From positions 1 through 60,132 of the forward strand of contig VGVX01000008.1 in NCBI GenBank assembly GCA_016873845.1: 60,132 nucleotides of DNA. The letters run 5' to 3'. Origin of the DNA: Ignavibacteria bacterium (GTDB lineage Bacteria; Bacteroidota; Ignavibacteria; Ch128b). Positions 1 to 60,132 of this stretch are shown piece by piece. The first letter of the stretch is position 1. Every line of letters begins with the position of its first letter. Position numbers and translations under genes: made by a program. The notes below the pieces were generated by a model, which saw only the letters and a list, made by a program, of their open reading frames with translations, did no database searches and had not been told where the DNA came from.

Positions 1-209
1 GTCCAATTTAGACCATTATTTGTTGTACTTGATGAGTACAACTTCTGACTCAATAGATAAACTAAAATGCAATTATTTTCAGATATCTTAATGGGATGTG
101 CGTCAACTATTGCTATATCCGAAAATTCAAATTTCGAAACTTCGGTTGGCTGAGAGCTTAAAATTTCTGCGAATGAGAAGAGAATTATAAAACACAACCA
201 CTTTTTCAT
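1..209 (-). CDS. Secreted protein with Asp-box-like motif, N-terminal fragment
   Basis: Seen: a leftward frame starts at ATG 209 and stays open to the window edge. It is preceded by a GAGG ribosome binding site about five bases upstream. The protein begins MKKWLCFIILFSFAEILSSQ, a clear Sec signal peptide. The last readable residues, SSSTTNNGLNW, look like an Asp-box (S-T-x-N-G-x-x-W) of a BNR/sialidase-type propeller. The next gene upstream (258-3356) encodes the same kind of repeat and is only about 50 bases away on the same strand, so the two may form an operon of related secreted propellers. Function and C-terminus are unknown because the gene is cut by the window. Confidence 0.75.
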   Translation of the reverse strand, partial: MKKWLCFIILFSFAEILSSQPTEVSKFEFSDIAIVDAHPIKISENNCILVYLLSQKLYSSSTTNNGLNW

Positions 210-257
210 TTACTACCTCGTAAATTAATTATTCTTATAAAAATATTTTTTGGACTA

Positions 258-3200
258 TTACTTAATTAGAATCATCTTCTTGGTGCTTATAAAATTTCCT
301 GCTTTTAGTTGATATATGTAGATACCGCTCGTTAATCGTCCGTCAGCCGACGGATCGTTAATCGTTAATCGTACTTCATAATCGCCTGGCTGCTTCTCTT
401 CATTCACAAGAACTGCTACTTCCCTTCCGAGTATATCAAAAAGCTTCAGTGTCACTCTATTGGTGATTGGAATTTGGTACTTGATATTTGTAACTGGATT
501 AAACGGATTCGGGTAATTTTGGTAAAGTTTGAATTTGTTTGGAACTGCCTGCACCTTGTCTTCCACTGAAGTTGGTAAGCTAAAATTCCCATCGTAGACT
601 GATTTTGAATATTGAGCAATCGAACGTGCTTCTGTAATTGAATTTAAAGATGAATTTCCTCTCCCAACAACGTAAGCTGCAATAATTGTCACTGGTTTAT
701 TTAGACGAAGTTGAAACGGACCTAAATTAGATGCGATGTGATAATCCAAAGTATAATCGCATAACCAACCATAATTTGTTACTGGATCACCTGAAAATCT
801 GAACAGAGGATTGACTAATGCACAATTTACTCCTACGACTTTTCCATATCCAAAAGTGCAAGGAGCAATTGACCTGCCATCACTGTACTTTCCGAGAGAA
901 TAATTTCGAATCGCATCAACTGAGGTTGGAATGCCGACATTTGGCGCTGATCTCATATAAGGTACGGCTGATGTTATGCTAAAATTTCTTGCACCCGGTA
1001 TTTTTTCTATACCAAGGAATTTTCCTTTGAAATTATAAGCGGTGTCAAGTGGAGAATCAATATTTTGTTCAAAAACTCCATTTGAATTCACATCAATAAA
1101 GGTTACACCTGGAATATACTGAGGAGGAGACTGAAGCAGCTGCAGAAACATTGACGGTGGATTTGAACCGTATTCTTTATCATCATTTTCATTATAAATG
1201 AAACTTGAATTATGAAGCGTATCACATCCTGCTAAATCATCTGTATACTCACCCAAATCGGGATCAGCCCAAAGAACAAAGTAAACGGAATCGAGCAAGT
1301 TGGAAACAATCCCGCGATTCTCGATTTCATATCTTACAAATATAATGTTTCCTTTTGGAGCCGCTTGTGATGAATAAGCATAAGCTGTTTGCCTAACCTC
1401 AATCCCAAGAGGCGGAACTTGAGGAAATCTCTTGTTTGAAGTAACACCATCATTATAAACACACCAAATTGTTAAATCACCGAGCAGATCAGGTCTGTCT
1501 TCGTTTATATCCCAAACGCCATTTGAATTTTTATCGACTGGCGAGTAAACTCCATCATTATCTCCATCAAAAAAATCAGCACCTAACGCAACGGCATAAA
1601 TCCAATCTTGCCAGGAACTGCCAAACGGCGGATCACTTGATCTTACTACATACAATTTATTCAGCGCATCATTAATAGAAAATCCAACTCTGCCTGGCTG
1701 ATAATCTAATATTCGTGATGTTGTCGAAATCCCATTTGCCCAAAGAGTATTTCCATAATAACCACTCATTAAAAAACCGCCTGAATAGAGAAATTCAATT
1801 CCATCATAGCTTCCGCCATGAGGGAATACAACACGTTCATCACCAACGTTTATAGAATTTGAATCTGTATCAACAATATAAAAATAATAGCTGTGGGATT
1901 GTGATGTTAACCGTTCAACATCTGCGATAACTCCATCGTAACGGAATGGTATTTGTAATTTATTCACATCAATTAACCTTTTGAGGGAATCTTGTGGAAT
2001 TAGAAATGGTCCGATTGAATTCCCGAATATATAATCACCAGCTAAACCATCGTTATGATTTCCGTCATCGAACATTACAACATCAAATTCTGAAAATTTC
2101 ATTTTAACTGAATTGATACCCGATTCATCGTCGATGAATGCTCTAACCCATACTGGAATATTGTAATAGAATGGAGTTCGCTCATGCTTGATTAAGAAAG
2201 GCGGAGGATTAGAGTCTGAAGTTACTCCAAGCTTGCCACACCAAATTTGAAAATAATTTTTGTTGCTAATAATCGATCTCTTGGATGCAAATGCAACAAA
2301 AGGTTCATCATTCACTAAACAAGCATCTGCATTCATATCATCCCCAACAAATCGAGTGAACTCAATTGGTGCTGACCAAGTTTCGCCTTGATCAGTACTA
2401 ATTTTAAAGTAAATATCCTTCTGGAAATATTCTGAAAAGTGAGTTGGGTTTAGAACCTGATACAATAGAAAAATAGTTCCATCAGATTTTTTAACTAATC
2501 TCAATGGTTTTTCCTTCAAGGAGGAATTTACCACAGCAATTTTTTCAGACCAGGTTAAACCATTATCGGTGCTGGTTCTTTGAAAAATATCATAATTCCC
2601 ATTCGAACTATCCGAGTGAACTGATAATAATCTTGAAGATGAAACAGAAATTAGTGTCCCATTTTCTTCATTCAAGTTTGTTGAAAGAAATGAAAACTCT
2701 CGACTCCATGTGTTTCCATCATCAGAGCTTGTTCGATAGTTAATATTATTATCTCCTGTACCCGTGATTCGTTGATATATAAACCAAATTTTTCCATCCA
2801 TTGTTTGAGTTAATCTTCCTGAGCTTGAATAACTTGCTGTGATTCCGCCTAATAATAGTTTTGAAGCTGACCAGGTTGTCCCATTATCATCCGAAAATGT
2901 GATGTATGGATAAATATCATTTTCATATCCACTGCTTATAAGAATAACTCGGCCAGTATGTGTTTTCAATCCAGTTAAAAATTTTAAACCAGGAGATATC
3001 GAACCAATATTTATTGCAGTTGAAAAATTGGTCCAATTAAGTCCGCCATCTGTGCTTGCGGTAATTCCGATTCCGGTACCTGAAAGGATTGCAATCATCA
3101 CTTTACCATCAGCAAATTGAATTGGAACAGAATTGTATAAATCAGTGGTAACTCCCCAGCTTGGTAGTGGGAAGGGTTTAGAGAAATCAGACGCGACTTT

Positions 3201-3356
3201 TGTGTGATGGTCTTTTGGGTTCAGTACTTCCCATTTAGGATTATAATACTCAAAATCTTTCGTCTTATAATTACTTTGCTGAGTAAATAGGATTGATGGA
3301 AAAAAAACGAGAGCAGCAGAAAAAACAATAAATCTAAAAAAGATAATCGATTTCAT
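258..3356 (-). CDS. Secreted BNR/sialidase-like propeller protein with T9SS sorting domain
   Basis: 1032 residues with an N-terminal signal peptide (FIVFSAALVFFPSILFTQQ) and a strong AAGGAGG site before the ATG. Residues 80-350 carry repeated Asp-boxes (STDGGLNWTN, SDDNGTTWSA, SDDGNTWSRE, STDQGETWSA), typical of six-bladed BNR propellers. The middle, about 390-900, has beta-rich segments with Asp-rich runs such as DGDNDGVYSPVDKNSNG that could bind calcium. The C-terminus has the linker YQNYPNPFNP, a FlgD-like sandwich and the ending KKMILIK, which is a T9SS type A signal; the protein is therefore expected on the cell surface or outside. No sialidase arginine triad is evident, so enzymatic activity is doubtful. 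One loop of the sorting domain (DNA 330-371) is about six residues longer than in its window paralogues and is encoded by a palindrome. Confidence 0.85.
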   Translation of the reverse strand: MKSIIFFRFIVFSAALVFFPSILFTQQSNYKTKDFEYYNPKWEVLNPKDHHTKVASDFSKPFPLPSWGVTTDLYNSVPIQFADGKVMIAILSGTGIGITASTDGGLNWTNFSTAINIGSISPGLKFLTGLKTHTGRVILISSGYENDIYPYITFSDDNGTTWSASKLLLGGITASYSSSGRLTQTMDGKIWFIYQRITGTGDNNINYRTSSDDGNTWSREFSFLSTNLNEENGTLISVSSSRLLSVHSDSSNGNYDIFQRTSTDNGLTWSEKIAVVNSSLKEKPLRLVKKSDGTIFLLYQVLNPTHFSEYFQKDIYFKISTDQGETWSAPIEFTRFVGDDMNADACLVNDEPFVAFASKRSIISNKNYFQIWCGKLGVTSDSNPPPFLIKHERTPFYYNIPVWVRAFIDDESGINSVKMKFSEFDVVMFDDGNHNDGLAGDYIFGNSIGPFLIPQDSLKRLIDVNKLQIPFRYDGVIADVERLTSQSHSYYFYIVDTDSNSINVGDERVVFPHGGSYDGIEFLYSGGFLMSGYYGNTLWANGISTTSRILDYQPGRVGFSINDALNKLYVVRSSDPPFGSSWQDWIYAVALGADFFDGDNDGVYSPVDKNSNGVWDINEDRPDLLGDLTIWCVYNDGVTSNKRFPQVPPLGIEVRQTAYAYSSQAAPKGNIIFVRYEIENRGIVSNLLDSVYFVLWADPDLGEYTDDLAGCDTLHNSSFIYNENDDKEYGSNPPSMFLQLLQSPPQYIPGVTFIDVNSNGVFEQNIDSPLDTAYNFKGKFLGIEKIPGARNFSITSAVPYMRSAPNVGIPTSVDAIRNYSLGKYSDGRSIAPCTFGYGKVVGVNCALVNPLFRFSGDPVTNYGWLCDYTLDYHIASNLGPFQLRLNKPVTIIAAYVVGRGNSSLNSITEARSIAQYSKSVYDGNFSLPTSVEDKVQAVPNKFKLYQNYPNPFNPVTNIKYQIPITNRVTLKLFDILGREVAVLVNEEKQPGDYEVRLTINDPSADGRLTSGIYIYQLKAGNFISTKKMILIK
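330..371. repeat. Palindrome flanked by 9-bp direct repeats inside a coding region
   Basis: On the plus strand CGTTAATCG occurs at 330-338, 356-364 and 363-371. Between the first two copies lies the hairpin TCCGTC (339-344), AGCC, GACGGA (349-354). It is read in frame as part of the T9SS domain of the gene at 258-3356, giving LTINDPSADGRLTS. The same loop in the other sorting domains of this window is about six residues shorter. A perfect hairpin between direct repeats suggests a small palindromic insertion that kept the frame. Confidence 0.5.
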
Positions 3357-3416
3357 TTTACCTCCTTCTTGTGGGAAAATTCTGAATTATCAATTCATTG
3401 TCAATACAATTCGATT

Positions 3417-6400
3417 TTAGCTGAGAATGGATTCTGACCTGCAAACAAGAGAGTAAGAACAATTAATGCAAATTTTTTCTTTCGCTTTTTCGACATTTGT
3501 CAAATTGAATTTCCCGCAATTAATGTTTTGGATCATAATTCTAACTTCAGAAAGTTTTTGCTCAAGAAAATTTTTCAGTTCAAGATCGCTCATTAAGGAC
3601 ATTCTCTTTCTCAACGAAATACTGTTGATTTCGTGACTGAGATTTTTCATTATTATTTTTAGAAATATGGAATCTTCAATATTAATCTTCTTGAATTGAT
3701 CTTGTAGATGCTTCTCGCACATTTTCAGGTAGAGAGGCATCTGTAGTGAATGATTCTGCTCGATTTCTTTTTTTGACGGCATTCGAGAACCGGTTTTATA
3801 ATCTACTACTTGCAAGGCACCAGATTTATCGTCAAAATTAATTCTATCAATTTTGCCATGAAGTTTTATTGATGCATCATTTTTTAATTTTAAATCAATC
3901 CGTAAATATTTTTCGAACTCATGCGGAGATATTTTTAACTCACTTTCGCTCTCGAATTGAATAAATGCTTCAAAGACAGATTTAACTTTTTCCGAACCTA
4001 GAAAATATTCCTCAACTAAGAAAAAGAAAGGATTGTAAGTTTTTATTTCATCAACTTCTTCTTTTGCAATTCTGAGTAGTTCACCGAGTAAAGAATTTTT
4101 ATCCAACTCGAGCTCCGAATAAAAATTTCTTTTTTCTTTTTTCAGTTTCGAAAAGAATCGCTGAAGTATTTTATGCAGTAGCAAACCTTTTTCTTTTCTT
4201 GTGACATCCTCTTCAACTTCTTCCTCCTCGAAGAGATTCAATATATTCGATAGAAAATATCTGTAAGGGCATTGTGCAAATGTTTCCAGTTCAGTAATAG
4301 AAAAATATTTATCCTCATTTTTTTCTAAAAGTATCTTTTGCAAATCAGTCCTTGTGATAAAACCCCCAAATTCATCGCCGATTATATTTTCAGATCGTCG
4401 TGATACTCTTTCTCTGATTTTATGGATAGACTCAATTTGCTGGCGATGCTCATTGCTCAGATTTTGGATTTCATCTTTAGGATACGAGTCAATTGCTCCA
4501 TAAAATTCATTAGTAGTAAAAATTCTATTTTTCAGAGTAGAATCGTCAAATGAGTGTGTACGAACTACTTTTTGCAGTGCCTTAAGAAAATCTGAAACCA
4601 CGAATTCTTTCTTCTCATCAGATTTTGGATAGGATAAATACAATTCATCTGTAAATGTACATAGGGATTGATAAAACAAATATCTTTCCTCGAGAAGTTT
4701 TCGTCTATCGTCTTTAATGAATTTATCTTCGAGAAACAGCAGTGGTTTGTATCGAGATGGGAACACTCCATTAACCAATCCTGCTAAAAAAAGAATTTTA
4801 AATTTAAGCCCACGAATTTCATTCGGAGTGGTGACCTGAACACCAAAACCGGCTTTCTCTTTTAGGTTGTACCGTGTGCCGGAAATCGCTGAAAGGAGGA
4901 ACTCGTAATGCTCATTCAAATTCAATTCTACAACCGACATTTCGAGTTTGGAATAAACTTCAACCATTTCATCCAGCAACGAATAGAAATTTTTTAATGC
5001 GATAGATTCCTTTGAAAGAATCTCATAGGTGAATAAATTATTTCCAGTTATCTTCAATTTGAATATGTTTTGATGCAGATTCAACAGATTTAATAAATTT
5101 ATTAAATTATTCTTGAACTCATTTGCAGTGCACTTCTTTTCAAATGGCTCAATTATTTTAATCAAACTTTTTAAATCTTGAGCTGCTTTTTTATATGACT
5201 TCAAGGTTTTGGAAGTTTTACCATTTAATATACCAAAACTTAAATTTGACAAAATCTCAATTCTGTAATTAATTGCATCGAGTATTTCTTTTTTCCCTCG
5301 AATAACTTTTTCCGACGAAATTACTGCATATAGATTTTTTGCGTCTATTCCTTCAAACTTCAGAAGATTTGATTTTAAGACTTTTATTATATCCTTGTAA
5401 TAATAGTTATTTACAGTAAGCTTAAGCAGACTTATTATTGAAATAACTACCGGAGAATTTTTCAAGTAGAATCTATCTGTAACGTTCACTGGAATCCCAT
5501 ACACAGAAAATATTTCACGGATCAAATCTGAATAAGCATCAATATCTTTAACAGCTAAACAAATATCTGTAAGATCAAGCCCGGCGTTCTCCATCACTTT
5601 ATACTTAATTATTTTTGCGACTTTTTCAATCTCTTCACGGACATTAAAACCAGAAAGAATAGATACATTCGCAAAATCTTTCTCATCAAATGTGGACGGC
5701 TGGAATAAATGTTTCTGAATTACTTCTTGAAAATTTGAGTTAGAATTATCGCTCAGTTCAATATGCGTAAATCCAAGCGAAGTAATTTTACGATGTGTTT
5801 CAAATAAATTTTCAAACACTTCAGGATTTGATTCGTTGAAATCAAGTGTCAATGTAAGATCAAGATTGGGCAGAGCTGAAATTTTTTCAATAAGATTAAG
5901 TTCAGGCGATGTGAATTCATTAAATCCACTGATAATAATTTTTGAAACTGATGGAAATATCTTTCTGAATTTGTTATTGAATTCTTCCTGTTTAAGTTTT
6001 TCAAGATTGATGTATACATCACCTGTTTCAAACAAGTCGAGCTTACTTAAGTATTTCTGATACTCTGAATAAATCTCATAGATATCTTCGAGTTTAATTT
6101 TATTGTAACCAGTAAATTCCTCGATGCTTTTCTCAAACTGGGAGTGATCGTATCCTAATTCTTTCAATCTTGAAATCACAGAAATTATCATTTCTATTAT
6201 ACCATTCGAAACAAATTCTTTCGTCCGATGAAAATATGTAAGTTCGGTTTCCTTGATAATTTTTCTTATCAAAAAATATTGGAGTGAGGATGAGATTTCC
6301 GCTTTGCCAAAATTAATAGATTGAAACATCTTCGAAGCAAATGTTCCAATCGTAAAAATATTTAATCCTAAGACAGTTTGATTCGGAGCAAATTCAATTA

Positions 6401-6539
6401 ACTCTCGGAGAAGATAGCGGCTTTTTCTCCGCGTGGGAACGATATAAATAAAAGAATCAAGCTCCCCTCTTTGAATGACTTCACGAATTTCATTATCCGC
6501 ACTGAAAACTTCTTCAATATTTTTTCTATAAATGTACAT
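3417..6539 (-). CDS. AddB/RexB-like PD-(D/E)XK nuclease with Fe-S cluster
   Basis: 1040 residues. The N-terminal part resembles the helicase-like fold of AddB; the region IVPTRRKSRYLLREL stands where a Walker A would be but lacks GxGK, so this subunit is probably not an ATPase. The C-terminal nuclease is clear: FAQCPYRYF at about 775 supplies the first Cys, GKIDRI and VVDYKTG supply the acidic residues and Lys of the PD-(D/E)XK site, and KEKICINCSYSLVCR at the end supplies three more Cys for the 4Fe-4S cluster known in AddB. The expected role is double-strand-break end processing together with an AddA helicase, which is not in this window. Its start overlaps the stop of the CYTH gene by one base (TAATG), so it is translationally coupled. 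Confidence 0.8.
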   Translation of the reverse strand: MYIYRKNIEEVFSADNEIREVIQRGELDSFIYIVPTRRKSRYLLRELIEFAPNQTVLGLNIFTIGTFASKMFQSINFGKAEISSSLQYFLIRKIIKETELTYFHRTKEFVSNGIIEMIISVISRLKELGYDHSQFEKSIEEFTGYNKIKLEDIYEIYSEYQKYLSKLDLFETGDVYINLEKLKQEEFNNKFRKIFPSVSKIIISGFNEFTSPELNLIEKISALPNLDLTLTLDFNESNPEVFENLFETHRKITSLGFTHIELSDNSNSNFQEVIQKHLFQPSTFDEKDFANVSILSGFNVREEIEKVAKIIKYKVMENAGLDLTDICLAVKDIDAYSDLIREIFSVYGIPVNVTDRFYLKNSPVVISIISLLKLTVNNYYYKDIIKVLKSNLLKFEGIDAKNLYAVISSEKVIRGKKEILDAINYRIEILSNLSFGILNGKTSKTLKSYKKAAQDLKSLIKIIEPFEKKCTANEFKNNLINLLNLLNLHQNIFKLKITGNNLFTYEILSKESIALKNFYSLLDEMVEVYSKLEMSVVELNLNEHYEFLLSAISGTRYNLKEKAGFGVQVTTPNEIRGLKFKILFLAGLVNGVFPSRYKPLLFLEDKFIKDDRRKLLEERYLFYQSLCTFTDELYLSYPKSDEKKEFVVSDFLKALQKVVRTHSFDDSTLKNRIFTTNEFYGAIDSYPKDEIQNLSNEHRQQIESIHKIRERVSRRSENIIGDEFGGFITRTDLQKILLEKNEDKYFSITELETFAQCPYRYFLSNILNLFEEEEVEEDVTRKEKGLLLHKILQRFFSKLKKEKRNFYSELELDKNSLLGELLRIAKEEVDEIKTYNPFFFLVEEYFLGSEKVKSVFEAFIQFESESELKISPHEFEKYLRIDLKLKNDASIKLHGKIDRINFDDKSGALQVVDYKTGSRMPSKKEIEQNHSLQMPLYLKMCEKHLQDQFKKINIEDSIFLKIIMKNLSHEINSISLRKRMSLMSDLELKNFLEQKLSEVRIMIQNINCGKFNLTNVEKAKEKICINCSYSLVCRSESILS

Positions 6540-7060
6540 TACTTCTTGGATTTAACTTTTTTAGCTATCAGCAGGTCCGAATATGAATTAAGTATCTGAT
6601 CATTCTTACTTAATCCCAAGTCTTTACATAGGAACTCAACTTCTTCCCTAGCTTTTTTCAGTGAGGAATTTACTTTCGTTTCAAGTTCGATAAAATTTCC
6701 TAGTCCCTTAATTTTATCTAAGTGAATTCGGGTATTTTTGTAATGAAACAATGTTCTATGTTTTTTCACTGTGACAAGAGGTTTCATGAACAACTTAAAA
6801 AAACTTACCCATTCTTTCGGTGATTCAACTTTGATGAAATGAAATTTGGACCATCGCTCCCTTCCATCCTCAACGCGACTGTAAAATATTACAGACTTTT
6901 CACCATTTGAATCTCTTACTTTCAACCTTCCTTTTTCATTTTGGAAATAAACATCCACCTGCTCGGACGAATAAATTTTTTGAGCTTTGAGTTTAGTAAT
7001 TCTATTCAAGAATTTGACTCGATTGGCAAGCTTAATTTTAATTTCAAGATTTTTCGGCAT
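6539..7060 (-). CDS. CYTH domain protein
   Basis: 173 residues, the normal size for a single CYTH (CyaB/thiamine triphosphatase) domain. Seen: LEIKIKL at the N-terminus, a degenerate form of the ExExK signature with Lys for the second Glu; RLKVRDSNG and RVEDGRERW in the middle; RTLFHYKNTRIHLDKIKGLGNFIELETKV, which matches the conserved RxxxxxxxxxhLDxVxGLGxFxExE stretch, with EVEFLCKDLGL after it. CYTH proteins act on organic phosphates in a tunnel, as triphosphatases or adenylate cyclases; the changed ExExK makes the exact reaction uncertain. Its ATG follows directly on the TGA of the methyltransferase, and its stop overlaps the nuclease start, so the three genes are one transcript. Confidence 0.8.
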   Translation of the reverse strand: MPKNLEIKIKLANRVKFLNRITKLKAQKIYSSEQVDVYFQNEKGRLKVRDSNGEKSVIFYSRVEDGRERWSKFHFIKVESPKEWVSFFKLFMKPLVTVKKHRTLFHYKNTRIHLDKIKGLGNFIELETKVNSSLKKAREEVEFLCKDLGLSKNDQILNSYSDLLIAKKVKSKK

Positions 7061-7675
7061 TCATTTTTCCCAAATCATTAGTAATTCATTATTTAACCTC
7101 GGCTTAACAGAAGATATTGGTCTCTCAGAATATTTCAAATTGAATTTTTCACTGAACATTTTATATGTCTCTAAAGCATCCACAGTGAAAGGAGGTGTAT
7201 GTTCAGCTTTATTTATTAGCGGAAAAAAAAGTGCAACGAAAAGACCTCCCTGTCTTAATACTTCGAAGACCAAATCTCTGTATTCAACTCTTCTTTTCGG
7301 ATCGATTGCACAGAAAGTCGTGTACTCCAGAACATAATCAAACCTCTCTCCGAATTTTTTATTCAGAGTAAATAAATCTTGGTTCAGAAATTCAACTTTC
7401 ACATTTTTCATTTGTGCATTTTTTTTCGCTCTTAAAATTGCTTCACTTGAGAAATCGTTTGCATAAACCTCAAAACCATTTTCTGCGAATAAGATTGCAT
7501 CATGCCCGCTTCCACAGCCAAGTACAAGAATTGATCCTTTGCTTTTCAGCCACTGTGTTTGCTGCAAATCAGCAAAAACTTTTGTTGGATGACTTAATTC
7601 CCAATTATCTAAGTTATTGCGGTACTTTTCGTCCCAAAACTCTGAATCACTCACTGATGAAGAATTGTCTTTCAT
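7061..7675 (-). CDS. TPMT-like class I SAM-dependent methyltransferase
   Basis: 204 residues. FWDEKYRNNLDNWELSHPT at residues 13-31 resembles the entry segment of the thiopurine S-methyltransferase family. ILVLGCGSGHD (about 49-59) is SAM motif I, EVYANDFSSEAI motif II, and EYTTFCAIDPKRRVEYRDLV corresponds to the family segment after the motif IV acidic residue. The substrate is unknown; family members methylate small thiols, halides or metalloids. It is the first gene of the coupled trio with the CYTH protein and the AddB-like nuclease, and it starts 57 bases from the divergent RlmI-like gene. Confidence 0.8.
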   Translation of the reverse strand: MKDNSSSVSDSEFWDEKYRNNLDNWELSHPTKVFADLQQTQWLKSKGSILVLGCGSGHDAILFAENGFEVYANDFSSEAILRAKKNAQMKNVKVEFLNQDLFTLNKKFGERFDYVLEYTTFCAIDPKRRVEYRDLVFEVLRQGGLFVALFFPLINKAEHTPPFTVDALETYKMFSEKFNLKYSERPISSVKPRLNNELLMIWEK

Positions 7676-7732
7676 TTTTTTGAAAATGTATTAAACTTTA
7701 TGCATATTAACAACGTTCAAGAACTTAATATT

Positions 7733-8914
7733 ATGGATTACAGTGAAATTAAATTAAAAAAGAAAGAAGACAAACGAATAAGGAATGGGCACTTATGGAT
7801 TTTCAGCAATGAAGTAGAAAATCTTGATAGGTCGATTCCCACTGGTTCGATAGTAAATATTCTTTCTCATGATGATAGATATTTGGGGAGAGGGTTCTTC
7901 AATCCGAATGCGCTGATCTCCGCAAGAATATTTACTACGATCGACGAAGAAATAAACCGAGACTTTTTTTTCAGACAGATCCAAGCAGCTGCAGATTTAC
8001 GAAATAAACTTTATCCCAATAGGACAGTTTATAGATTAATCCACAGTGAAAGTGATCTCCTCCCAGGATTGATTATTGATAGATACAATGATTCCTATTC
8101 TATTCAATTTAATACTGTTGGTTTGGAAGAATTCCAGGGTGTGATCATTGACGTACTAAAAAGCCAACTTGATGCAAAAAATATAATCCTAAGAAATGAT
8201 ACGACTGCAAGAGAGCTAGAAAACTTAAGACGTTATAAAGAAGTGGTCATTGGTGAGAACATAGCTGAAATTGTTGATGACGGTGTAATTAAATATAAAG
8301 TCGATGTGCTAAATGGACAGAAAACCGGTATGTATCTCGATCAAGTAGAGAATAGACATTCTATTTTATCCATCTGTAAAGATGCTAATGTTCTCGATTG
8401 CTTTTGCAATGACGGAGGATTTTCGTTAGCAGCGCTCAAAGGAGGTGCAGCAAAAGTTACTTCTATTGAGATTTCCGCTGATGCTTTGAAGAATTACGCC
8501 GTAAATATTTCAATCAATGAACTTGAGAAAGAACGTACTGAACTGATTGAAGATGATGTTTTTGACGTTCTTAAAAAATTCAGAGATGAGAATAAGAAAT
8601 TTGATGTAATAAACCTCGATCCTCCTTCATTTACGAAATCGAAAAAGAATATCCCGCAAGCAAAGAAAGGTTATTTTGTCGTTAATAATCACGCATTTAA
8701 TTTAGTTGAGAAGAATGGATTTATTGCAACTTCATCTTGTTCTCATCATATTAGTGAGGAAGAATTCTTAGAAATTCTAATCAATGCGGCAAAAAAATCC
8801 AAAAGAAAATTTTCAATTGTAAAAGTTGCCGGCGCAGCCCCCGATCATCCCATCCATCCAAAAATGCCGGAAACAAAATATTTAAAATTTGTATTATTGA
8901 AAGTCTTAGATTAG
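7733..8914 (+). CDS. RlmI-like 23S rRNA (cytosine-C5) methyltransferase
   Basis: Starting at ATG 7733 the protein is 393 residues, the usual size for RlmI/YccW. The family normally starts just before a PUA domain with the signature seen here, RIRNGHLWIFSNEVE. An in-frame ATG at 7700 would add 11 unrelated residues and has no better ribosome binding site. The methyltransferase half has ANVLDCFCNDGGFSLAA (motif I), VINLDPPSFTKSKK (motif IV) and ATSSCSHH, whose Cys is the likely motif VI residue. RlmI makes m5C1962 in E. coli 23S rRNA; the target here is inferred. The small barrel gene follows after eight bases. Confidence 0.85.
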   Translation: MDYSEIKLKKKEDKRIRNGHLWIFSNEVENLDRSIPTGSIVNILSHDDRYLGRGFFNPNALISARIFTTIDEEINRDFFFRQIQAAADLRNKLYPNRTVYRLIHSESDLLPGLIIDRYNDSYSIQFNTVGLEEFQGVIIDVLKSQLDAKNIILRNDTTARELENLRRYKEVVIGENIAEIVDDGVIKYKVDVLNGQKTGMYLDQVENRHSILSICKDANVLDCFCNDGGFSLAALKGGAAKVTSIEISADALKNYAVNISINELEKERTELIEDDVFDVLKKFRDENKKFDVINLDPPSFTKSKKNIPQAKKGYFVVNNHAFNLVEKNGFIATSSCSHHISEEEFLEILINAAKKSKRKFSIVKVAGAAPDHPIHPKMPETKYLKFVLLKVLD

Positions 8915-8922
8915 AAGAATTG

Positions 8923-9537
8923 ATGAAAAAAATTATTGTCTTTTTGTTTTGTTTAACACTAACTGCGGCTGCGCAAGATACTGCTAATGAGAGCTTGTAT
9001 AACTCGCTCGGTTTTGATTTTATGATCTCCGAAGGAGGAATCGGGATAGGTGGTTTTTACAGTAAAGAATTTACTTCGACATTGAGCGGATTTATTGATC
9101 TTTCGTTTTCAGAGTCGAAGGATGATAAGGAATTTGAGTATGTGGACTATTGGGGACAAGTTCATGTTGTCGGGAAAAAAAATCGTGTGTTCGTATTGCC
9201 TCTTAATGTAGGAGTGAAATACAGATTATTCAAAGAAGATATTGTGGATAATTTCCGACCCTATCTTAATTTTTCAGTTGGACCAGCAATGGTTGTCACT
9301 ACACCTTTCCGCGAGGATTTCTTCCGAAGCTTTAAATATGCGCAAGCAAAATATACGATCGGCGGGTATGTTGGGATCGGTGCACAATTTGGATTTGATA
9401 GAATTAATTCTGTCGGACTGAATCTTAGATACTACTATATCCATTTCTTTGATGAAGGAGTTGAAAGTATGTCTGGATTTCGAAGAAAAAATCTCGGCGG
9501 AATATATGTTACATTCAACTTTGGATTTTCAATCTGA
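8923..9537 (+). CDS. Outer-membrane beta-barrel protein, small porin-like
   Basis: 204 residues from ATG 8923; a TTG directly before it is unlikely to be the start. MKKIIVFLFCLTLTAAAQ is a signal peptide. The mature part alternates polar and hydrophobic residues in about eight strands, for example GGIGIGGFYSKEF, LSGFIDLSFSE, FVLPLNVGVKYRLF, YTIGGYVGIGAQFGF, SVGLNLRYYYI, and ends in GGIYVTFNFGFSI with a terminal aromatic strand. This is typical of OmpX/OmpW-size barrels. No specific function can be read. It is convergent with the redoxin gene 37 bases away. Confidence 0.65.
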   Translation: MKKIIVFLFCLTLTAAAQDTANESLYNSLGFDFMISEGGIGIGGFYSKEFTSTLSGFIDLSFSESKDDKEFEYVDYWGQVHVVGKKNRVFVLPLNVGVKYRLFKEDIVDNFRPYLNFSVGPAMVVTTPFREDFFRSFKYAQAKYTIGGYVGIGAQFGFDRINSVGLNLRYYYIHFFDEGVESMSGFRRKNLGGIYVTFNFGFSI

Positions 9538-9574
9538 TAATTTGCCGTTCAAGTAAAATTGTTTAAAAATTTTC

Positions 9575-10114
9575 TCAGTATTTCCATTTAATAGTACAGC
9601 CAATTGTAAAAGTCTCTTTTGTCGAGACTTCTTTTCCGTTAAGTAACTCATTAATGGCATTTTTAAGATAAGGCTCTTTAATTTTGTTGGGATATTCCCA
9701 ATTATCATCGATCTTACCATGGAACTGAAGGGTCCGATTTTCATCAAACAAAAATATTTCTGGAGTGTGCGTTGCTCCAAATGCTGAAGCGATTTTTTGA
9801 TCTGCATCTCTTAAATAAGCAAAATTGAATCCAAGTTTACTAGCTCGCTTCTTCATATCCACGAAAGAGTCTTCCGGATAGTTGATCTCATCGTTGGAAT
9901 TTATCGCAACAATGAAAAGATCTTTTTCAAAATCCATTTGGATATCAATCATTCTTCCTTCGTATGCCTTAACATATGGACAATGATTGCAACTGAATAT
10001 TATACATAAAAGTTTTTTACTGCTGAATGACTCAAGCGAGTGATGTTTATCATCAATGCCCAACAACTCAAAGTTTGGTGCTTTCGAGCCGATTTTCAAT
10101 TTTTCGGTGGCCAC
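9575..10114 (-). CDS. Thioredoxin-fold redoxin (AhpC/TSA-like)
   Basis: 179 residues with IGSKAPNFELLGIDDKHHSLESF at the start, as in peroxiredoxin-like redoxins, then IIFSCNHCPYVKAYEGRM. The CNHC motif followed by PYV is characteristic of a cytosolic redoxin subfamily. THTPEIFLFDE supplies the cis-Pro, and the end TIGCTIKWK with a further Cys is also typical of that subfamily. There is no signal peptide, so it acts in the cytoplasm, probably as a thiol reductase or peroxidase. It is a single gene on the minus strand between rightward genes. Confidence 0.8.
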   Translation of the reverse strand: MATEKLKIGSKAPNFELLGIDDKHHSLESFSSKKLLCIIFSCNHCPYVKAYEGRMIDIQMDFEKDLFIVAINSNDEINYPEDSFVDMKKRASKLGFNFAYLRDADQKIASAFGATHTPEIFLFDENRTLQFHGKIDDNWEYPNKIKEPYLKNAINELLNGKEVSTKETFTIGCTIKWKY

Positions 10115-10180
10115 AACTTCTCCTTTTAATATTATTTAGTATTTAAGTAACTTTACTAATAAAATATCAAATTGTTGAAA

Positions 10181-11632
10181 ATGAAAAAAGTAATTATCCT
10201 AACATTAGCACTATTTTTTATGCGTACAAATAAAACCCTTTCACAATCTGATTTTTTGGAATATATCCACTCGCATTATTCTAAATATAAATCTGTTCAA
10301 ATCGAGCAAAGAAGATTTGAGCCAAAACATTATTTTGAAATAATGGATTCTCTTTCAAACGAGTCAGGCGGATTAATAAGGAAGTCGCAGGTTGGAACTT
10401 CTTTCAAAGGAATTCCGATTTCACTTTATGAAGTTGGAAATGGAAAAAATAAAATTCTGTTATGGTCGCAAATGCATGGAGATGAATCGACGGCTTCTCA
10501 AGCAATACTCGATATTTTTAATTTTTTCATTTCACACAAAGACTGCTCGCATTCAGCATGTAAATCAATTTTTTCTGAGTGCACTCTATTGTTTATTCCA
10601 ATCCTAAATCCAGACGGAACAAAAAAATTCGAAAGAAGAAATTTTCAAGAGATTGATATAAACCGTGACGCAATCCGTTTACAAACACCAGAAGGAAAAA
10701 TCTTGAAAACGATTCAAGAAGAGTACAAACCGGATTTCGGATTCAACCTGCATGATCAGCTAACGACATATTCTGTTGGGAAGACTGGAAAACCTGCGTC
10801 GATCTCGTTGCTTGCACCAGCTTATAATTTTAATAAAGATATCAATGACATAAGAAAGCGGGCAATTCAAATATGTGTCGTAATTAAAAATTCGATCTCT
10901 AAATTCTACCCGGGTTTTGTCGCGCGTTACGATGATGAATTTGAACCAAGAGCATTTGGAGATAATATTCAATCTTGGGGAACAAGCACAATTTTAATCG
11001 AGTCTGGCGGTTATTTTAACGATCCAGAAAAACAAGAAGTCCGCAAAATGAATTTCATTGCACTGATGAATTCGTTTCTCTCAATTGCGGAGAATTCTTA
11101 TTCAAAATTCAAAGAAGAAGAATATTTTAATATTCCAGAAAATGACAGATCGTTATTTCATCTCCTAGTCAAAAATTGCACAGTGAGTAAAGATGGATTT
11201 AATTATACAGTTGACCTGGGAATAAATTATTCCGAGAGATTCGACTCATTGCGTAATAAGTATGTCGAAAAGTATACGGTTGCAGACTTGGGTGATTTAA
11301 GCACTTATTCAAGCTATGATACCATTGATGTCGATGGACTTTCTTTAAACATAGGCAAAGTTCATCCAGAAATTATTACGAATTTTTCGAAACTTAAAAA
11401 GATGGATTGTAATAAACTTTTAGCTGATGGTATTACAACAGTAATTTTTCAAAATGACAAATTTGATGAAAAAGAACTGAAGAGCACATTAAATCAAATG
11501 ATTTCAACTATCAAAGAACCGATGCGGGAATCACAGCATTTAATGGGACATTCTGCTAATTTCTATTTCACAGATAAAAACGAAATCGTCAAAAAAGTTA
11601 TTTCCAATGGTAGATTAGTATTTGAAAGATAA
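10181..11632 (+). CDS. Secreted M14-family zinc carboxypeptidase
   Basis: 483 residues from ATG 10181, which starts a signal peptide (VIILTLALFFMRTNKTLSQ). The upstream TTG codons have no ribosome binding site. Zinc ligands of the M14 family are visible: SQMHGDESTASQ (His and Glu), then FNLHDQL (third ligand His), with NPDGTKKFERR and DINRDAIRLQTPEG between them supplying the substrate-binding region. ILIESGGYF carries the probable catalytic Glu. The last 150 residues are a separate domain without a recognised match. The protein likely trims peptides or cross-linking peptides in the periplasm or outside; the substrate cannot be read. Confidence 0.85.
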   Translation: MKKVIILTLALFFMRTNKTLSQSDFLEYIHSHYSKYKSVQIEQRRFEPKHYFEIMDSLSNESGGLIRKSQVGTSFKGIPISLYEVGNGKNKILLWSQMHGDESTASQAILDIFNFFISHKDCSHSACKSIFSECTLLFIPILNPDGTKKFERRNFQEIDINRDAIRLQTPEGKILKTIQEEYKPDFGFNLHDQLTTYSVGKTGKPASISLLAPAYNFNKDINDIRKRAIQICVVIKNSISKFYPGFVARYDDEFEPRAFGDNIQSWGTSTILIESGGYFNDPEKQEVRKMNFIALMNSFLSIAENSYSKFKEEEYFNIPENDRSLFHLLVKNCTVSKDGFNYTVDLGINYSERFDSLRNKYVEKYTVADLGDLSTYSSYDTIDVDGLSLNIGKVHPEIITNFSKLKKMDCNKLLADGITTVIFQNDKFDEKELKSTLNQMISTIKEPMRESQHLMGHSANFYFTDKNEIVKKVISNGRLVFER

Positions 11633-11680
11633 CACAATTCTATATTCGTTACTCGCGGTTCAATATTCATTGATCAATGT

Positions 11681-11721
11681 TCTCCGGAAGGAGTCTCCAA
11701 AGGAGTCATTTGACCTTTGGA
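11681..11721. repeat. Intergenic palindromic sequence
   Basis: A CTCCGGAAGGAG hairpin at 11682-11693 is followed directly by TCCAAAGG (11696-11703) and its perfect complement CCTTTGGA (11714-11721). The right arm overlaps TTGACC (11710-11715), which with TATTTA 16 bases on could be a weak promoter for the nucleotidyltransferase-metK-ahcY group. The sequence has no U-run, so it is not a simple terminator. It may be a REP-like unit or a regulatory site. Confidence 0.35.
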
Positions 11722-11842
11722 CATTATTCGATATTTAATGTATAACACATTGTTCTAAGCTAAAATAATCCAGACACTAATCTTATTTATAAATGCACAA
11801 GATTGCAATTCCTAACCCTTTTTTCTAAGTTTGTACACTCAT

Positions 11843-12826
11843 ATGGTGAATATAAGAGCAATTATCCCAGTAGCTGGTGTTGGTACAAGATTGAGACCGC
11901 ACACGTACACACTTCCAAAGGTTTTGCTGAATGTTGCAGGTAAACCTATCATTGCACACATAATGGATAAAGTAACGTCCGAAGGAATAAATAAAGCAAC
12001 ATTTATTGTTGGCTATCTTGGTGAAATGGTAGAAGAGTTCATTCGTGATAATTATAAAATTCAATGTGATTTTATCTATCAAGAGGAACGAAAAGGGCTT
12101 GGACACGCGGTCTACATGGCTAAAGAAACTTTCGGCAAGGACGAATTGTTAATAATTCTTGGTGATACGATTTTTGACGTCGATTTAAAATCTATGCTCA
12201 GCTCAAAACATTCTGCTCTTGGAGTAAAAAAAGTAGACGATCCAAGAAGATTTGGAGTAGCGGTTGTAAAAAATAATCTTATCACTCAATTAGTGGAAAA
12301 ACCCGAAGAGCAAATAAGCAGCTTGGCAATCGTTGGTTTATATTATATAAAAAATTCACAACTTTTAAATAAGTCGCTAAACAATTTAATATCATCAAAT
12401 AAATTAACTAAAGGTGAATATCAGCTTACAGATGCACTTGAACATATGATTCAATCAGGCGAAAAGTTTGAACCATTTATAGTCGATGGCTGGTACGATT
12501 GCGGCAAACCTGAAACACTGCTTGCTACAAATCATCACTTGTTAAAAATCAAAAACAACTTCAAAGAAGTTCCTGGAGTACAAGTGATCCCTCCCGTGTT
12601 CATTTCACCTAATAGTAAAATTTCAAACAGCATCATTGGACCATACACAACGGTTAATGATGGAGCTGATATTTCTAATTCGATAATAAAAAACAGTATT
12701 ATAGGTTATAAAGCAATTGTAGAAAATTCAATGCTTCACAATTCGATCATCGGAAATAATACTATTGTCAAAGGGCAGTATAAAAAGCTGAATACCGGTG
12801 ATTCAAGCGAAATAGAGTTTTATTAA
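11843..12826 (+). CDS. Sugar-phosphate nucleotidyltransferase with beta-helix tail
   Basis: 327 residues from ATG 11843; the in-frame TTG 12 bases earlier adds only MYTH. The nucleotide-binding signature GVGTRLRPHTYTLPKVLLNVAGKPII is at the N-terminus, LGDTIFDVD holds the metal-binding Asp, and VEKPEE and DGWYDCGKPETLLATNHHLL match glucose-1-phosphate thymidylyltransferases. Residues 250-320 are left-handed beta-helix hexapeptides (ISNSIIGPYTTV, ISNSIIKNSIIGYKAI). The sugar and nucleotide cannot be fixed from sequence alone. It is 15 bases upstream of metK and probably cotranscribed. Confidence 0.85.
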   Translation: MVNIRAIIPVAGVGTRLRPHTYTLPKVLLNVAGKPIIAHIMDKVTSEGINKATFIVGYLGEMVEEFIRDNYKIQCDFIYQEERKGLGHAVYMAKETFGKDELLIILGDTIFDVDLKSMLSSKHSALGVKKVDDPRRFGVAVVKNNLITQLVEKPEEQISSLAIVGLYYIKNSQLLNKSLNNLISSNKLTKGEYQLTDALEHMIQSGEKFEPFIVDGWYDCGKPETLLATNHHLLKIKNNFKEVPGVQVIPPVFISPNSKISNSIIGPYTTVNDGADISNSIIKNSIIGYKAIVENSMLHNSIIGNNTIVKGQYKKLNTGDSSEIEFY

Positions 12827-12841
12827 CAATGGAGAAAATAT

Positions 12842-13984
12842 ATGTCTTTTTTGTTCACTTCTGAGTCAGTTTCAGAAGGTCATCCCGATAAAGTATGCGA
12901 CCAAATTTCAGATGCGGTTCTTGATGCCTTAATCGAACAAGATCCGAATTCTCGCGTTGCATGCGAAACATTCGTAACAACTGGTCTTGTTCTGGTTGGC
13001 GGAGAAATAACTACGAATGCTTATGTTGATGTTCAAGATATAGTGAGAAAAACAGTTAATGAAATTGGTTATACAAGCGCGGAATATAAATTTGATGGCG
13101 AATCATGTTCGGTTTTGAATGCAATTCATTCACAATCGCCGGATATAGCGATGGGTGTAGATAAAGGAGGAGCTGGAGATCAAGGATTAATGTTCGGTTA
13201 TGCAAACGATCAAACACCAGAATTTATGCCCGCACCGATTGTGTATGCTCACAAATTAGTTAAACGTCTTGCTCATATTCGAAAAAGAGAAAACGGATTG
13301 ATGCCTTACTTGAGACCTGATTCAAAATCCCAAGTAACCATTCAATATGATGACAATAAGAAACCGATTCGAGTAGATACAGTCGTTATTTCGACTCAAC
13401 ACGATGGGGATGCAAAACAATCAAAGATTAAAGCTGATGCAATTGAGCATGTGATCAAAAAAATAATACCCGAACATCTTTTGGATAAAAAAACAAAATA
13501 TCACGTCAATCCAACTGGACGCTTCGAAATTGGCGGACCACATGGTGATAGCGGATTAACAGGCAGGAAAATAATTGTCGATACCTACGGCGGTTATGCA
13601 CCACATGGAGGAGGCGCATTCAGCGGAAAAGATCCTTCAAAAGTTGATCGCAGTGCAACCTATGCGATGAGACATCTTGCAAAAAATATTGTTGCCGCGA
13701 AACTGGCAAGCGAATGTTTGGTTCAAGTTGCATATGCCATTGGAGTAGTTCAACCTGTTTCGATTTATGTTAATACTTTTGGAACTGGAATAATGCCAGA
13801 CAAAGAATTAGCTGCTATAATAAAGAAAGAAGTTGATCTCTCACCAAGAGGAATAATTAAAAGATTAGATCTTCTTAAACCAATTTACAAAAAGACTGCT
13901 TCTTACGGTCATTTCGGTCGGAATGAAAAGGAGTTCACTTGGGAAAAATTGGATCTAGTTCCTCTGTTTAAGAAGTACGCATAA
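12842..13984 (+). CDS. metK: S-adenosylmethionine synthetase
   Basis: 380 residues, a standard length. All signatures are present: [19 protein letters not shown] at the N-terminus (ATP site), [12 protein letters not shown] in the middle, and [16 protein letters not shown] for the phosphate-binding loop. It makes S-adenosylmethionine from methionine and ATP as a cytosolic tetramer. A GGAG site precedes the ATG. ahcY follows 106 bases later, so formation of SAM and removal of its product SAH are encoded side by side. No SAM or SAH riboswitch could be recognised in front of either gene. Confidence 0.97.
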
Positions 13985-14090
13985 TTTGCTGCTTTTTGAA
14001 AACAACTTATATAATTTTCAGAGAATCGTTTAACAGAATTCTAAATGAACAGTAATATATTTTTTAATGAATAAAACGTGGAGTTAATTA

Positions 14091-15371
14091 ATGAATTATA
14101 AAAAAGGTAAGTATAAAGTTCGAAATATAAAATTAGCCGATGAAGGAAGAATGAAGATTGAATGGGCAGAATCAAGAATGCCGGTTATGATGGAACTTCG
14201 AAAGAAGTTCAGCAAAACTAAACCATTAAAAGGATATCGGATCGCAGGATGTTTGCATGTAACTAAAGAAACTGCAGTGCTTGTAGAAACTCTTGTCGCA
14301 GCGGGTGCAAACGTTAGCTGGAGCGGATGCAATCCGCTTTCAACTCAGGATGATGTTGCTGCTGCTCTTGCGAAAAATGGAATTTCAATCTATGCATGGC
14401 ATGGAATGAATGTAAAGGAATTTTACTGGTGCATCGAACGAACAATGGATTTTAAACCAAATCTCACACTTGATGATGGTGCTGATTTAATATTCACGAT
14501 TCACAATAAATTCCCAAAGATGGCTGAAACAACTGTTATCGGCGGGACTGAGGAAACAACTACCGGAGTTCATCGATTGAGAGCAATGGCTGCAGACGGT
14601 GCACTAAGATATCCAGTGGTTGCAGTGAATGATGCTGAAACAAAATGGGATTTTGACAATGTCTATGGCACAGGTCAATCATCCATCGATGGAATTCTAA
14701 GAGCAACAAGTGTTCTTCTTGCTGGAAAAAATTTCGTTGTAGCGGGTTTTGGACATTGCGGAACAGGTGTTGCAAAACGTGCAGCTGGAATGGGTGCAAA
14801 TGTAATTATAACTGAGGTCAAGCCAACCGCAGCACTAAAAGCAGCTCTCGAAGGTTATCAAGTTTTGCCAATGGATCAAGCAGCAAAAATTGGAGATATT
14901 TTCATCACTGCAACTGGCGTTAAAGATGTAATTGTTAAAAAACATTTCGAAAAAATGAGAGAAGGAGCTATCGTCTGTAACACAGGACATTATGATTGCG
15001 AAATCAATCTTACTGAGCTTGCTAAAATCTCCAAGTCAAAAAGATTGGTGAGAGAAAACAACGAAGAATACACACTCAAAAATGGTAAAAAAATCTTCGT
15101 TCTTGCTCAAGGCCGTTTAGTTAATCTCGCCGCTGCCGAAGGTCATCCTTCTGAAGTGATGGATATGTCCTTTGCTAACCAGTTTATGTCACAAATTCGT
15201 TTAGCCGAATTGGATAAAAACGGCGTTCGCTTAGATAATTCCGTTCATGATATTCCAGTTGAGCAGGACCAATACATTGCTGGAATCAAGCTCACAACTT
15301 TGGGATATAAAATTGATAAACTTACGAAAGAGCAAATCGTTTATATGTCAGATTATTCCGAAGGTACCTGA
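14091..15371 (+). CDS. ahcY: S-adenosylhomocysteinase
   Basis: 426 residues. Conserved segments include AGCLHVTKETAVLVETLVAAGA, the NAD-binding Rossmann loop VAGFGHCGTGVAKRAAGMGA (about residue 216), CNTGHYDCEI, and AEGHPSEVMDMSFANQ near the end. The enzyme hydrolyses SAH to adenosine and homocysteine, relieving inhibition of methyltransferases. It has a GGAG-type site before the ATG. A strong terminator follows at 15414. Confidence 0.97.
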   Translation: MNYKKGKYKVRNIKLADEGRMKIEWAESRMPVMMELRKKFSKTKPLKGYRIAGCLHVTKETAVLVETLVAAGANVSWSGCNPLSTQDDVAAALAKNGISIYAWHGMNVKEFYWCIERTMDFKPNLTLDDGADLIFTIHNKFPKMAETTVIGGTEETTTGVHRLRAMAADGALRYPVVAVNDAETKWDFDNVYGTGQSSIDGILRATSVLLAGKNFVVAGFGHCGTGVAKRAAGMGANVIITEVKPTAALKAALEGYQVLPMDQAAKIGDIFITATGVKDVIVKKHFEKMREGAIVCNTGHYDCEINLTELAKISKSKRLVRENNEEYTLKNGKKIFVLAQGRLVNLAAAEGHPSEVMDMSFANQFMSQIRLAELDKNGVRLDNSVHDIPVEQDQYIAGIKLTTLGYKIDKLTKEQIVYMSDYSEGT

Positions 15372-15413
15372 TAGTATTTCAAGAAATAACAAACTAATAT
15401 TCGCATAATTTAT

Positions 15414-15446
15414 AAACCCGATTGAACAAATCGGGTTTTTGTTTTT
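15414..15446 (+). terminator. Intrinsic terminator after ahcY
   Basis: Perfect 10-bp stem AAACCCGATT (15414-15423) and AATCGGGTTT (15429-15438) with loop GAACA, followed by a T-rich run to 15446. It ends the nucleotidyltransferase-metK-ahcY transcript. Confidence 0.9.
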
Positions 15447-15488
15447 AAATCCTCTTTGAAATGCTTATAAATCTTTTTATTTTTTTCC

Positions 15489-15986
15489 ATGAAAGTAAAT
15501 GATTGGGCAACAAACCTTTTCAAAATTATTGGCGCAGCATTAATACTTTCAATTGCATTCAATTACTTTTCTCCAAATGGGATTCCCCTCTTTGGATTCA
15601 AATCTGAACTAGAGGTCATTTCTGATAGTGTTTTATTTTCACAGAGCACGAGCGATAGTTTTATTACAGATATTACTATTCAACAAGCTGTTAAATTAAT
15701 CGAGACCAGAAACATTGTTTTAATAGATGCACGCTCGGAAACAGAATATTCCAACTTTCATCTGTTGGGAGCGATAAATATCCCATCAAAAACATTCGAT
15801 CAGCATTCCGAAAAAATTCTTAATCACAAGCTTGATACAACTTTAATAATTTACTGCGAAAGCATTCACTGCAACCAAAGTTACGAATTAGCAAAACTTT
15901 TAGCACAATTTGGATTCAATAAAATTTTTGTGATGAAAGAAGGGATTCAAGAATGGATAGAAAGAGATTTACCTTTCACTAAATGA
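15489..15986 (+). CDS. Membrane-anchored rhodanese-domain protein
   Basis: 165 residues. One N-terminal membrane segment (FKIIGAALILSIAFNYF, about 12-28) anchors a single rhodanese domain: IQQAVKLIE, VLIDARSETEYSNFHLLGAINIP, then the active loop IYCESIHCNQSYELAKLLAQFG and EGIQEWIERDLPF. The loop is C-x4-C-x-x-S instead of the common C-x4-R-S; the second Cys may make a redox-active pair. The domain should face the periplasm. The MauE/DoxX-like gene starts one base after the stop, so the two are likely one functional unit. Confidence 0.8.
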   Translation: MKVNDWATNLFKIIGAALILSIAFNYFSPNGIPLFGFKSELEVISDSVLFSQSTSDSFITDITIQQAVKLIETRNIVLIDARSETEYSNFHLLGAINIPSKTFDQHSEKILNHKLDTTLIIYCESIHCNQSYELAKLLAQFGFNKIFVMKEGIQEWIERDLPFTK

Positions 15987-15987
15987 C

Positions 15988-16443
15988 ATGATTCAGAAGA
16001 TATTAAACATAAAGACTCTTCAACTTGTAATAAGATTTTTTTTAGGATTCGTCTTCATATATGCATCAATGAATAAAATTTCATCTCCCGGGGAATTTGC
16101 TTTGTCCATTTCCAATTATCAGTTGTTCCCTAATTTCTTAATTAATTTCACTGCCGTTTTTATTCCTTGGTTGGAATTGGTTTGCGGTTTTGGATTGATA
16201 TTCGGATTCCACCTAAGAGAAAATGCCTTCGTTTATTTGTCTCTTCTAATTACTTTTACACTTTTAATTGCTTTGAGTATGATTAGAGGTTTAGACATTG
16301 AATGCGGATGTTTTGGCTCTGAAGATTCCTCAAAAGTAGGATTTCTTAAAATCTTAGAAAATCTTGCGCTGATTTTATTGTCTGCTTATCTATTTCACAC
16401 TTCTATAAAAGAAAAATCACCTGTCATTACTTTAAATAAATAA
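15988..16443 (+). CDS. MauE/DoxX-family membrane protein
   Basis: 151 residues with four predicted membrane helices (residues about 12-30, 48-70, 78-100, 122-142). LRFFLGFVFIYASMNKISSP-like helix 1, PWLELVCGFGLIFGF and IECGCFGSED are typical of MauE/DoxX redox-associated membrane proteins; the CGC motif is the likely redox centre. MauE-type proteins take part in disulfide handling in the cell envelope. Its pairing with the rhodanese-domain gene suggests shared sulfur or thiol chemistry. The 3' end overlaps the convergent propeller gene by 17 bases. Confidence 0.75.
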   Translation: MIQKILNIKTLQLVIRFFLGFVFIYASMNKISSPGEFALSISNYQLFPNFLINFTAVFIPWLELVCGFGLIFGFHLRENAFVYLSLLITFTLLIALSMIRGLDIECGCFGSEDSSKVGFLKILENLALILLSAYLFHTSIKEKSPVITLNK

Positions 16444-19006
16444 GTTTCTTGACTTTTTCTACATTTCCGACTTTTAATTTATAGAAATAAATTCCAGATG
16501 AAATTTTATAATCTTGACTTGAAAAAATGGAGTAATGAATTCCAGCATCTTTAACTTCATTAACCAGATCGGCGACTTCTCGTCCAAGACCATCGTAAAT
16601 TTTCAGCGAAACATGTTCCCTTTTAGCTAATGAGTAATTAATTTTTGTAATTGAGTTAAATGGATTCGGATAATTTTGATAAGTGGTAAAATCAACTGGA
16701 AGAAGTCTCGATTTGTCATTTACATCGCTGAGTGTTGAAGTAAGATCGAATTCAAACATCGAGCGTCCATGTGTTGCAGCGATCAACTTTTTTGTCGGCT
16801 GATGATAACTTAAATCGAACACAGGAGAATTTGGTAGTTCCTTGCCAAGTATATTCCAGCTTCCTCCTAAATTCGTTGAATAAAATACTCCTACATCGCA
16901 ACCGGTATATAAAACTGAATCGTGATTGTAATCTATTACGATATCGTTTACTGGTACGTTCGGAAGATTCGAACTTATATTCACCCAAGAATTTCCATAA
17001 TCACTAGTGCGAAAAATATGCGAACCTAATTCATCTAAATTATATCCGCTTAATGTGACGTATGCAGTGGACGGAAAATTTTTATCTGCTTCAATTCGTG
17101 TTACATATCGCATTGGAAGCGTCCCGGTTATATCAATCCAATTTAATCCTGTATTAGTGCTCACCCAAACTTTTGCATCGTCTGTTCCGACGTAAAGAAC
17201 TCTCCTTCCATCCGTTAACGCAGCAGATGAAATAGAACTAATTGTACCAAGTCGGCCATTTCTGCCGCGTGTTAAATCACCGCTGATGGCAGTCCAGTTT
17301 TGAGCACCATCTGTTGTCTGATAAATTTTATTACTTCCATAAAACAATATGTTTGGATTTTTTTCGTCCATCACGTAGGGAGTAGACCAATTGAACCGAT
17401 CTGACGTGCTGATTCCATTTACAGCCGGAAAAAAATTTATCCCACCGTCAGTCGATTTTCCCAATCCCCCAAATTGGTACTCTACGTAAATTATATTTGA
17501 GTTAGTATAATCAACTAGACAATGAAATCCGTCACCGCCATAAAATTCACTCCAATTATCAACTCCCCCAGATTGAGTTCCGAGTGTACCATTATCCTGA
17601 GTTCCGCCATATTTCCTGAATGGTAAGAGATGATCTATTGTTGATGCATAAAATTGAGTGATCGGAAGATTGAATTTTTTTATCCAAGAATTTCCTTGGT
17701 TCGTAGAGATAAAAAATCCTCCGTCATTTCCATTATAAATTAAATTCGGATTCGATGGATGGATCCAAAGGGTATGTTGATCTGGATGTTGAGCAAGAAA
17801 ACTTCCAGAATATGAATTTGTAATATTTGTAAAAGAACTCCCGCCATTCGTTGTCTTGAAAATGTCTATATCACCTAAATATACTTTATTGTGATCTGTT
17901 GGATCGACTTCCATCATCCCAAAGTACCAGCCAAAACTTGCAAAACTAGAAAGATTGCTCGCAGTCATTTTTGTCCAAGTTTCACCTTTATCTGTTGATC
18001 TATAAAATCCTTCCAAAATATTATTGTCACCATTGGGTGAAGTCGATCTCCTATAAAGTGAGTAAATAAAGTTTGGGTTTGATTTTGCAACAGCTATTGT
18101 AATTCTTCCAATCGTATTCAATGGTGCAGGTAATCCGTTTGAAAGTCGATACCAAGTCTCTCCTTTGTTTGTAGATTTATAAATTCCACTCGAGACTCCG
18201 GCAGCTTTTCGAAAAGTTGGGCCTCTTAATCTTTCCCACATGGAGGCATAAACTATATTTGTATCGATCGGATCAATCGCAATATCGATTGCACTAGTCG
18301 AATCATTTAAGAATAGCTTTCTTTCCCAAGATGCGCCTCCATCCTGTGATCTATAGACTCCGCGGTGCTGTCCTTTTGAGTACAATCCACCAGATGCAGC
18401 AACAAATATGAGATTTGAATTAGCAAGGTGAATTTCCATTTTCGATATATGACGAACACTGTCAAGTCCCGACTGAAACCAGGTCTCTCCATTATCTGTT
18501 GACTTTAAAATTCCAAACCCTGGATATGAATCTGCACTGATATTTGCTTCACCGCTGCCAAAATATACTATATCAGAATTATTTGGATCAATTTTAAGAA
18601 CTCCTGAGGAGAGACTCGGAAAATAATCTGTCTTTGCCTGCCATGTGTCGCCTCCATCGGTAGACTTGAAAACTCCTCCTGCCGCAGCGCCGATCAAAAT
18701 AATATTCGGATTAGACTTAACAACATCGAGAGCAGTAATTCTTCCGCCAATATTTGAAGGACCAACTTGAATCCATTTCTGTTCTGATAGCCGATTGTTC
18801 CTTAGCTTCAACTTTTTTACATGTTCTACCGCTTCAAAGTATTTTTGATCCAGCAACTCAGTACCGGGAAATGCCCGTTGCAAATAAAACCAATCGCTTG
18901 GAAAATATTTAGTTGAAACAAAATTCGTTCTTGGATTTTGCTGAGTAATTAGGATGAGCATTCCACATAGAAAGGAGATTAAATATGTAATTGAAATTCT
19001 TTTCAT
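16427..19006 (-). CDS. Secreted sortilin/BNR-type propeller protein with T9SS sorting domain
   Basis: 859 residues with an N-terminal hydrophobic export signal (ISITYLISFLCGMLILITQQ). Many Asp-box repeats such as STDGGDTWQA, STDNGETWFQ, SQDGGASWER, STNKGETWYR and STDKGETWTK follow from residue 110 to 720, as in VPS10/sortilin-type ten-bladed propellers. DNGTLGTQSG is a conserved family segment. The tail has YQNYPNPFNS, a final sandwich and the ending VKKLIYLK, so it is a T9SS cargo exported to the surface. No catalytic site is obvious. It is probably monocistronic, divergent from the small membrane protein gene. Confidence 0.85.
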   Translation of the reverse strand: MKRISITYLISFLCGMLILITQQNPRTNFVSTKYFPSDWFYLQRAFPGTELLDQKYFEAVEHVKKLKLRNNRLSEQKWIQVGPSNIGGRITALDVVKSNPNIILIGAAAGGVFKSTDGGDTWQAKTDYFPSLSSGVLKIDPNNSDIVYFGSGEANISADSYPGFGILKSTDNGETWFQSGLDSVRHISKMEIHLANSNLIFVAASGGLYSKGQHRGVYRSQDGGASWERKLFLNDSTSAIDIAIDPIDTNIVYASMWERLRGPTFRKAAGVSSGIYKSTNKGETWYRLSNGLPAPLNTIGRITIAVAKSNPNFIYSLYRRSTSPNGDNNILEGFYRSTDKGETWTKMTASNLSSFASFGWYFGMMEVDPTDHNKVYLGDIDIFKTTNGGSSFTNITNSYSGSFLAQHPDQHTLWIHPSNPNLIYNGNDGGFFISTNQGNSWIKKFNLPITQFYASTIDHLLPFRKYGGTQDNGTLGTQSGGVDNWSEFYGGDGFHCLVDYTNSNIIYVEYQFGGLGKSTDGGINFFPAVNGISTSDRFNWSTPYVMDEKNPNILFYGSNKIYQTTDGAQNWTAISGDLTRGRNGRLGTISSISSAALTDGRRVLYVGTDDAKVWVSTNTGLNWIDITGTLPMRYVTRIEADKNFPSTAYVTLSGYNLDELGSHIFRTSDYGNSWVNISSNLPNVPVNDIVIDYNHDSVLYTGCDVGVFYSTNLGGSWNILGKELPNSPVFDLSYHQPTKKLIAATHGRSMFEFDLTSTLSDVNDKSRLLPVDFTTYQNYPNPFNSITKINYSLAKREHVSLKIYDGLGREVADLVNEVKDAGIHYSIFSSQDYKISSGIYFYKLKVGNVEKVKKLIYLK

Positions 19007-19171
19007 AATAATAAATTCAATCTATAATATGAGGTTATTTGGTGAAATTTAATCAATCAATTCATAAACGGAAATTGAATTTTTTGCTATTCCAAACCAA
19101 AGTAGAAAATCATATCTTTCAACATTGAAATTCTTTTATAGTTGTTAGGTTTAATTGATTTCGGAGTTAAC

Positions 19172-19516
19172 ATGAAAACAGTTCCAACTTCTATTCTGAT
19201 TATAATACTACTTGGCACTTGCACGCATGCTCAGGAGAAATCTGCGCCTCAATCATTCCAACTAACAGAAATCTCTGATTTTCATCACGACGTTAATTAT
19301 TTGAAAATGATCTCAAAAAAATTGTTAATGAATGCTGCAGCCATCGATTCAAAAAAACTTTCGACAGGAGCAATCATGCAAATTACGGGAGGTGTATTAA
19401 TAGCTGGCTTTGTACTTACAATTACTGTTTTCAAACAAGATATTTTTACGACTCTGCCTCTGGCATTATTAGGTTCGGGAATTGCATTAATATTTATGGG
19501 ATCATCATTGGAATAA
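19172..19516 (+). CDS. Small exported membrane protein, unknown function
   Basis: 114 residues from ATG 19172, which has a GGAG site; the frame is open further upstream but without a plausible start. The N-terminus SILIIILLGTCTHAQ is a signal peptide or anchor. Two more hydrophobic segments are at about residues 68-85 (MQITGGVLIAGFVLTITVF) and 92-112 (LPLALLGSGIALIFMGSSL). Nothing links it to a known family. It stands alone between the divergent propeller gene and the structured intergenic region. Confidence 0.6.
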   Translation: MKTVPTSILIIILLGTCTHAQEKSAPQSFQLTEISDFHHDVNYLKMISKKLLMNAAAIDSKKLSTGAIMQITGGVLIAGFVLTITVFKQDIFTTLPLALLGSGIALIFMGSSLE

Positions 19517-19518
19517 AA

Positions 19519-19604
19519 ATTTGGAGACCGCGTTGGGGCATCATTATAAGGTGGGTTTAATTGTGAGGTGACCGGTTAGGGCTATTACTCCGCGATCTCC
19601 AAAT
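19519..19604 (-). ncRNA. Candidate structured small RNA
   Basis: A long stem closes an 86-base element: plus-strand positions 19519-19532 pair with 19591-19604 over 14 pairs. Read on the minus strand all 14 pair, with one U-G; read on the plus strand the same position is a C-A mismatch, so the minus strand is the better RNA. On the minus strand the stem is followed by UUUUUAUU, like an intrinsic terminator. The 58-base interior is rich in C and has no evident ORF. It does not match 4.5S RNA, tmRNA, 6S or a riboswitch I can recognise. Confidence 0.45.
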
Positions 19605-19617
19605 AAATTTTTATATA

Positions 19618-19670
19618 GACTCAATTCATTTCAACAAAATGGTTTCAAAACCTGGTCAGTACATTGAGTC
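19618..19670. other. Second intergenic stem-loop
   Basis: GACTCAAT (19618-19625) is perfectly complementary to ATTGAGTC (19663-19670). An inner hairpin GGTT/AACC is at 19641-19652. It lies between the candidate RNA and the terminator-like hairpin at 19690 and could be part of the same transcript or a leader. Strand is undecided. Confidence 0.3.
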
Positions 19671-19689
19671 ATCCAATATATAAAAGAAC

Positions 19690-19718
19690 AACGTAATCAC
19701 TTATCATTACGTTTTTTT
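19690..19718 (+). terminator. Terminator-like hairpin
   Basis: AACGTAAT (19690-19697) pairs with ATTACGTT (19706-19713), followed by seven T to 19718. On the plus strand it would end transcription coming from the small membrane protein gene at 19172. Confidence 0.7.
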
Positions 19719-19866
19719 ATTCAATAAAGTTCCAGAGAGTTAATTTTTTCCCCTATGGGATTTTCTTCAGTTATAAAGATAATCCATTTTCAACCAAAAT
19801 CAATCCAATTATTAAAAACTGACGATCATTCACAGAACAAATCTAAACTAACCACTCTTCACTTAG

Positions 19867-19938
19867 AGCTGGCGATGGGATTCGAACCCGCAACCTGCTG
19901 ATTACAAATCAGCTGCTCTACCGTTGAGCTACGCCAGC
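19867..19938 (-). tRNA. tRNA-Thr(UGU)
   Basis: A cloverleaf is readable on the minus strand. The acceptor GCTGGCG (5' end at 19938) pairs with CGCCAGC, the D arm contains TAGCTCAACGGTAGAGCA, the anticodon stem GCTGA/TCAGC encloses loop TTTGTAA with anticodon TGT, and the T arm has GGTTCGAATC. Length is 72 bases with discriminator U. The CCA end is not encoded. The anticodon UGU reads ACA/ACG threonine codons. Confidence 0.95.
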
Positions 19939-20013
19939 AATCAACTAAAAGCTAGGCTAATTTCTACCGAGTCATCCGAGCAAAAACTGTAAATCATAAT
20001 TTCAAACTAACCG

Positions 20014-20047
20014 TAAAAAATGCCTGCCCATTTTGCAATAGACAGGC
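20014..20047 (-). terminator. Intrinsic terminator after glnA
   Basis: On the minus strand GCCTGTC and GGCAGGC form a seven-pair stem (one G-U) around a 12-base loop, followed by ATTTTTTA. It lies about 50 bases past the glnA stop. Confidence 0.75.
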
Positions 20048-20098
20048 TTTCACTAAAAATTGCGATGCAAAAATATAAAAAAATCTTTGCAAATCAAA

Positions 20099-21526
20099 TT
20101 ACACATCATAATACATGGCAAATTCATAAGGATGAGGACGGAGTGACATCTCAATAACTTCTTTTGATTCTTTGTATTTCAACCAAGCGTCAATTACATC
20201 TTCAGTAAATACATTCCCTCGCAAGAGAAATTCATAGTCGTCACGCAATGAATTTAATGCTTCATCCAGACTTGCAGGCGTATGCTTAACATTTTTCAAT
20301 TCTTCAGGTGGAAGATCATAAATATCTTTATCAAGCGGTTCACCTGGATCAATCTTATTAATCACCCCATCAATACCAGCGAGTAGGAGTGCAGAAAAAG
20401 CAAGATAAGGATTACATGCTGGATCCGGACAGCGGTATTCAACCCGTTTTGATTTCGGAGTTATCGTGTACATCGGAATTCTGATTGCGGCACTTCGATT
20501 GCGCTGGGAATATGCTAAGTTTACTGGCGCTTCGAATCCAGGGACTAATCTTTTATAAGAATTTGTTGTCGGATTTGTAAATGCGCAGAGAGCTGGTGCG
20601 TGTTTCAATAATCCCCCTATGTAATACAGCGCAGTATCACTTAATCCTGCATAATTATTTCCCGAGAATAGTGGTTTACCCTTCTTCCACAAACTCTGAT
20701 GCACATGCATACCACTGCCATTATCTCCATATAAAGGTTTCGGCATAAATGTTACAGTGAAATTATTTTTGCGAGCTGTGTTTTTTACAACATATTTGAA
20801 CAGCATTAGTTGGTCAGCAGCTTGAAGCAATTGTGAAAATCGAAGATCAATTTCTGATTGCCCGCCTGTAGCGACTTCGTGATGTTGAGCTTCAACATGG
20901 ATTCCACAGTTTATAAGATTCATCACCATTTCATTTCTTAAATCGTTCAAAGAGTCAGTCGGCGGAACCGGGAAATACCCTTCTTTCAATCTTGGCTTGT
21001 AAGCTAAGTTTGGATATTCCTCTCTCCCTCGATTCCAAACTCCCTCCTGCGAATCCAAAAAGTAATAGCTTGAATTGATAGTCGAATCAAATCTTACATC
21101 ATTGAAAATAAAAAATTCCGCTTCAGGGCCGAAATAGACTGTATCTGCAATCCCAGTCGACTTCAAAAATAATTCTGCTTTTTGTGCAATACTGCGCGGA
21201 CACCTCTCATACCTTTCTCTCGTAATTGGCTCAAATACATCGCATATCAAACTTAGCGTTGGAATTTCGATAAAAGGATCAACGATCGCGGTTGTCGGAT
21301 CTGGTATTATAATCATATCGCTTTCGTTAATTGCTTTCCAACCTCGTATGCTTGATGCATCGAATCCGAATCCGTTTTCAAAAGAAGATTTATTAAATTC
21401 AGAAGCAGGTATTGAGAAGTGCTGCCATTGGACGGGAAAATCGATGAACTTGAAATCAATCATTTTAATTTGATTCTTTTTGATAAGTTCAAATACATTG
21501 TCAATGGGGGAGAGAGATTTGGGCAT
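20099..21526 (-). CDS. glnA: Glutamine synthetase type I
   Basis: 475 residues, the length of the dodecameric GS-I. Catalytic blocks are clear: [24 protein letters not shown] (metal-binding Glu), [14 protein letters not shown] (ATP/glutamate site), [11 protein letters not shown] and [31 protein letters not shown] near residue 403 contains the Tyr that is adenylylated in GS-I beta enzymes, so covalent control is possible. It condenses ammonia with glutamate. It lies 70 bases downstream of an Lrp/AsnC regulator on the same strand, with an inverted repeat in the gap. Confidence 0.96.
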
Positions 21527-21549
21527 ATTTTTCCTTTCTTAAATTAGTT

Positions 21550-21573
21550 CTGTCACCGAATGAAACGTGACAG
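21550..21573. promoter_or_regulatory. Inverted repeat in the glnA leader
   Basis: CTGTCAC (21550-21556) and GTGACAG (21567-21573) are perfect inverted arms ten bases apart, 24 bases upstream of the glnA ATG on the minus strand. It could be an operator or a hairpin in the leader between the Lrp-type gene and glnA. On the plus strand it is followed by a T-run, but no plus-strand gene needs a terminator there. Confidence 0.45.
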
Positions 21574-21595
21574 CAATTTTTTAATTATACTAAGT

Positions 21596-22060
21596 TCAGG
21601 TAAGTAAGCTCATTTTAACAGTTTGAACTTCCTTAAGCGTTGTTAAGACAATATTTGTTTTTGTACCGGTGACTCCAGACCAGGCTTGTATCTTCGATAA
21701 AATTTTTTCAAGAGAAGAAGTATCTTTTGTTACGACTTTCAGTAGATGTGAGCCGTCTCCAGTAATCGAGTGGCATTCTAAAATTTCGTTTTCTGCATCA
21801 GCTTTCTTTGTAAATGAATCATAATATTTTGATGATTCCATAAAGACAAAAATAAATGCAGTTACATCATAACCTGCAGATTTGGAATCGACAATAGCTG
21901 CATATTGCTTTATCAATCCACGATCCTCAATTTTTTTTAGTCGCTCACTTACTGCCGGAATAGTGAGACCGACTTTCTCTGCGATTGCATTTCGTTTTAT
22001 CCTCGCATTATCTTGAAGAAGGTTAATTATTTGAATATCAATTTCATCAATTGTGTGCAT
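21596..22060 (-). CDS. Lrp/AsnC-family transcriptional regulator
   Basis: 154 residues from ATG 22060, which has an AGG site seven bases upstream; a TTG just before it is a less likely start. The N-terminal winged helix is IDIQIINLLQDNARIKRNAIAEKVGLTIPAVSERLKKIEDRGLIKQYAAIVD, the standard Lrp/AsnC DNA-binding domain. The C-terminal RAM domain (residues 65-150) has ILECHSITGDGSHLLKVVTKD, matching the effector-binding core. It probably binds an amino acid such as glutamine or leucine and controls itself and the adjacent glnA. Confidence 0.92.
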   Translation of the reverse strand: MHTIDEIDIQIINLLQDNARIKRNAIAEKVGLTIPAVSERLKKIEDRGLIKQYAAIVDSKSAGYDVTAFIFVFMESSKYYDSFTKKADAENEILECHSITGDGSHLLKVVTKDTSSLEKILSKIQAWSGVTGTKTNIVLTTLKEVQTVKMSLLT

Positions 22061-22405
22061 CAATACCTCATTGCAAAATCTTTATTATAGTTAAAGTTGT
22101 TTGTCGCTCGCATTTAATCTCAGAGATTTAATCAACTGCAGTTCGTGATCTTTTTAATAAATATCTACAAAAATTTTATGTAACTGAATGGTTTTGATGT
22201 TACAAGGATAAAAAACTTCCTAAATTACCTAATTTTATATCCAAACCTTATTTCTTTAGCTAAAAAGTAAAGAAATTTTATCAATTATACAATATTTATT
22301 TAAGTTAATCGCCCTGATTGCTTAAGATATTAAGGCAATTTTTATAATTTGGTTTAATAGATAATTCTTTTAGAGAATTAAACGAATTCGTTTTATTTGG
22401 ATGAA
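22061..22405. other. AT-rich intergenic region upstream of the Lrp-type gene
   Basis: About 345 bases without a gene. It should contain the promoter of the Lrp-glnA transcript. A near-palindrome TTTAATCTC/GAGATTTAA at 22113-22131 is a possible Lrp-type operator. Other inverted repeats (22251-22275, 22363-22380, 22380-22393) are short and AT-rich. I see no tRNA, rRNA or convincing consensus promoter. Confidence 0.4.
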
Positions 22406-22534
22406 TTACTTTTGCTTACGAATTTTTTCTTTTTCTTTTTTCCTGTCGTAGATTTTTTTAGATGCGACTTTTTTTGGGGTCTGTTTCGGAAGGGGGATTC
22501 TAAGCTTCTTTTTCTTTACTTTTTTCTGTTTCAT
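22406..22534 (-). CDS. Small lysine-rich protein, 42 residues
   Basis: An ORF from ATG 22534 to TAA encodes 42 residues: it begins MKQKKVKKKKLRIPLPKQ and ends EKEKIRKQK. About half the residues are Lys or Arg. The central IPLPKQTPKK followed by KKIYDRKK resembles, from memory, a widespread class of tiny basic proteins with an LPxQ...K.YxRKK pattern; this needs a search. Its start lies six bases from a perfect 10-bp hairpin and has no Shine-Dalgarno site in line, which weakens the call. If real, it may bind nucleic acid or the ribosome. The plus-strand Phe-rich frame over it is only its shadow. Confidence 0.5.
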   Translation of the reverse strand: MKQKKVKKKKLRIPLPKQTPKKVASKKIYDRKKEKEKIRKQK

Positions 22535-22540
22535 ATAATC

Positions 22541-22566
22541 GAGCCTGCAGCCCTCACTGCAGGCTC
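22541..22566 (-). terminator. Hairpin after the thioredoxin-like T9SS gene
   Basis: GAGCCTGCAG (22541-22550) and CTGCAGGCTC (22557-22566) form a perfect 10-bp GC-rich stem with a six-base loop, 13 bases past the stop of the gene at 22580. There is no U-run on either strand, so it may stabilise a 3' end or act on the small ORF at 22406 rather than be a true intrinsic terminator. Confidence 0.5.
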
Positions 22567-22579
22567 TGTACAGTTAAAT

Positions 22580-24226
22580 TTACTTTTGATAAATCATTTT
22601 TAATGCAGAACGGTAATTTGATGTCGATAATTCAACTAAATAAATTCCACTATTAAGTCCATCTGCAATAAACGGAATAGTGTGATGACCAGGATTTATT
22701 ATGCCTTCGAATAAAGTTTTAACCTCCCTGCCAAGCCAATCAAACACTTTCAAACTAATGCTTTGCGTATTCGGAATATCAAATTTAATGTTCGTTGTTG
22801 GATTAAAAGGATTAGGATAATTATAATATAGTTTAAATTGTGTTGGAACAGATTCACAAATGACAATATCTGTTAAGACAACTTTAATTTTCCTGATGAG
22901 ACTATATTCGCCCCATCCTGCGGCATTTGCGGCACGAACACGCCACCAGTATTCTTGATTATCAACAAATCCTGTTTTAACAGAAAATGTATCCACTATA
23001 CTGGAATCAACTATTGCAGTAGCCATTGTTGGACTAGTGTCAATTTCAAATTGGTATTTTGTAACTTCGGGTTCGCCCTCTAACCATGAAAAAGTAACAC
23101 TTGAAGTATTCAGCGTCGCATTATCTGCCGGTTCAGTGAGCAAAATCAACGATGGTGCTAGTGGGATTGTTTTAAATTTCCAAGTATTTGACCAATCACT
23201 TGTTCCCCAAGTTTCTTTTGCTTTAACTCTCCAATAAAACCAAGTCGAGCGTTCTAATTTACTCATCATCTTGACTGTATCTGTAAGAGTAGAATCAGAA
23301 AAGACAATAGTATTAAAATCTATATCTTTAGCTACCTGCAAATGGTAAGTTACAGCTGAAGCAGGAACATCTTGTTTTATGCTGCGATTAGCTTGGGTCA
23401 AAACTCTCCGCCAAGAAAGAGTTGCATTTAGAGGAAGATTTGTAGCATTATTCTGCGGATAACTTAGTATTGGTGCAGCTAATGAGATTTGCGCTCTCCT
23501 CATGGCAGCTTGCAGTGCGCTCTTTGTTTCAACAACTTGAATAAAAACAACAACTTGTGAGTTCTTAATATCCCAGCCGGAATTCCAAGTTATGTTTCGG
23601 TTAAAAGTTTTTGTTTCATTTGGATTGATAGTGAATACTTCTCCATTTGCATCGGGATACATTTTTCTCATCACTTGGTGGTGAACTGGATCACCATTCG
23701 TACCAGTATAATTTAATTCATTTTCAACAACTAATGTCTGCAGAACAAGTGTACCAGTTGGAATAGGATTATTATCTGAAGTCACAACTATACTTAATGT
23801 TCCTCCTGTTGTTGAATTAAGATCACCATTAATGTCAATCGTAAATTGACTCGGTACCGACATTTGATTAATTATTAAACTTGGCCAATTACTGTATGAT
23901 GATCCACCATTGATTGTACCATCAATCCTTGCATGAGGGACAGACGAAACTGAATAATAATTTTTTCTTGCCAGGTTTTCGGTTGGGTTTGCGTGGTAAT
24001 AAGGATCGTTACCAGGTGACGGCCAATACATATGATATTTAATTATTGCTACACGATCTTTATTCGCATATGACTTTATCCAATTGTCGAAATATTGATT
24101 GGCAGGAACACAAGGCGGACAAGTTGTGCTTGTGAACTGTTCCATTAATACAACTCTATCAGAACTATATGATGATTGAACCCCTGCCAATGAAATTACA
24201 AGAAGAAGAATTATTTTGGGCCACAT
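22580..24226 (-). CDS. Secreted thioredoxin-like protein with T9SS sorting domain
   Basis: 548 residues. Signal peptide IILLLVISLAGVQSSYS. Residues 25-110 look like a thioredoxin fold: VVLMEQFTSTTCPPCVPANQYFDNW carries a CPPC active site and SSVPHARIDG gives the cis-Pro loop. Then come two fibronectin-type III-like domains (about 255-350 and 360-450, with WFYWRVKAKETWGTSDWSNTWKF and YWWRVRAANAAGWGEYS). The C-terminus has YYNYPNPFNP and the ending ALKMIYQK, so it is a T9SS cargo. A thiol-active domain on a surface protein could take part in disulfide chemistry outside the cell. It is the last gene of the envelope block, 16 bases after the barrel gene. Confidence 0.85.
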   Translation of the reverse strand: MWPKIILLLVISLAGVQSSYSSDRVVLMEQFTSTTCPPCVPANQYFDNWIKSYANKDRVAIIKYHMYWPSPGNDPYYHANPTENLARKNYYSVSSVPHARIDGTINGGSSYSNWPSLIINQMSVPSQFTIDINGDLNSTTGGTLSIVVTSDNNPIPTGTLVLQTLVVENELNYTGTNGDPVHHQVMRKMYPDANGEVFTINPNETKTFNRNITWNSGWDIKNSQVVVFIQVVETKSALQAAMRRAQISLAAPILSYPQNNATNLPLNATLSWRRVLTQANRSIKQDVPASAVTYHLQVAKDIDFNTIVFSDSTLTDTVKMMSKLERSTWFYWRVKAKETWGTSDWSNTWKFKTIPLAPSLILLTEPADNATLNTSSVTFSWLEGEPEVTKYQFEIDTSPTMATAIVDSSIVDTFSVKTGFVDNQEYWWRVRAANAAGWGEYSLIRKIKVVLTDIVICESVPTQFKLYYNYPNPFNPTTNIKFDIPNTQSISLKVFDWLGREVKTLFEGIINPGHHTIPFIADGLNSGIYLVELSTSNYRSALKMIYQK

Positions 24227-24242
24227 ATAATTACTCCATTTT

Positions 24243-25877
24243 TTAAATATTACTTGTTAATGTCATTCTAAAACCACTGAACGGATACACTTGTCTGCAA
24301 ATACCATTTGAACAAACAACTCCCCCCCTTTCATCTCCAAACGCAAGAATCAAAAGGTGGTTCGTACCGAATCTATAACTTCCTTCAACAATAATCCAAT
24401 TCTTTTTACTTTCGGGTTCGAAATCGCTGGAAGTAAATTCCCATTTAATCCCTAAAGAAATACTAGGTGACTTGGATACTGCAATTGCAAATAACTGGTT
24501 AAAATATCTTTCCGAAATCGGAAATCTTTTTACCCATTGACTTTCTGAGATAAATTTTAAACTCCAACTTCCTGAAAGAACGTGTTGAATTTCCATTGGA
24601 ATAGTTGTCAGTCTTGTCGGTTGAATTTTTGAAAGCGGATTTAAAATATCGTAGACCGTTGCGCTCCTTCTATTAAATGCTAACCGTATATAGTTCTCAA
24701 AATTGTCATCGAGGATATATTCGACGTCGAAGTAAATTTCCCAGAATGGATCCCTTTTCTCGGATAATGACGGGAATAAACTACTCCAGGATTCAATCTT
24801 GCTAAGCTTAAATGTCATTGGATCTAAATCGTATTCATAATGACGACTTGAAATGGCAATATTACCATTTAATGTGGTTTGTGAATTGAGTGAAAGGAAT
24901 GCATCTATTTGAAATCCGACTTCATCGTTAAAGTCTGTAATATGAGGATATCTTTTGAGTAAAGAGAATAAATGTTCTTTGTGAACAATAGGTGGATTTT
25001 GGAATGACAACATTGCTGTCGACCTGAAAGGATCACTTCGTAGAAACTGATCAACAATATCAAATCTGTAATCTTTATATTCAAAGGTAATCCCGAAACC
25101 ATCTCCCGAGTGAGTAAGCGAAGAATAGAAAGCACTCCCTCTGGAGCTATCTTTCCCGGAAATCGAAGTAAATTTAGTTGCATACGATGCGTATAAATCA
25201 AAATCGAATAAACTTAATCTAAAGAAATATTCTGGGATTTTTACGATTGTAGTATCAGTCGTGGTAACTATGTTCGGGAGTTTATTCTCCGACCAAACAA
25301 AGTTTCCCCCGAAACTAAAAAAATCCGCAGGAATTAATCTCAAAGATGCTGCTCGAATTTTATATTTTTCTATTCTCTTATCTTCCGTTAAAATTGTTGA
25401 CGGGACTAAAAAATCAATATCACCTCCAACTAATTCAGATTTCAGAAATGAATTCGAATATCCGATCTTAATTCCTTCAAGATTCGAATCATAACCTAAA
25501 GGCCTTTCTTCAAAAAGATTCAGCGATAATCCCCTTGAAAATAATGTATATAAATCACCTGCTCGAATGCTTAATCCTTCTTTTTCAAATTCAATATATT
25601 TTTTCCTAATACCTTTATACGGCAATCCATACTCCGGCGGATTGCTGACCTCAAGCCGGAATCCGAGTGTAAAATTAGAGAGAAAGAATCTTGCATCAGT
25701 ATAATTTTCAAAATATTCCTTCTTTATTTTCGAGACAAAACCTCCTTCACCGAAATTTTCAAAGCCGGTCCCAAATTGAAAATTATTTGAAATTGAAGAA
25801 GATAATGATTGAGCGAAGCTAAGATAATTTGTGACTAATATTGCAGGAATGATTAAAACCAGTTTTAAGATTTTCAT
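24243..25877 (-). CDS. DUF6029-like outer-membrane barrel protein
   Basis: 544 residues, signal peptide LVLIIPAILVTNYLSFAQ. The rest is a chain of amphipathic strands with aromatic girdles, for example FFSFGGNFVWSE, FDLYASYATKF, GDGFGITFEYKDYRF, ENYIRLAFNRR, ending YPFSGFRMTLTSNI. IEFEKEGLSIRAGDLYTLFSRGLSLNLFEERPLGYDSNLEG recalls the N-terminal region of DUF6029 proteins of Bacteroidota. Large barrels of this kind may be channels or receptors. It lies between the TlpA-like and thioredoxin-like genes in the leftward block. Confidence 0.6.
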   Translation of the reverse strand: MKILKLVLIIPAILVTNYLSFAQSLSSSISNNFQFGTGFENFGEGGFVSKIKKEYFENYTDARFFLSNFTLGFRLEVSNPPEYGLPYKGIRKKYIEFEKEGLSIRAGDLYTLFSRGLSLNLFEERPLGYDSNLEGIKIGYSNSFLKSELVGGDIDFLVPSTILTEDKRIEKYKIRAASLRLIPADFFSFGGNFVWSENKLPNIVTTTDTTIVKIPEYFFRLSLFDFDLYASYATKFTSISGKDSSRGSAFYSSLTHSGDGFGITFEYKDYRFDIVDQFLRSDPFRSTAMLSFQNPPIVHKEHLFSLLKRYPHITDFNDEVGFQIDAFLSLNSQTTLNGNIAISSRHYEYDLDPMTFKLSKIESWSSLFPSLSEKRDPFWEIYFDVEYILDDNFENYIRLAFNRRSATVYDILNPLSKIQPTRLTTIPMEIQHVLSGSWSLKFISESQWVKRFPISERYFNQLFAIAVSKSPSISLGIKWEFTSSDFEPESKKNWIIVEGSYRFGTNHLLILAFGDERGGVVCSNGICRQVYPFSGFRMTLTSNI

Positions 25878-25909
25878 GCTAAGAATTGTTGATTTGATGT
25901 TGAGATTCG

Positions 25910-26401
25910 TTACTCGTTTTGAAGTATTTTTACTATATCTTGTTCAATAAATTTTTCATCACCAGGGAGATAACCTGTGCGCGTTTTTGCAATCTTGCCC
26001 GACTTATCAATAAGAATTGAATATGGCAGACTTTGACCATTTAATTTTTCAAACACTTTCGAATTAGGATCGAGTAAGCAAGGCATTGTAAAATTTTGTG
26101 AAGAGAAAAACGATTTTACCTTTGCTAGACTACGTGGTGTATCAATGCTGATCGCTAATAGAGTAAATCCTTTTTCGCTGTACTTTTCATATATCGCCTG
26201 CATGGTTTTTAATTCTGCTCTGCACGGTTGACACCATAACGCCCAAAAGTTAATATAGACAGGACCTTTATCAGTAAACTCTGAAAGCATTCGGTTCTTA
26301 CCATTTAGATCTTCGAGAGAAAAATTTAAAGAGGTATTTTGGGCTTGAGAGAATTGAAATGAAATAAGAAGATACCAAATCAACATATATTTATAAACCA
26401 C
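25910..26401 (-). CDS. TlpA-like periplasmic thioredoxin
   Basis: 163 residues if it starts at GTG 26401. That codon stands six bases after a perfect GAGGAG site and gives a signal peptide MVYKYMLIWYLLISFQFSQAQ. Upstream residues in the same frame are not protein-like. The mature part is a single thioredoxin domain: SLNFSLEDLNGKNRMLSEFTDKGPVYINFWALWCQPCRAELKTMQ with the CQPC active site, and GQSLPYSILIDKSG with the cis-Pro. It is similar to TlpA/ResA reductases of the periplasm. It sits between the PorV-like and DUF6029-like genes and may keep exported proteins reduced. Confidence 0.85.
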   Translation of the reverse strand: MVYKYMLIWYLLISFQFSQAQNTSLNFSLEDLNGKNRMLSEFTDKGPVYINFWALWCQPCRAELKTMQAIYEKYSEKGFTLLAISIDTPRSLAKVKSFFSSQNFTMPCLLDPNSKVFEKLNGQSLPYSILIDKSGKIAKTRTGYLPGDEKFIEQDIVKILQNE

Positions 26402-26523
26402 TTGCAATCTCCTCAATGATTTGTTTTGGGTGCAATATAGAAGAGTGGAAATTATATTCCAACCAGAATTTTGCACAAAAAAGCTCGATTATTTTGCGTA
26501 ATCAAGCTTTTTGAAATAATCCA

Positions 26524-27528
26524 CTAGAATCTAATACTGATTGAAAAATGTTGTGTATAATCAAGTAATCCGAAATCTTGATATGCATAATCGAAGTTCA
26601 CACCAAGATTATTTGTGAAGTCGTACTTAATTCCTGCACCGAGTGTTAAACCTTCTTCTGAATTTATTAGGAGAAGAGATTTATAACCTGCACGAAGCGA
26701 AATAAAGTTTCCGAATGTATATTCGGCTCCGACATTGATACTTTCGGCATTATCATTTGGATGCAACGCATCTGCACCAACAGTAAATTTATGAGTTGAA
26801 GTGTTTAGCAAATCCATAGCAACGCCAACTCGAAATAGCAATGGAAGCGGATAAGAATCTGTATTCAGACTCGCAAGAACTTGATCGTTGTTACCATAAA
26901 TATTCGGATCGACATCGTATAAGATCAGCAAATCTTTTCCGCTTAAGCGCATATCTGTTCCGAAGTTGGAAATTGTCGCACCGATTCGTAAGCCCATCAG
27001 ATCCGAAGTGAAGAGTGTTCCCACATCAAATGCGATAGCATCAGCAGAGCTGTTCCAAATACTCTGGTTAATATATTTTACACTTCCACCAATTGAAAAT
27101 CTATCCGTCAGATTGTAAGCATAGGAGAGAGCAATTGACATATCTCTTGCACCGAAAAATTCACCTGTACCATCCTGCTCGCGCATGGTTGTAACTTCCA
27201 TTTTTCCGTAATCAAGATAAGTCAGACTTAATCCAACAGTTCCTAATCCATCCAGATTAATTTTTGCACCTGCCCAATTGAATGTGATATCAGCAAACCA
27301 TTGAGTATGAGAAAAAAGGACTTCATTGTTTTGAGTTACAGCCGCACCGGCAGGATTCCAATATAATGCTGTTACATCATTGGCTGTAGCAGCAATTGCT
27401 CCTCCCATTGAAACAGCACGTGGTCCAATTCCAACATTTAAGAATGGAGCTGCGGTTGATCCAACTTTCGTTTGTCCGAAGAGAGATCCAATAATTAAAA
27501 CTAAAAAAATTATTAAATACTTTTTCAT
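26524..27528 (-). CDS. PorV/PorQ-family outer-membrane protein
   Basis: 334 residues from ATG 27528, preceded by a GGAG site six bases away; an ATG at 27540 overlaps the upstream stop (TAATG) but lacks a site. Signal peptide KYLIIFLVLIIGSLFGQ. VGSTAAPFLNVGIGPRAVSMGGAIAATANDVTALYWNPAG is the hallmark of PorV/PorQ and related FadL-like barrels, and the end YAYQDFGLLDYTQHFSISIRF is a typical last strand. PorV shuttles T9SS cargo to the attachment complex at the cell surface. Here it follows a very large exported protein gene, which suggests a dedicated pair. Confidence 0.85.
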   Translation of the reverse strand: MKKYLIIFLVLIIGSLFGQTKVGSTAAPFLNVGIGPRAVSMGGAIAATANDVTALYWNPAGAAVTQNNEVLFSHTQWFADITFNWAGAKINLDGLGTVGLSLTYLDYGKMEVTTMREQDGTGEFFGARDMSIALSYAYNLTDRFSIGGSVKYINQSIWNSSADAIAFDVGTLFTSDLMGLRIGATISNFGTDMRLSGKDLLILYDVDPNIYGNNDQVLASLNTDSYPLPLLFRVGVAMDLLNTSTHKFTVGADALHPNDNAESINVGAEYTFGNFISLRAGYKSLLLINSEEGLTLGAGIKYDFTNNLGVNFDYAYQDFGLLDYTQHFSISIRF

Positions 27529-27539
27529 TGCTGTCTCCA

Positions 27540-30500
27540 TTATTTAATGAGGGCGAATTTGCCCGTTTTCGTTCCGATTTGAGGAGCTTCAACCACATAA
27601 ACATACACTCCAAATGCAACGTCCATATTTTCTTCAGTCCGCAAATTCCAGAAGACATCTCCCACATATAAATCATTCTGATACAAAGTTTTTATCAATT
27701 CACCTCTAACTGTGAAAATAGAAACTTTTGAGCCAGGCGGAACATACGTAAACCGGATTTCTCTCTCACCACGTCCACTAGTTTGAGTGCTCAACAATCT
27801 TGCCTCAGCCTGATGGGTAACTACGTATGGATTCGGTACGACTTTAATTCTATCCAATTCTGATTTCGCAGTATCGATATCGATCTTCGCCCCCTTGGTT
27901 GTGAAATAGAACTCATCGTTTCGGCTGAAAGGTTTTTTTGTAACCAAATCAAACTTTGTTCCTGCAGTAGTATCATTCAACAGAATATTTGCTTCATTAT
28001 AAAATATATTTACTCGCCAAGTACGATAGACTTTACCGCTGATTTCTTCCTTAAAATATATATTGTGAACCGTGCTTACCGTTCCAGTTCTGAAATAAAC
28101 GAATCTAATATACTTTCCTGTTGTTATATTTTTGATTTTAAAATTAACCGGACGAGCTGGTATTATATTAGTTGGCGTAACCGGGAAAAGAGTATCAGCA
28201 ATTGAAGTATCAACTACAGCATTCGAGAATTCAAATTGATAATCGTACGGCATTCTTATTCCATTATATGCTGAGCCGGGACCGGTTGCTGTCCAAAAGA
28301 ATGGTGCGAAAACAGGTCTTTGAATACTTGGGTGGGTTTTACCTGTAAATCTCGTTTTAATAGTATCGAGTATTATTTCTGAATCATTGTAAAGGTGAAT
28401 TCTGAAACCATGTGCAATTGGAGTTTGTCCATTGAACTTCGTTTCGTGTTGAACAAGTGTATCGTGTGATGCTGTGAATACCGTAGTGTCCGATAAGAAA
28501 CGAACTCCATTTATATAAATTGTATCTCCTTTAGGAATAGTTATACTTTCTCCAGGTTTAACTAATAACGTTGTCTTAGTTTTTGGTATAAAGATTGTGT
28601 CGGGGGTTTGCAGATCAATCAGCGACCAATCCTTTGTATAACCTTGAAGTGCTGTGTCAGCGAATACTATCTTATAATTAAACCCGTTTTTGATTGCGGC
28701 ATCATCAACAATTTCTGCTTCACCTGTTCCAGTTCCAATAAATACGGGAGATTTCGTAAAGGTCGAGTAATTTGCATTGGTGTATCCTATTGGCCTTCCA
28801 CCAGGAGTGATGTAGCCTGTATTGTCATCAATTAAAATTTGACCGGTACTTGTTTTAAAAATGAACTTAGAATTTTCAGTCGGGAATATATCAAGCTTCT
28901 CGGCTCCTCGATCATACGCACAAACTGCATAAAAGTAAGTCTGCCCTTTTATAACACTTGAATCAACCCACTTATTCACTAAGCCGGTGTTCGATCCCAT
29001 GTAAAAGGTCGTTCCGCCAAGCTGAGAGAGTAATGCTGCAGATGGATAAAAATATCCTTGAATACTGTCGACAAGATCAAACTGTGCAAGCGGTTTATCG
29101 AACGATAAAACACCAACCGCATTAGTAATTGAACGTGCATCTTGAAAACCTGCATCAGTTGCACGATAAATTTTGTATCCTTGAAAATCCTTAAGTTTAG
29201 TTATTAAATCTTTTGAAGATTCGGTTGGTTTACCATCCCAATAAATTACAACATTTCCATTGTCCTGTGTGATAGTAATTTTTGGTTTTTTCGGCGGTTG
29301 AGGAAACTTATAGCCAGCATTATAAATTTGCTGAACAATTCGCTTATTTCCAAGAATGTCTTTATAATCTTCCCCGAAAAGGATTGATATTGAAAATCTT
29401 TCAGTCTTCTGCGGAGGAAGAGGAAAATAACCTGAGCCGTAAATAAAATCGCCATCTTGCGGTAAAGATGGAATAACATCGAATCGGCCCGGAAACATTC
29501 TTGACCAGAGAAGTTCGTCATCTTTCATACTCGGTGACGCAGCTTGATTGAAAAAGTTGAAGTTTGTTAGTCCAATTTGATCCGATTCATCAACATCAGT
29601 TTTTCCAAAATTTGGTTCACCTTGATCCGGCTTCCCATTTTTTTCTGTTCCATCTGGATCAGGGCCAATGTAGCCATCGTCATCAGGTCCGACGCCATCA
29701 GAACCCACATCATCAACCAATGGATCCCAATCGCCATCTTCATCTCCAGACCAATGTGTTGTTAGTATCACACTTCCATCAGCAAGCCGAATCCAGCTTG
29801 TTTTAGGAACGCCGGCATCATTATCTCGCTTTTCGTCAATCAGTGGATCCGTTGTTCCTGCACCCGTTCGGTAGTTTTTGTATTTCAATCCATCAAGTCC
29901 ATTTGTTTGGCGAGCAGATAAATGAACGGATTCATTCTCGTCAATTAGTCCATCCAAATCGTTATCAATTCCATCTAAAGCAGAACGATGAGGAACTGCA
30001 ACACCATTAACGATTTGTGAAATGTGTCCTTCTCTGAAATAAGTAACACCGGGATTAATGATAAATCGAACACCCAATGAATAAAGGGTATCAATTGTGG
30101 ACTTGACTGTATAAATACTTCTTTCATAAGTATATGGATCGATCAATACAATTTTATCACCAGCTTTATATGAGATAGAATCAAAATCAGTTTTAACAAA
30201 TTTTGGTGAATTAGGATCGGGAGAATCCGCATCATTATCTATTCCATCAAAAGGATTGCCGGGAGATTCAAGAAACGCATAACCAACATACCCAACTTTT
30301 TGTCCTTTATTACCGCGATTATCGCTATCCCAAGAATAAGTAATCCAATCGCGAACATCAAAAAAACCAAGATCATCACCGCTATCTCCATCTCCTCCGG
30401 CAAGAGTTCCGACAACAGTTCCAAATGCAGATTTTCGGTAAGTGGTTTTTCCCTCATTCTTTATATCATATAGCCAAAAAATTGCATCTTCAGCGAGGAA

Positions 30501-31151
30501 ACTTGACCACTGAAATCCCCGTACGGTCATTAATAAACCCATTCCTTTTCGAGTCAGATCAGTACTATCGGGATTGAAAAAACCATTGAACTCATCATCA
30601 TTATTATCATCTGCTTTGAAATAACTTTCTTGGTCTGCATTCATTATTCCTCGTCCAAAATATCCATTCCACTGAGTCTTACCTTCCTTATCTTTCCAAG
30701 TGGGCTGGTCTCTCCATCCCTCAATAGGCCAGGATTTGGGAAGATGGCTCATTGCAACCGACTCGTAAGTTGGATTTAGAAATCCTGGAATCGGATTGAA
30801 TCCCCAGAAATATCCTAATGTTGGATGTTTTTCATTCGCTTGATCGACTCTTGGACCACGCGAAATTGTTACTGAATGAAGTGTATCCCCTCGCTTATTG
30901 ATGAACTCCACCCCAATTAATGGAATAAGATCGCCAATATAATTTTCGCCGGAACCAAGCGGCCACTCACCTCGAATATCCCTTCCTATATTGAAGCCTG
31001 CTATCTGTCCATCATTATAAAACGATATTCCAGTTCTATTTCCAGTATGATAGCCAATCTTCAATAGAGTCGGATCTCCCCTTTGAGCAGAACTTTCAGA
31101 CCTGAACATGCAAAGGAGTAAAAGACTAATTATTAAAACAAATTTTTTCAT
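27540..31151 (-). CDS. Large secreted protein with calcium-binding-like repeats
   Basis: 1203 residues from ATG 31151, signal peptide FVLIISLLLLCMFRSESSAQ. Residues 290-560 are rich in Asp repeats (GIDNDADSPDPNSP, GIDNDLDGLIDENE, DEDGDWDPLVDDVGSDGVG) like thrombospondin type 3 calcium sites. Middle segments look like fibronectin III or Ig folds (EPTESSKDL region, KIYRATDAGF). The last 100 residues form a FlgD-like sandwich (VSIFTVRGELIKTLYQ...NMDVAFGVYVYVVEAP) ending GKFALIK, close to T9SS tails but without the YPNPFNP linker; instead it has VVPNPYVV. It lies between the TonB receptor and PorV-like genes, 11 bases from the former, so it is probably an exported partner of the receptor. Confidence 0.75.
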   Translation of the reverse strand: MKKFVLIISLLLLCMFRSESSAQRGDPTLLKIGYHTGNRTGISFYNDGQIAGFNIGRDIRGEWPLGSGENYIGDLIPLIGVEFINKRGDTLHSVTISRGPRVDQANEKHPTLGYFWGFNPIPGFLNPTYESVAMSHLPKSWPIEGWRDQPTWKDKEGKTQWNGYFGRGIMNADQESYFKADDNNDDEFNGFFNPDSTDLTRKGMGLLMTVRGFQWSSFLAEDAIFWLYDIKNEGKTTYRKSAFGTVVGTLAGGDGDSGDDLGFFDVRDWITYSWDSDNRGNKGQKVGYVGYAFLESPGNPFDGIDNDADSPDPNSPKFVKTDFDSISYKAGDKIVLIDPYTYERSIYTVKSTIDTLYSLGVRFIINPGVTYFREGHISQIVNGVAVPHRSALDGIDNDLDGLIDENESVHLSARQTNGLDGLKYKNYRTGAGTTDPLIDEKRDNDAGVPKTSWIRLADGSVILTTHWSGDEDGDWDPLVDDVGSDGVGPDDDGYIGPDPDGTEKNGKPDQGEPNFGKTDVDESDQIGLTNFNFFNQAASPSMKDDELLWSRMFPGRFDVIPSLPQDGDFIYGSGYFPLPPQKTERFSISILFGEDYKDILGNKRIVQQIYNAGYKFPQPPKKPKITITQDNGNVVIYWDGKPTESSKDLITKLKDFQGYKIYRATDAGFQDARSITNAVGVLSFDKPLAQFDLVDSIQGYFYPSAALLSQLGGTTFYMGSNTGLVNKWVDSSVIKGQTYFYAVCAYDRGAEKLDIFPTENSKFIFKTSTGQILIDDNTGYITPGGRPIGYTNANYSTFTKSPVFIGTGTGEAEIVDDAAIKNGFNYKIVFADTALQGYTKDWSLIDLQTPDTIFIPKTKTTLLVKPGESITIPKGDTIYINGVRFLSDTTVFTASHDTLVQHETKFNGQTPIAHGFRIHLYNDSEIILDTIKTRFTGKTHPSIQRPVFAPFFWTATGPGSAYNGIRMPYDYQFEFSNAVVDTSIADTLFPVTPTNIIPARPVNFKIKNITTGKYIRFVYFRTGTVSTVHNIYFKEEISGKVYRTWRVNIFYNEANILLNDTTAGTKFDLVTKKPFSRNDEFYFTTKGAKIDIDTAKSELDRIKVVPNPYVVTHQAEARLLSTQTSGRGEREIRFTYVPPGSKVSIFTVRGELIKTLYQNDLYVGDVFWNLRTEENMDVAFGVYVYVVEAPQIGTKTGKFALIK

Positions 31152-31168
31152 ACTCAAAAACCTTAAGA

Positions 31169-33973
31169 TTAAAATGTATATGATATTCCGAATTCGATTC
31201 TTCTTGGTTCAGAGAAGAAGCCAGGATTTGTATATAGATCATCAATAGTATTGTAATACAATCTCGGTCGAATTCTTTCGGCTTCAAGTTTTCCAAATGT
31301 AAAGAATGGATCACCAGTATCACCATAGATCACTCGAGGATTATTTAAATCTAGGACATTAAAAACTCTTAAAAATAATGTCAGCGTCGAATTTCCAATT
31401 ACAAAATCCTTATATCCTCTTAAATCAAGGTTGAAAATGCTCGGTTTGTTACCACTGTTCCTTGGAAAAGCATTTTGAGCTACACGGGTGTTTTTATTCA
31501 CCTGCGGAGTGTAAGGTTGTCCAGAATAAAGATTTCCAATTATGGAGAATCCAAAGTCTCGGGGTTTTGTATAAGCAACAATCAGATTTAACGTGTGAGT
31601 TTGATCCCAATCTAGCGGTGCGATAAAAGTTTCTGGAACAGCACCTCCAAGTACAGCGTTTCTTGCATCGGCAGGATTTGATGCATTTCCTTTTGTAACT
31701 GAATAGGTATAATCCAAGTTTGTTGCAAGTCCGCCTGAGAATCTTTTTTCAAATCGGAGTGTAATACCTCGAGAAAACCCAAAATCAGAATTTGCATATT
31801 TTGAATACCCGCGTGCACCTCCGAAGACGAGAATTTCTTCAGTTTGTGTTCCAGTTAAATTCCGGAAATCTTCAAAGAACATCGTAATATCAACAGAAAT
31901 ATCATTTCCAATTTGCTGCTGAACACCAATTTCTCCTTTAACCGTTTTTTGCGGTTCGAGGTCGGCATTACCAATTAAACCTTGATTTCCGGATCCGATG
32001 CCAAGTTCAAAATCTGGATTTGCATATAATAATTCATAAGCAGGTAATTGAAGAAAATGTCCATACGAAAAATGAATCACTCCTTTATCGGTTATTGGAT
32101 AAGCGATACCAATTCTCGGACTAAACTGATACTTAACGGAAGCATTTTTGTACCAATATTTAAGTCTGTCATCGTAAGTTTTCGTTTTCTCACCGACATC
32201 CTGCACACCATTATTATTTATATCATCGAATTGATTATTTGGCTTAATTGGATCGTTGATATTCGGATCAGTTGGATCAGCTAAAATTTTGCCATCGGGA
32301 TCAAATAAATCAAAACGTACACCTGCGTTTATTATCATATTGAACATCTCAAACTTAGTTTGAACGTATCCTGCTGCTTCTAATGGTTTATTAAGATACC
32401 TATCATGATATTGAGTTGTAAGTGATGGAATATAGACGTTAAAAGGTTTTACTTTATTACCGACAGAATCGAGCATAGGCTGAAGACTTACATTTTCAAA
32501 ATAGATTTGATGCTGTTTAAAATCCGCTCCAAATTTCAAAGCGATTTCCTGAGAGAGCTGAGAAGTCCAATCAAATCTTCCCGACCAAGTACTTGTATTA
32601 CGGACAAATCTGCTTGTGTTTGTTCCGCCAGTGCTAAAGCTGTAAGGAGGGTTCTGAATTAGATCATTGTCAACATAAAGCGTTGGTCTAGTTGGGTCAC
32701 CAGTATAAATATTTTCATATAGATAATGTCTGTAATCTTTAAAGAAGTAAGAAAGATTTAAAGTATAAAATGTCCAATTCGAAATAGCATGATTCACAGA
32801 AAAAGTATTGGAGTAGCCCTTTCTGAATCTTTGAAGATTATTATCCGGATTTAATTGTTGATTATTATCATAGTCCTTATAGTTCTGAAAGTCGAGAATA
32901 TAGTTGTATCCAAATTTTAATGTAGGAAGTAATCGATAAGTAATTTTTCCCTGTCCGTAAATTCTTTCATTAGGATTCATCGAAACAAAAGCTTTATCAC
33001 CGCTTGAAGGAACAAAAAAGCTATCCGTTGTCACTTCTCTTGAGACATCGGTTGGGAGAAAAATTCTTTGTCCATATAAATAACCTGTATTGTAAAAGTA
33101 TCGTGCATTGGTGAAAAAGAAAAGTTTATCATGAAAGATTGGCCCGCTTAAACTTCCGTCAATATTTCTGATAGAGATTGGATCTAATTCTTTAATGTTA
33201 CTAAATATTTTATTTTCTGAGATGTGATCGCCGCTGTAAAATTGAATATTTCCATTGAAATCATTATCACCGTCTTTTGTTACAATGTTTACAATTCCCG
33301 ACATTGCTTGACCGTATTCTGCATTGAATGCACCACTCACAACTTGTAATTCCTGAATTGAATTAGTTCCAACATCAATTACAGTACTTCCATCGTATGC
33401 ATCTGTAACTGTTACACCATCGATTTGATAAGCAAGCTGCCCTTTTCGTCCGCCCCTAACGTGAATATCACCACCTGCAGAAACTGTAACGCCAGCTTGA
33501 AGAGTTAGAACGTCTCTGATTTCAGTTACTGGAAGTTCTGTTATTAGATCTGAGCCTACAACAGCAGTAGTAGCAGTTAAATCCTTTTGAACAAGTGGAC
33601 GTGTCGCAGTAACAACGACTTCTTGTTCAAGTTCAACCGTCTTTTCACGAATTTCAAAATCTATTTTAGTTGTAAGATCTATTGATACTTTTACATTTGT
33701 GATAATTTTTGTTTCGTACCCAACAACGGAAGCACGTACTGTATATATTCCAGGTGGTACGTTAATAATTGTATAGTACCCATCAAGATTTGTCGCCGCT
33801 CCAAACGAAGTTCCTTCCACTAAAACATTTGCAAAAGGAATTCCATCTTCAGATTTGAAATCTGTAACGCGGCCAGCAATTTTACCTGTAGTACCCATCG
33901 AATAAGATTCAAGTACAAACAGGACGATAAAGAGTAAAGCGTACAATATTTTATTGCGTGAAGGAATAAACAT
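31169..33973 (-). CDS. TonB-dependent receptor with regulatory N-terminal domain
   Basis: 934 residues from ATG 33973 with a GGAGG site. Signal peptide YALLFIVLFVLESYSMG, then a carboxypeptidase-regulatory-like fold (GKIAGRVTDFKSEDGIPFANVLVEGTSFGAATNLDGYYTIINVPPG, residues about 30-110). The plug follows (VVVTATRPLVQKDLTATTAVVGSDLI ... VRGGRKGQLAYQIDGVTV) and then a 22-strand type barrel with many aromatic strands, ending RRIEFGISYTF. Such SusC/CarbopepD-regulated receptors import large ligands with energy from TonB. No SusD lipoprotein gene is next to it; the large secreted protein gene follows instead. Confidence 0.93.
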   Translation of the reverse strand: MFIPSRNKILYALLFIVLFVLESYSMGTTGKIAGRVTDFKSEDGIPFANVLVEGTSFGAATNLDGYYTIINVPPGIYTVRASVVGYETKIITNVKVSIDLTTKIDFEIREKTVELEQEVVVTATRPLVQKDLTATTAVVGSDLITELPVTEIRDVLTLQAGVTVSAGGDIHVRGGRKGQLAYQIDGVTVTDAYDGSTVIDVGTNSIQELQVVSGAFNAEYGQAMSGIVNIVTKDGDNDFNGNIQFYSGDHISENKIFSNIKELDPISIRNIDGSLSGPIFHDKLFFFTNARYFYNTGYLYGQRIFLPTDVSREVTTDSFFVPSSGDKAFVSMNPNERIYGQGKITYRLLPTLKFGYNYILDFQNYKDYDNNQQLNPDNNLQRFRKGYSNTFSVNHAISNWTFYTLNLSYFFKDYRHYLYENIYTGDPTRPTLYVDNDLIQNPPYSFSTGGTNTSRFVRNTSTWSGRFDWTSQLSQEIALKFGADFKQHQIYFENVSLQPMLDSVGNKVKPFNVYIPSLTTQYHDRYLNKPLEAAGYVQTKFEMFNMIINAGVRFDLFDPDGKILADPTDPNINDPIKPNNQFDDINNNGVQDVGEKTKTYDDRLKYWYKNASVKYQFSPRIGIAYPITDKGVIHFSYGHFLQLPAYELLYANPDFELGIGSGNQGLIGNADLEPQKTVKGEIGVQQQIGNDISVDITMFFEDFRNLTGTQTEEILVFGGARGYSKYANSDFGFSRGITLRFEKRFSGGLATNLDYTYSVTKGNASNPADARNAVLGGAVPETFIAPLDWDQTHTLNLIVAYTKPRDFGFSIIGNLYSGQPYTPQVNKNTRVAQNAFPRNSGNKPSIFNLDLRGYKDFVIGNSTLTLFLRVFNVLDLNNPRVIYGDTGDPFFTFGKLEAERIRPRLYYNTIDDLYTNPGFFSEPRRIEFGISYTF

Positions 33974-33991
33974 CAAGACCTCCAAGTCAGT

Positions 33992-35074
33992 TTAATTCAA
34001 ACTTAAAAAGCTATTTTTTGTTTTTAAGAACAGTTTTTTTCCGGTTACCGAAAAATAAAATCCTAAATAATGCTCATCATTATTTAGTTCAAACTTACTT
34101 AATATTTCAAATTCATTGGAAAGATTGTAATAGAAGACCTGTGTTCCAAGACGAATCAGCAAATGAAATCTTTCATCAAGAAAATAACCTGAAATTATAT
34201 TTCCATTCGGAATTGAATATCTCTTGATTAGTTGAGCTCCATCCAATGAATAAACTTGGTTTGCTGAAAAAATATATTTGTCGCTTCCACCAAATCGATC
34301 TTCAATCAGCACATTTTTAATTTCAGAAATTATTTTTTTTTCATATCGCAATAGAACTGGATCGAATTCACTTTCAAAATTGTAAGCAGATATTAATAAT
34401 GAATTATTATCTGATATAACTGCACGATGAATATTTGTGTATCCGATCGAAGTTCTGTTAATGAGATTTAACTCTTTATCAAAAGTAAAGATTTCTGATT
34501 TGTGATCTAAACCGCTCAAAACAACAAAGATATCCTCATCGCCATTAACTAGAAATCCCCGCCTCTCCATATTAATAACTAAATTCTTTTCTAGGAAAAT
34601 ACTTCTTTCAGAGTTTTTAGTTATTTTTTTTATTTCACTCGTAGTTGAAGAAAAAAGCCAAACAGCTCCAGCATTATCAATAGAAATCAATGGTATGTTT
34701 TCTTCATACTGTAATGCAAGTTTTTTGTTATAAATCGATTGAAAATTATTCTCGAAGACAAGGATATTAATTGTTGAGATTTCATTCTTTGAGCCAAAAT
34801 AATACTCTAAAAGAGCGAAGTAACTTTTATCACCGCTTAAAATAAAATTAATATTCGTTCTAGGGCTCAATTTGTATTCATTTACAACTTTCTTATTAAT
34901 AATAAAATTTACTTTGTCTTCAACTTTCTCAATAACCCTCACTTGATCATTTTCTATGTCATCATACAAGAAGTGATTTTCAGATTTATGAAGCTTTAAT
35001 TGCCCAAAAAGTATTAAGGGAGTAAGAAAAAATAATCCCACTAACTTTATTGTTCTGACATTCCTTAATTTCAT
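33992..35074 (-). CDS. Exported protein of unknown function, possibly a propeller
   Basis: 360 residues with signal peptide TIKLVGLFFLTPLILFGQ. Repeating beta segments of about 40 residues (YFALLEYYFGSKNEISTINILVFENNF, DIFVVLSGLDHKSEIFTFDKELNLINRTS, SLLISAYNFESEFDPVLLRYEKK) could form propeller blades, but no named motif is seen. It lies 18 bases upstream of the TonB receptor ATG and is probably the first gene of that transcript. I do not recognise a family. Confidence 0.55.
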   Translation of the reverse strand: MKLRNVRTIKLVGLFFLTPLILFGQLKLHKSENHFLYDDIENDQVRVIEKVEDKVNFIINKKVVNEYKLSPRTNINFILSGDKSYFALLEYYFGSKNEISTINILVFENNFQSIYNKKLALQYEENIPLISIDNAGAVWLFSSTTSEIKKITKNSERSIFLEKNLVINMERRGFLVNGDEDIFVVLSGLDHKSEIFTFDKELNLINRTSIGYTNIHRAVISDNNSLLISAYNFESEFDPVLLRYEKKIISEIKNVLIEDRFGGSDKYIFSANQVYSLDGAQLIKRYSIPNGNIISGYFLDERFHLLIRLGTQVFYYNLSNEFEILSKFELNNDEHYLGFYFSVTGKKLFLKTKNSFLSLN

Positions 35075-35146
35075 ATTTAATTATAATATTTTAAAAAAAA
35101 TATTGGGATTCAAGTAAGAATATTTAGTATTTCAATTTAAAATAAA

Positions 35147-35172
35147 AAAAGGAGTGATCTCTCACTCCTTTT
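35147..35172 (-). terminator. Intrinsic terminator after the LVIVD-repeat gene
   Basis: AAAAGGAGTGA (35147-35157) and TCACTCCTTTT (35162-35172) form an 11-bp stem with a four-base loop. Read leftward, it is followed by more T residues (TTTATTTT), ending the transcript of 35190-37931. Confidence 0.9.
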
Positions 35173-35189
35173 GTTGAAAAAAAGCATTT

Positions 35190-37931
35190 TTACTTCAATA
35201 GATTCATTTTTTTCATTTCAACAAACTTACCGGCTGTCATTCGGTAGAAATACACTCCAGAGGAAAGATTTTCAGCATAATATTTTAGCGAATAGTTACC
35301 TTGAGATTTAATCTCATCCATTGGTGTGTCAATCAATCTGCCAAGCATATCATATATCTCAATCTTCACTTTTGTCATCTCCGGAACTGAATAACTGATT
35401 GTTGTCGAAGGATTAAATGGATTCGGATAATTTTGAGTTAAAGCAAAATCTGCCGGAAACTTTTCATCGTCAACACCAACAGGAGGTCTGATAGCAAAAG
35501 TACTATTACTGACATCATTGAGACTAGAATTGGTGAACGATTCTACTTTAACCTTACAAGCGAGAGTACTTCCAGGACTTGGTATAGAAACAGGTACTTT
35601 CCAAACATATGATCCGGTATTCGAAACATTTGAAGCAATTATGGTTGAATATGTAGTCCCACCATCAATGGATAACAAGATGTTCACATTCCCAGAGAAA
35701 TTTTCAGAAGTCCAAAGAATAGAATAAGTCGAATCTCGGTACCATTCCTCGCCGCCATTCGGATAAGTGACCGTTATACTCGGAATAACAATGTCTGTTT
35801 GTATTGTAAAGTTCGCATCACTTGCATCGAAAATCAATGGATTTGATACTGATTCAATAAGTATCCTGCATTGAGTAGATTGGTAAGCAGTTGAAACGAC
35901 CCATGAATAATAACCGGAATTTGTAATATCTGAAGCAATCATGACATCATAAGATGTTCCATCATTTGTGGAAAGCTTGATATTCACATTTCCTGAGAAT
36001 CCTTCTCCGGTCCAATGAATTGTTTTTGATGAATTATGCAACCACGTTTCACCACCATTTGGTGAATGTACATACATTCCTGTCGATGGTGTAAAATTGT
36101 AAATCAAGAGTGAGTAAAGGTCTGCAACATAAATCGTATTACTATTCACATCGATCCTCGTTGCATTTCCTGGTGTATTGATAGAGGCTGACCTCATTGG
36201 ATAATAGCTGTTTTGAACGTTTAAAACCTCTAATCCGTCGATCCCATCAGCAACATAAGCATAATTATTAGCTACTTTAACTCCTCGTGCATCACCTTCT
36301 GTATTAAATGTGGATGTTACGAAAGGTGAAGTATAATTAGAAATATCTATAATTCTTAATCCAAGAGAACCGGCAGCTATATAAATGTAATTATTTAAAT
36401 TAATACCGGCGTATCCACCCGAATTATGAAATCCTAATTCGGACAGAGTAAAATTCGGGTTAAGTCTTAAAACTCGGAAACCGAAATTATTATTTGTGAC
36501 GAATGCGAGTGTATCGCGACTCGTTACATCACTATATGAAAATATTGGAATTGGTCCAGTTGAATACCTAAATTTCTCGGTAATACTTTCAACATTCTTG
36601 ATCTCGAGAACGGATACGCCTGCCAAGTTTCCTCCCACAACATAAGCAACTGAATCGCTTGGGACCGAAACTCTAAATGGTGCGTAAAATTGGCCTGCAT
36701 ATGTATACTCACCTCTCAAATATGGATTTACAGGATTCGATATATTCAATATTTGAAACGATCTAGAGCAAGCTATATAAAGAAAACTGTCCCTCGATGC
36801 CATTCCATTAATCCCTCCGCCTCCTGTATAATTTCCAACTAAAGCAGGAGCCGCTGGATTCGAGACATCAAAAACATGTAAGCCTCTCAATGTGGTAGCT
36901 ACAAAAAGATAGTTGCCTTTCGAAAGAATGTCGGATACATAACCGGATGAAATATAGTTTGAAGTCAGGCTAATAGTAGGAAGTGCACTGATATCATAGA
37001 TTTGGAAACTATTTCCATTTGCAACATAAAGGTGATTAACTGATTGAACTGCAGAATAAGCATTAACCTCTACTGGTGAAGTATGATTTACTGCAAAAGA
37101 TGGATTAGCTGGATTGAATAGATTATATACATTAAATCCATTCACTTTATTAGATACAAACAAGTTATTTCCATTATATGATACAGAAAAAGCAAATCCG
37201 GCCGATGCATCAATATCGACACCAACAGGATTACTTGGATTAGTAACATCTACAGTGACCAATCCTCCTTCATTGCCTGCGATATATGCATAGTTGTTTT
37301 TAACAGCAACATCCCAAAAAACAGAAGCTGATGGATGAGTATATTTTCCCAATCTTTGTAAGGCAGACTTGTTTGTCGCATTAAATAAGATTAATCCACT
37401 GTCTCCCGCGGAAACATATGCAATAGTATCCTTCACATCAACAGATACAACATTGTAGCCTGATAAGACACTACTTACCAATGTTGGAGAACTGGGAGTC
37501 GAAATATTTATTACTTTCATTCCACCGTTCCAATCAGCTAAATATGCATATCCGCCCGAAACTTTCAGTGAAAGACTCGAGTCAGAAGTTGCAAGTGTGC
37601 CAATTAAGGAAGGATTAGATTTGTCGGCAACACTAAATACTAACAAGCCACTTTTTCCTCCCGCTACATATGCATAGTCTCCAACTACTTCAACACCAGT
37701 TAGATTGTTGAAAGTATTGTAATAACCTGCAATCTCTGGAGCGGTTTTGTTAGTGACGTCCAATATTAAGAATCGCTGTGAAGTTACGATATAAGCATAG
37801 TTTCCCACGACCTGGACATCATAATATTCATTATTTAATAAAAACTCCTTAACCTTTGAAAGGTTCTGGGAAAATAGTTGAGATATTACAATTAAATAGA
37901 TTAAGCTAAACAGTTTGATAAATTGCCTCAT
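35190..37931 (-). CDS. LVIVD-repeat propeller protein with T9SS sorting domain
   Basis: 913 residues with signal peptide LFSLIYLIVISQLFSQ. Residues 30-630 are about a dozen repeats of the LVIVD type (VVGDYAYVAGGKSGLLVFSV, VKNNYAYIAGNEGGLVTVDV, VANNYAYVADGIDGLEVLNV), each followed by a proline turn, which make beta-propellers. Residues 640-830 are two copies of a Kre9/KNH-like Ig domain starting SPNGGETWLHNSSKTIHWTG and YPNGGEEWYRDSTYSILWTS. The tail YPNPFNPSTTISYSVPEM and the ending EMKKMNLLK mark it as T9SS cargo, exposed outside. It has its own terminator. The role is likely adhesion or surface scaffolding. Confidence 0.88.
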   Translation of the reverse strand: MRQFIKLFSLIYLIVISQLFSQNLSKVKEFLLNNEYYDVQVVGNYAYIVTSQRFLILDVTNKTAPEIAGYYNTFNNLTGVEVVGDYAYVAGGKSGLLVFSVADKSNPSLIGTLATSDSSLSLKVSGGYAYLADWNGGMKVINISTPSSPTLVSSVLSGYNVVSVDVKDTIAYVSAGDSGLILFNATNKSALQRLGKYTHPSASVFWDVAVKNNYAYIAGNEGGLVTVDVTNPSNPVGVDIDASAGFAFSVSYNGNNLFVSNKVNGFNVYNLFNPANPSFAVNHTSPVEVNAYSAVQSVNHLYVANGNSFQIYDISALPTISLTSNYISSGYVSDILSKGNYLFVATTLRGLHVFDVSNPAAPALVGNYTGGGGINGMASRDSFLYIACSRSFQILNISNPVNPYLRGEYTYAGQFYAPFRVSVPSDSVAYVVGGNLAGVSVLEIKNVESITEKFRYSTGPIPIFSYSDVTSRDTLAFVTNNNFGFRVLRLNPNFTLSELGFHNSGGYAGINLNNYIYIAAGSLGLRIIDISNYTSPFVTSTFNTEGDARGVKVANNYAYVADGIDGLEVLNVQNSYYPMRSASINTPGNATRIDVNSNTIYVADLYSLLIYNFTPSTGMYVHSPNGGETWLHNSSKTIHWTGEGFSGNVNIKLSTNDGTSYDVMIASDITNSGYYSWVVSTAYQSTQCRILIESVSNPLIFDASDANFTIQTDIVIPSITVTYPNGGEEWYRDSTYSILWTSENFSGNVNILLSIDGGTTYSTIIASNVSNTGSYVWKVPVSIPSPGSTLACKVKVESFTNSSLNDVSNSTFAIRPPVGVDDEKFPADFALTQNYPNPFNPSTTISYSVPEMTKVKIEIYDMLGRLIDTPMDEIKSQGNYSLKYYAENLSSGVYFYRMTAGKFVEMKKMNLLK

Positions 37932-38110
37932 TAAATGTCTCCTAAATACTTAAAAAATAAATTCATTCTTAATAATATTATGAATTATAATCGATTATAG
38001 CAATTGATTTTTCACATTTACTCCCAAATATCAAATTAGTTTCTCTCACCAAATTTTTAAAACTATTCAATTTACTATCGGAATTTTTTTTCTTTTTTTT
38101 AGTTACGAAG

Positions 38111-38142
38111 AAAAAAAAAGGGCAGCCATTTTATGACTGCCC
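38111..38142 (-). terminator. Intrinsic terminator after the T9SS gene at 38167
   Basis: On the minus strand GGGCAGTCAT and ATGGCTGCCC form a ten-pair stem (one G-U) with loop AAA, followed by nine T. It ends the transcript of the gene at 38167-41043. Confidence 0.92.
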
Positions 38143-38166
38143 TGATCTAAATAATCTAAGGATGAA

Positions 38167-41043
38167 TTATTTCATCAAGATCATTTTTCTGGTTTCAATG
38201 GAATTACCAGCTTGAATCTTGTAGAAATATACTCCACTCGCATTATTTGAAGCATTCCAAACAACCGCTCTGCGGCCAGCATTTTGAACTTCATTAACCA
38301 AAGTTTTAATGTGCTGTCCTAAAGCATTGTAAACATCTACCTTAACATAGTCATTCTTTGGAAGATTGTAAACAATCACAGTTGAAGGATTGAATGGATT
38401 CGGGAAATTTTGCTCAATCGAGAATTCACTCGGTAATACATCAGCTATATCATTATTATCAACACCAGTCGTTTTGGTGAATCCAGGAGTCATTTCAAGA
38501 TACACTGACCACACACCAGAAATTGCCCAATCATACAAGAAGGTTGAGTCTGCAACTAATGGATCAGTAGTGGTCTTTGTCTTCATGTTGTAATTGAAGA
38601 TTGCTCCATTGGTAATAGCATCTTTCAATCTGAAATTATAAGTTTTTGGCAATAAAGCAGGATACCACATCAATCTGAATGGGAACCTACCTTGTACATG
38701 CATTTTCCAACGGAAACTGTCGCCATGAGGACGAATATCAGTCTGTGAGAATCTTGGAACGCCAAACGTCGTATCGATTACAAATGCAGAGCCGAATACT
38801 ATTGGATCAGCTGGCATTGCATAAAGTAATTCACCTAATGCTGGATCAAAACCGTTTGTTGCGGAACTGTTCATTCCGAATTTCACATTTGTATTGTTCG
38901 AAAATGTATTCCATTCACGAACATTCATTGTGTAATCCCAATTTGGATTGACTTGTAACTGACAAGTAGCAGTTCTGGTTAATTCAGGTGTACCACCTTT
39001 ACCTGTTACAGTAATGGTGTAGGTACCTGGAGCGGTTGCCCCAGTCGTGACTACATTCAACGTGACACTGTTACCGGTTGTACTTGCACTCGAGAATGAG
39101 AATGTTGCACCGGCAATAGCTGGCGAGACAGAAATATTAGCAGGGCTGAAATTGACAGCTGCAGTAAAGTTTGTTCTCGTTATGTTAACTGTGTACGAAG
39201 TTGATTCGGTTTTCCAGATTGTACGAGTAGCTGGTGTAACTGCTAACGTAAAGTTTGGAACTTGTCTTACATGAACAAAAAGAACCGTATCAGCTAATTT
39301 CGTACCGTCACGTCCTTCTAATAAATACCTGAACGCACCACCTAATGGAAGCGTTACAGGGAGAGCTGCAGTATGCGTAACTGCTAAAACGCTCATACTC
39401 TTGTTTGGACGACCAGTACCAACTGGATTATCATTTGGAGTATAGGTGAAGTTACCTACACGATCAGAAAACGCTTTAAGATTTACTGGTTTATTGTGTT
39501 TATTAAATCTCCAAACTTCAACATTGTTTGTGAATGCGCTTGTGTTTGCTTCTAAATACAACGTATCTGGATTTGGAACTAGCATAAAATCATCAGGTAC
39601 CAATCCTGAAAAGGTTTTTGTCTGTGCACAAGTACCACCACTTCTTGAGGTATAAGAAGCAGTTGCACTCATGTTGTAAATTCCTTCTAATAATTTCGGA
39701 TCTGTATCCTTGACATAAACCGACATGAATGCAGTATCTGCAGTTGTAGGATTTGGAGAGAATCCTCCAGAAAATCCAGTTGATGCAATAACTGAGTTTG
39801 TAGGTACGCCAGTGATAGTATAACTCATATTTACATTTTTATTAAAACCATTAAGTTTGGTGATCGCAAACTTAGATGGGCTATCAAATCCTTTTTCTAA
39901 GAACATCGTGTTAGCTGGAAGTCTCGGGAAATATTGAGTATTCAGGGGGATCATATTTCCTAAGGTGAAATCCGAAACTGCGAATGAATTAAGAACAGTA
40001 TTATTCGTTGCATCAACTTCCAACGTACCAGTTGGCGGATAGACCACTAACCTAAAATTAGTTGTTGGGTAAGTCAAAGCTTGGGTAGTAGTTCCGGTGT
40101 TTGTACCAGTTAGAGCGTTCCATGAGGTATCTGCTGCTGATGCTTGTGTTCTTGTACCACCATCAACAACTTTGGTTAAACCGACAAAGAAATCATATTT
40201 ATATGAATATGGATATGTATTATTTGGTGGATTTTTCGCTCCAGCATAAACCCAAGGGATAAAGTTTTCACACTTAACTGGATCGGTAATGAAAGCACCC
40301 GAAACGCCATTCCTTAATTGAATTGCGCCAGCAAAGACATCGAGCGTTACGATTTCTTTTAACATAACATTATCAAAATAAACTCCATATGCTCTATCGG
40401 CATCAATACCAGCAGTACCGCCAACAAGAGTTGGTGGAGTATTACGTCCAACGAATCCAAATCGCAGATCGATTATTTGATTTACTGTTGTGTTAATATA
40501 TGTTCCTAAAGTAACTGAAGCAGATGCCCATCGAGATGAGTCGCCAGTTCCGCCATAAATCTTAACCCAAGCAGGGCTTCCGAGAACTTTTACAGCAACA
40601 TAGAAACTGTCTGAATTAATTAATGGAAATTGTCTAATAGCATTCATATAATAATCAAATGTCAAGACAACTGGATTTGTAGTTGCGGCTAAAGATATAC
40701 CTCTTTTGTCCATCCATGTATGAACGCCTGCAACGTAAGTTGATTCATAGTTTGATGGTGCTGTAGTGTGTAATGAAGAGCGACGTGTTGCGTAAGCACT
40801 CCATTCACCAGTTTTCCATCTGTTTCTGTTTGGCCCAAACTCAAATCTGCCTCCACCGAGAGCATTATCTGGTGCCCAACTTGGATCGGTTCCAATACCT
40901 CTCGTCCAGTTACCTGTATCCCACCATCCGAAACCTTCAAATTGCTCATTTAAATAATTAGGTCTTTGAGCAAAGGAGGTTGATGTTAGGATCAACACAG
41001 AAACGAAAACATTGAAAAACAGTATAGTTTTTAGATACCTCAT
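38167..41043 (-). CDS. Large T9SS-sorted secreted protein, unknown function
   Basis: 958 residues with signal peptide TILFFNVFVSVLILTSTSFAQ and a TAGGAGA ribosome site. The N-terminal 230 residues begin YLNEQFEGFGWWDTGNW and look like a jelly-roll adhesion or sugar-binding module (FDYYMNAIRQFPLINSDSFYVAV). Residues 590-760 contain two Ig-like repeats with TYTITVTGKGGTPELTRTA. The tail EQNFPNPFNPSTVIVYNLP, a final sandwich and the ending ETRKMILMK are a clear T9SS signal. A near-consensus promoter stands upstream at 41106 and a strong terminator behind, so it is a single-gene unit and possibly highly expressed. Confidence 0.8.
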   Translation of the reverse strand: MRYLKTILFFNVFVSVLILTSTSFAQRPNYLNEQFEGFGWWDTGNWTRGIGTDPSWAPDNALGGGRFEFGPNRNRWKTGEWSAYATRRSSLHTTAPSNYESTYVAGVHTWMDKRGISLAATTNPVVLTFDYYMNAIRQFPLINSDSFYVAVKVLGSPAWVKIYGGTGDSSRWASASVTLGTYINTTVNQIIDLRFGFVGRNTPPTLVGGTAGIDADRAYGVYFDNVMLKEIVTLDVFAGAIQLRNGVSGAFITDPVKCENFIPWVYAGAKNPPNNTYPYSYKYDFFVGLTKVVDGGTRTQASAADTSWNALTGTNTGTTTQALTYPTTNFRLVVYPPTGTLEVDATNNTVLNSFAVSDFTLGNMIPLNTQYFPRLPANTMFLEKGFDSPSKFAITKLNGFNKNVNMSYTITGVPTNSVIASTGFSGGFSPNPTTADTAFMSVYVKDTDPKLLEGIYNMSATASYTSRSGGTCAQTKTFSGLVPDDFMLVPNPDTLYLEANTSAFTNNVEVWRFNKHNKPVNLKAFSDRVGNFTYTPNDNPVGTGRPNKSMSVLAVTHTAALPVTLPLGGAFRYLLEGRDGTKLADTVLFVHVRQVPNFTLAVTPATRTIWKTESTSYTVNITRTNFTAAVNFSPANISVSPAIAGATFSFSSASTTGNSVTLNVVTTGATAPGTYTITVTGKGGTPELTRTATCQLQVNPNWDYTMNVREWNTFSNNTNVKFGMNSSATNGFDPALGELLYAMPADPIVFGSAFVIDTTFGVPRFSQTDIRPHGDSFRWKMHVQGRFPFRLMWYPALLPKTYNFRLKDAITNGAIFNYNMKTKTTTDPLVADSTFLYDWAISGVWSVYLEMTPGFTKTTGVDNNDIADVLPSEFSIEQNFPNPFNPSTVIVYNLPKNDYVKVDVYNALGQHIKTLVNEVQNAGRRAVVWNASNNASGVYFYKIQAGNSIETRKMILMK

Positions 41044-41105
41044 TTTATCTCCTAAGGTTGTTTATTAATATTTTTATACTCTTATTTCACTTGAAAGCTT
41101 ACGTG

Positions 41106-41134
41106 AATATAGAGGTTAAATTATTTTTTGTCAA
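41106..41134 (-). promoter_or_regulatory. Sigma-70-type promoter for the T9SS gene at 38167
   Basis: On the minus strand TTGACA (plus 41129-41134) and TATATT (plus 41106-41111) are separated by exactly 17 bases. The -10 hexamer ends about 60 bases before the ATG at 41043. It lies between this gene and the rplI stop, so the cargo gene need not depend on read-through from the ribosomal operon. Confidence 0.8.
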
Positions 41135-41173
41135 GAATTTTGTTTTAATTCAAGAGTTATTTTTAAAGTTTTT

Positions 41174-41617
41174 TTATTGCCTGACAACCCAAACTTTTAC
41201 TTTGGGGCTCACATCAGGGTGTAATTTTATTAGGACACTGTAAATGCCTAAAGTTTTGATTTGTTCTTCGATATCAATCTTCTTTTTGTCAATTTCAAAG
41301 CCTTTTTCCGCTAGTGCTTCTGAGATCATCTGGGTGGTTACAGTTCCGAATATTTTATCCTCTTCACCGACTTGAACAGGAATTGATATTGAAATTTTTT
41401 CTAGTTCACTCGATAACTTTTCAGCGGCTTTTTTCTCTTTTAAAATTTTCTGTGAAAATCTTTTTTTCTCCTCTTCAAGAGCTTTAAGATTTCCGGCAGT
41501 TGCTTCGTAAACGAGGTTTTTTGGAATTAAAAAATTTCTTGCGTAGCCGTCCTTAACATCAACAATGTCTCCAATCTTTCCAAGTGTTTCGAAATTTTCT
41601 CTTAATATCACTTTCAT
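41174..41617 (-). CDS. rplI: 50S ribosomal protein L9
   Basis: 147 residues. MKVILRENFETLGKIGDIVDVKDGYARNFLIPK is the L9 signature, followed by the long connecting helix (KALEEEKKRFSQKILKEKKAAEKLSSELE) and the C-terminal domain (FGTVTTQMISEALAEKG, HPDVSPKVKVWVVRQ). It is the last gene of the ribosomal run; no clear terminator follows. Confidence 0.97.
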   Translation of the reverse strand: MKVILRENFETLGKIGDIVDVKDGYARNFLIPKNLVYEATAGNLKALEEEKKRFSQKILKEKKAAEKLSSELEKISISIPVQVGEEDKIFGTVTTQMISEALAEKGFEIDKKKIDIEEQIKTLGIYSVLIKLHPDVSPKVKVWVVRQ

Positions 41618-41628
41618 AAATTATTCTC

Positions 41629-41865
41629 CTATCTCACCGTATCAGCTACATAGGGTAAGAGTGCAATATGCCTTGCTCTTTTGATTGCTGTTACTAATTC
41701 TCTTTGATGTAAAGAACAAGTTCCAGTAATTCTCTTCGGAATTATTTTTCCTTGCTCTGAAATAAATTTTCCAAGTTTTCTGTCGTCTTTGTAATCGATG
41801 TACTTATCGCTTCCTTCACAAAATCTGCAAACGCGTTTCTTTTGTATTTTCAATTTTAACTCCAT
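41629..41865 (-). CDS. rpsR: 30S ribosomal protein S18
   Basis: 78 residues. [63 protein letters not shown] is S18 throughout. CRFC and a later Cys suggest the zinc-ribbon-like form found in some bacteria, though only three Cys are visible. It partners S6 on the small subunit. It is six bases downstream of ssb. Confidence 0.97.
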
Positions 41866-41871
41866 TCAAAA

Positions 41872-42354
41872 TTATGATTTTTTTTCTTCATTTAAAAGTT
41901 CACTCTCTTTTGGAGAAAGAAACTTGTCAAATGAATCGTCTGTATAGTTTGTATCATCTTCATCTTCAGAAATTACCGATGGTTCGTCATCAAGTTCATC
42001 CGTACCTTTTATTCTTTTATTTAAGAACTGGATTCTTCTTGCCTTTATTTCAACTATGCTTCGATTATGTCCGTCATCATTTTTCCAACTTCTGCTTTGA
42101 AGCTCGCCGTCTATCAAAACAGCACTCCCCTTTCTTAATCTATCTTTACAGCTGTCAGCAAGTTTGTTCCAAGCAACAATTCCGACATAACAGACATCTT
42201 CTTGCCATTTACCATCGTTTTTATATTTTCTATTTGATGCTATAGTAAAATTAACAACAGGTGTTCCATTTGTAGTCTGACGAAATACTGGATCTTTTGT
42301 TAAGTTTCCAGCTATAATAACTGCATTCAATTCGGGCATTTTGAGATCTGCCAT
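41872..42354 (-). CDS. ssb: Single-stranded DNA-binding protein
   Basis: 160 residues from ATG 42354, which has a GGAG site eight bases upstream; a GTG nine bases earlier is too close to that site. The OB fold is clear: LNAVIIAGNLTKDPVFRQTTNGTPVVNFTIASNRKYKNDGKWQEDVCYVGIVAWNKLADSCKDRLRKGSAVLIDGELQSRSW. The acidic tail (DELDDEPSVISEDEDDTNYTDDSFDKF) runs to LLNEEKKS and lacks the usual DDDIPF-type tip that recruits partner proteins. It is encoded between rpsF and rpsR, the common bacterial order. Confidence 0.93.
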   Translation of the reverse strand: MADLKMPELNAVIIAGNLTKDPVFRQTTNGTPVVNFTIASNRKYKNDGKWQEDVCYVGIVAWNKLADSCKDRLRKGSAVLIDGELQSRSWKNDDGHNRSIVEIKARRIQFLNKRIKGTDELDDEPSVISEDEDDTNYTDDSFDKFLSPKESELLNEEKKS

Positions 42355-42375
42355 TGCATTCACTCCTCTCTGAGT

Positions 42376-42795
42376 TTAGTTATTGTTACTAATATCTTTT
42401 TCATCAATGTTTAATGTGACATTTTCGAAATCTTCGATATCTTCTTCAACAGTTGGATCAGCAACAATCTTTGCAGTTTCCAAATACTCAAGTGCCAACT
42501 TATCTAATTTTACAGAAAGATAACGAAGTATTTGTTCGTCAATTTCCAGAGTACGTTCGAATTTACGAACGAAGTTAACATCCGCTTCATATCTGAAAAT
42601 TAAATAATACCCGGTACGAACTTTTTTTATTTGATATGCCATTCTCTTTCTTCCCCATTTCTCTACCTTAACAATATTGACGTTGTTATTTTTGAGAAAA
42701 TCTTCATACTTTTTTTGAATGGCATCAAGCACCTCATCTTCGAATGAAGCACTAATAATCACAACTGATTCATAAGTTCTGATTTTATTTTCCAT
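42376..42795 (-). CDS. rpsF: 30S ribosomal protein S6
   Basis: 139 residues. RTYESVVIISASFEDEVLDAIQKKYEDFLKNN, KVEKWGRKRMAYQIKKVRTGYYLIFRYEADVNFVRKFERTLEIDEQILRYLSVKLD is the S6 core. A C-terminal acidic extension of about 35 residues follows (DPTVEEDIEDFENVTLNIDEKD). It is the first gene of the rpsF-ssb-rpsR-rplI run and has a structured leader at 42801-42842. Confidence 0.97.
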   Translation of the reverse strand: MENKIRTYESVVIISASFEDEVLDAIQKKYEDFLKNNNVNIVKVEKWGRKRMAYQIKKVRTGYYLIFRYEADVNFVRKFERTLEIDEQILRYLSVKLDKLALEYLETAKIVADPTVEEDIEDFENVTLNIDEKDISNNN

Positions 42796-42800
42796 TTTTT

Positions 42801-42842
42801 CTCCCTATGGACTTTCGGCTCTTATTTTGAGTAAGAGCAGGG
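42801..42842 (-). promoter_or_regulatory. Candidate S6:S18-binding leader of rpsF
   Basis: On the minus strand GCTCTTA...TAAGAGC (plus 42818-42838) makes a perfect seven-pair hairpin. It is directly followed by CGAAAG, so CCG sits at the base of the stem. Around it CCCT (plus 42839-42842) can pair with AGGG (plus 42803-42806), and that AGGG is part of the ribosome binding site of rpsF. Known S6:S18 leaders combine a CCG in a loop beside two helices with blockage of rpsF translation; the match here is by architecture only. Confidence 0.45.
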
Positions 42843-42854
42843 TTTATAGTTTTG

Positions 42855-44930
42855 TTATTTAATAAATGGGGCTATGACCAAAGCCACAACCGACATAAGT
42901 TTAATTAAAATATTTATCGATGGACCGGCTGTATCTTTAAAAGGATCTCCAACTGTGTCGCCTACGACTGCGGCTTTATGTGCATCTGATCCTTTGCCAC
43001 CAAAATTTCCACCTTCGATATATTTCTTAGCATTGTCCCACGCACCGCCGGCATTTGCCATAAAAATTGCTAGAAGAACACCTGAAACGGTAACGCCTGC
43101 AAGCAATCCGCCGAGAGCTTCTTTATTCATAAATCCGAAAAATACTGGTGCACCGATTGCAAGCAATCCAGGCAAAATCATTTTCCGGATTGCAGCACCT
43201 GTTGAAATATCCACACACTTTGCATAGTCTGCCTTGCCAGTCCCTTCCATCAGTCCTGGAATTGACTTGAACTGATGGCGAACTTCTGCGATCATGTCAT
43301 AAGCTGCCTCGCCAACTGCACGCATTGCCATTGACGAAAACAAAAATGGAAGCATTGCACCAATCAAAAGACCAGAAATAACAAATGGCTTGCTGACATC
43401 AATTTTATCAACACCAGCTGCTGTTTGAAATGCGGAGAATAATGCTAACGCGGTCAGTGCTGCTGAAGCAATTGCAAAACCTTTACCGATTGCTGCTGTA
43501 GTATTTCCAACTGCATCGAGCTTATCAGTTTTAGCTCGGACATCTTTTCCAAGGTGGCTCATCTCAGCAATTCCACCTGCATTGTCTGCAATAGGTCCGT
43601 AAGCATCAACTGCTAATTGAATTCCGGTTGTAGATAACATTCCGAGAGCAGCGATCGCTGTTCCATATAAACCTGCAAGCGCATATGAGACTACGATCGC
43701 ACCACCAATGAGTATAATTGGCACCGCAGTAGAAGCCATTCCCAATCCCAATCCTGCAATAATATTTGTAGCAGAGCCGGTTAATGATTGTTCAGCAATT
43801 TTTCTTGCTGGAGATTTAGCTTCTGCAGTATAATATTCTGTAACAAGCCCAATTGCTATTCCAGCTGCCAAGCCTGCAATAGTCGCGATGAAAACTCCAT
43901 TGGCTGTGACAGTCGAAAGCGTACCAGTTATATTTACCAAGGGAGAAAATTCATCTGGTATAAAATACCTTATAATAGGATAAGAAATTACAACCATTAG
44001 TATTCCAGAACCGAATGTTCCAAGGTTCAAAGCTTTTTGGGGATTTCCACCTTCTTTCGTACGAACTACAAACGTACCGGCAATTGATACTAAGATTCCA
44101 GTCCCAGCAAGTACCATTGGCAAAATGATTAAATTAACTCCTGCAGTTGCTGCATAAGCAGCTCCGAGTACCATTGTACCGATAATAGAACCAACGTATG
44201 ATTCAAATAGATCAGCACCCATTCCAGCTACATCACCGACATTATCTCCCACGTTGTCAGCGATAACTGCTGGATTTCTCGGGTCGTCTTCTGGGATTCC
44301 AGCTTCAACTTTTCCAACGAGATCGGCTCCAACGTCAGCGGCTTTTGTATAAATTCCACCGCCAACTCTTGCAAATAGAGCAATTGAAGAAGCACCAAGA
44401 GAAAATCCTGTCAATACGTTGATTACTCTTATGAAATCAATATCTCCTTCAGGATTCAGAAAAATTCCTTGATAGAAAATAAAAAGAAGACTCAGGCCAA
44501 GCAGACCCAAACTCACTACAGTCATCCCCATCACTGTTCCGCCAGAAAAGGCGACATTTAATGCTTGCACTAAACTTGTACGAGCAGCATTTGTGGTTCT
44601 AACATTCGCCTTAGTGGCGACTTTCATTCCTATATATCCAGAGAGAGCAGATGCTATTGCACCACACATAAAACTTATTCCAACCAACCATGATGAATTT
44701 GCTTCGCTCATTCCTCCATATCCAAGAAGAATCGCTACAGCAAGTCCGAACCATGCAAGAACCTTATATTCACGCCTAAGAAATGCCATTGCACCTTCTT
44801 GAATGTAGCCGGCAATTTCTTTCATTTTATCGGTACCGGAATCTTGATTGTTAATCCATCTTGATTTCCAAAATGCAAACAGTAAACCAAGAATTGAAAC
44901 CGCGGGTAATAAATAAATCAGTAAATCCAT
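42855..44930 (-). CDS. hppA: Membrane-bound pyrophosphatase, K+-dependent type
   Basis: 691 residues and about 16 membrane helices. [56 protein letters not shown] is the pyrophosphate-binding site, with a second Asp-rich site at the end ([14 protein letters not shown]). [10 protein letters not shown] carries Ala in the place that is Lys in K+-independent enzymes, so the enzyme should need K+. It pumps H+ or Na+ with energy from PPi; the ion cannot be decided here. It overlaps the pth stop by one base (TAATG), so it is part of the ribosomal operon. Confidence 0.95.
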
Positions 44931-45535
44931 TAGTTAATAGCCTTATTTTTTTCAGTATCAATGGTTTTTTGATTTTCTTTCGAAAAGAAATCCCTCGCTG
45001 CTTTCAATCCGCCCGTAATGAATTCATCACAAATCTTTGATGCAACCTCAAATGTGTTATTCATAAAACTCAATTCATTCTCAGAGAATTGCGATAAAAC
45101 AAAATCCGATTGTGAATTTTCCTCAAATTCATTTCCAATTCCGATCCTCAATCTCGGAAAATCGTTTCTTTCGAGTTCATAGATAATGGATTTTAATCCA
45201 TTATGACCTCCATCGCTCCCCTTTGCCCGAATCCGAATTGTTCCAGATGATAAATGAATATCATCACAAATAACTAGCATGTCTTTTGGATTGACTTCAT
45301 ATTTCTCAATGAAATGTTTAGCTGCAAGTCCGGAATTGTTCATGTAGGTAGTTGGAATTACAATTGAGAAAGTGTGATTGGAATAAGTCCCCGACGAAAA
45401 ATAATAATCCCCTTTGCCGGGTTTTAATTTTAATGAATGTTTAAATTCAAGCCTGTCGACTACCATGAAACCAACATTGTGTCTTGTCCTAACATACTTC
45501 TTACCAGGATTACCTAAACCTAAAATCACACGCAC
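44930..45535 (-). CDS. pth: Peptidyl-tRNA hydrolase
   Basis: 201 residues. [29 protein letters not shown] carries the catalytic His, and [47 protein letters not shown] are the family blocks. It frees peptides from tRNA after abortive translation. It is 12 bases downstream of rplY and overlaps hppA. Confidence 0.96.
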
Positions 45536-45547
45536 TTAACTTAAAAA

Positions 45548-46186
45548 TTATTCCTCTTCAGTCTTCTTACCTTTTGAGATTACTTCAGGCTCAGCGGCTT
45601 CTTCCTCAATAGTTTCAACTTCAGCTGCTTCTTTCTGAACTGTTGGCGGAACTACTGCTACAACCGTTGAGCCCATGTTTGATAGAATTTTTATATTTGG
45701 AATGTTTAGATCACGTACGTGAATCGAGTCACCAATTTTTAAGCTTGAAATATCTACATCAATCTTATCAGGAATTTGACTTGGCAGACATTCAAGGTGA
45801 AGTTTATGCATAGAGTGTTGAATGACGCCGCCATCTTTCACACCTTGTGCAGAGCCAATAAGGTGCAACGTAACATCTATCGTAATCTTTTCGCCTGCTT
45901 TAAGCCCGTGAAAATCGACGTGCAGAATTTTTTCCGTTAATGGATCTAGTTGAAATTCTTTAATAATACATGCTTCAGGTTTTGAGTCATCAATACTTAA
46001 ATTAATAAGGTGGGTCTCTGCCGAAAAAATAAGTGATCTAATTTTCAATTCATTAACAGCTAATAATTTATTACCCTCGCCATGTTTATAAAACACTGCC
46101 GGGATAAAACCCTGACGTCTTAATTCATTAATATGACCTTGAGATTTAACTTCTCTTCGTACTCCATTTAAAGCTATTTCAGCCAT
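45548..46186 (-). CDS. rplY: 50S ribosomal protein L25/Ctc (TL5-like)
   Basis: 212 residues, the long form with an N-terminal 5S rRNA-binding L25 domain (LNGVRREVKSQGHINELRRQGFIPAVFY) and a C-terminal TL5 domain (VDFHGLKAGEKITIDVTLHLIGSAQGVKDGGVIQHSMHKLHLECLPSQIPDKIDVDISSLKIGDSIHVRDL). The tail is acidic. It lies between prs and pth, the usual order. Confidence 0.95.
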   Translation of the reverse strand: MAEIALNGVRREVKSQGHINELRRQGFIPAVFYKHGEGNKLLAVNELKIRSLIFSAETHLINLSIDDSKPEACIIKEFQLDPLTEKILHVDFHGLKAGEKITIDVTLHLIGSAQGVKDGGVIQHSMHKLHLECLPSQIPDKIDVDISSLKIGDSIHVRDLNIPNIKILSNMGSTVVAVVPPTVQKEAAEVETIEEEAAEPEVISKGKKTEEE

Positions 46187-46207
46187 AAATACATATCTCC
46201 TATAATT

Positions 46208-47155
46208 TCATCCTTTGTCAATATCGAATAGAGAACTAATCGATTGATTTTTATAAGTTCTCACTATCGCTTCTCCGAATACTGAAGCGACAGAAATTAA
46301 AGATACTTTTTTCATCAAATCTATTTTAGGATTGTGATGCGTATCAGTTACATACAGTTTATCAATTGGAGCTTTATTAATAAGATCAACTGCACCGCCA
46401 GAAAAAATCGCATGGGTGCAAATGCCTATTATTGATTTGGCTCCTCTTTCTTTAAATTTATAAACAGCCTGAGTGAAAGTACCGGCTGTATCTACCAAAT
46501 CATCAACGATGATAATGTTTTTATTTTTCACTTCGCCGATAACATTAATTATCTCAGAAACATTCGCTTGAGGACGACGCTTATCAACAACAACGAGGTC
46601 GGCGTTTAGTCTCTTAGCGTATGCTCTCGCTAATTTAATTCCTCCCACATCGGGAGAGGCAACCACCAAATTTTCAAATTTCTGTTTTGAAAGATTCTTC
46701 AAAAAGACTGCTGAGGAGTACAAGTGATCTAATGGGATATCAAAAAAACCTTGCACCTGTCCAGCATGCAAATCCATTGAAATAACTCTATCAGCTCCAG
46801 CTACCGTAATCAAGTTTGCCATTAACTTTGCAGAAATAGAAACACGCGGCTGATCTTTTCTATCTTGCCGAGCATATCCAAAATACGGGATTACAGCAGT
46901 GATCTGGTTCGCTGAAGACCTGCGAGCAGCATCGATCATAATTAGCAGTTCAATTAAATTTTCAGAAGGCATTCCGGTTGATTGCACAATGAAAACATCC
47001 GAACCACGAATGTTCTCAGAGTACTTAACCCAAATTTCTCCATCGCTGAATCTGCGAATATCACATTTGCCGAGTCTAATCCCGATGTTTCGGCAAATTT
47101 TTTCAGCTAATGGCTTATTGGAATTCCCTGCAAATACCTTAAAACCTTTAGACAT
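46208..47155 (-). CDS. prs: Ribose-phosphate pyrophosphokinase
   Basis: 315 residues. KVFAGNSNKPLAEKICRNIGIRLGKCDIRRFSDGEIWVKYSENIRGSDVFIVQST, PYFGYARQDRKDQPR and the PRPP loop IIIVDDLVDTAGTFTQA are all present. It makes PRPP from ribose 5-phosphate and ATP for nucleotide, His and Trp synthesis. It is the first gene of the prs-rplY-pth-hppA-rpsF-ssb-rpsR-rplI run and has its own near-consensus promoter. Confidence 0.97.
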   Translation of the reverse strand: MSKGFKVFAGNSNKPLAEKICRNIGIRLGKCDIRRFSDGEIWVKYSENIRGSDVFIVQSTGMPSENLIELLIMIDAARRSSANQITAVIPYFGYARQDRKDQPRVSISAKLMANLITVAGADRVISMDLHAGQVQGFFDIPLDHLYSSAVFLKNLSKQKFENLVVASPDVGGIKLARAYAKRLNADLVVVDKRRPQANVSEIINVIGEVKNKNIIIVDDLVDTAGTFTQAVYKFKERGAKSIIGICTHAIFSGGAVDLINKAPIDKLYVTDTHHNPKIDLMKKVSLISVASVFGEAIVRTYKNQSISSLFDIDKG

Positions 47156-47196
47156 CGACTCCTAATTTCAACTAATAAATGCAAAAAAGCGGTACG

Positions 47197-47225
47197 AATA
47201 TAGTAAAATATAGTTCAGGTGTCAA
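47197..47225 (-). promoter_or_regulatory. Sigma-70-type promoter for prs
   Basis: On the minus strand TTGACA (plus 47220-47225) and TATATT (plus 47197-47202) are spaced by 17 bases, with the ATG of prs about 40 bases after the -10. The hexamers and spacing are identical to the promoter at 41106. Confidence 0.85.
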
Positions 47226-47233
47226 ACACCGAC

Positions 47234-47932
47234 TTATTCCGTACCGGACGCCTCCGATTCTGCTGTTGACCTCTTTTTCTTTTTAACTATTAATATTATC
47301 CAAATTACGACTATTAATAAAATTCCAAGGATAATTATAATATCGCTGAATGAACTTAACTTCTGAATTTTAATAGTAGCTGTAAGATTTTTTTGCGTTC
47401 CGAGTTCACTCAGTTTATAACTCCAAGTGAGTTTATTATCATCTTTGCGGATTGAATTGTCTGTAATCACCTCACCAGGAAAATAATAGATATACGATAT
47501 TGTATACCGATCAAAAATTCTCTCGCCGCCAGGAGTATTACTTATAGATTGATTAAAAACTTTTTGACCAGAGGCGCCATCTACAAACTCAAACTTTGTT
47601 TCGCTGAAGAACTTACATTCGCTGATCTTATTAAAATCCTCAAACTTTAGTTTGATAAGAGCATGTCCGATACTGTCAGAATTTGTTTTCCAAATTTTTA
47701 TTTCATTTACCTCTATGCCTGCGGCAGAAAAGTTTTTTCTGATCTGCTCTTCTTTGAAGGAGAGTTGTTCTTCATTAGAATCACTTAGGAAAAAACTCGA
47801 GACATCAGTCCAATAATGAACTTCCATGCTGCCGCTGCCGTCAGAATTGAGCCAGGTTGTTTGCTCATAATTTATACAACTTGAAATAAAAAGTAATGTA
47901 AATAGAAGAAAAATTGCTGCTGATTTTTTCAT
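47234..47932 (-). CDS. Membrane-anchored lipoprotein, unknown function
   Basis: 232 residues from ATG 47932, which has a GGGAG site; the frame upstream is unlikely to be translated. FLLFTLLFISSC is a lipobox, so the protein is cut and lipid-modified at Cys. The soluble part has YEQTTWLNSDGSGSMEVHYW and GERIFDRYTISYIYYFPGEV, like LppM/DUF3153-type proteins, and a single membrane helix near the C-terminus (IIIILGILLIVVIWIILIV) is followed by a basic stretch. The combination of a lipid anchor and a C-terminal helix is that of the LppM/DUF3153 group; function unknown. Confidence 0.65.
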   Translation of the reverse strand: MKKSAAIFLLFTLLFISSCINYEQTTWLNSDGSGSMEVHYWTDVSSFFLSDSNEEQLSFKEEQIRKNFSAAGIEVNEIKIWKTNSDSIGHALIKLKFEDFNKISECKFFSETKFEFVDGASGQKVFNQSISNTPGGERIFDRYTISYIYYFPGEVITDNSIRKDDNKLTWSYKLSELGTQKNLTATIKIQKLSSFSDIIIILGILLIVVIWIILIVKKKKRSTAESEASGTE

Positions 47933-48228
47933 GTGTTCACTCCCTCGTTCTCTCACAATGGTAAGTTTACGACTTTATAAATCTTATTTCAACTGAATTC
48001 TTAAGAAGGTTTATCTTCGCATTAATATCATTAATATAAGAATGAATCCATCTCGTGAAGGCTAGTCTCTCGCAAAGTGAACAAAGGTGTGATCATCAAT
48101 TTTACATGGGGGCTGAGTTGAAGAATTTTCGATTTGGAAAACAAGAACTATTCAATAATGAATAAAACAAAGACTTGATTTAATGATTAAAATTCCAAAT
48201 TTTTGCACCGTTTAATTAAAGGAATTCA

Positions 48229-48513
48229 ATGCCGACATATGATTATAAATGCTCGTTCTGCTCAAACGTGTTTGAAGTGTTTCATGGAATTAATGAAACT
48301 CCTGATATTAACTGTCCAGAATGCAGCAACCGAGCGAAGAAACATATTAGTTTAAATTCAGGAATAATTTTTAAAGGATCAGGATTTTATATAACAGATT
48401 ATAAAAATAATACTAATTCAAAAAGCTCTGCGCAAAAACCTGAATCAAAAGCAGGGACAAAACCTAAGCCTGAAACAAAGAGTGAAAAAAAAGAACTCAA
48501 AGCTGACGCTTAA
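48229..48513 (+). CDS. FmdB-family zinc ribbon protein
   Basis: 94 residues. MPTYDYKCSFCSNVFEVFHGINETPDINCPECSNRAKKHISLNSGIIFKGSGFYITDY is the whole FmdB-type domain with two CxxC knuckles. The C-terminal third is lysine- and serine-rich and low in complexity. FmdB-like proteins are of uncertain role, possibly regulatory. The last four bases overlap the convergent Omp85-fusion gene. Confidence 0.9.
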   Translation: MPTYDYKCSFCSNVFEVFHGINETPDINCPECSNRAKKHISLNSGIIFKGSGFYITDYKNNTNSKSSAQKPESKAGTKPKPETKSEKKELKADA

Positions 48514-51500
48514 AGGTCAGCTCCGAGTGATAAATAAAATTTTGAAGGAGAAAACTTCTGCAAGTCGTAATTCCAAGCAATATCAAACTTCAGCATAAAA
48601 CCTAAAAAGTAAATTCTCGTTCCGATACCCATTCCCATCAATAGATCTTTTGTTTGAATATTACCTGAAGAATTCCTAATCGTTCCTCGGAAGTCAAGTG
48701 TGTTGTTCCATGCTCCACCGATATCAAAAAACGCCACTCCTTGAATGTTCTGGAATAAAAGCGGAATTGGACTTGCGAGTAGATATTTTACCAATGGAAA
48801 ATGTAATTCGAGATTAAGTAAACCAAATTTACTCCCCAATCTGTGCGCATAATTAAATCCTCTAAGAGGAAGTGCCGGCGTTAGAAATAGAAAATCTTCT
48901 GCTGACTCAATTGGTATTTCATTCTGTTCAAATTGACGATTGATCCAATTATCTGTACCGCCAAGCATAAATTTCTGTGGATTCCTACCGAAGCTGTATC
49001 CGCCTGATAATCTGACTGTAAAAGAATAATCACTGAAGAATTTGAAATATGTTCTGTAATCTCCAGTTAGAGTTCCAAAGCTAAGTGCATCTTTTGAAAA
49101 TCCAGGAACTCCCAATAACGTAAAATTATATCTTGTACCTCTTGCAGGAGAAGTATAGCCCCAAAGTGAATTATCGTGTACAAAACTTAGCGATGGAATT
49201 AAAAGCGAAAGCTTCTCGCTGTCTTCATCTAATAATTCTAAATTATCACGTTTTACATTTAACCAGCTCAGTCCGCCATCGATTCGATAGAACTTATCAA
49301 TTGGATAAGTCGCTGAATAATAAAATCCGTAGTTTCTATAACGATACCAATAATACTGCCCACGAGAGATCTGCCACAAAAACCGAGCAGTATGGAATCC
49401 TTGAATTCCGTGATCAATTCTGTTTGGCAGGTAATAATAGGCCAATCCATAATCACTATTTTTTAGATCAATCTGCAAACTTGTAACGCCGATTATTTGG
49501 TGATCGCCCATTAAATCACTGAATGCAAGAACGGTGGTTCCCAGCAAACCGTAAAACGTATTGTATCCAGCATTTGCATAAATAATATCTGGGGAGAAAT
49601 TAATTTTATATTTATTGATGATGAAATTCCCTTCTGAGTCTCTCCTATCACCAATTAAAAATATTGAATCACGATTAATTTTTTCTTGTGTGATTAATTT
49701 ATCGTTGAAAATATAATTACTGAAATCAGTCCGTACGTTCTGTCCGAAGACGTTAGCTGTATCAATCATATTACCGGTGCTTATCTCAACAGATTCGCCA
49801 AATTGAATTACAACATTTTGCGACGGAGTATCTTTCTTTGTAGAAGTTGTATCAACCGGTTTACTCATTTTTTCTGTAAAATATTTTGTTGGTTCAAGAA
49901 CAGAAAGTTCGAGATTTCTTTCCAATGGATTGGTCATAAGAAAAAGATTGTAAGCAGACTTGTACATTGATGAGAAAGCAAGTTTTTTGCCATCACTCGA
50001 AAGAGATATTTGATACAATCCATTTATTGAGTTTGTAAGCGGTTTGATGTCTTCAGCACTTCTAATTAAGACTTTATAGCTTTCATCGAATCGAACATTT
50101 GAAAGGTCTTTATAATAGACATTGTTAATTCCATTAACATCAGAAATAAAGTATAGACCGTTTCCGTTGCGTGTCGGTACAACAAATTGCTCATCGCTCA
50201 TGGGTAAATCTGTAATTCTAAAGATTTCCTTCGATGTAATATCAATTCGATAAATATCTTCTTGATAGAAATCGTGGTTCACCATATCGAGAAAATATTC
50301 TCGTGTATCTTTACCTGTAAATTTTCCACGATCTGAAGAAAAGTAAACTGCACTACCATCTGCAGAGAATGCTGGTTCAGAATCGCTGAATATATCGTCA
50401 GTTAAATTAACCGTTTCTTTCTTATCTATATTATGGACATAAATATCAGATTGATGATTGAATAAACCTACGAATGCAATATGTTTTCCATCCGGCGACC
50501 AGTCGACAGAAAATATTCCATCCATATTAACTTCAAGTCGCTCCATATCTTCGGATTCGACATCAATAACAAAAATAGCATCATGCGAACCGGCTTTTGA
50601 GGCAATTGCGATTTTCTTCCCGTCAGGCGACCAAGTTAATCCCGGAGTAAGAATATGAAGTTCTTCAAAATTGTTCGTTGCATTTCCTTTGATGATCTTC
50701 TTTAAAATTTTACCGTCGGAGGCAGACATTATGAATACATCGAAATAATCATCGCGGTTTGAAATGAACGCAATTCGATCTCCTTGAGGTGAAATTGCGG
50801 GACTTGTATTATAAAATCCACCATCTTTCAAATGATCAGTAAGTTTTTTTGCGAAATCTGCAGGTTCTTCCCGAGTTGCAACATCAGGCCAATAATTAAT
50901 TTTTTGTTCTTTCATCCATTTTTCGGAAAGCTCTTCGATACTGAATCCTAATGCTGCTTTGAAGCCGTTCTCAAAATTGCCGGTGCCCCGGATTTTTGTT
51001 AAAATCTCTCCAACTTTTTCCTTTCCATATTTTTTGGCGATGTACCACCAAACCGATTGCCCGCCGCGATAAGCGAAATATCCATTTAAAAATTTAATCG
51101 GCGGTAGATTTTCATTTATTGAGACATCACGCATGAACATATCTGTGTTAGAATCCCAGCCAAGAGATTCATACTCCGCGAGCCCTTCATTGAACCAAAG
51201 AGGCAGAGCCAATGTGATGTTATTTGAGATTACATTTTGAAGCGAGCCGCCGTAGAACATATCATTAATAACAGCATGCACAAGTTCATGATGAAGTACG
51301 TGACGGAACTGCGAATACGATCCTTCAAATGGGACGACAATTCTATTCTTAAATAATTCAGTGACTCCGCCAATTCCTTCTTCCATATATTCGCTGATCA
51401 CATTTGTCTGCTGGAAGTCGTTATGACTATTATATATAACGAATGAAATTCGAGCGTTTATATTAAACCGAAAACTTTTTTGTATAGATACTAAAGCAGA

Positions 51501-51689
51501 TTCGGCCACAACTGCTGCAAATGAAGCAAGCCTCTCTCCCCCCTCTGTGAAGTAAACATCGAAATGCTCAGATTGGATGAATGAATAATTAAACTTTTTG
51601 TACTGGACTTTATTTCTGCCGAACTGCGCGTATGATGCGGAAGAAAAAACCAGTAAAAGCAGAACTAAAATTTTTAATGAACTTTTCAT
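48510..51689 (-). CDS. Metallopeptidase-like, TolB-propeller and Omp85-barrel fusion protein
   Basis: 1059 residues from ATG 51689, signal peptide ILVLLLLVFSSASYAQ. Residues 25-270 resemble a peptidase MA-like gluzincin: HHELVH (about 133-138) with WFNEGLAEYES as the third ligand region. Residues 285-560 are PD40/TolB-type blades (GDRIAFISNRDDYFDVFIMSASDGK, SPDGKKIAIASKAGS, SPDGKHIAFVG, SADGSAVYFSSDRGK). Residues 700-1059 are an Omp85-type barrel: LRGFNYAHRLGSKFGLLNLELHFPL contains the (V/L)RGF loop-6 motif, and the end FMLKFDIAWNYDLQKFSPSKFYLSLGADL is the final strand. POTRA domains are absent. It follows rnr and tamB on the same strand and may serve TamB or export proteins. Confidence 0.85.
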   Translation of the reverse strand: MKSSLKILVLLLLVFSSASYAQFGRNKVQYKKFNYSFIQSEHFDVYFTEGGERLASFAAVVAESALVSIQKSFRFNINARISFVIYNSHNDFQQTNVISEYMEEGIGGVTELFKNRIVVPFEGSYSQFRHVLHHELVHAVINDMFYGGSLQNVISNNITLALPLWFNEGLAEYESLGWDSNTDMFMRDVSINENLPPIKFLNGYFAYRGGQSVWWYIAKKYGKEKVGEILTKIRGTGNFENGFKAALGFSIEELSEKWMKEQKINYWPDVATREEPADFAKKLTDHLKDGGFYNTSPAISPQGDRIAFISNRDDYFDVFIMSASDGKILKKIIKGNATNNFEELHILTPGLTWSPDGKKIAIASKAGSHDAIFVIDVESEDMERLEVNMDGIFSVDWSPDGKHIAFVGLFNHQSDIYVHNIDKKETVNLTDDIFSDSEPAFSADGSAVYFSSDRGKFTGKDTREYFLDMVNHDFYQEDIYRIDITSKEIFRITDLPMSDEQFVVPTRNGNGLYFISDVNGINNVYYKDLSNVRFDESYKVLIRSAEDIKPLTNSINGLYQISLSSDGKKLAFSSMYKSAYNLFLMTNPLERNLELSVLEPTKYFTEKMSKPVDTTSTKKDTPSQNVVIQFGESVEISTGNMIDTANVFGQNVRTDFSNYIFNDKLITQEKINRDSIFLIGDRRDSEGNFIINKYKINFSPDIIYANAGYNTFYGLLGTTVLAFSDLMGDHQIIGVTSLQIDLKNSDYGLAYYYLPNRIDHGIQGFHTARFLWQISRGQYYWYRYRNYGFYYSATYPIDKFYRIDGGLSWLNVKRDNLELLDEDSEKLSLLIPSLSFVHDNSLWGYTSPARGTRYNFTLLGVPGFSKDALSFGTLTGDYRTYFKFFSDYSFTVRLSGGYSFGRNPQKFMLGGTDNWINRQFEQNEIPIESAEDFLFLTPALPLRGFNYAHRLGSKFGLLNLELHFPLVKYLLASPIPLLFQNIQGVAFFDIGGAWNNTLDFRGTIRNSSGNIQTKDLLMGMGIGTRIYFLGFMLKFDIAWNYDLQKFSPSKFYLSLGADL

Positions 51690-51740
51690 GGACAATTCTT
51701 TTTTTTTCTTGAACTCATCCTAAATAAACTAAGTTTCAGA

Positions 51741-53852
51741 CTAATCAACAAGCTCAAAATCTATCTCGTTCCGATCTTCGTTAATGTCTATCACTTTCAC
51801 GCGGACTTTATCACCAAGTCTAAATGAAGTTTTTTCCAACCTCCCGAATAAAGTATATTTTTTCTCATCATAAAAATATATATCCGAAGGGAGATTTTTA
51901 ATATGAATCAAACCTTCAACTAAAATCTCATTCAGCTCGACGAAAAGACCGAACGACTGTACACCTGAAATTATTCCATCGTACTCTTTACCGAGATGAT
52001 TTTTTATATACTCAATTTGTTTCTTTTTAATGGATTCACGTTCTGCTTCCATCGCAAGGCGTTCAGAAGCAGAGTTTTGCTTGCATATTGCAGGAAGTTT
52101 TTTCTTATACTTTTGAACATCTTTCAGTTTGCTCCCGCTTTCATATATAAACAATAGACGATGAGCGATCAAATCGGGATACCGTCTGATAGGTGAAGTG
52201 AAATGAGAATAATCTCTGAAAGCCAGCCCATAGTGCCCGATATTTTGATCTGAATATTCCGCTTTTGCCATCGAACGGATCATCACTTCATTAACCAGCA
52301 CTTCTTCAGGTTTAGTGCGCACTTGCTCGATCAATTTCTGAAGTGATTTAGATTTGACACCCCCGGTTACATTTAATTTATATCCGAGAGTCTTAACAAA
52401 ATCTGCTAGCTCTTTGATTTTAACTTCATCCGGTACGTCATGCACCCTATAAACGAATGGAAAAGATTTTTTATCTAAATAAAATTTCCCTTTCTGTGCG
52501 ACTAATTTGTTTGCAAGTAGCATGAAGTCTTCAATAAGTCTATGACTTTGCAATCGAACTTTTTTGATAATTTCGAGCGGCTGACCTTTTTCGCTCATTT
52601 TAAATTTAATTTCATCGGTGATAAAATCTATTCCACCGCTTCTGATTCGCTTCTTTAAAAGTAATTTTGCCAGTTCGTTCAGCTGAAGAATTTCTTTTAC
52701 ACAATCTCCTTTTTGAGTTTCTATAATTTCTTGAGCTTCATCGTAAGTGAATCTTCTTTTATTATTAATAACAGTCTTTTTCACTTCAAAACTTTTTACT
52801 TCTGCTTTATCAGTCATCGTAATTAAAACAGAAAAGCAGAGTCTGTCTTCACCTGGGACTAAGCTGCACCAATTATTCGAAAGCTCTTCGGGCAGCATTG
52901 GAATTACCTGATTCACAAGATAAACACTCGTTCCGCGCAGCATAGCTTCTTTATCTAATTCAGAGTTTTCTTTTACGAAAAAACTTACATCGGCAATATG
53001 AACGCCGACTAGAAAAGTTTTGTCGTCAATTGCTTCAATTGAAAGAGCGTCATCAAAATCTTTTGCATCTTCAGGATCGATGGTGATAATCGTTTTATCT
53101 CTCAAATCCAATCGATTGGGAATTTCTTGTTCTATATCTTTCTTCGAAAATGCAGAAGCTTCGAGTTCAATAGATTTCGGAAATTTTGTTCTCAGATTGA
53201 ATGATTTTGCAATTGCGAGCATTTCGGCTTTATTGTCACCGACACTTCCAAGCACCTCAACAATTTCCCCGATCGGATTCGACGCGGGCGAAGTCCACTC
53301 AGTTAATTTTACAACTACCTTGCTTCCCGTATCAGCTCCATTCAATTTATCTGAGGAAACAAATATATCACGGTGGATAAACTTTTCGTCAAGCACAACG
53401 AAATTGAATCTCTTCGATTTATGGAGCGTTCCAACAAATTCATCTTTTTTTCTTTGAGTTACTTCAACGATTGCTCCTTCAGGTCTTCGTTTTCGGTTTC
53501 GTGCAAATAATTCGACCATAACCTCATCGCCATGAAAAGCTGTGCCGAGATTTCGCTCCGAGATGTAAATATCTTCCAGCCCTTCTAACTTTGGAATTAC
53601 AAAGCCATAACCGTATCGAGTTACCTCAAGTCTGCCTGCGATTTGATTTTTATCATGAAGGAGTGTATATCGTTTCCCTTTTCTGTTAAGTTTACCTGAT
53701 GAAAAAAGTGTGTGCAAAGTTTCTTTCAGCAGAGAATAATCTTTATCAGAATTTATTTGCAGCCGTTTGGCAATATCTTTTGTTTTCAATCCTCTGACTG
53801 GACTTGATTTTACAAGCTCAACTATTTGTTTTTCTATTTTATTTTTTTTCAT
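51741..53852 (-). CDS. rnr: Ribonuclease R
   Basis: 703 residues. N-terminal helix-turn-helix-like domain (KIEKQIVELVKSSPVRGLKTKDIAKRL), cold-shock OB domains (RYGYGFVIPKLEGLEDIYISERNLGTAFHGDEVMVELF), the RNB domain with DLRDKTIITIDPEDAKDFDDALSIE (catalytic Asp cluster) and HYGLAFRDYSHFTSPIRRYPDLIAHRLL, and a C-terminal S1 domain (GIISGVQSFGLFVELNEILVEGLIHI). It degrades structured RNA from 3' ends. It starts three bases after the tamB stop. Confidence 0.95.
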   Translation of the reverse strand: MKKNKIEKQIVELVKSSPVRGLKTKDIAKRLQINSDKDYSLLKETLHTLFSSGKLNRKGKRYTLLHDKNQIAGRLEVTRYGYGFVIPKLEGLEDIYISERNLGTAFHGDEVMVELFARNRKRRPEGAIVEVTQRKKDEFVGTLHKSKRFNFVVLDEKFIHRDIFVSSDKLNGADTGSKVVVKLTEWTSPASNPIGEIVEVLGSVGDNKAEMLAIAKSFNLRTKFPKSIELEASAFSKKDIEQEIPNRLDLRDKTIITIDPEDAKDFDDALSIEAIDDKTFLVGVHIADVSFFVKENSELDKEAMLRGTSVYLVNQVIPMLPEELSNNWCSLVPGEDRLCFSVLITMTDKAEVKSFEVKKTVINNKRRFTYDEAQEIIETQKGDCVKEILQLNELAKLLLKKRIRSGGIDFITDEIKFKMSEKGQPLEIIKKVRLQSHRLIEDFMLLANKLVAQKGKFYLDKKSFPFVYRVHDVPDEVKIKELADFVKTLGYKLNVTGGVKSKSLQKLIEQVRTKPEEVLVNEVMIRSMAKAEYSDQNIGHYGLAFRDYSHFTSPIRRYPDLIAHRLLFIYESGSKLKDVQKYKKKLPAICKQNSASERLAMEAERESIKKKQIEYIKNHLGKEYDGIISGVQSFGLFVELNEILVEGLIHIKNLPSDIYFYDEKKYTLFGRLEKTSFRLGDKVRVKVIDINEDRNEIDFELVD

Positions 53853-53855
53853 AAA

Positions 53856-56800
53856 TCAAAATTCGAATTTATATTTTAAACCTATTTCATTAATCATTTC
53901 TTCCTGCCTTGCAGATTGTATTGACGCTTGCTTTCTCTCAAGCCGAATATAGAATCGTTCGGTTACCGGATACTCCAACTGTATATTTGCCAATCCGATA
54001 TTTTGAAATGCTTCTGCATCACCGCCGACTTTGAATCTGATGTTTTCAACTTTTCCCTCAACATTGAACTTAGTCGTTTCGCCGACTTTCTTAATTTCTA
54101 CTGTTCGCAGTACGTCACCAAGAATTTGATTTGCAAAGTTCGCAACTACTGAACCGAGCAGCGACGTCGCCGCATTTCCAAATACTCCTCCCAGAGAACC
54201 TGCAGCATTGTTTTTATCCTGAGCAGTTAAATCTTCTTTAAATTTTCCAAGAAGAACAAAAGCAACTACATCCGACGCATCTTTATTATTATCAACAACC
54301 CCATCGATTGATACTTCAATGTTATCAGGATTGTTAACAAGATTCTTCGCCAGCTCCCGAACTGTTCCTTCCAGTTTCAATTTTATTGTAACTAATTTAT
54401 AATCTGTCGAAAGAGTATCTCCGCTTATATAATAGTCTTTGAAAGTCGCAGTGACATTTAAAAATGGATTTGATAGCTCACGTTCAAATCGAAGAGTTCC
54501 TTCGGCATTAAATCTCTGATAAAAATTCAAGTAGCTTTCATCAGTCAGTTCAATTTCGCCTTGAGTAAAGGTTTGTTTATTGCTGACATCGACAAGAATT
54601 TCACCTTTCAGATCGGCAAAAAGCTTTTGATTCAATTCTCTGCTGAAGATGAATTGAACATTCACATTGTTCTTCAAAATTATTTTCATTCGAACAGAAA
54701 AATTCGGGAACAATCCTTTGTCGGGTGAAATTTTATTTTTCTCATTCTTGCGTATGGATTTTTCAGCTTCTTTAAATGCGAGGTCAACAGAATCAATTTG
54801 CTCATTTTTATTTATAAATCGGTAAGTGAAACCCTCTCGTTCAATTTGGTACTGAGTTTCAAACTGGGGAATGGTTAGGGATGTTTCTTTGATATAGAGG
54901 TCTCCGGTTAGAGAAGAATAATTTTTATCCCCAAAAATCCTAATCGGTGTGCTCGTTTCAAGAACTAAATCTCCATAAACAATCGGACTTACTGATTTTG
55001 ATTCACTTGAGAGAACCATCAGCGAGCCGTTTGAAGTGAAATCAAATTTTTTAATTTCGAATTTATCCAAATCAATAAATCCGCTCGCAATGATAGTCCC
55101 TCCTTTACTTCCGACGTTTTGATTTGAGACCTTCAATTCTGTCAATTCGATTTTATCTCGAGCAAATTGAACTTCTGCCGAGCCAAGATATTTCAAGTTG
55201 TTTTGGGCAATTTGAAGAATTGTGTTTTCAACTTTCAGAAGACCATTCATAATTGGCTCATCGTAAGTGCCAACCAAACTTATATCACCATTAGCAAATC
55301 CAGCAATATTTTTTAGCTGCGGAATGAAAGCCTGAAGCGGCGTGAGATTGAATTTATTCAAACTTAGAATAACTAAGATATCTTTTTGGGGTATTAATCT
55401 ATCATTAACTGAACTGAAAGATAGATCTATCGGCAGTTTCCCAAGGAGCGAAAAATCCTGTCCCTCGTAGATCGTGTCAGCATATTGCACATTGATGCTG
55501 AGAAGTTTGCTCTGATAGTCGACCTTTCCCTGAAGTTCGCCTAGTCGATTCGAGTTAATGCTAAGATCAGACAAGGAAATATTAGACTTAATGATCGGTT
55601 CATCTGCATTTCCAAGAAGTTCGGCAGAGAGCGAGATGTTTCCCGAAACTAGATTTTGATTTTCGGGAATAAAGTTTCTTATTATATCTTCGACATCGAT
55701 ACCATTAGCAGTTAAATAGAGCTTTTGATTTCCCTCCAGTCCGACTTCACCGCTTAATTTAATTCTTTCACGTTTTCTTCTAAGCGTAAAATTTTCAAAT
55801 TCAATTTTATCTTTGTTAAAAGAAAATTGCAGCGGTCCTTCGTTAGTGATCTTGTACTTTTTAATTTCTACTGTCGCACTCTTTATGTTCGCTTGATAAG
55901 TTGGATTCGAAATATCAACTTCGCCCTCTGAACGAATTTTAATAATGGAGTCGATTTCTGATATGATACGATACTTAAAATTATTCGGATCAATCTCTGC
56001 TGCAAGATCAAAATTTTCAATTTGATTGTTGTAGATAATTTGATCGGCAGATGCATTGACCTTAGCAGCCATTCTTCTGCCATTTTCTACTTTATTCGAT
56101 TTGTTAAAGGTAAACGAAATATCTCCCCCTTTTATTCTTCGGGACATATCAGCATCGATCAGCCAGAAGTTTTCCAATTTATTAACTGCACTTAGCTGAA
56201 ACGAATCTTCGTTATTTTTTACAACACCTTTAATGTCTCCATCGATCTTTAAGCTTAAACCTTTTGCAAATATGCTTATTAGATCAAACTCACGGAACTT
56301 AATATTAAAAGATAGATTAAAATTCTTTTCAGAAATTAATTTCGGTCTATCCGCTTGAGCTTTGCGGTGAGAGATTTTTTGACCAATTTTTGTCGCTGAA
56401 ATCGTATCAGTTATAAATGCAACAGGATTGAATGACTTCAGTTTACTTTGAATTTCTTTTTCAATCTCCTTTAGATTTTTTGGAACTGTTTCGGCGAGAT
56501 CGCTGATCAAGAAATCACCGGTGATATCGATGTCAGTGAAATCCGATCTCAGTTTTATCGAACGATAATTCTCTTTAAGCCCTGTCAACAAGAGTTCAAT
56601 CTTTGATTCAGGAATTTGAACATCATTCACTACTGAATTCAGGAAATCAATATTAAAGTATGAATTCATTTTTTCGATTTCGAAAGATTCACCGCGAATA
56701 TTCGCAATGAAATTCAAGTTGCTTCTATAATCCCTTAATCCGATATTTTCATCAAGATCAAGATTGGATGAGGCGAATGCGAAATCATACTTTGGCAGAT

Positions 56801-58382
56801 CTTTTTCTCGAAAGTCAAACCTGCCCTCAAGAGCAATATTTGTTTTCTTATTTACTGCGCCAAAAGAAATATCAAAAATTTTATTCTTTGCATCGATCCA
56901 GACAGAAGATGAATCAATTTTATTTCCAGCGATTGTAGAGTTATGCAATTTTGCTCTGATCTCTGAATGTATCTCCTCAGGTGAAAATCCTTTTCCTTCA
57001 ACTGCAACAGTCCCGTTCAAACGTGAATCAATTCCGGCAAATGTCTTTAAGTTAAAATTGTGTAGGTTTAATTTCGCTCTGTACTCAGCTATCGATTTAT
57101 TGAAATCAAATTTCGCATCCCCTTGAATTTCCCCTTGCGAAGAATTTATTTTCATCTTTGCAGCGAAGTTTGCCGGTTCACCTGAATATTCAGCAGAGAG
57201 TTCCACTACTCCAAGTCCATCAAATTTCGGTATTCCATACAATGGAAGAAGCTTATTCACGTCATCCATTGCGAAAGTGCTTTTATCAATTTTTGCGTTG
57301 ATATAAAGCTTGTCGGGAGAATTTAAATTTAGAATTTTTGCTGTCGCATTAAGTGTAGTCTCTCCAAGGTTTATTCGAAGTTTAGCAACATTTAAATTTC
57401 CAAATTCTCCGCTGGCTGTCATGTTTAAACTAGCGTTACCCTTAAGCATATCAACTTGCGGGACCCAAGTTTTCAGATCATTAAACTCAAATGAGTTCGC
57501 CTCGAGACTTGCCTCAACGTATTTGTTCTCCAATCCTTCATATGAAAAATCGCTGAATAGATTCAGATCTTTAATTCTCGCAATCAGATTTAAATTCGTT
57601 TGATCTGTTGTCATATAGAATTTTTTAATACGCGCTTCTTTTTCGCTGACTGTTGCCGTCAAATTAAAATCACGTAATGTAAAGTTCTCGGCATTTGTCT
57701 TAAACCGGAAATTGCTGATATCCAGCCTAGCAGAATTTTTCTTCATAGAGACATCTGCTGCAAGCTGAAGATTCAAATCCAAAATTGTTAAATCAGAAAA
57801 ATTTAGAGTCTCATAAATACTATGCGAGAGATAACTTTCTGAGTCAATATTTTCTTTTATCCTAAAAGTGCATCGCTGCAATTCGAAGTTCTTCAGTTTA
57901 ATATCGTAATCGAACGGCACCGCTTCAGTTGTATCGGGTAAAGATGGATGCTTTATAACATTTTCAAAAATCCATTTATCATTTTCTAATTTAACCAAAT
58001 TTATTTCTGCTTCTTCGAATATGAGATTCTTAATAGAAATAGTTTTTCCGAGTAGGGCAATAGGATTTAGAGAAAGATAAATTCCTTCCGCTTTTATTAG
58101 GTCAACACCTGCAACATTGTATCGGACACCTCTCAGAGAAACATTTGTCACAAGCGTGCCGTAAATATTTTCAATCTCAATCTTTCCGTTGAGTTCTTTT
58201 TCCGCAAGAGAAATAATTTCATCCCGCAGATAATTTCTGAAAGTTGCTGTTTGAGAAAATCCAAGCAAAACGAGGAGCAAAACGAACAGAGTGATCAAAA
58301 ATTTTCCAAGCGCATGAAAAATTTTATAAGAAAGCGATCTGTGCCGGAGTCTGTGCTTGCTGTCCTTCCTGAAAAACTTCAT
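53856..58382 (-). CDS. tamB: Translocation and assembly module protein TamB
   Basis: 1508 residues. One N-terminal membrane helix (FHALGKFLITLFVLLLVLLGFS, about 23-44) anchors a very long beta-taco of repeated strands, as in AsmA/TamB proteins (KIEIENIYGTLVTNVSLRGVRYNVAGVDLI at the N-terminal end). The last 350 residues are the DUF490 domain: FADLKGEILVDVSNKQTFTQGEIELTDESYLNFYQRF, DYYISGDTLSTDYKLVTIKLKLEGTV, DVVAFVLLGKFKEDL, ending IGLKYKFEF. TamB spans the periplasm and transports lipids or helps outer-membrane assembly with an Omp85 partner. It lies directly behind the heptose genes and before rnr and the Omp85 fusion gene. Confidence 0.9.
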   Translation of the reverse strand: MKFFRKDSKHRLRHRSLSYKIFHALGKFLITLFVLLLVLLGFSQTATFRNYLRDEIISLAEKELNGKIEIENIYGTLVTNVSLRGVRYNVAGVDLIKAEGIYLSLNPIALLGKTISIKNLIFEEAEINLVKLENDKWIFENVIKHPSLPDTTEAVPFDYDIKLKNFELQRCTFRIKENIDSESYLSHSIYETLNFSDLTILDLNLQLAADVSMKKNSARLDISNFRFKTNAENFTLRDFNLTATVSEKEARIKKFYMTTDQTNLNLIARIKDLNLFSDFSYEGLENKYVEASLEANSFEFNDLKTWVPQVDMLKGNASLNMTASGEFGNLNVAKLRINLGETTLNATAKILNLNSPDKLYINAKIDKSTFAMDDVNKLLPLYGIPKFDGLGVVELSAEYSGEPANFAAKMKINSSQGEIQGDAKFDFNKSIAEYRAKLNLHNFNLKTFAGIDSRLNGTVAVEGKGFSPEEIHSEIRAKLHNSTIAGNKIDSSSVWIDAKNKIFDISFGAVNKKTNIALEGRFDFREKDLPKYDFAFASSNLDLDENIGLRDYRSNLNFIANIRGESFEIEKMNSYFNIDFLNSVVNDVQIPESKIELLLTGLKENYRSIKLRSDFTDIDITGDFLISDLAETVPKNLKEIEKEIQSKLKSFNPVAFITDTISATKIGQKISHRKAQADRPKLISEKNFNLSFNIKFREFDLISIFAKGLSLKIDGDIKGVVKNNEDSFQLSAVNKLENFWLIDADMSRRIKGGDISFTFNKSNKVENGRRMAAKVNASADQIIYNNQIENFDLAAEIDPNNFKYRIISEIDSIIKIRSEGEVDISNPTYQANIKSATVEIKKYKITNEGPLQFSFNKDKIEFENFTLRRKRERIKLSGEVGLEGNQKLYLTANGIDVEDIIRNFIPENQNLVSGNISLSAELLGNADEPIIKSNISLSDLSINSNRLGELQGKVDYQSKLLSINVQYADTIYEGQDFSLLGKLPIDLSFSSVNDRLIPQKDILVILSLNKFNLTPLQAFIPQLKNIAGFANGDISLVGTYDEPIMNGLLKVENTILQIAQNNLKYLGSAEVQFARDKIELTELKVSNQNVGSKGGTIIASGFIDLDKFEIKKFDFTSNGSLMVLSSESKSVSPIVYGDLVLETSTPIRIFGDKNYSSLTGDLYIKETSLTIPQFETQYQIEREGFTYRFINKNEQIDSVDLAFKEAEKSIRKNEKNKISPDKGLFPNFSVRMKIILKNNVNVQFIFSRELNQKLFADLKGEILVDVSNKQTFTQGEIELTDESYLNFYQRFNAEGTLRFERELSNPFLNVTATFKDYYISGDTLSTDYKLVTIKLKLEGTVRELAKNLVNNPDNIEVSIDGVVDNNKDASDVVAFVLLGKFKEDLTAQDKNNAAGSLGGVFGNAATSLLGSVVANFANQILGDVLRTVEIKKVGETTKFNVEGKVENIRFKVGGDAEAFQNIGLANIQLEYPVTERFYIRLERKQASIQSARQEEMINEIGLKYKFEF

Positions 58383-58386
58383 CGAA

Positions 58387-58866
58387 TTAGAGTCTCTTTA
58401 TCTTTTCTAAAATCGATGAGGTGGAATAATTATCTACGTACTTCAGAGAATAGACTTTTCCGCCATTGTTTTCGACAATATCTCTTCCGACGATTTGATC
58501 GATCTTCCAATCGCCTCCTTTAACTAAAATATCCGGAACTACTTTCGATATAATTTCAAATGGAGTTTCTTCATTAAAACTTATGACAAAGTCTACACAC
58601 TTAAAATTCGAAAGTACAAATGCACGGTCGATTAAACTTACTACGGGCCTGCCTTGACCTTTTAGTTTTCTAACTGAGCTATCTGAATTCAATGCGACAA
58701 CGAGTGCATCGCCAAGCTCTTTTGCCCTTGTCAGATAATCCACATGCCCGCGGTGAATAATATCAAAGCAGCCATTTGTGAAAACAAGTTTTTTATTTTC
58801 TTGACGCAGCGATCCTCTGATCTTCAAAAATTCATCAAGCTCTAGTAATCCGATTCTCGATTGCAT
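58387..58866 (-). CDS. rfaE2: D-glycero-beta-D-manno-heptose 1-phosphate adenylyltransferase
   Basis: 159 residues. VFTNGCFDIIHRGHVDYLTRAKELGDALVVALNSDSSVRKLKGQGRPVVSLIDRA is the cytidylyltransferase-type core with the HxGH motif, and GGDWKIDQIVGRDIVENNGGKVYSLKYVDNYSTSSIL is the C-terminal part of HldE. It makes ADP-heptose for lipopolysaccharide core. It is separated from the kinase gene by one base, so HldE is split into two proteins here. Confidence 0.92.
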   Translation of the reverse strand: MQSRIGLLELDEFLKIRGSLRQENKKLVFTNGCFDIIHRGHVDYLTRAKELGDALVVALNSDSSVRKLKGQGRPVVSLIDRAFVLSNFKCVDFVISFNEETPFEIISKVVPDILVKGGDWKIDQIVGRDIVENNGGKVYSLKYVDNYSTSSILEKIKRL

Positions 58867-58867
58867 G

Positions 58868-59857
58868 TTACATCGCCATCAAATTTTTGAATAGGTAGTC
58901 TTTATCAATCGGAACGATTCCGACTTCTTCGCACACAAGCCCTGCAGCAAGATTTGCGATTGTTGCAGCTTCTTTAATATCCGCACCTGCCGCCAGTGCC
59001 ATTGAAAGTGTTGCAATCACTGTATCCCCTGCACCGGAAACATCTGCAACTTTTCGAGCTTTGGTTGGAATTGAATCGAATTTATCTACAGATGTGAGAA
59101 GCGACATTCCCTTTTCACCGCGAGTTAGCAGTACGCAATCAGGATTTAGTTTCTCTTTCAATGCTTTGCAAGCTTGAAAAACCGTTTCATCCGACGTTAA
59201 TTTTGTTGCGAGAATATCTTCTGTCTCTTTTTTGTTCGGTTTGAAGACTGTTACGTTTTTGTATTCAAAGAAATTATCGAATTTGGGATCAACCGTTACA
59301 AAAATTTTGTTCTCATTGGCAAGCTTGATAACTTTTTTAATCAAACTTTTTGTCAGCACGCCTTTGTTGTAATCTTCGAGAATAATTCCTTTCAAGTCTT
59401 TGAGGTGTGAGTTGAGGTATTTTAGAATTTTGTTTTCAAAATCTTCCGAAATATCTTTTCTGTCTTCTTTGTCAATTCTAACTACATGCTGGCTGTGTGC
59501 AATGATCCGTGTTTTGACCGTCGTCGGTCTCTCTTCATCAACGAAAATCCCATCTTTAATAAAATCATTTTCTTCGAGGAGAGAATCAAAAATAGAAGCT
59601 TCTCTATCGTAACCTATAACACCAATCAGAAGCGGAATCCCGCCAAGAGATTTGATATTTAATCCAACATTCGCTGCACCGCCGAACCGATAAGATTCTT
59701 CTTCAACATCAACAACGGGAACCGGGGCTTCGGGAGAAATCCTTCCGACCTTACCCCAGATATAAACATCGAGCATCAAGTCGCCTATAACAGCAATTTT
59801 TTTGTCATTCAATCCTTTGAAAATTGTCTCGATACGCTCATTTGAAAACTGTACCAA
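58868..59857 (-). CDS. rfaE1: D-glycero-beta-D-manno-heptose-7-phosphate kinase
   Basis: 329 residues, a PfkB-family kinase. KKIAVIGDLMLDVYIWGKVGRISPEAPVPVVDVEEESYRFGGAANVGLNIKSLGG and the end ADVSGAGDTVIATLSMALAAGADIKEAATIANLAAGLVCEEVGI with the GAGD anion hole and base are as in the kinase half of HldE. It forms heptose 1,7-bisphosphate. It precedes the adenylyltransferase gene in one transcript. Confidence 0.93.
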   Translation of the reverse strand: MVQFSNERIETIFKGLNDKKIAVIGDLMLDVYIWGKVGRISPEAPVPVVDVEEESYRFGGAANVGLNIKSLGGIPLLIGVIGYDREASIFDSLLEENDFIKDGIFVDEERPTTVKTRIIAHSQHVVRIDKEDRKDISEDFENKILKYLNSHLKDLKGIILEDYNKGVLTKSLIKKVIKLANENKIFVTVDPKFDNFFEYKNVTVFKPNKKETEDILATKLTSDETVFQACKALKEKLNPDCVLLTRGEKGMSLLTSVDKFDSIPTKARKVADVSGAGDTVIATLSMALAAGADIKEAATIANLAAGLVCEEVGIVPIDKDYLFKNLMAM

Positions 59858-59879
59858 AATCGTTCTCCTTTATTCGCTT

Positions 59880-60132
59880 TTATTTTTTGAAGCTGTAAAC
59901 AAAATCGTTTGTGAACTTTAATCTGCTTATACCTGAATATGTTCCAAACCAAATACTCTCACCATCGAAATACATCGAGAGGATTTTATCATTCGTCAAA
60001 CCAAGCTGCTTTGCAGTCAAGCGGATCATCTCGCCGGTTCCTTTGTGGATCAAGACGACTCCCTTTCCCTCCTGCTCTTTATTATGCGGAATGAAATCGT
60101 AAATCCCAATCAGCAAATAACTTCCATACGAT
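59880..60132 (-). CDS. Propeller protein, C-terminal fragment
   Basis: The frame is open at the right edge of the window and runs 83 residues to a stop at 59880. The readable part SYGSYLLIGIYDFIPHNKEQEGKGVVLIHKGTGEMIRLTAKQLGLTNDKILSMYFDGESIWFGTYSGISRL contains repeats like two-component-regulator propeller (Reg_prop) blades, DGESIWFGTYSGISRL being typical. The N-terminal part and full function lie outside the window. The heptose kinase gene follows 22 bases later. Confidence 0.6.
   Translation of the reverse strand, partial: SYGSYLLIGIYDFIPHNKEQEGKGVVLIHKGTGEMIRLTAKQLGLTNDKILSMYFDGESIWFGTYSGISRLKFTNDFVYSFKK

Follow-up and report, generated by a model that had tools for sequence, protein, structure and literature searches.

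A POTRA-less Omp85 barrel joined to a gluzincin-type zinc peptidase and a TolB-like propeller, found beside tamB in Bacteroidota and Krumholzibacteriota

The gene described here encodes an Omp85 barrel that is preceded by a zinc peptidase domain and a TolB-like propeller and that carries no POTRA domain. Barrels of this type usually insert other proteins, and here the peptidase and propeller take the place of the customary docking domains. It lies in the window, by which we mean the whole stretch of DNA that was analysed, 60,132 nucleotides of contig VGVX01000008.1 from an Ignavibacteria bacterium (assembly GCA_016873845.1). To our knowledge, all diderm bacteria rely on Omp85 proteins to assemble their outer membrane. 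The domains of the fusion protein, the invariance of its zinc site, the strand count, the loop-6 motif, the absence of POTRA and the gene order were all determined computationally, and the adjacency to tamB in two distant groups suggests a hitherto undescribed protein-handling part of the outer membrane. Tentatively, we propose that the protein is an outer-membrane Omp85-type barrel with a periplasmic propeller and an active gluzincin zinc endopeptidase, which, where the gene order is kept, would serve beside TamA/TamL as an accessory TAM subunit that handles clients.

Domain architecture and predicted structure

From the sequence, the first-pass annotation had read a peptidase-like domain, a TolB-like propeller and an Omp85 barrel with an LRGF loop 6, and Pfam, AlphaFold2 and Foldseek agree on this architecture (Table 1). 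Upstream of the ATG, an in-frame TTG at position 51695 gives a reading frame of 1061 aa (48510-51695, reverse strand). Numbered from this TTG, the Pfam match to Peptidase_MA_2 covers residues 64-261, with 53.8 bits against a cut-off of 32.4. PD40 was found in five stretches (79.8 bits, above the cut-off), and a whole-genome search placed Omp85 (PF01103) at the 3' part of the gene with 39.7 bits, a modest score relative to the cut-off of 24. The TolB equivalog model TIGR02800 scored 109.9 bits, below its cut-off of 343.15, and covered the propeller part only. No patatin domain was detected in the protein by Pfam, and no TamA or TamL model of NCBIfam matched it.

Table 1. Positions of the fusion gene, its domains and motifs, and the neighbouring genes in the window.
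Feature	Coordinates	Strand	Basis or remark
Peptidase-propeller-Omp85 fusion gene	48510..51689	(-)	1059 aa from ATG at 51689; ORF, Pfam and AlphaFold2
Sec-type signal peptide, residues 1-21	51627..51689	(-)	cleavage after ..SASYA judged by eye
Gluzincin-type zinc metallopeptidase domain, residues 22-282	50844..51626	(-)	Pfam Peptidase_MA_2; AlphaFold2 and Foldseek
HELVH motif (H134, E135, H138)	51276..51290	(-)	invariant in 151/151 relatives
E168, third zinc ligand, inside EGLAE	51174..51188	(-)	invariant in 151/151 relatives
TolB-like beta-propeller (PD40 repeats), residues 283-600	49890..50843	(-)	five PD40; TolB model below cut-off; Foldseek to TolB
Linker, residues 601-696, disordered 613-679	49602..49889	(-)	AlphaFold2; occupies the usual POTRA place
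16-stranded Omp85 barrel, residues 697-1059	48513..49601	(-)	PF01103, AlphaFold2, Foldseek
LRGF loop-6 motif, residues 942-945	48855..48866	(-)	sequence and AlphaFold2 model
Terminator-like hairpin, 13 pairs then TCTTTTTTTT	48495..48528	(-)	overlaps fusion gene end
rnr, RNase R	51741..53852	(-)	upstream of fusion, same strand, gap about 51 bp
tamB-like gene, 1508 aa, AsmA superfamily, ends ..KYKFEF	53856..58382	(-)	3 bp from rnr
hldE domain II (heptose adenylyltransferase)	58387..58866	(-)	4 bp from tamB
hldE domain I (heptose kinase)	58868..59857	(-)	first gene of the inferred transcription unit

In the AlphaFold2 model of the fusion, built with 77 relatives (pLDDT 86, pTM 0.85), the N-terminal domain is helical and is followed by a propeller (about residues 283-600), a linker that is disordered over residues 613-679 and a barrel whose 16 strands span residues 699-1055. 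The LRGF motif (942-945) sits between strands 11 and 12, in the loop that corresponds to loop 6 of BamA. Both features expected of an Omp85 member, a PF01103 domain and 16 strands with RG[FY] between strands 11 and 12, are present. When the whole model was compared with the PDB using Foldseek, the top match was TolB, and the best matches also included BamA and TamA. The POTRA domains, which had been judged absent from the sequence, were likewise found neither by the Pfam scan of the protein nor in the AlphaFold2 model.

Compared by sequence with solved structures, the peptidase profile returned only one weak match, to a collagenase (E = 0.23), and a comparison of structures was therefore needed. 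Modelled alone, the N-terminal domain reached a pLDDT of 89.7, and its 50 best Foldseek matches were gluzincins only, namely M9 collagenase peptidase units, M1 aminopeptidases, LTA4 hydrolase and M61. The defining feature of the gluzincins (clan MA), HExxH with a downstream Glu as zinc ligand, is found here on a gluzincin fold. Structure prediction, which the first-pass annotation had named as a check, hence recovered both the gluzincin fold and the Omp85 barrel.

Conservation of the zinc site

The residues H134, E135, H138 and E168 are unchanged in all 151 different relatives, including members with no more than about 25% identity; the set spans Bacteroidota, Zixibacteria, Krumholzibacteriota and Aminicenantes/Acidobacteriota. 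Nine of the 261 positions of the peptidase domain are strictly invariant, and the four zinc-site residues are among these (chance about 7e-7). As they are invariant in 151 relatives, the domain is likely to be an active zinc peptidase; such conservation is what catalysis predicts, which is not the same as proof of activity. The loop-6 motif is also well kept, the arginine in 149 and the glycine in 147 of the 151 relatives. Within the Bacteroidota clade no domain is better conserved than the peptidase: its mean identity is 58%, that of propeller and barrel 46% each. Peptidase and barrel are about level in the Krumholzibacteriota (53% vs 52%). The linker (21-25% mean identity) is, with the signal peptide, the least conserved part of the protein.

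Gene neighbourhood in the window

The two hldE genes, tamB, rnr and the fusion gene follow each other on one strand with gaps of 1-51 bp, and a hairpin terminator stands at the end of the series. The natural reading of this arrangement is that the genes from hldE domain I to the fusion would form one transcription unit. A run of T follows the 13-pair hairpin at the end of the fusion gene. The RNase R neighbour is matched by TIGR02063 with 752.7 bits, above the cut-off.

The identity of tamB requires some comment. No match to the Pfam TamB domain (PF04357) was obtained in the own genome, which marks the tamB of the window as divergent. Its identity is based on an AsmA match (PF05170, 36.9 bits), on a match to the NCBIfam TamB model (112 bits, under the cut-off of 825) and on orthologues that carry PF04357. 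Because PF04357 missed this gene, linkage to tamB was not judged by that domain alone. When the own genome was searched with the TamB of the window, only this protein itself was returned, so that no close second copy complicates the picture.

Gene order around tamB across bacteria

The link to tamB had originally been drawn from gene order in this one window. It proved to be much older, as it recurs in six families of the class, in other Bacteroidota and in the Krumholzibacteriota. Among the 61 sampled Ignavibacteria genomes, the fusion is present in all and TamB in 60; fusion, TamB and TamA are near-universal in the class, and their co-occurrence by presence and absence is uninformative. The first-pass annotation had called for a survey of whether the fusion always lies near tamB and whether a separate TamA exists. 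A separate POTRA-Omp85 was found (see below). The order tamB-rnr-fusion was seen at 19 of the 59 resolvable Ignavibacteria loci, in six families, where tamB is located 2.1-2.7 kb upstream in the same orientation and rnr lies between. At the remaining loci, about two thirds, the fusion and tamB lie apart or on different contigs, and co-transcription is therefore not required.

Outside the Ignavibacteria, the order tamB-rnr-fusion was also found in several Bacteroidota families; in two of these Pfam confirmed TamB (108.6 and 131.1 bits), and in the others tamB was assigned from size, position and weak similarity. In the Krumholzibacteriota, where gene order was counted by tblastn, the fusion directly follows tamB, without rnr, at all 42 loci examined, and the gaps are mostly below 120 bp. 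Here, on nearly all contigs that extend far enough, a gene for a POTRA-Omp85 lies directly ahead of tamB, and uvrD lies on the other side of the fusion at 40 of the 42 loci. Since uvrD is so conserved, the conserved order in this phylum is not specific to function. No tamB was found near the Acidobacteriota/Aminicenantes and Zixibacteria members in the stretches examined. In a tree of 102 fusion members, every tamB-linked row falls in the two main clades, and no member of the clade of a 945-aa paralogue or of the Acidobacteriota-type clade has this link.

The sole neighbour that the Bacteroidota and Krumholzibacteriota settings of the fusion have in common is tamB. Its occurrence in both phyla, in different settings, lends moderate support to a partnership with TamB. 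An alternative is that the barrel serves mainly as an anchor for a stand-alone periplasmic protease of the outer membrane, acting on lipoproteins and secreted proteins in quality control or maturation, and that the vicinity of tamB is an inherited order without partnership. The distance from tamB in many lineages, the paralogue clades without any such link and the equally conserved uvrD in the Krumholzibacteriota all fit this explanation, as do the high conservation of the peptidase in the Bacteroidota clade and the precedent of PlpD (PMC11116518). It is at odds with the one neighbour shared between the two phyla, and also with a loop-6 motif and barrel features that are nearly invariant, beyond the needs of an anchor. 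We regard a mainly anchoring role as somewhat unlikely.

Coexistence with TamA/TamL-like proteins

The own genome (2.98 Mb, 162 contigs) encodes seven Omp85 proteins. Besides the fusion and its 945-aa paralogue, these are BamA with POTRA repeats, a 706-aa POTRA-Omp85, a patatin-Omp85 and another two POTRA-Omp85 proteins. The best NCBIfam match of the 706-aa protein (L039) is TamL, under the cut-off of that model. Its gene is located elsewhere in the genome, which fits the report that TamL in Bacteroidota is generally not encoded with TamB (PMC12045153). A survey of the Ignavibacteria returned TamA in 61 of 61 genomes; however, this count includes, in some genomes, low-scoring proteins of BamA size and is not proof of TamA in each of them. 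In one family (f13), a TamA-like gene adjoins tamB in converging orientation and the fusion lies elsewhere. This is in part the arrangement, a canonical TamA beside tamB and the fusion apart from it, that the first-pass annotation had named as evidence against its own proposal.

In the Krumholzibacteriota, the POTRA-Omp85 upstream of tamB is BamA-like according to NCBIfam, above the cut-off. The genomes concerned also carry a longer, separate Omp85 of BamA size, which makes the protein encoded upstream of tamB a second, TAM-positioned Omp85.

These observations bear on the idea, also put forward at the outset, that the peptidase and propeller stand in for the POTRA domains of TamA. The lack of POTRA in the fusion and its place next to tamB and rnr in several families could be taken to mean that it has taken over from TamA as the partner of TamB in the outer membrane, with propeller and peptidase doing the work of POTRA. 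Such a replacement appears quite unlikely, given that a POTRA-bearing TamL/TamA-like Omp85 is found in the own genome and in many of the class, and that a POTRA-Omp85 belongs to the tamA-tamB-fusion string of the Krumholzibacteriota. Together with the gene order in f13, this argues that the fusion is an additional Omp85. Judged by gene content, it replaces no TamA, and a TamA/TamL-like POTRA-Omp85 coexists with it. The broader suggestion of an outer-membrane partner of TamB fares better, as it is supported by the recurrent adjacency to tamB and weakened by the coexisting TamA/TamL and by the many lineages in which the fusion is far from tamB.

Proposed role in the outer membrane

If the fusion is an accessory TAM subunit beside TamA/TamL, TamB would be the deliverer of clients or lipids, and clients or lipoproteins travelling with TamB would arrive at the outer membrane. 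There, the propeller could retain clients, or a partner, close to the opening of the barrel, while the peptidase could trim or degrade clients that stall or need maturation, and the barrel may provide an Omp85-type site for insertion or docking. We infer catalytic activity, a physical contact with TamB and a role in client handling from the data above; propeller and peptidase are placed on the periplasmic side by analogy with the N-terminal parts of other Omp85 proteins and with the case of PlpD (PMC11116518). A bolder version, which we consider possible but doubtful, is that Bacteroidota and Krumholzibacteriota possess a third, enzymatic TAM subunit, a barrel with a zinc protease and a client-binding propeller that would join delivery by TamB, insertion and proteolytic quality control. 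If true, outer-membrane assembly outside Proteobacteria would include a step of proteolysis, or a proteolytic subunit, that E. coli is not known to have. The vague WD40-Omp85 category of 2014 would also become testable, in that one could ask which proteins are cleaved as clients and whether these are delivered by TamB. The fusion bears, moreover, on whether the cargo of TamB consists of proteins, of lipids or of both.

Two further functions were considered. The propeller might take the role of TolB in a Tol-Pal-like envelope system, tying the outer membrane to Pal or to the peptidoglycan as the cell constricts; its best structural matches are TolB structures, several of them complexed with Pal, and no protein of the own genome scores above the TolB equivalog cut-off. 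However, TolB propellers are common, the own genome has many relatives below that threshold, and the invariant peptidase would be left unexplained, which makes this role very unlikely. Protein export is known from TpsB-type Omp85 barrels, and the long disordered linker (613-679) could thread the pore, but type V-like export by the barrel of its own N-terminal peptidase or of other passengers to the cell surface seems most improbable for a peptidase and propeller that are large, confidently folded and located ahead of the barrel. The same idea was tested and rejected for PlpD (PMC11116518).

Relation to known systems

TamA/TamL and the fusion share the Omp85 barrel, and in the Krumholzibacteriota the gene string with tamB and the fusion also includes a POTRA-Omp85 in the TamA position. 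TamA/TamL, however, has three POTRA domains, whereas the fusion has none, carries a peptidase and a propeller instead and occurs together with a TamA/TamL-like protein. BepA belongs to M48, has TPR repeats and exists as a soluble protein of its own, whereas the peptidase of the fusion is attached to an Omp85 barrel. The metallopeptidase BepA polices the assembly of LptD (PMC8423444). As a periplasmic zinc metallopeptidase that works with BAM on stalled barrel proteins, BepA resembles the fusion by functional analogy. The peptidase units of M9 collagenases and M1 aminopeptidases have in common with it the fold and the zinc-site layout of HExxH plus a downstream Glu, but the structural matches are only 10-17% identical, and the unit of the fusion comprises 260 residues without their accessory domains.

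PF00149 is a metallophosphatase domain. It is the domain carried by the "Metallo" class in the survey in which Heinz and Lithgow, in 2014, also named the WD40-Omp85 subfamily, defined by a TolB-like propeller without POTRA and proposed by them to be a BamA-BamB-like fusion (PMC4104836). The survey accepts POTRA-less members of the WD40, Metallo and noNterm types, so that POTRA is not defining for the Omp85 superfamily in that scheme (PMC4104836). With WD40-Omp85 the fusion shares the N-terminal TolB-like propeller, the Omp85 barrel and the absence of POTRA. In contrast, it has an HExxH peptidase and a link to tamB, neither of which is described in the main text of the survey, where the word "peptidase" is absent (PMC4104836). 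Open-literature searches for a peptidase-propeller-Omp85 protein or a third TAM subunit returned nothing beyond this survey, and the peptidase on a WD40-Omp85-type protein and its linkage to tamB appear undescribed in the literature searched.

The patatin-Omp85 PlpD offers a precedent for an enzyme domain that is kept in the periplasm on an Omp85 barrel (PMC11116518). Like PlpD, the fusion would hold its enzyme domain on the periplasmic side, joined to the barrel; unlike the fusion, PlpD is a lipase, possesses one POTRA and lacks a propeller. A PlpD-type protein (L040) is also encoded in the own genome.

Gene neighbourhoods of the fusion

The fusion of zinc peptidase, TolB-like propeller and Omp85 barrel is found in several genomic settings. 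A 240-aa protein encoded in the window is kept between prs and the fusion at nine loci. In family f13 of the Ignavibacteria (genomes G020, G029 and G047), tamB adjoins a converging TamA-like gene, and the fusion is located elsewhere. The Acidobacteriota-type fusion has a distinct conserved neighbourhood (gene clusters c16-c20), and tamB is absent around it in the Aminicenantes stretches examined (L103, L104, L106, L107, L109 and L110). Of the 42 Krumholzibacteriota loci (L151-L190, L098 and L099), 40 carry uvrD after the fusion.

Relatives and other Omp85 proteins

The more distant relatives at L074 and L075, with a HEYTH/HEFTH motif and EGTA at a longer distance, are another type within the fusion family. 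The ORF of the paralogue in the fusion's own genome shares 17 bp with the adjoining propeller gene, and the same pair is present in L072. Unlike Flavobacterium TamL, which carries a lipobox cysteine, the TamL-like protein of this genome shows none at its N-terminus on inspection by eye. As this genome also encodes a PlpD type protein, enzyme-bearing Omp85 proteins of two kinds occur in it.

Coordinates of the fusion relatives, other Omp85 genes and neighbouring genes
Feature	Position	Strand	Remark
More distant fusion relative	L074:4375-7575	+	
More distant fusion relative	L075:5798-9055	+	
Paralogue of fusion, 945 aa (peptidase, propeller, barrel region)	L042:7250-10087	+	own genome
PQQ/BamB-like propeller gene	L042:10071-11213	+	overlaps 945-aa paralogue
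TamL-like POTRA-Omp85, 706 aa	L039:6977-9097	+	own genome
PlpD type patatin-POTRA-Omp85	L040:9134-11923	+	own genome
240-aa protein, no family assigned	47234-47956	-	window
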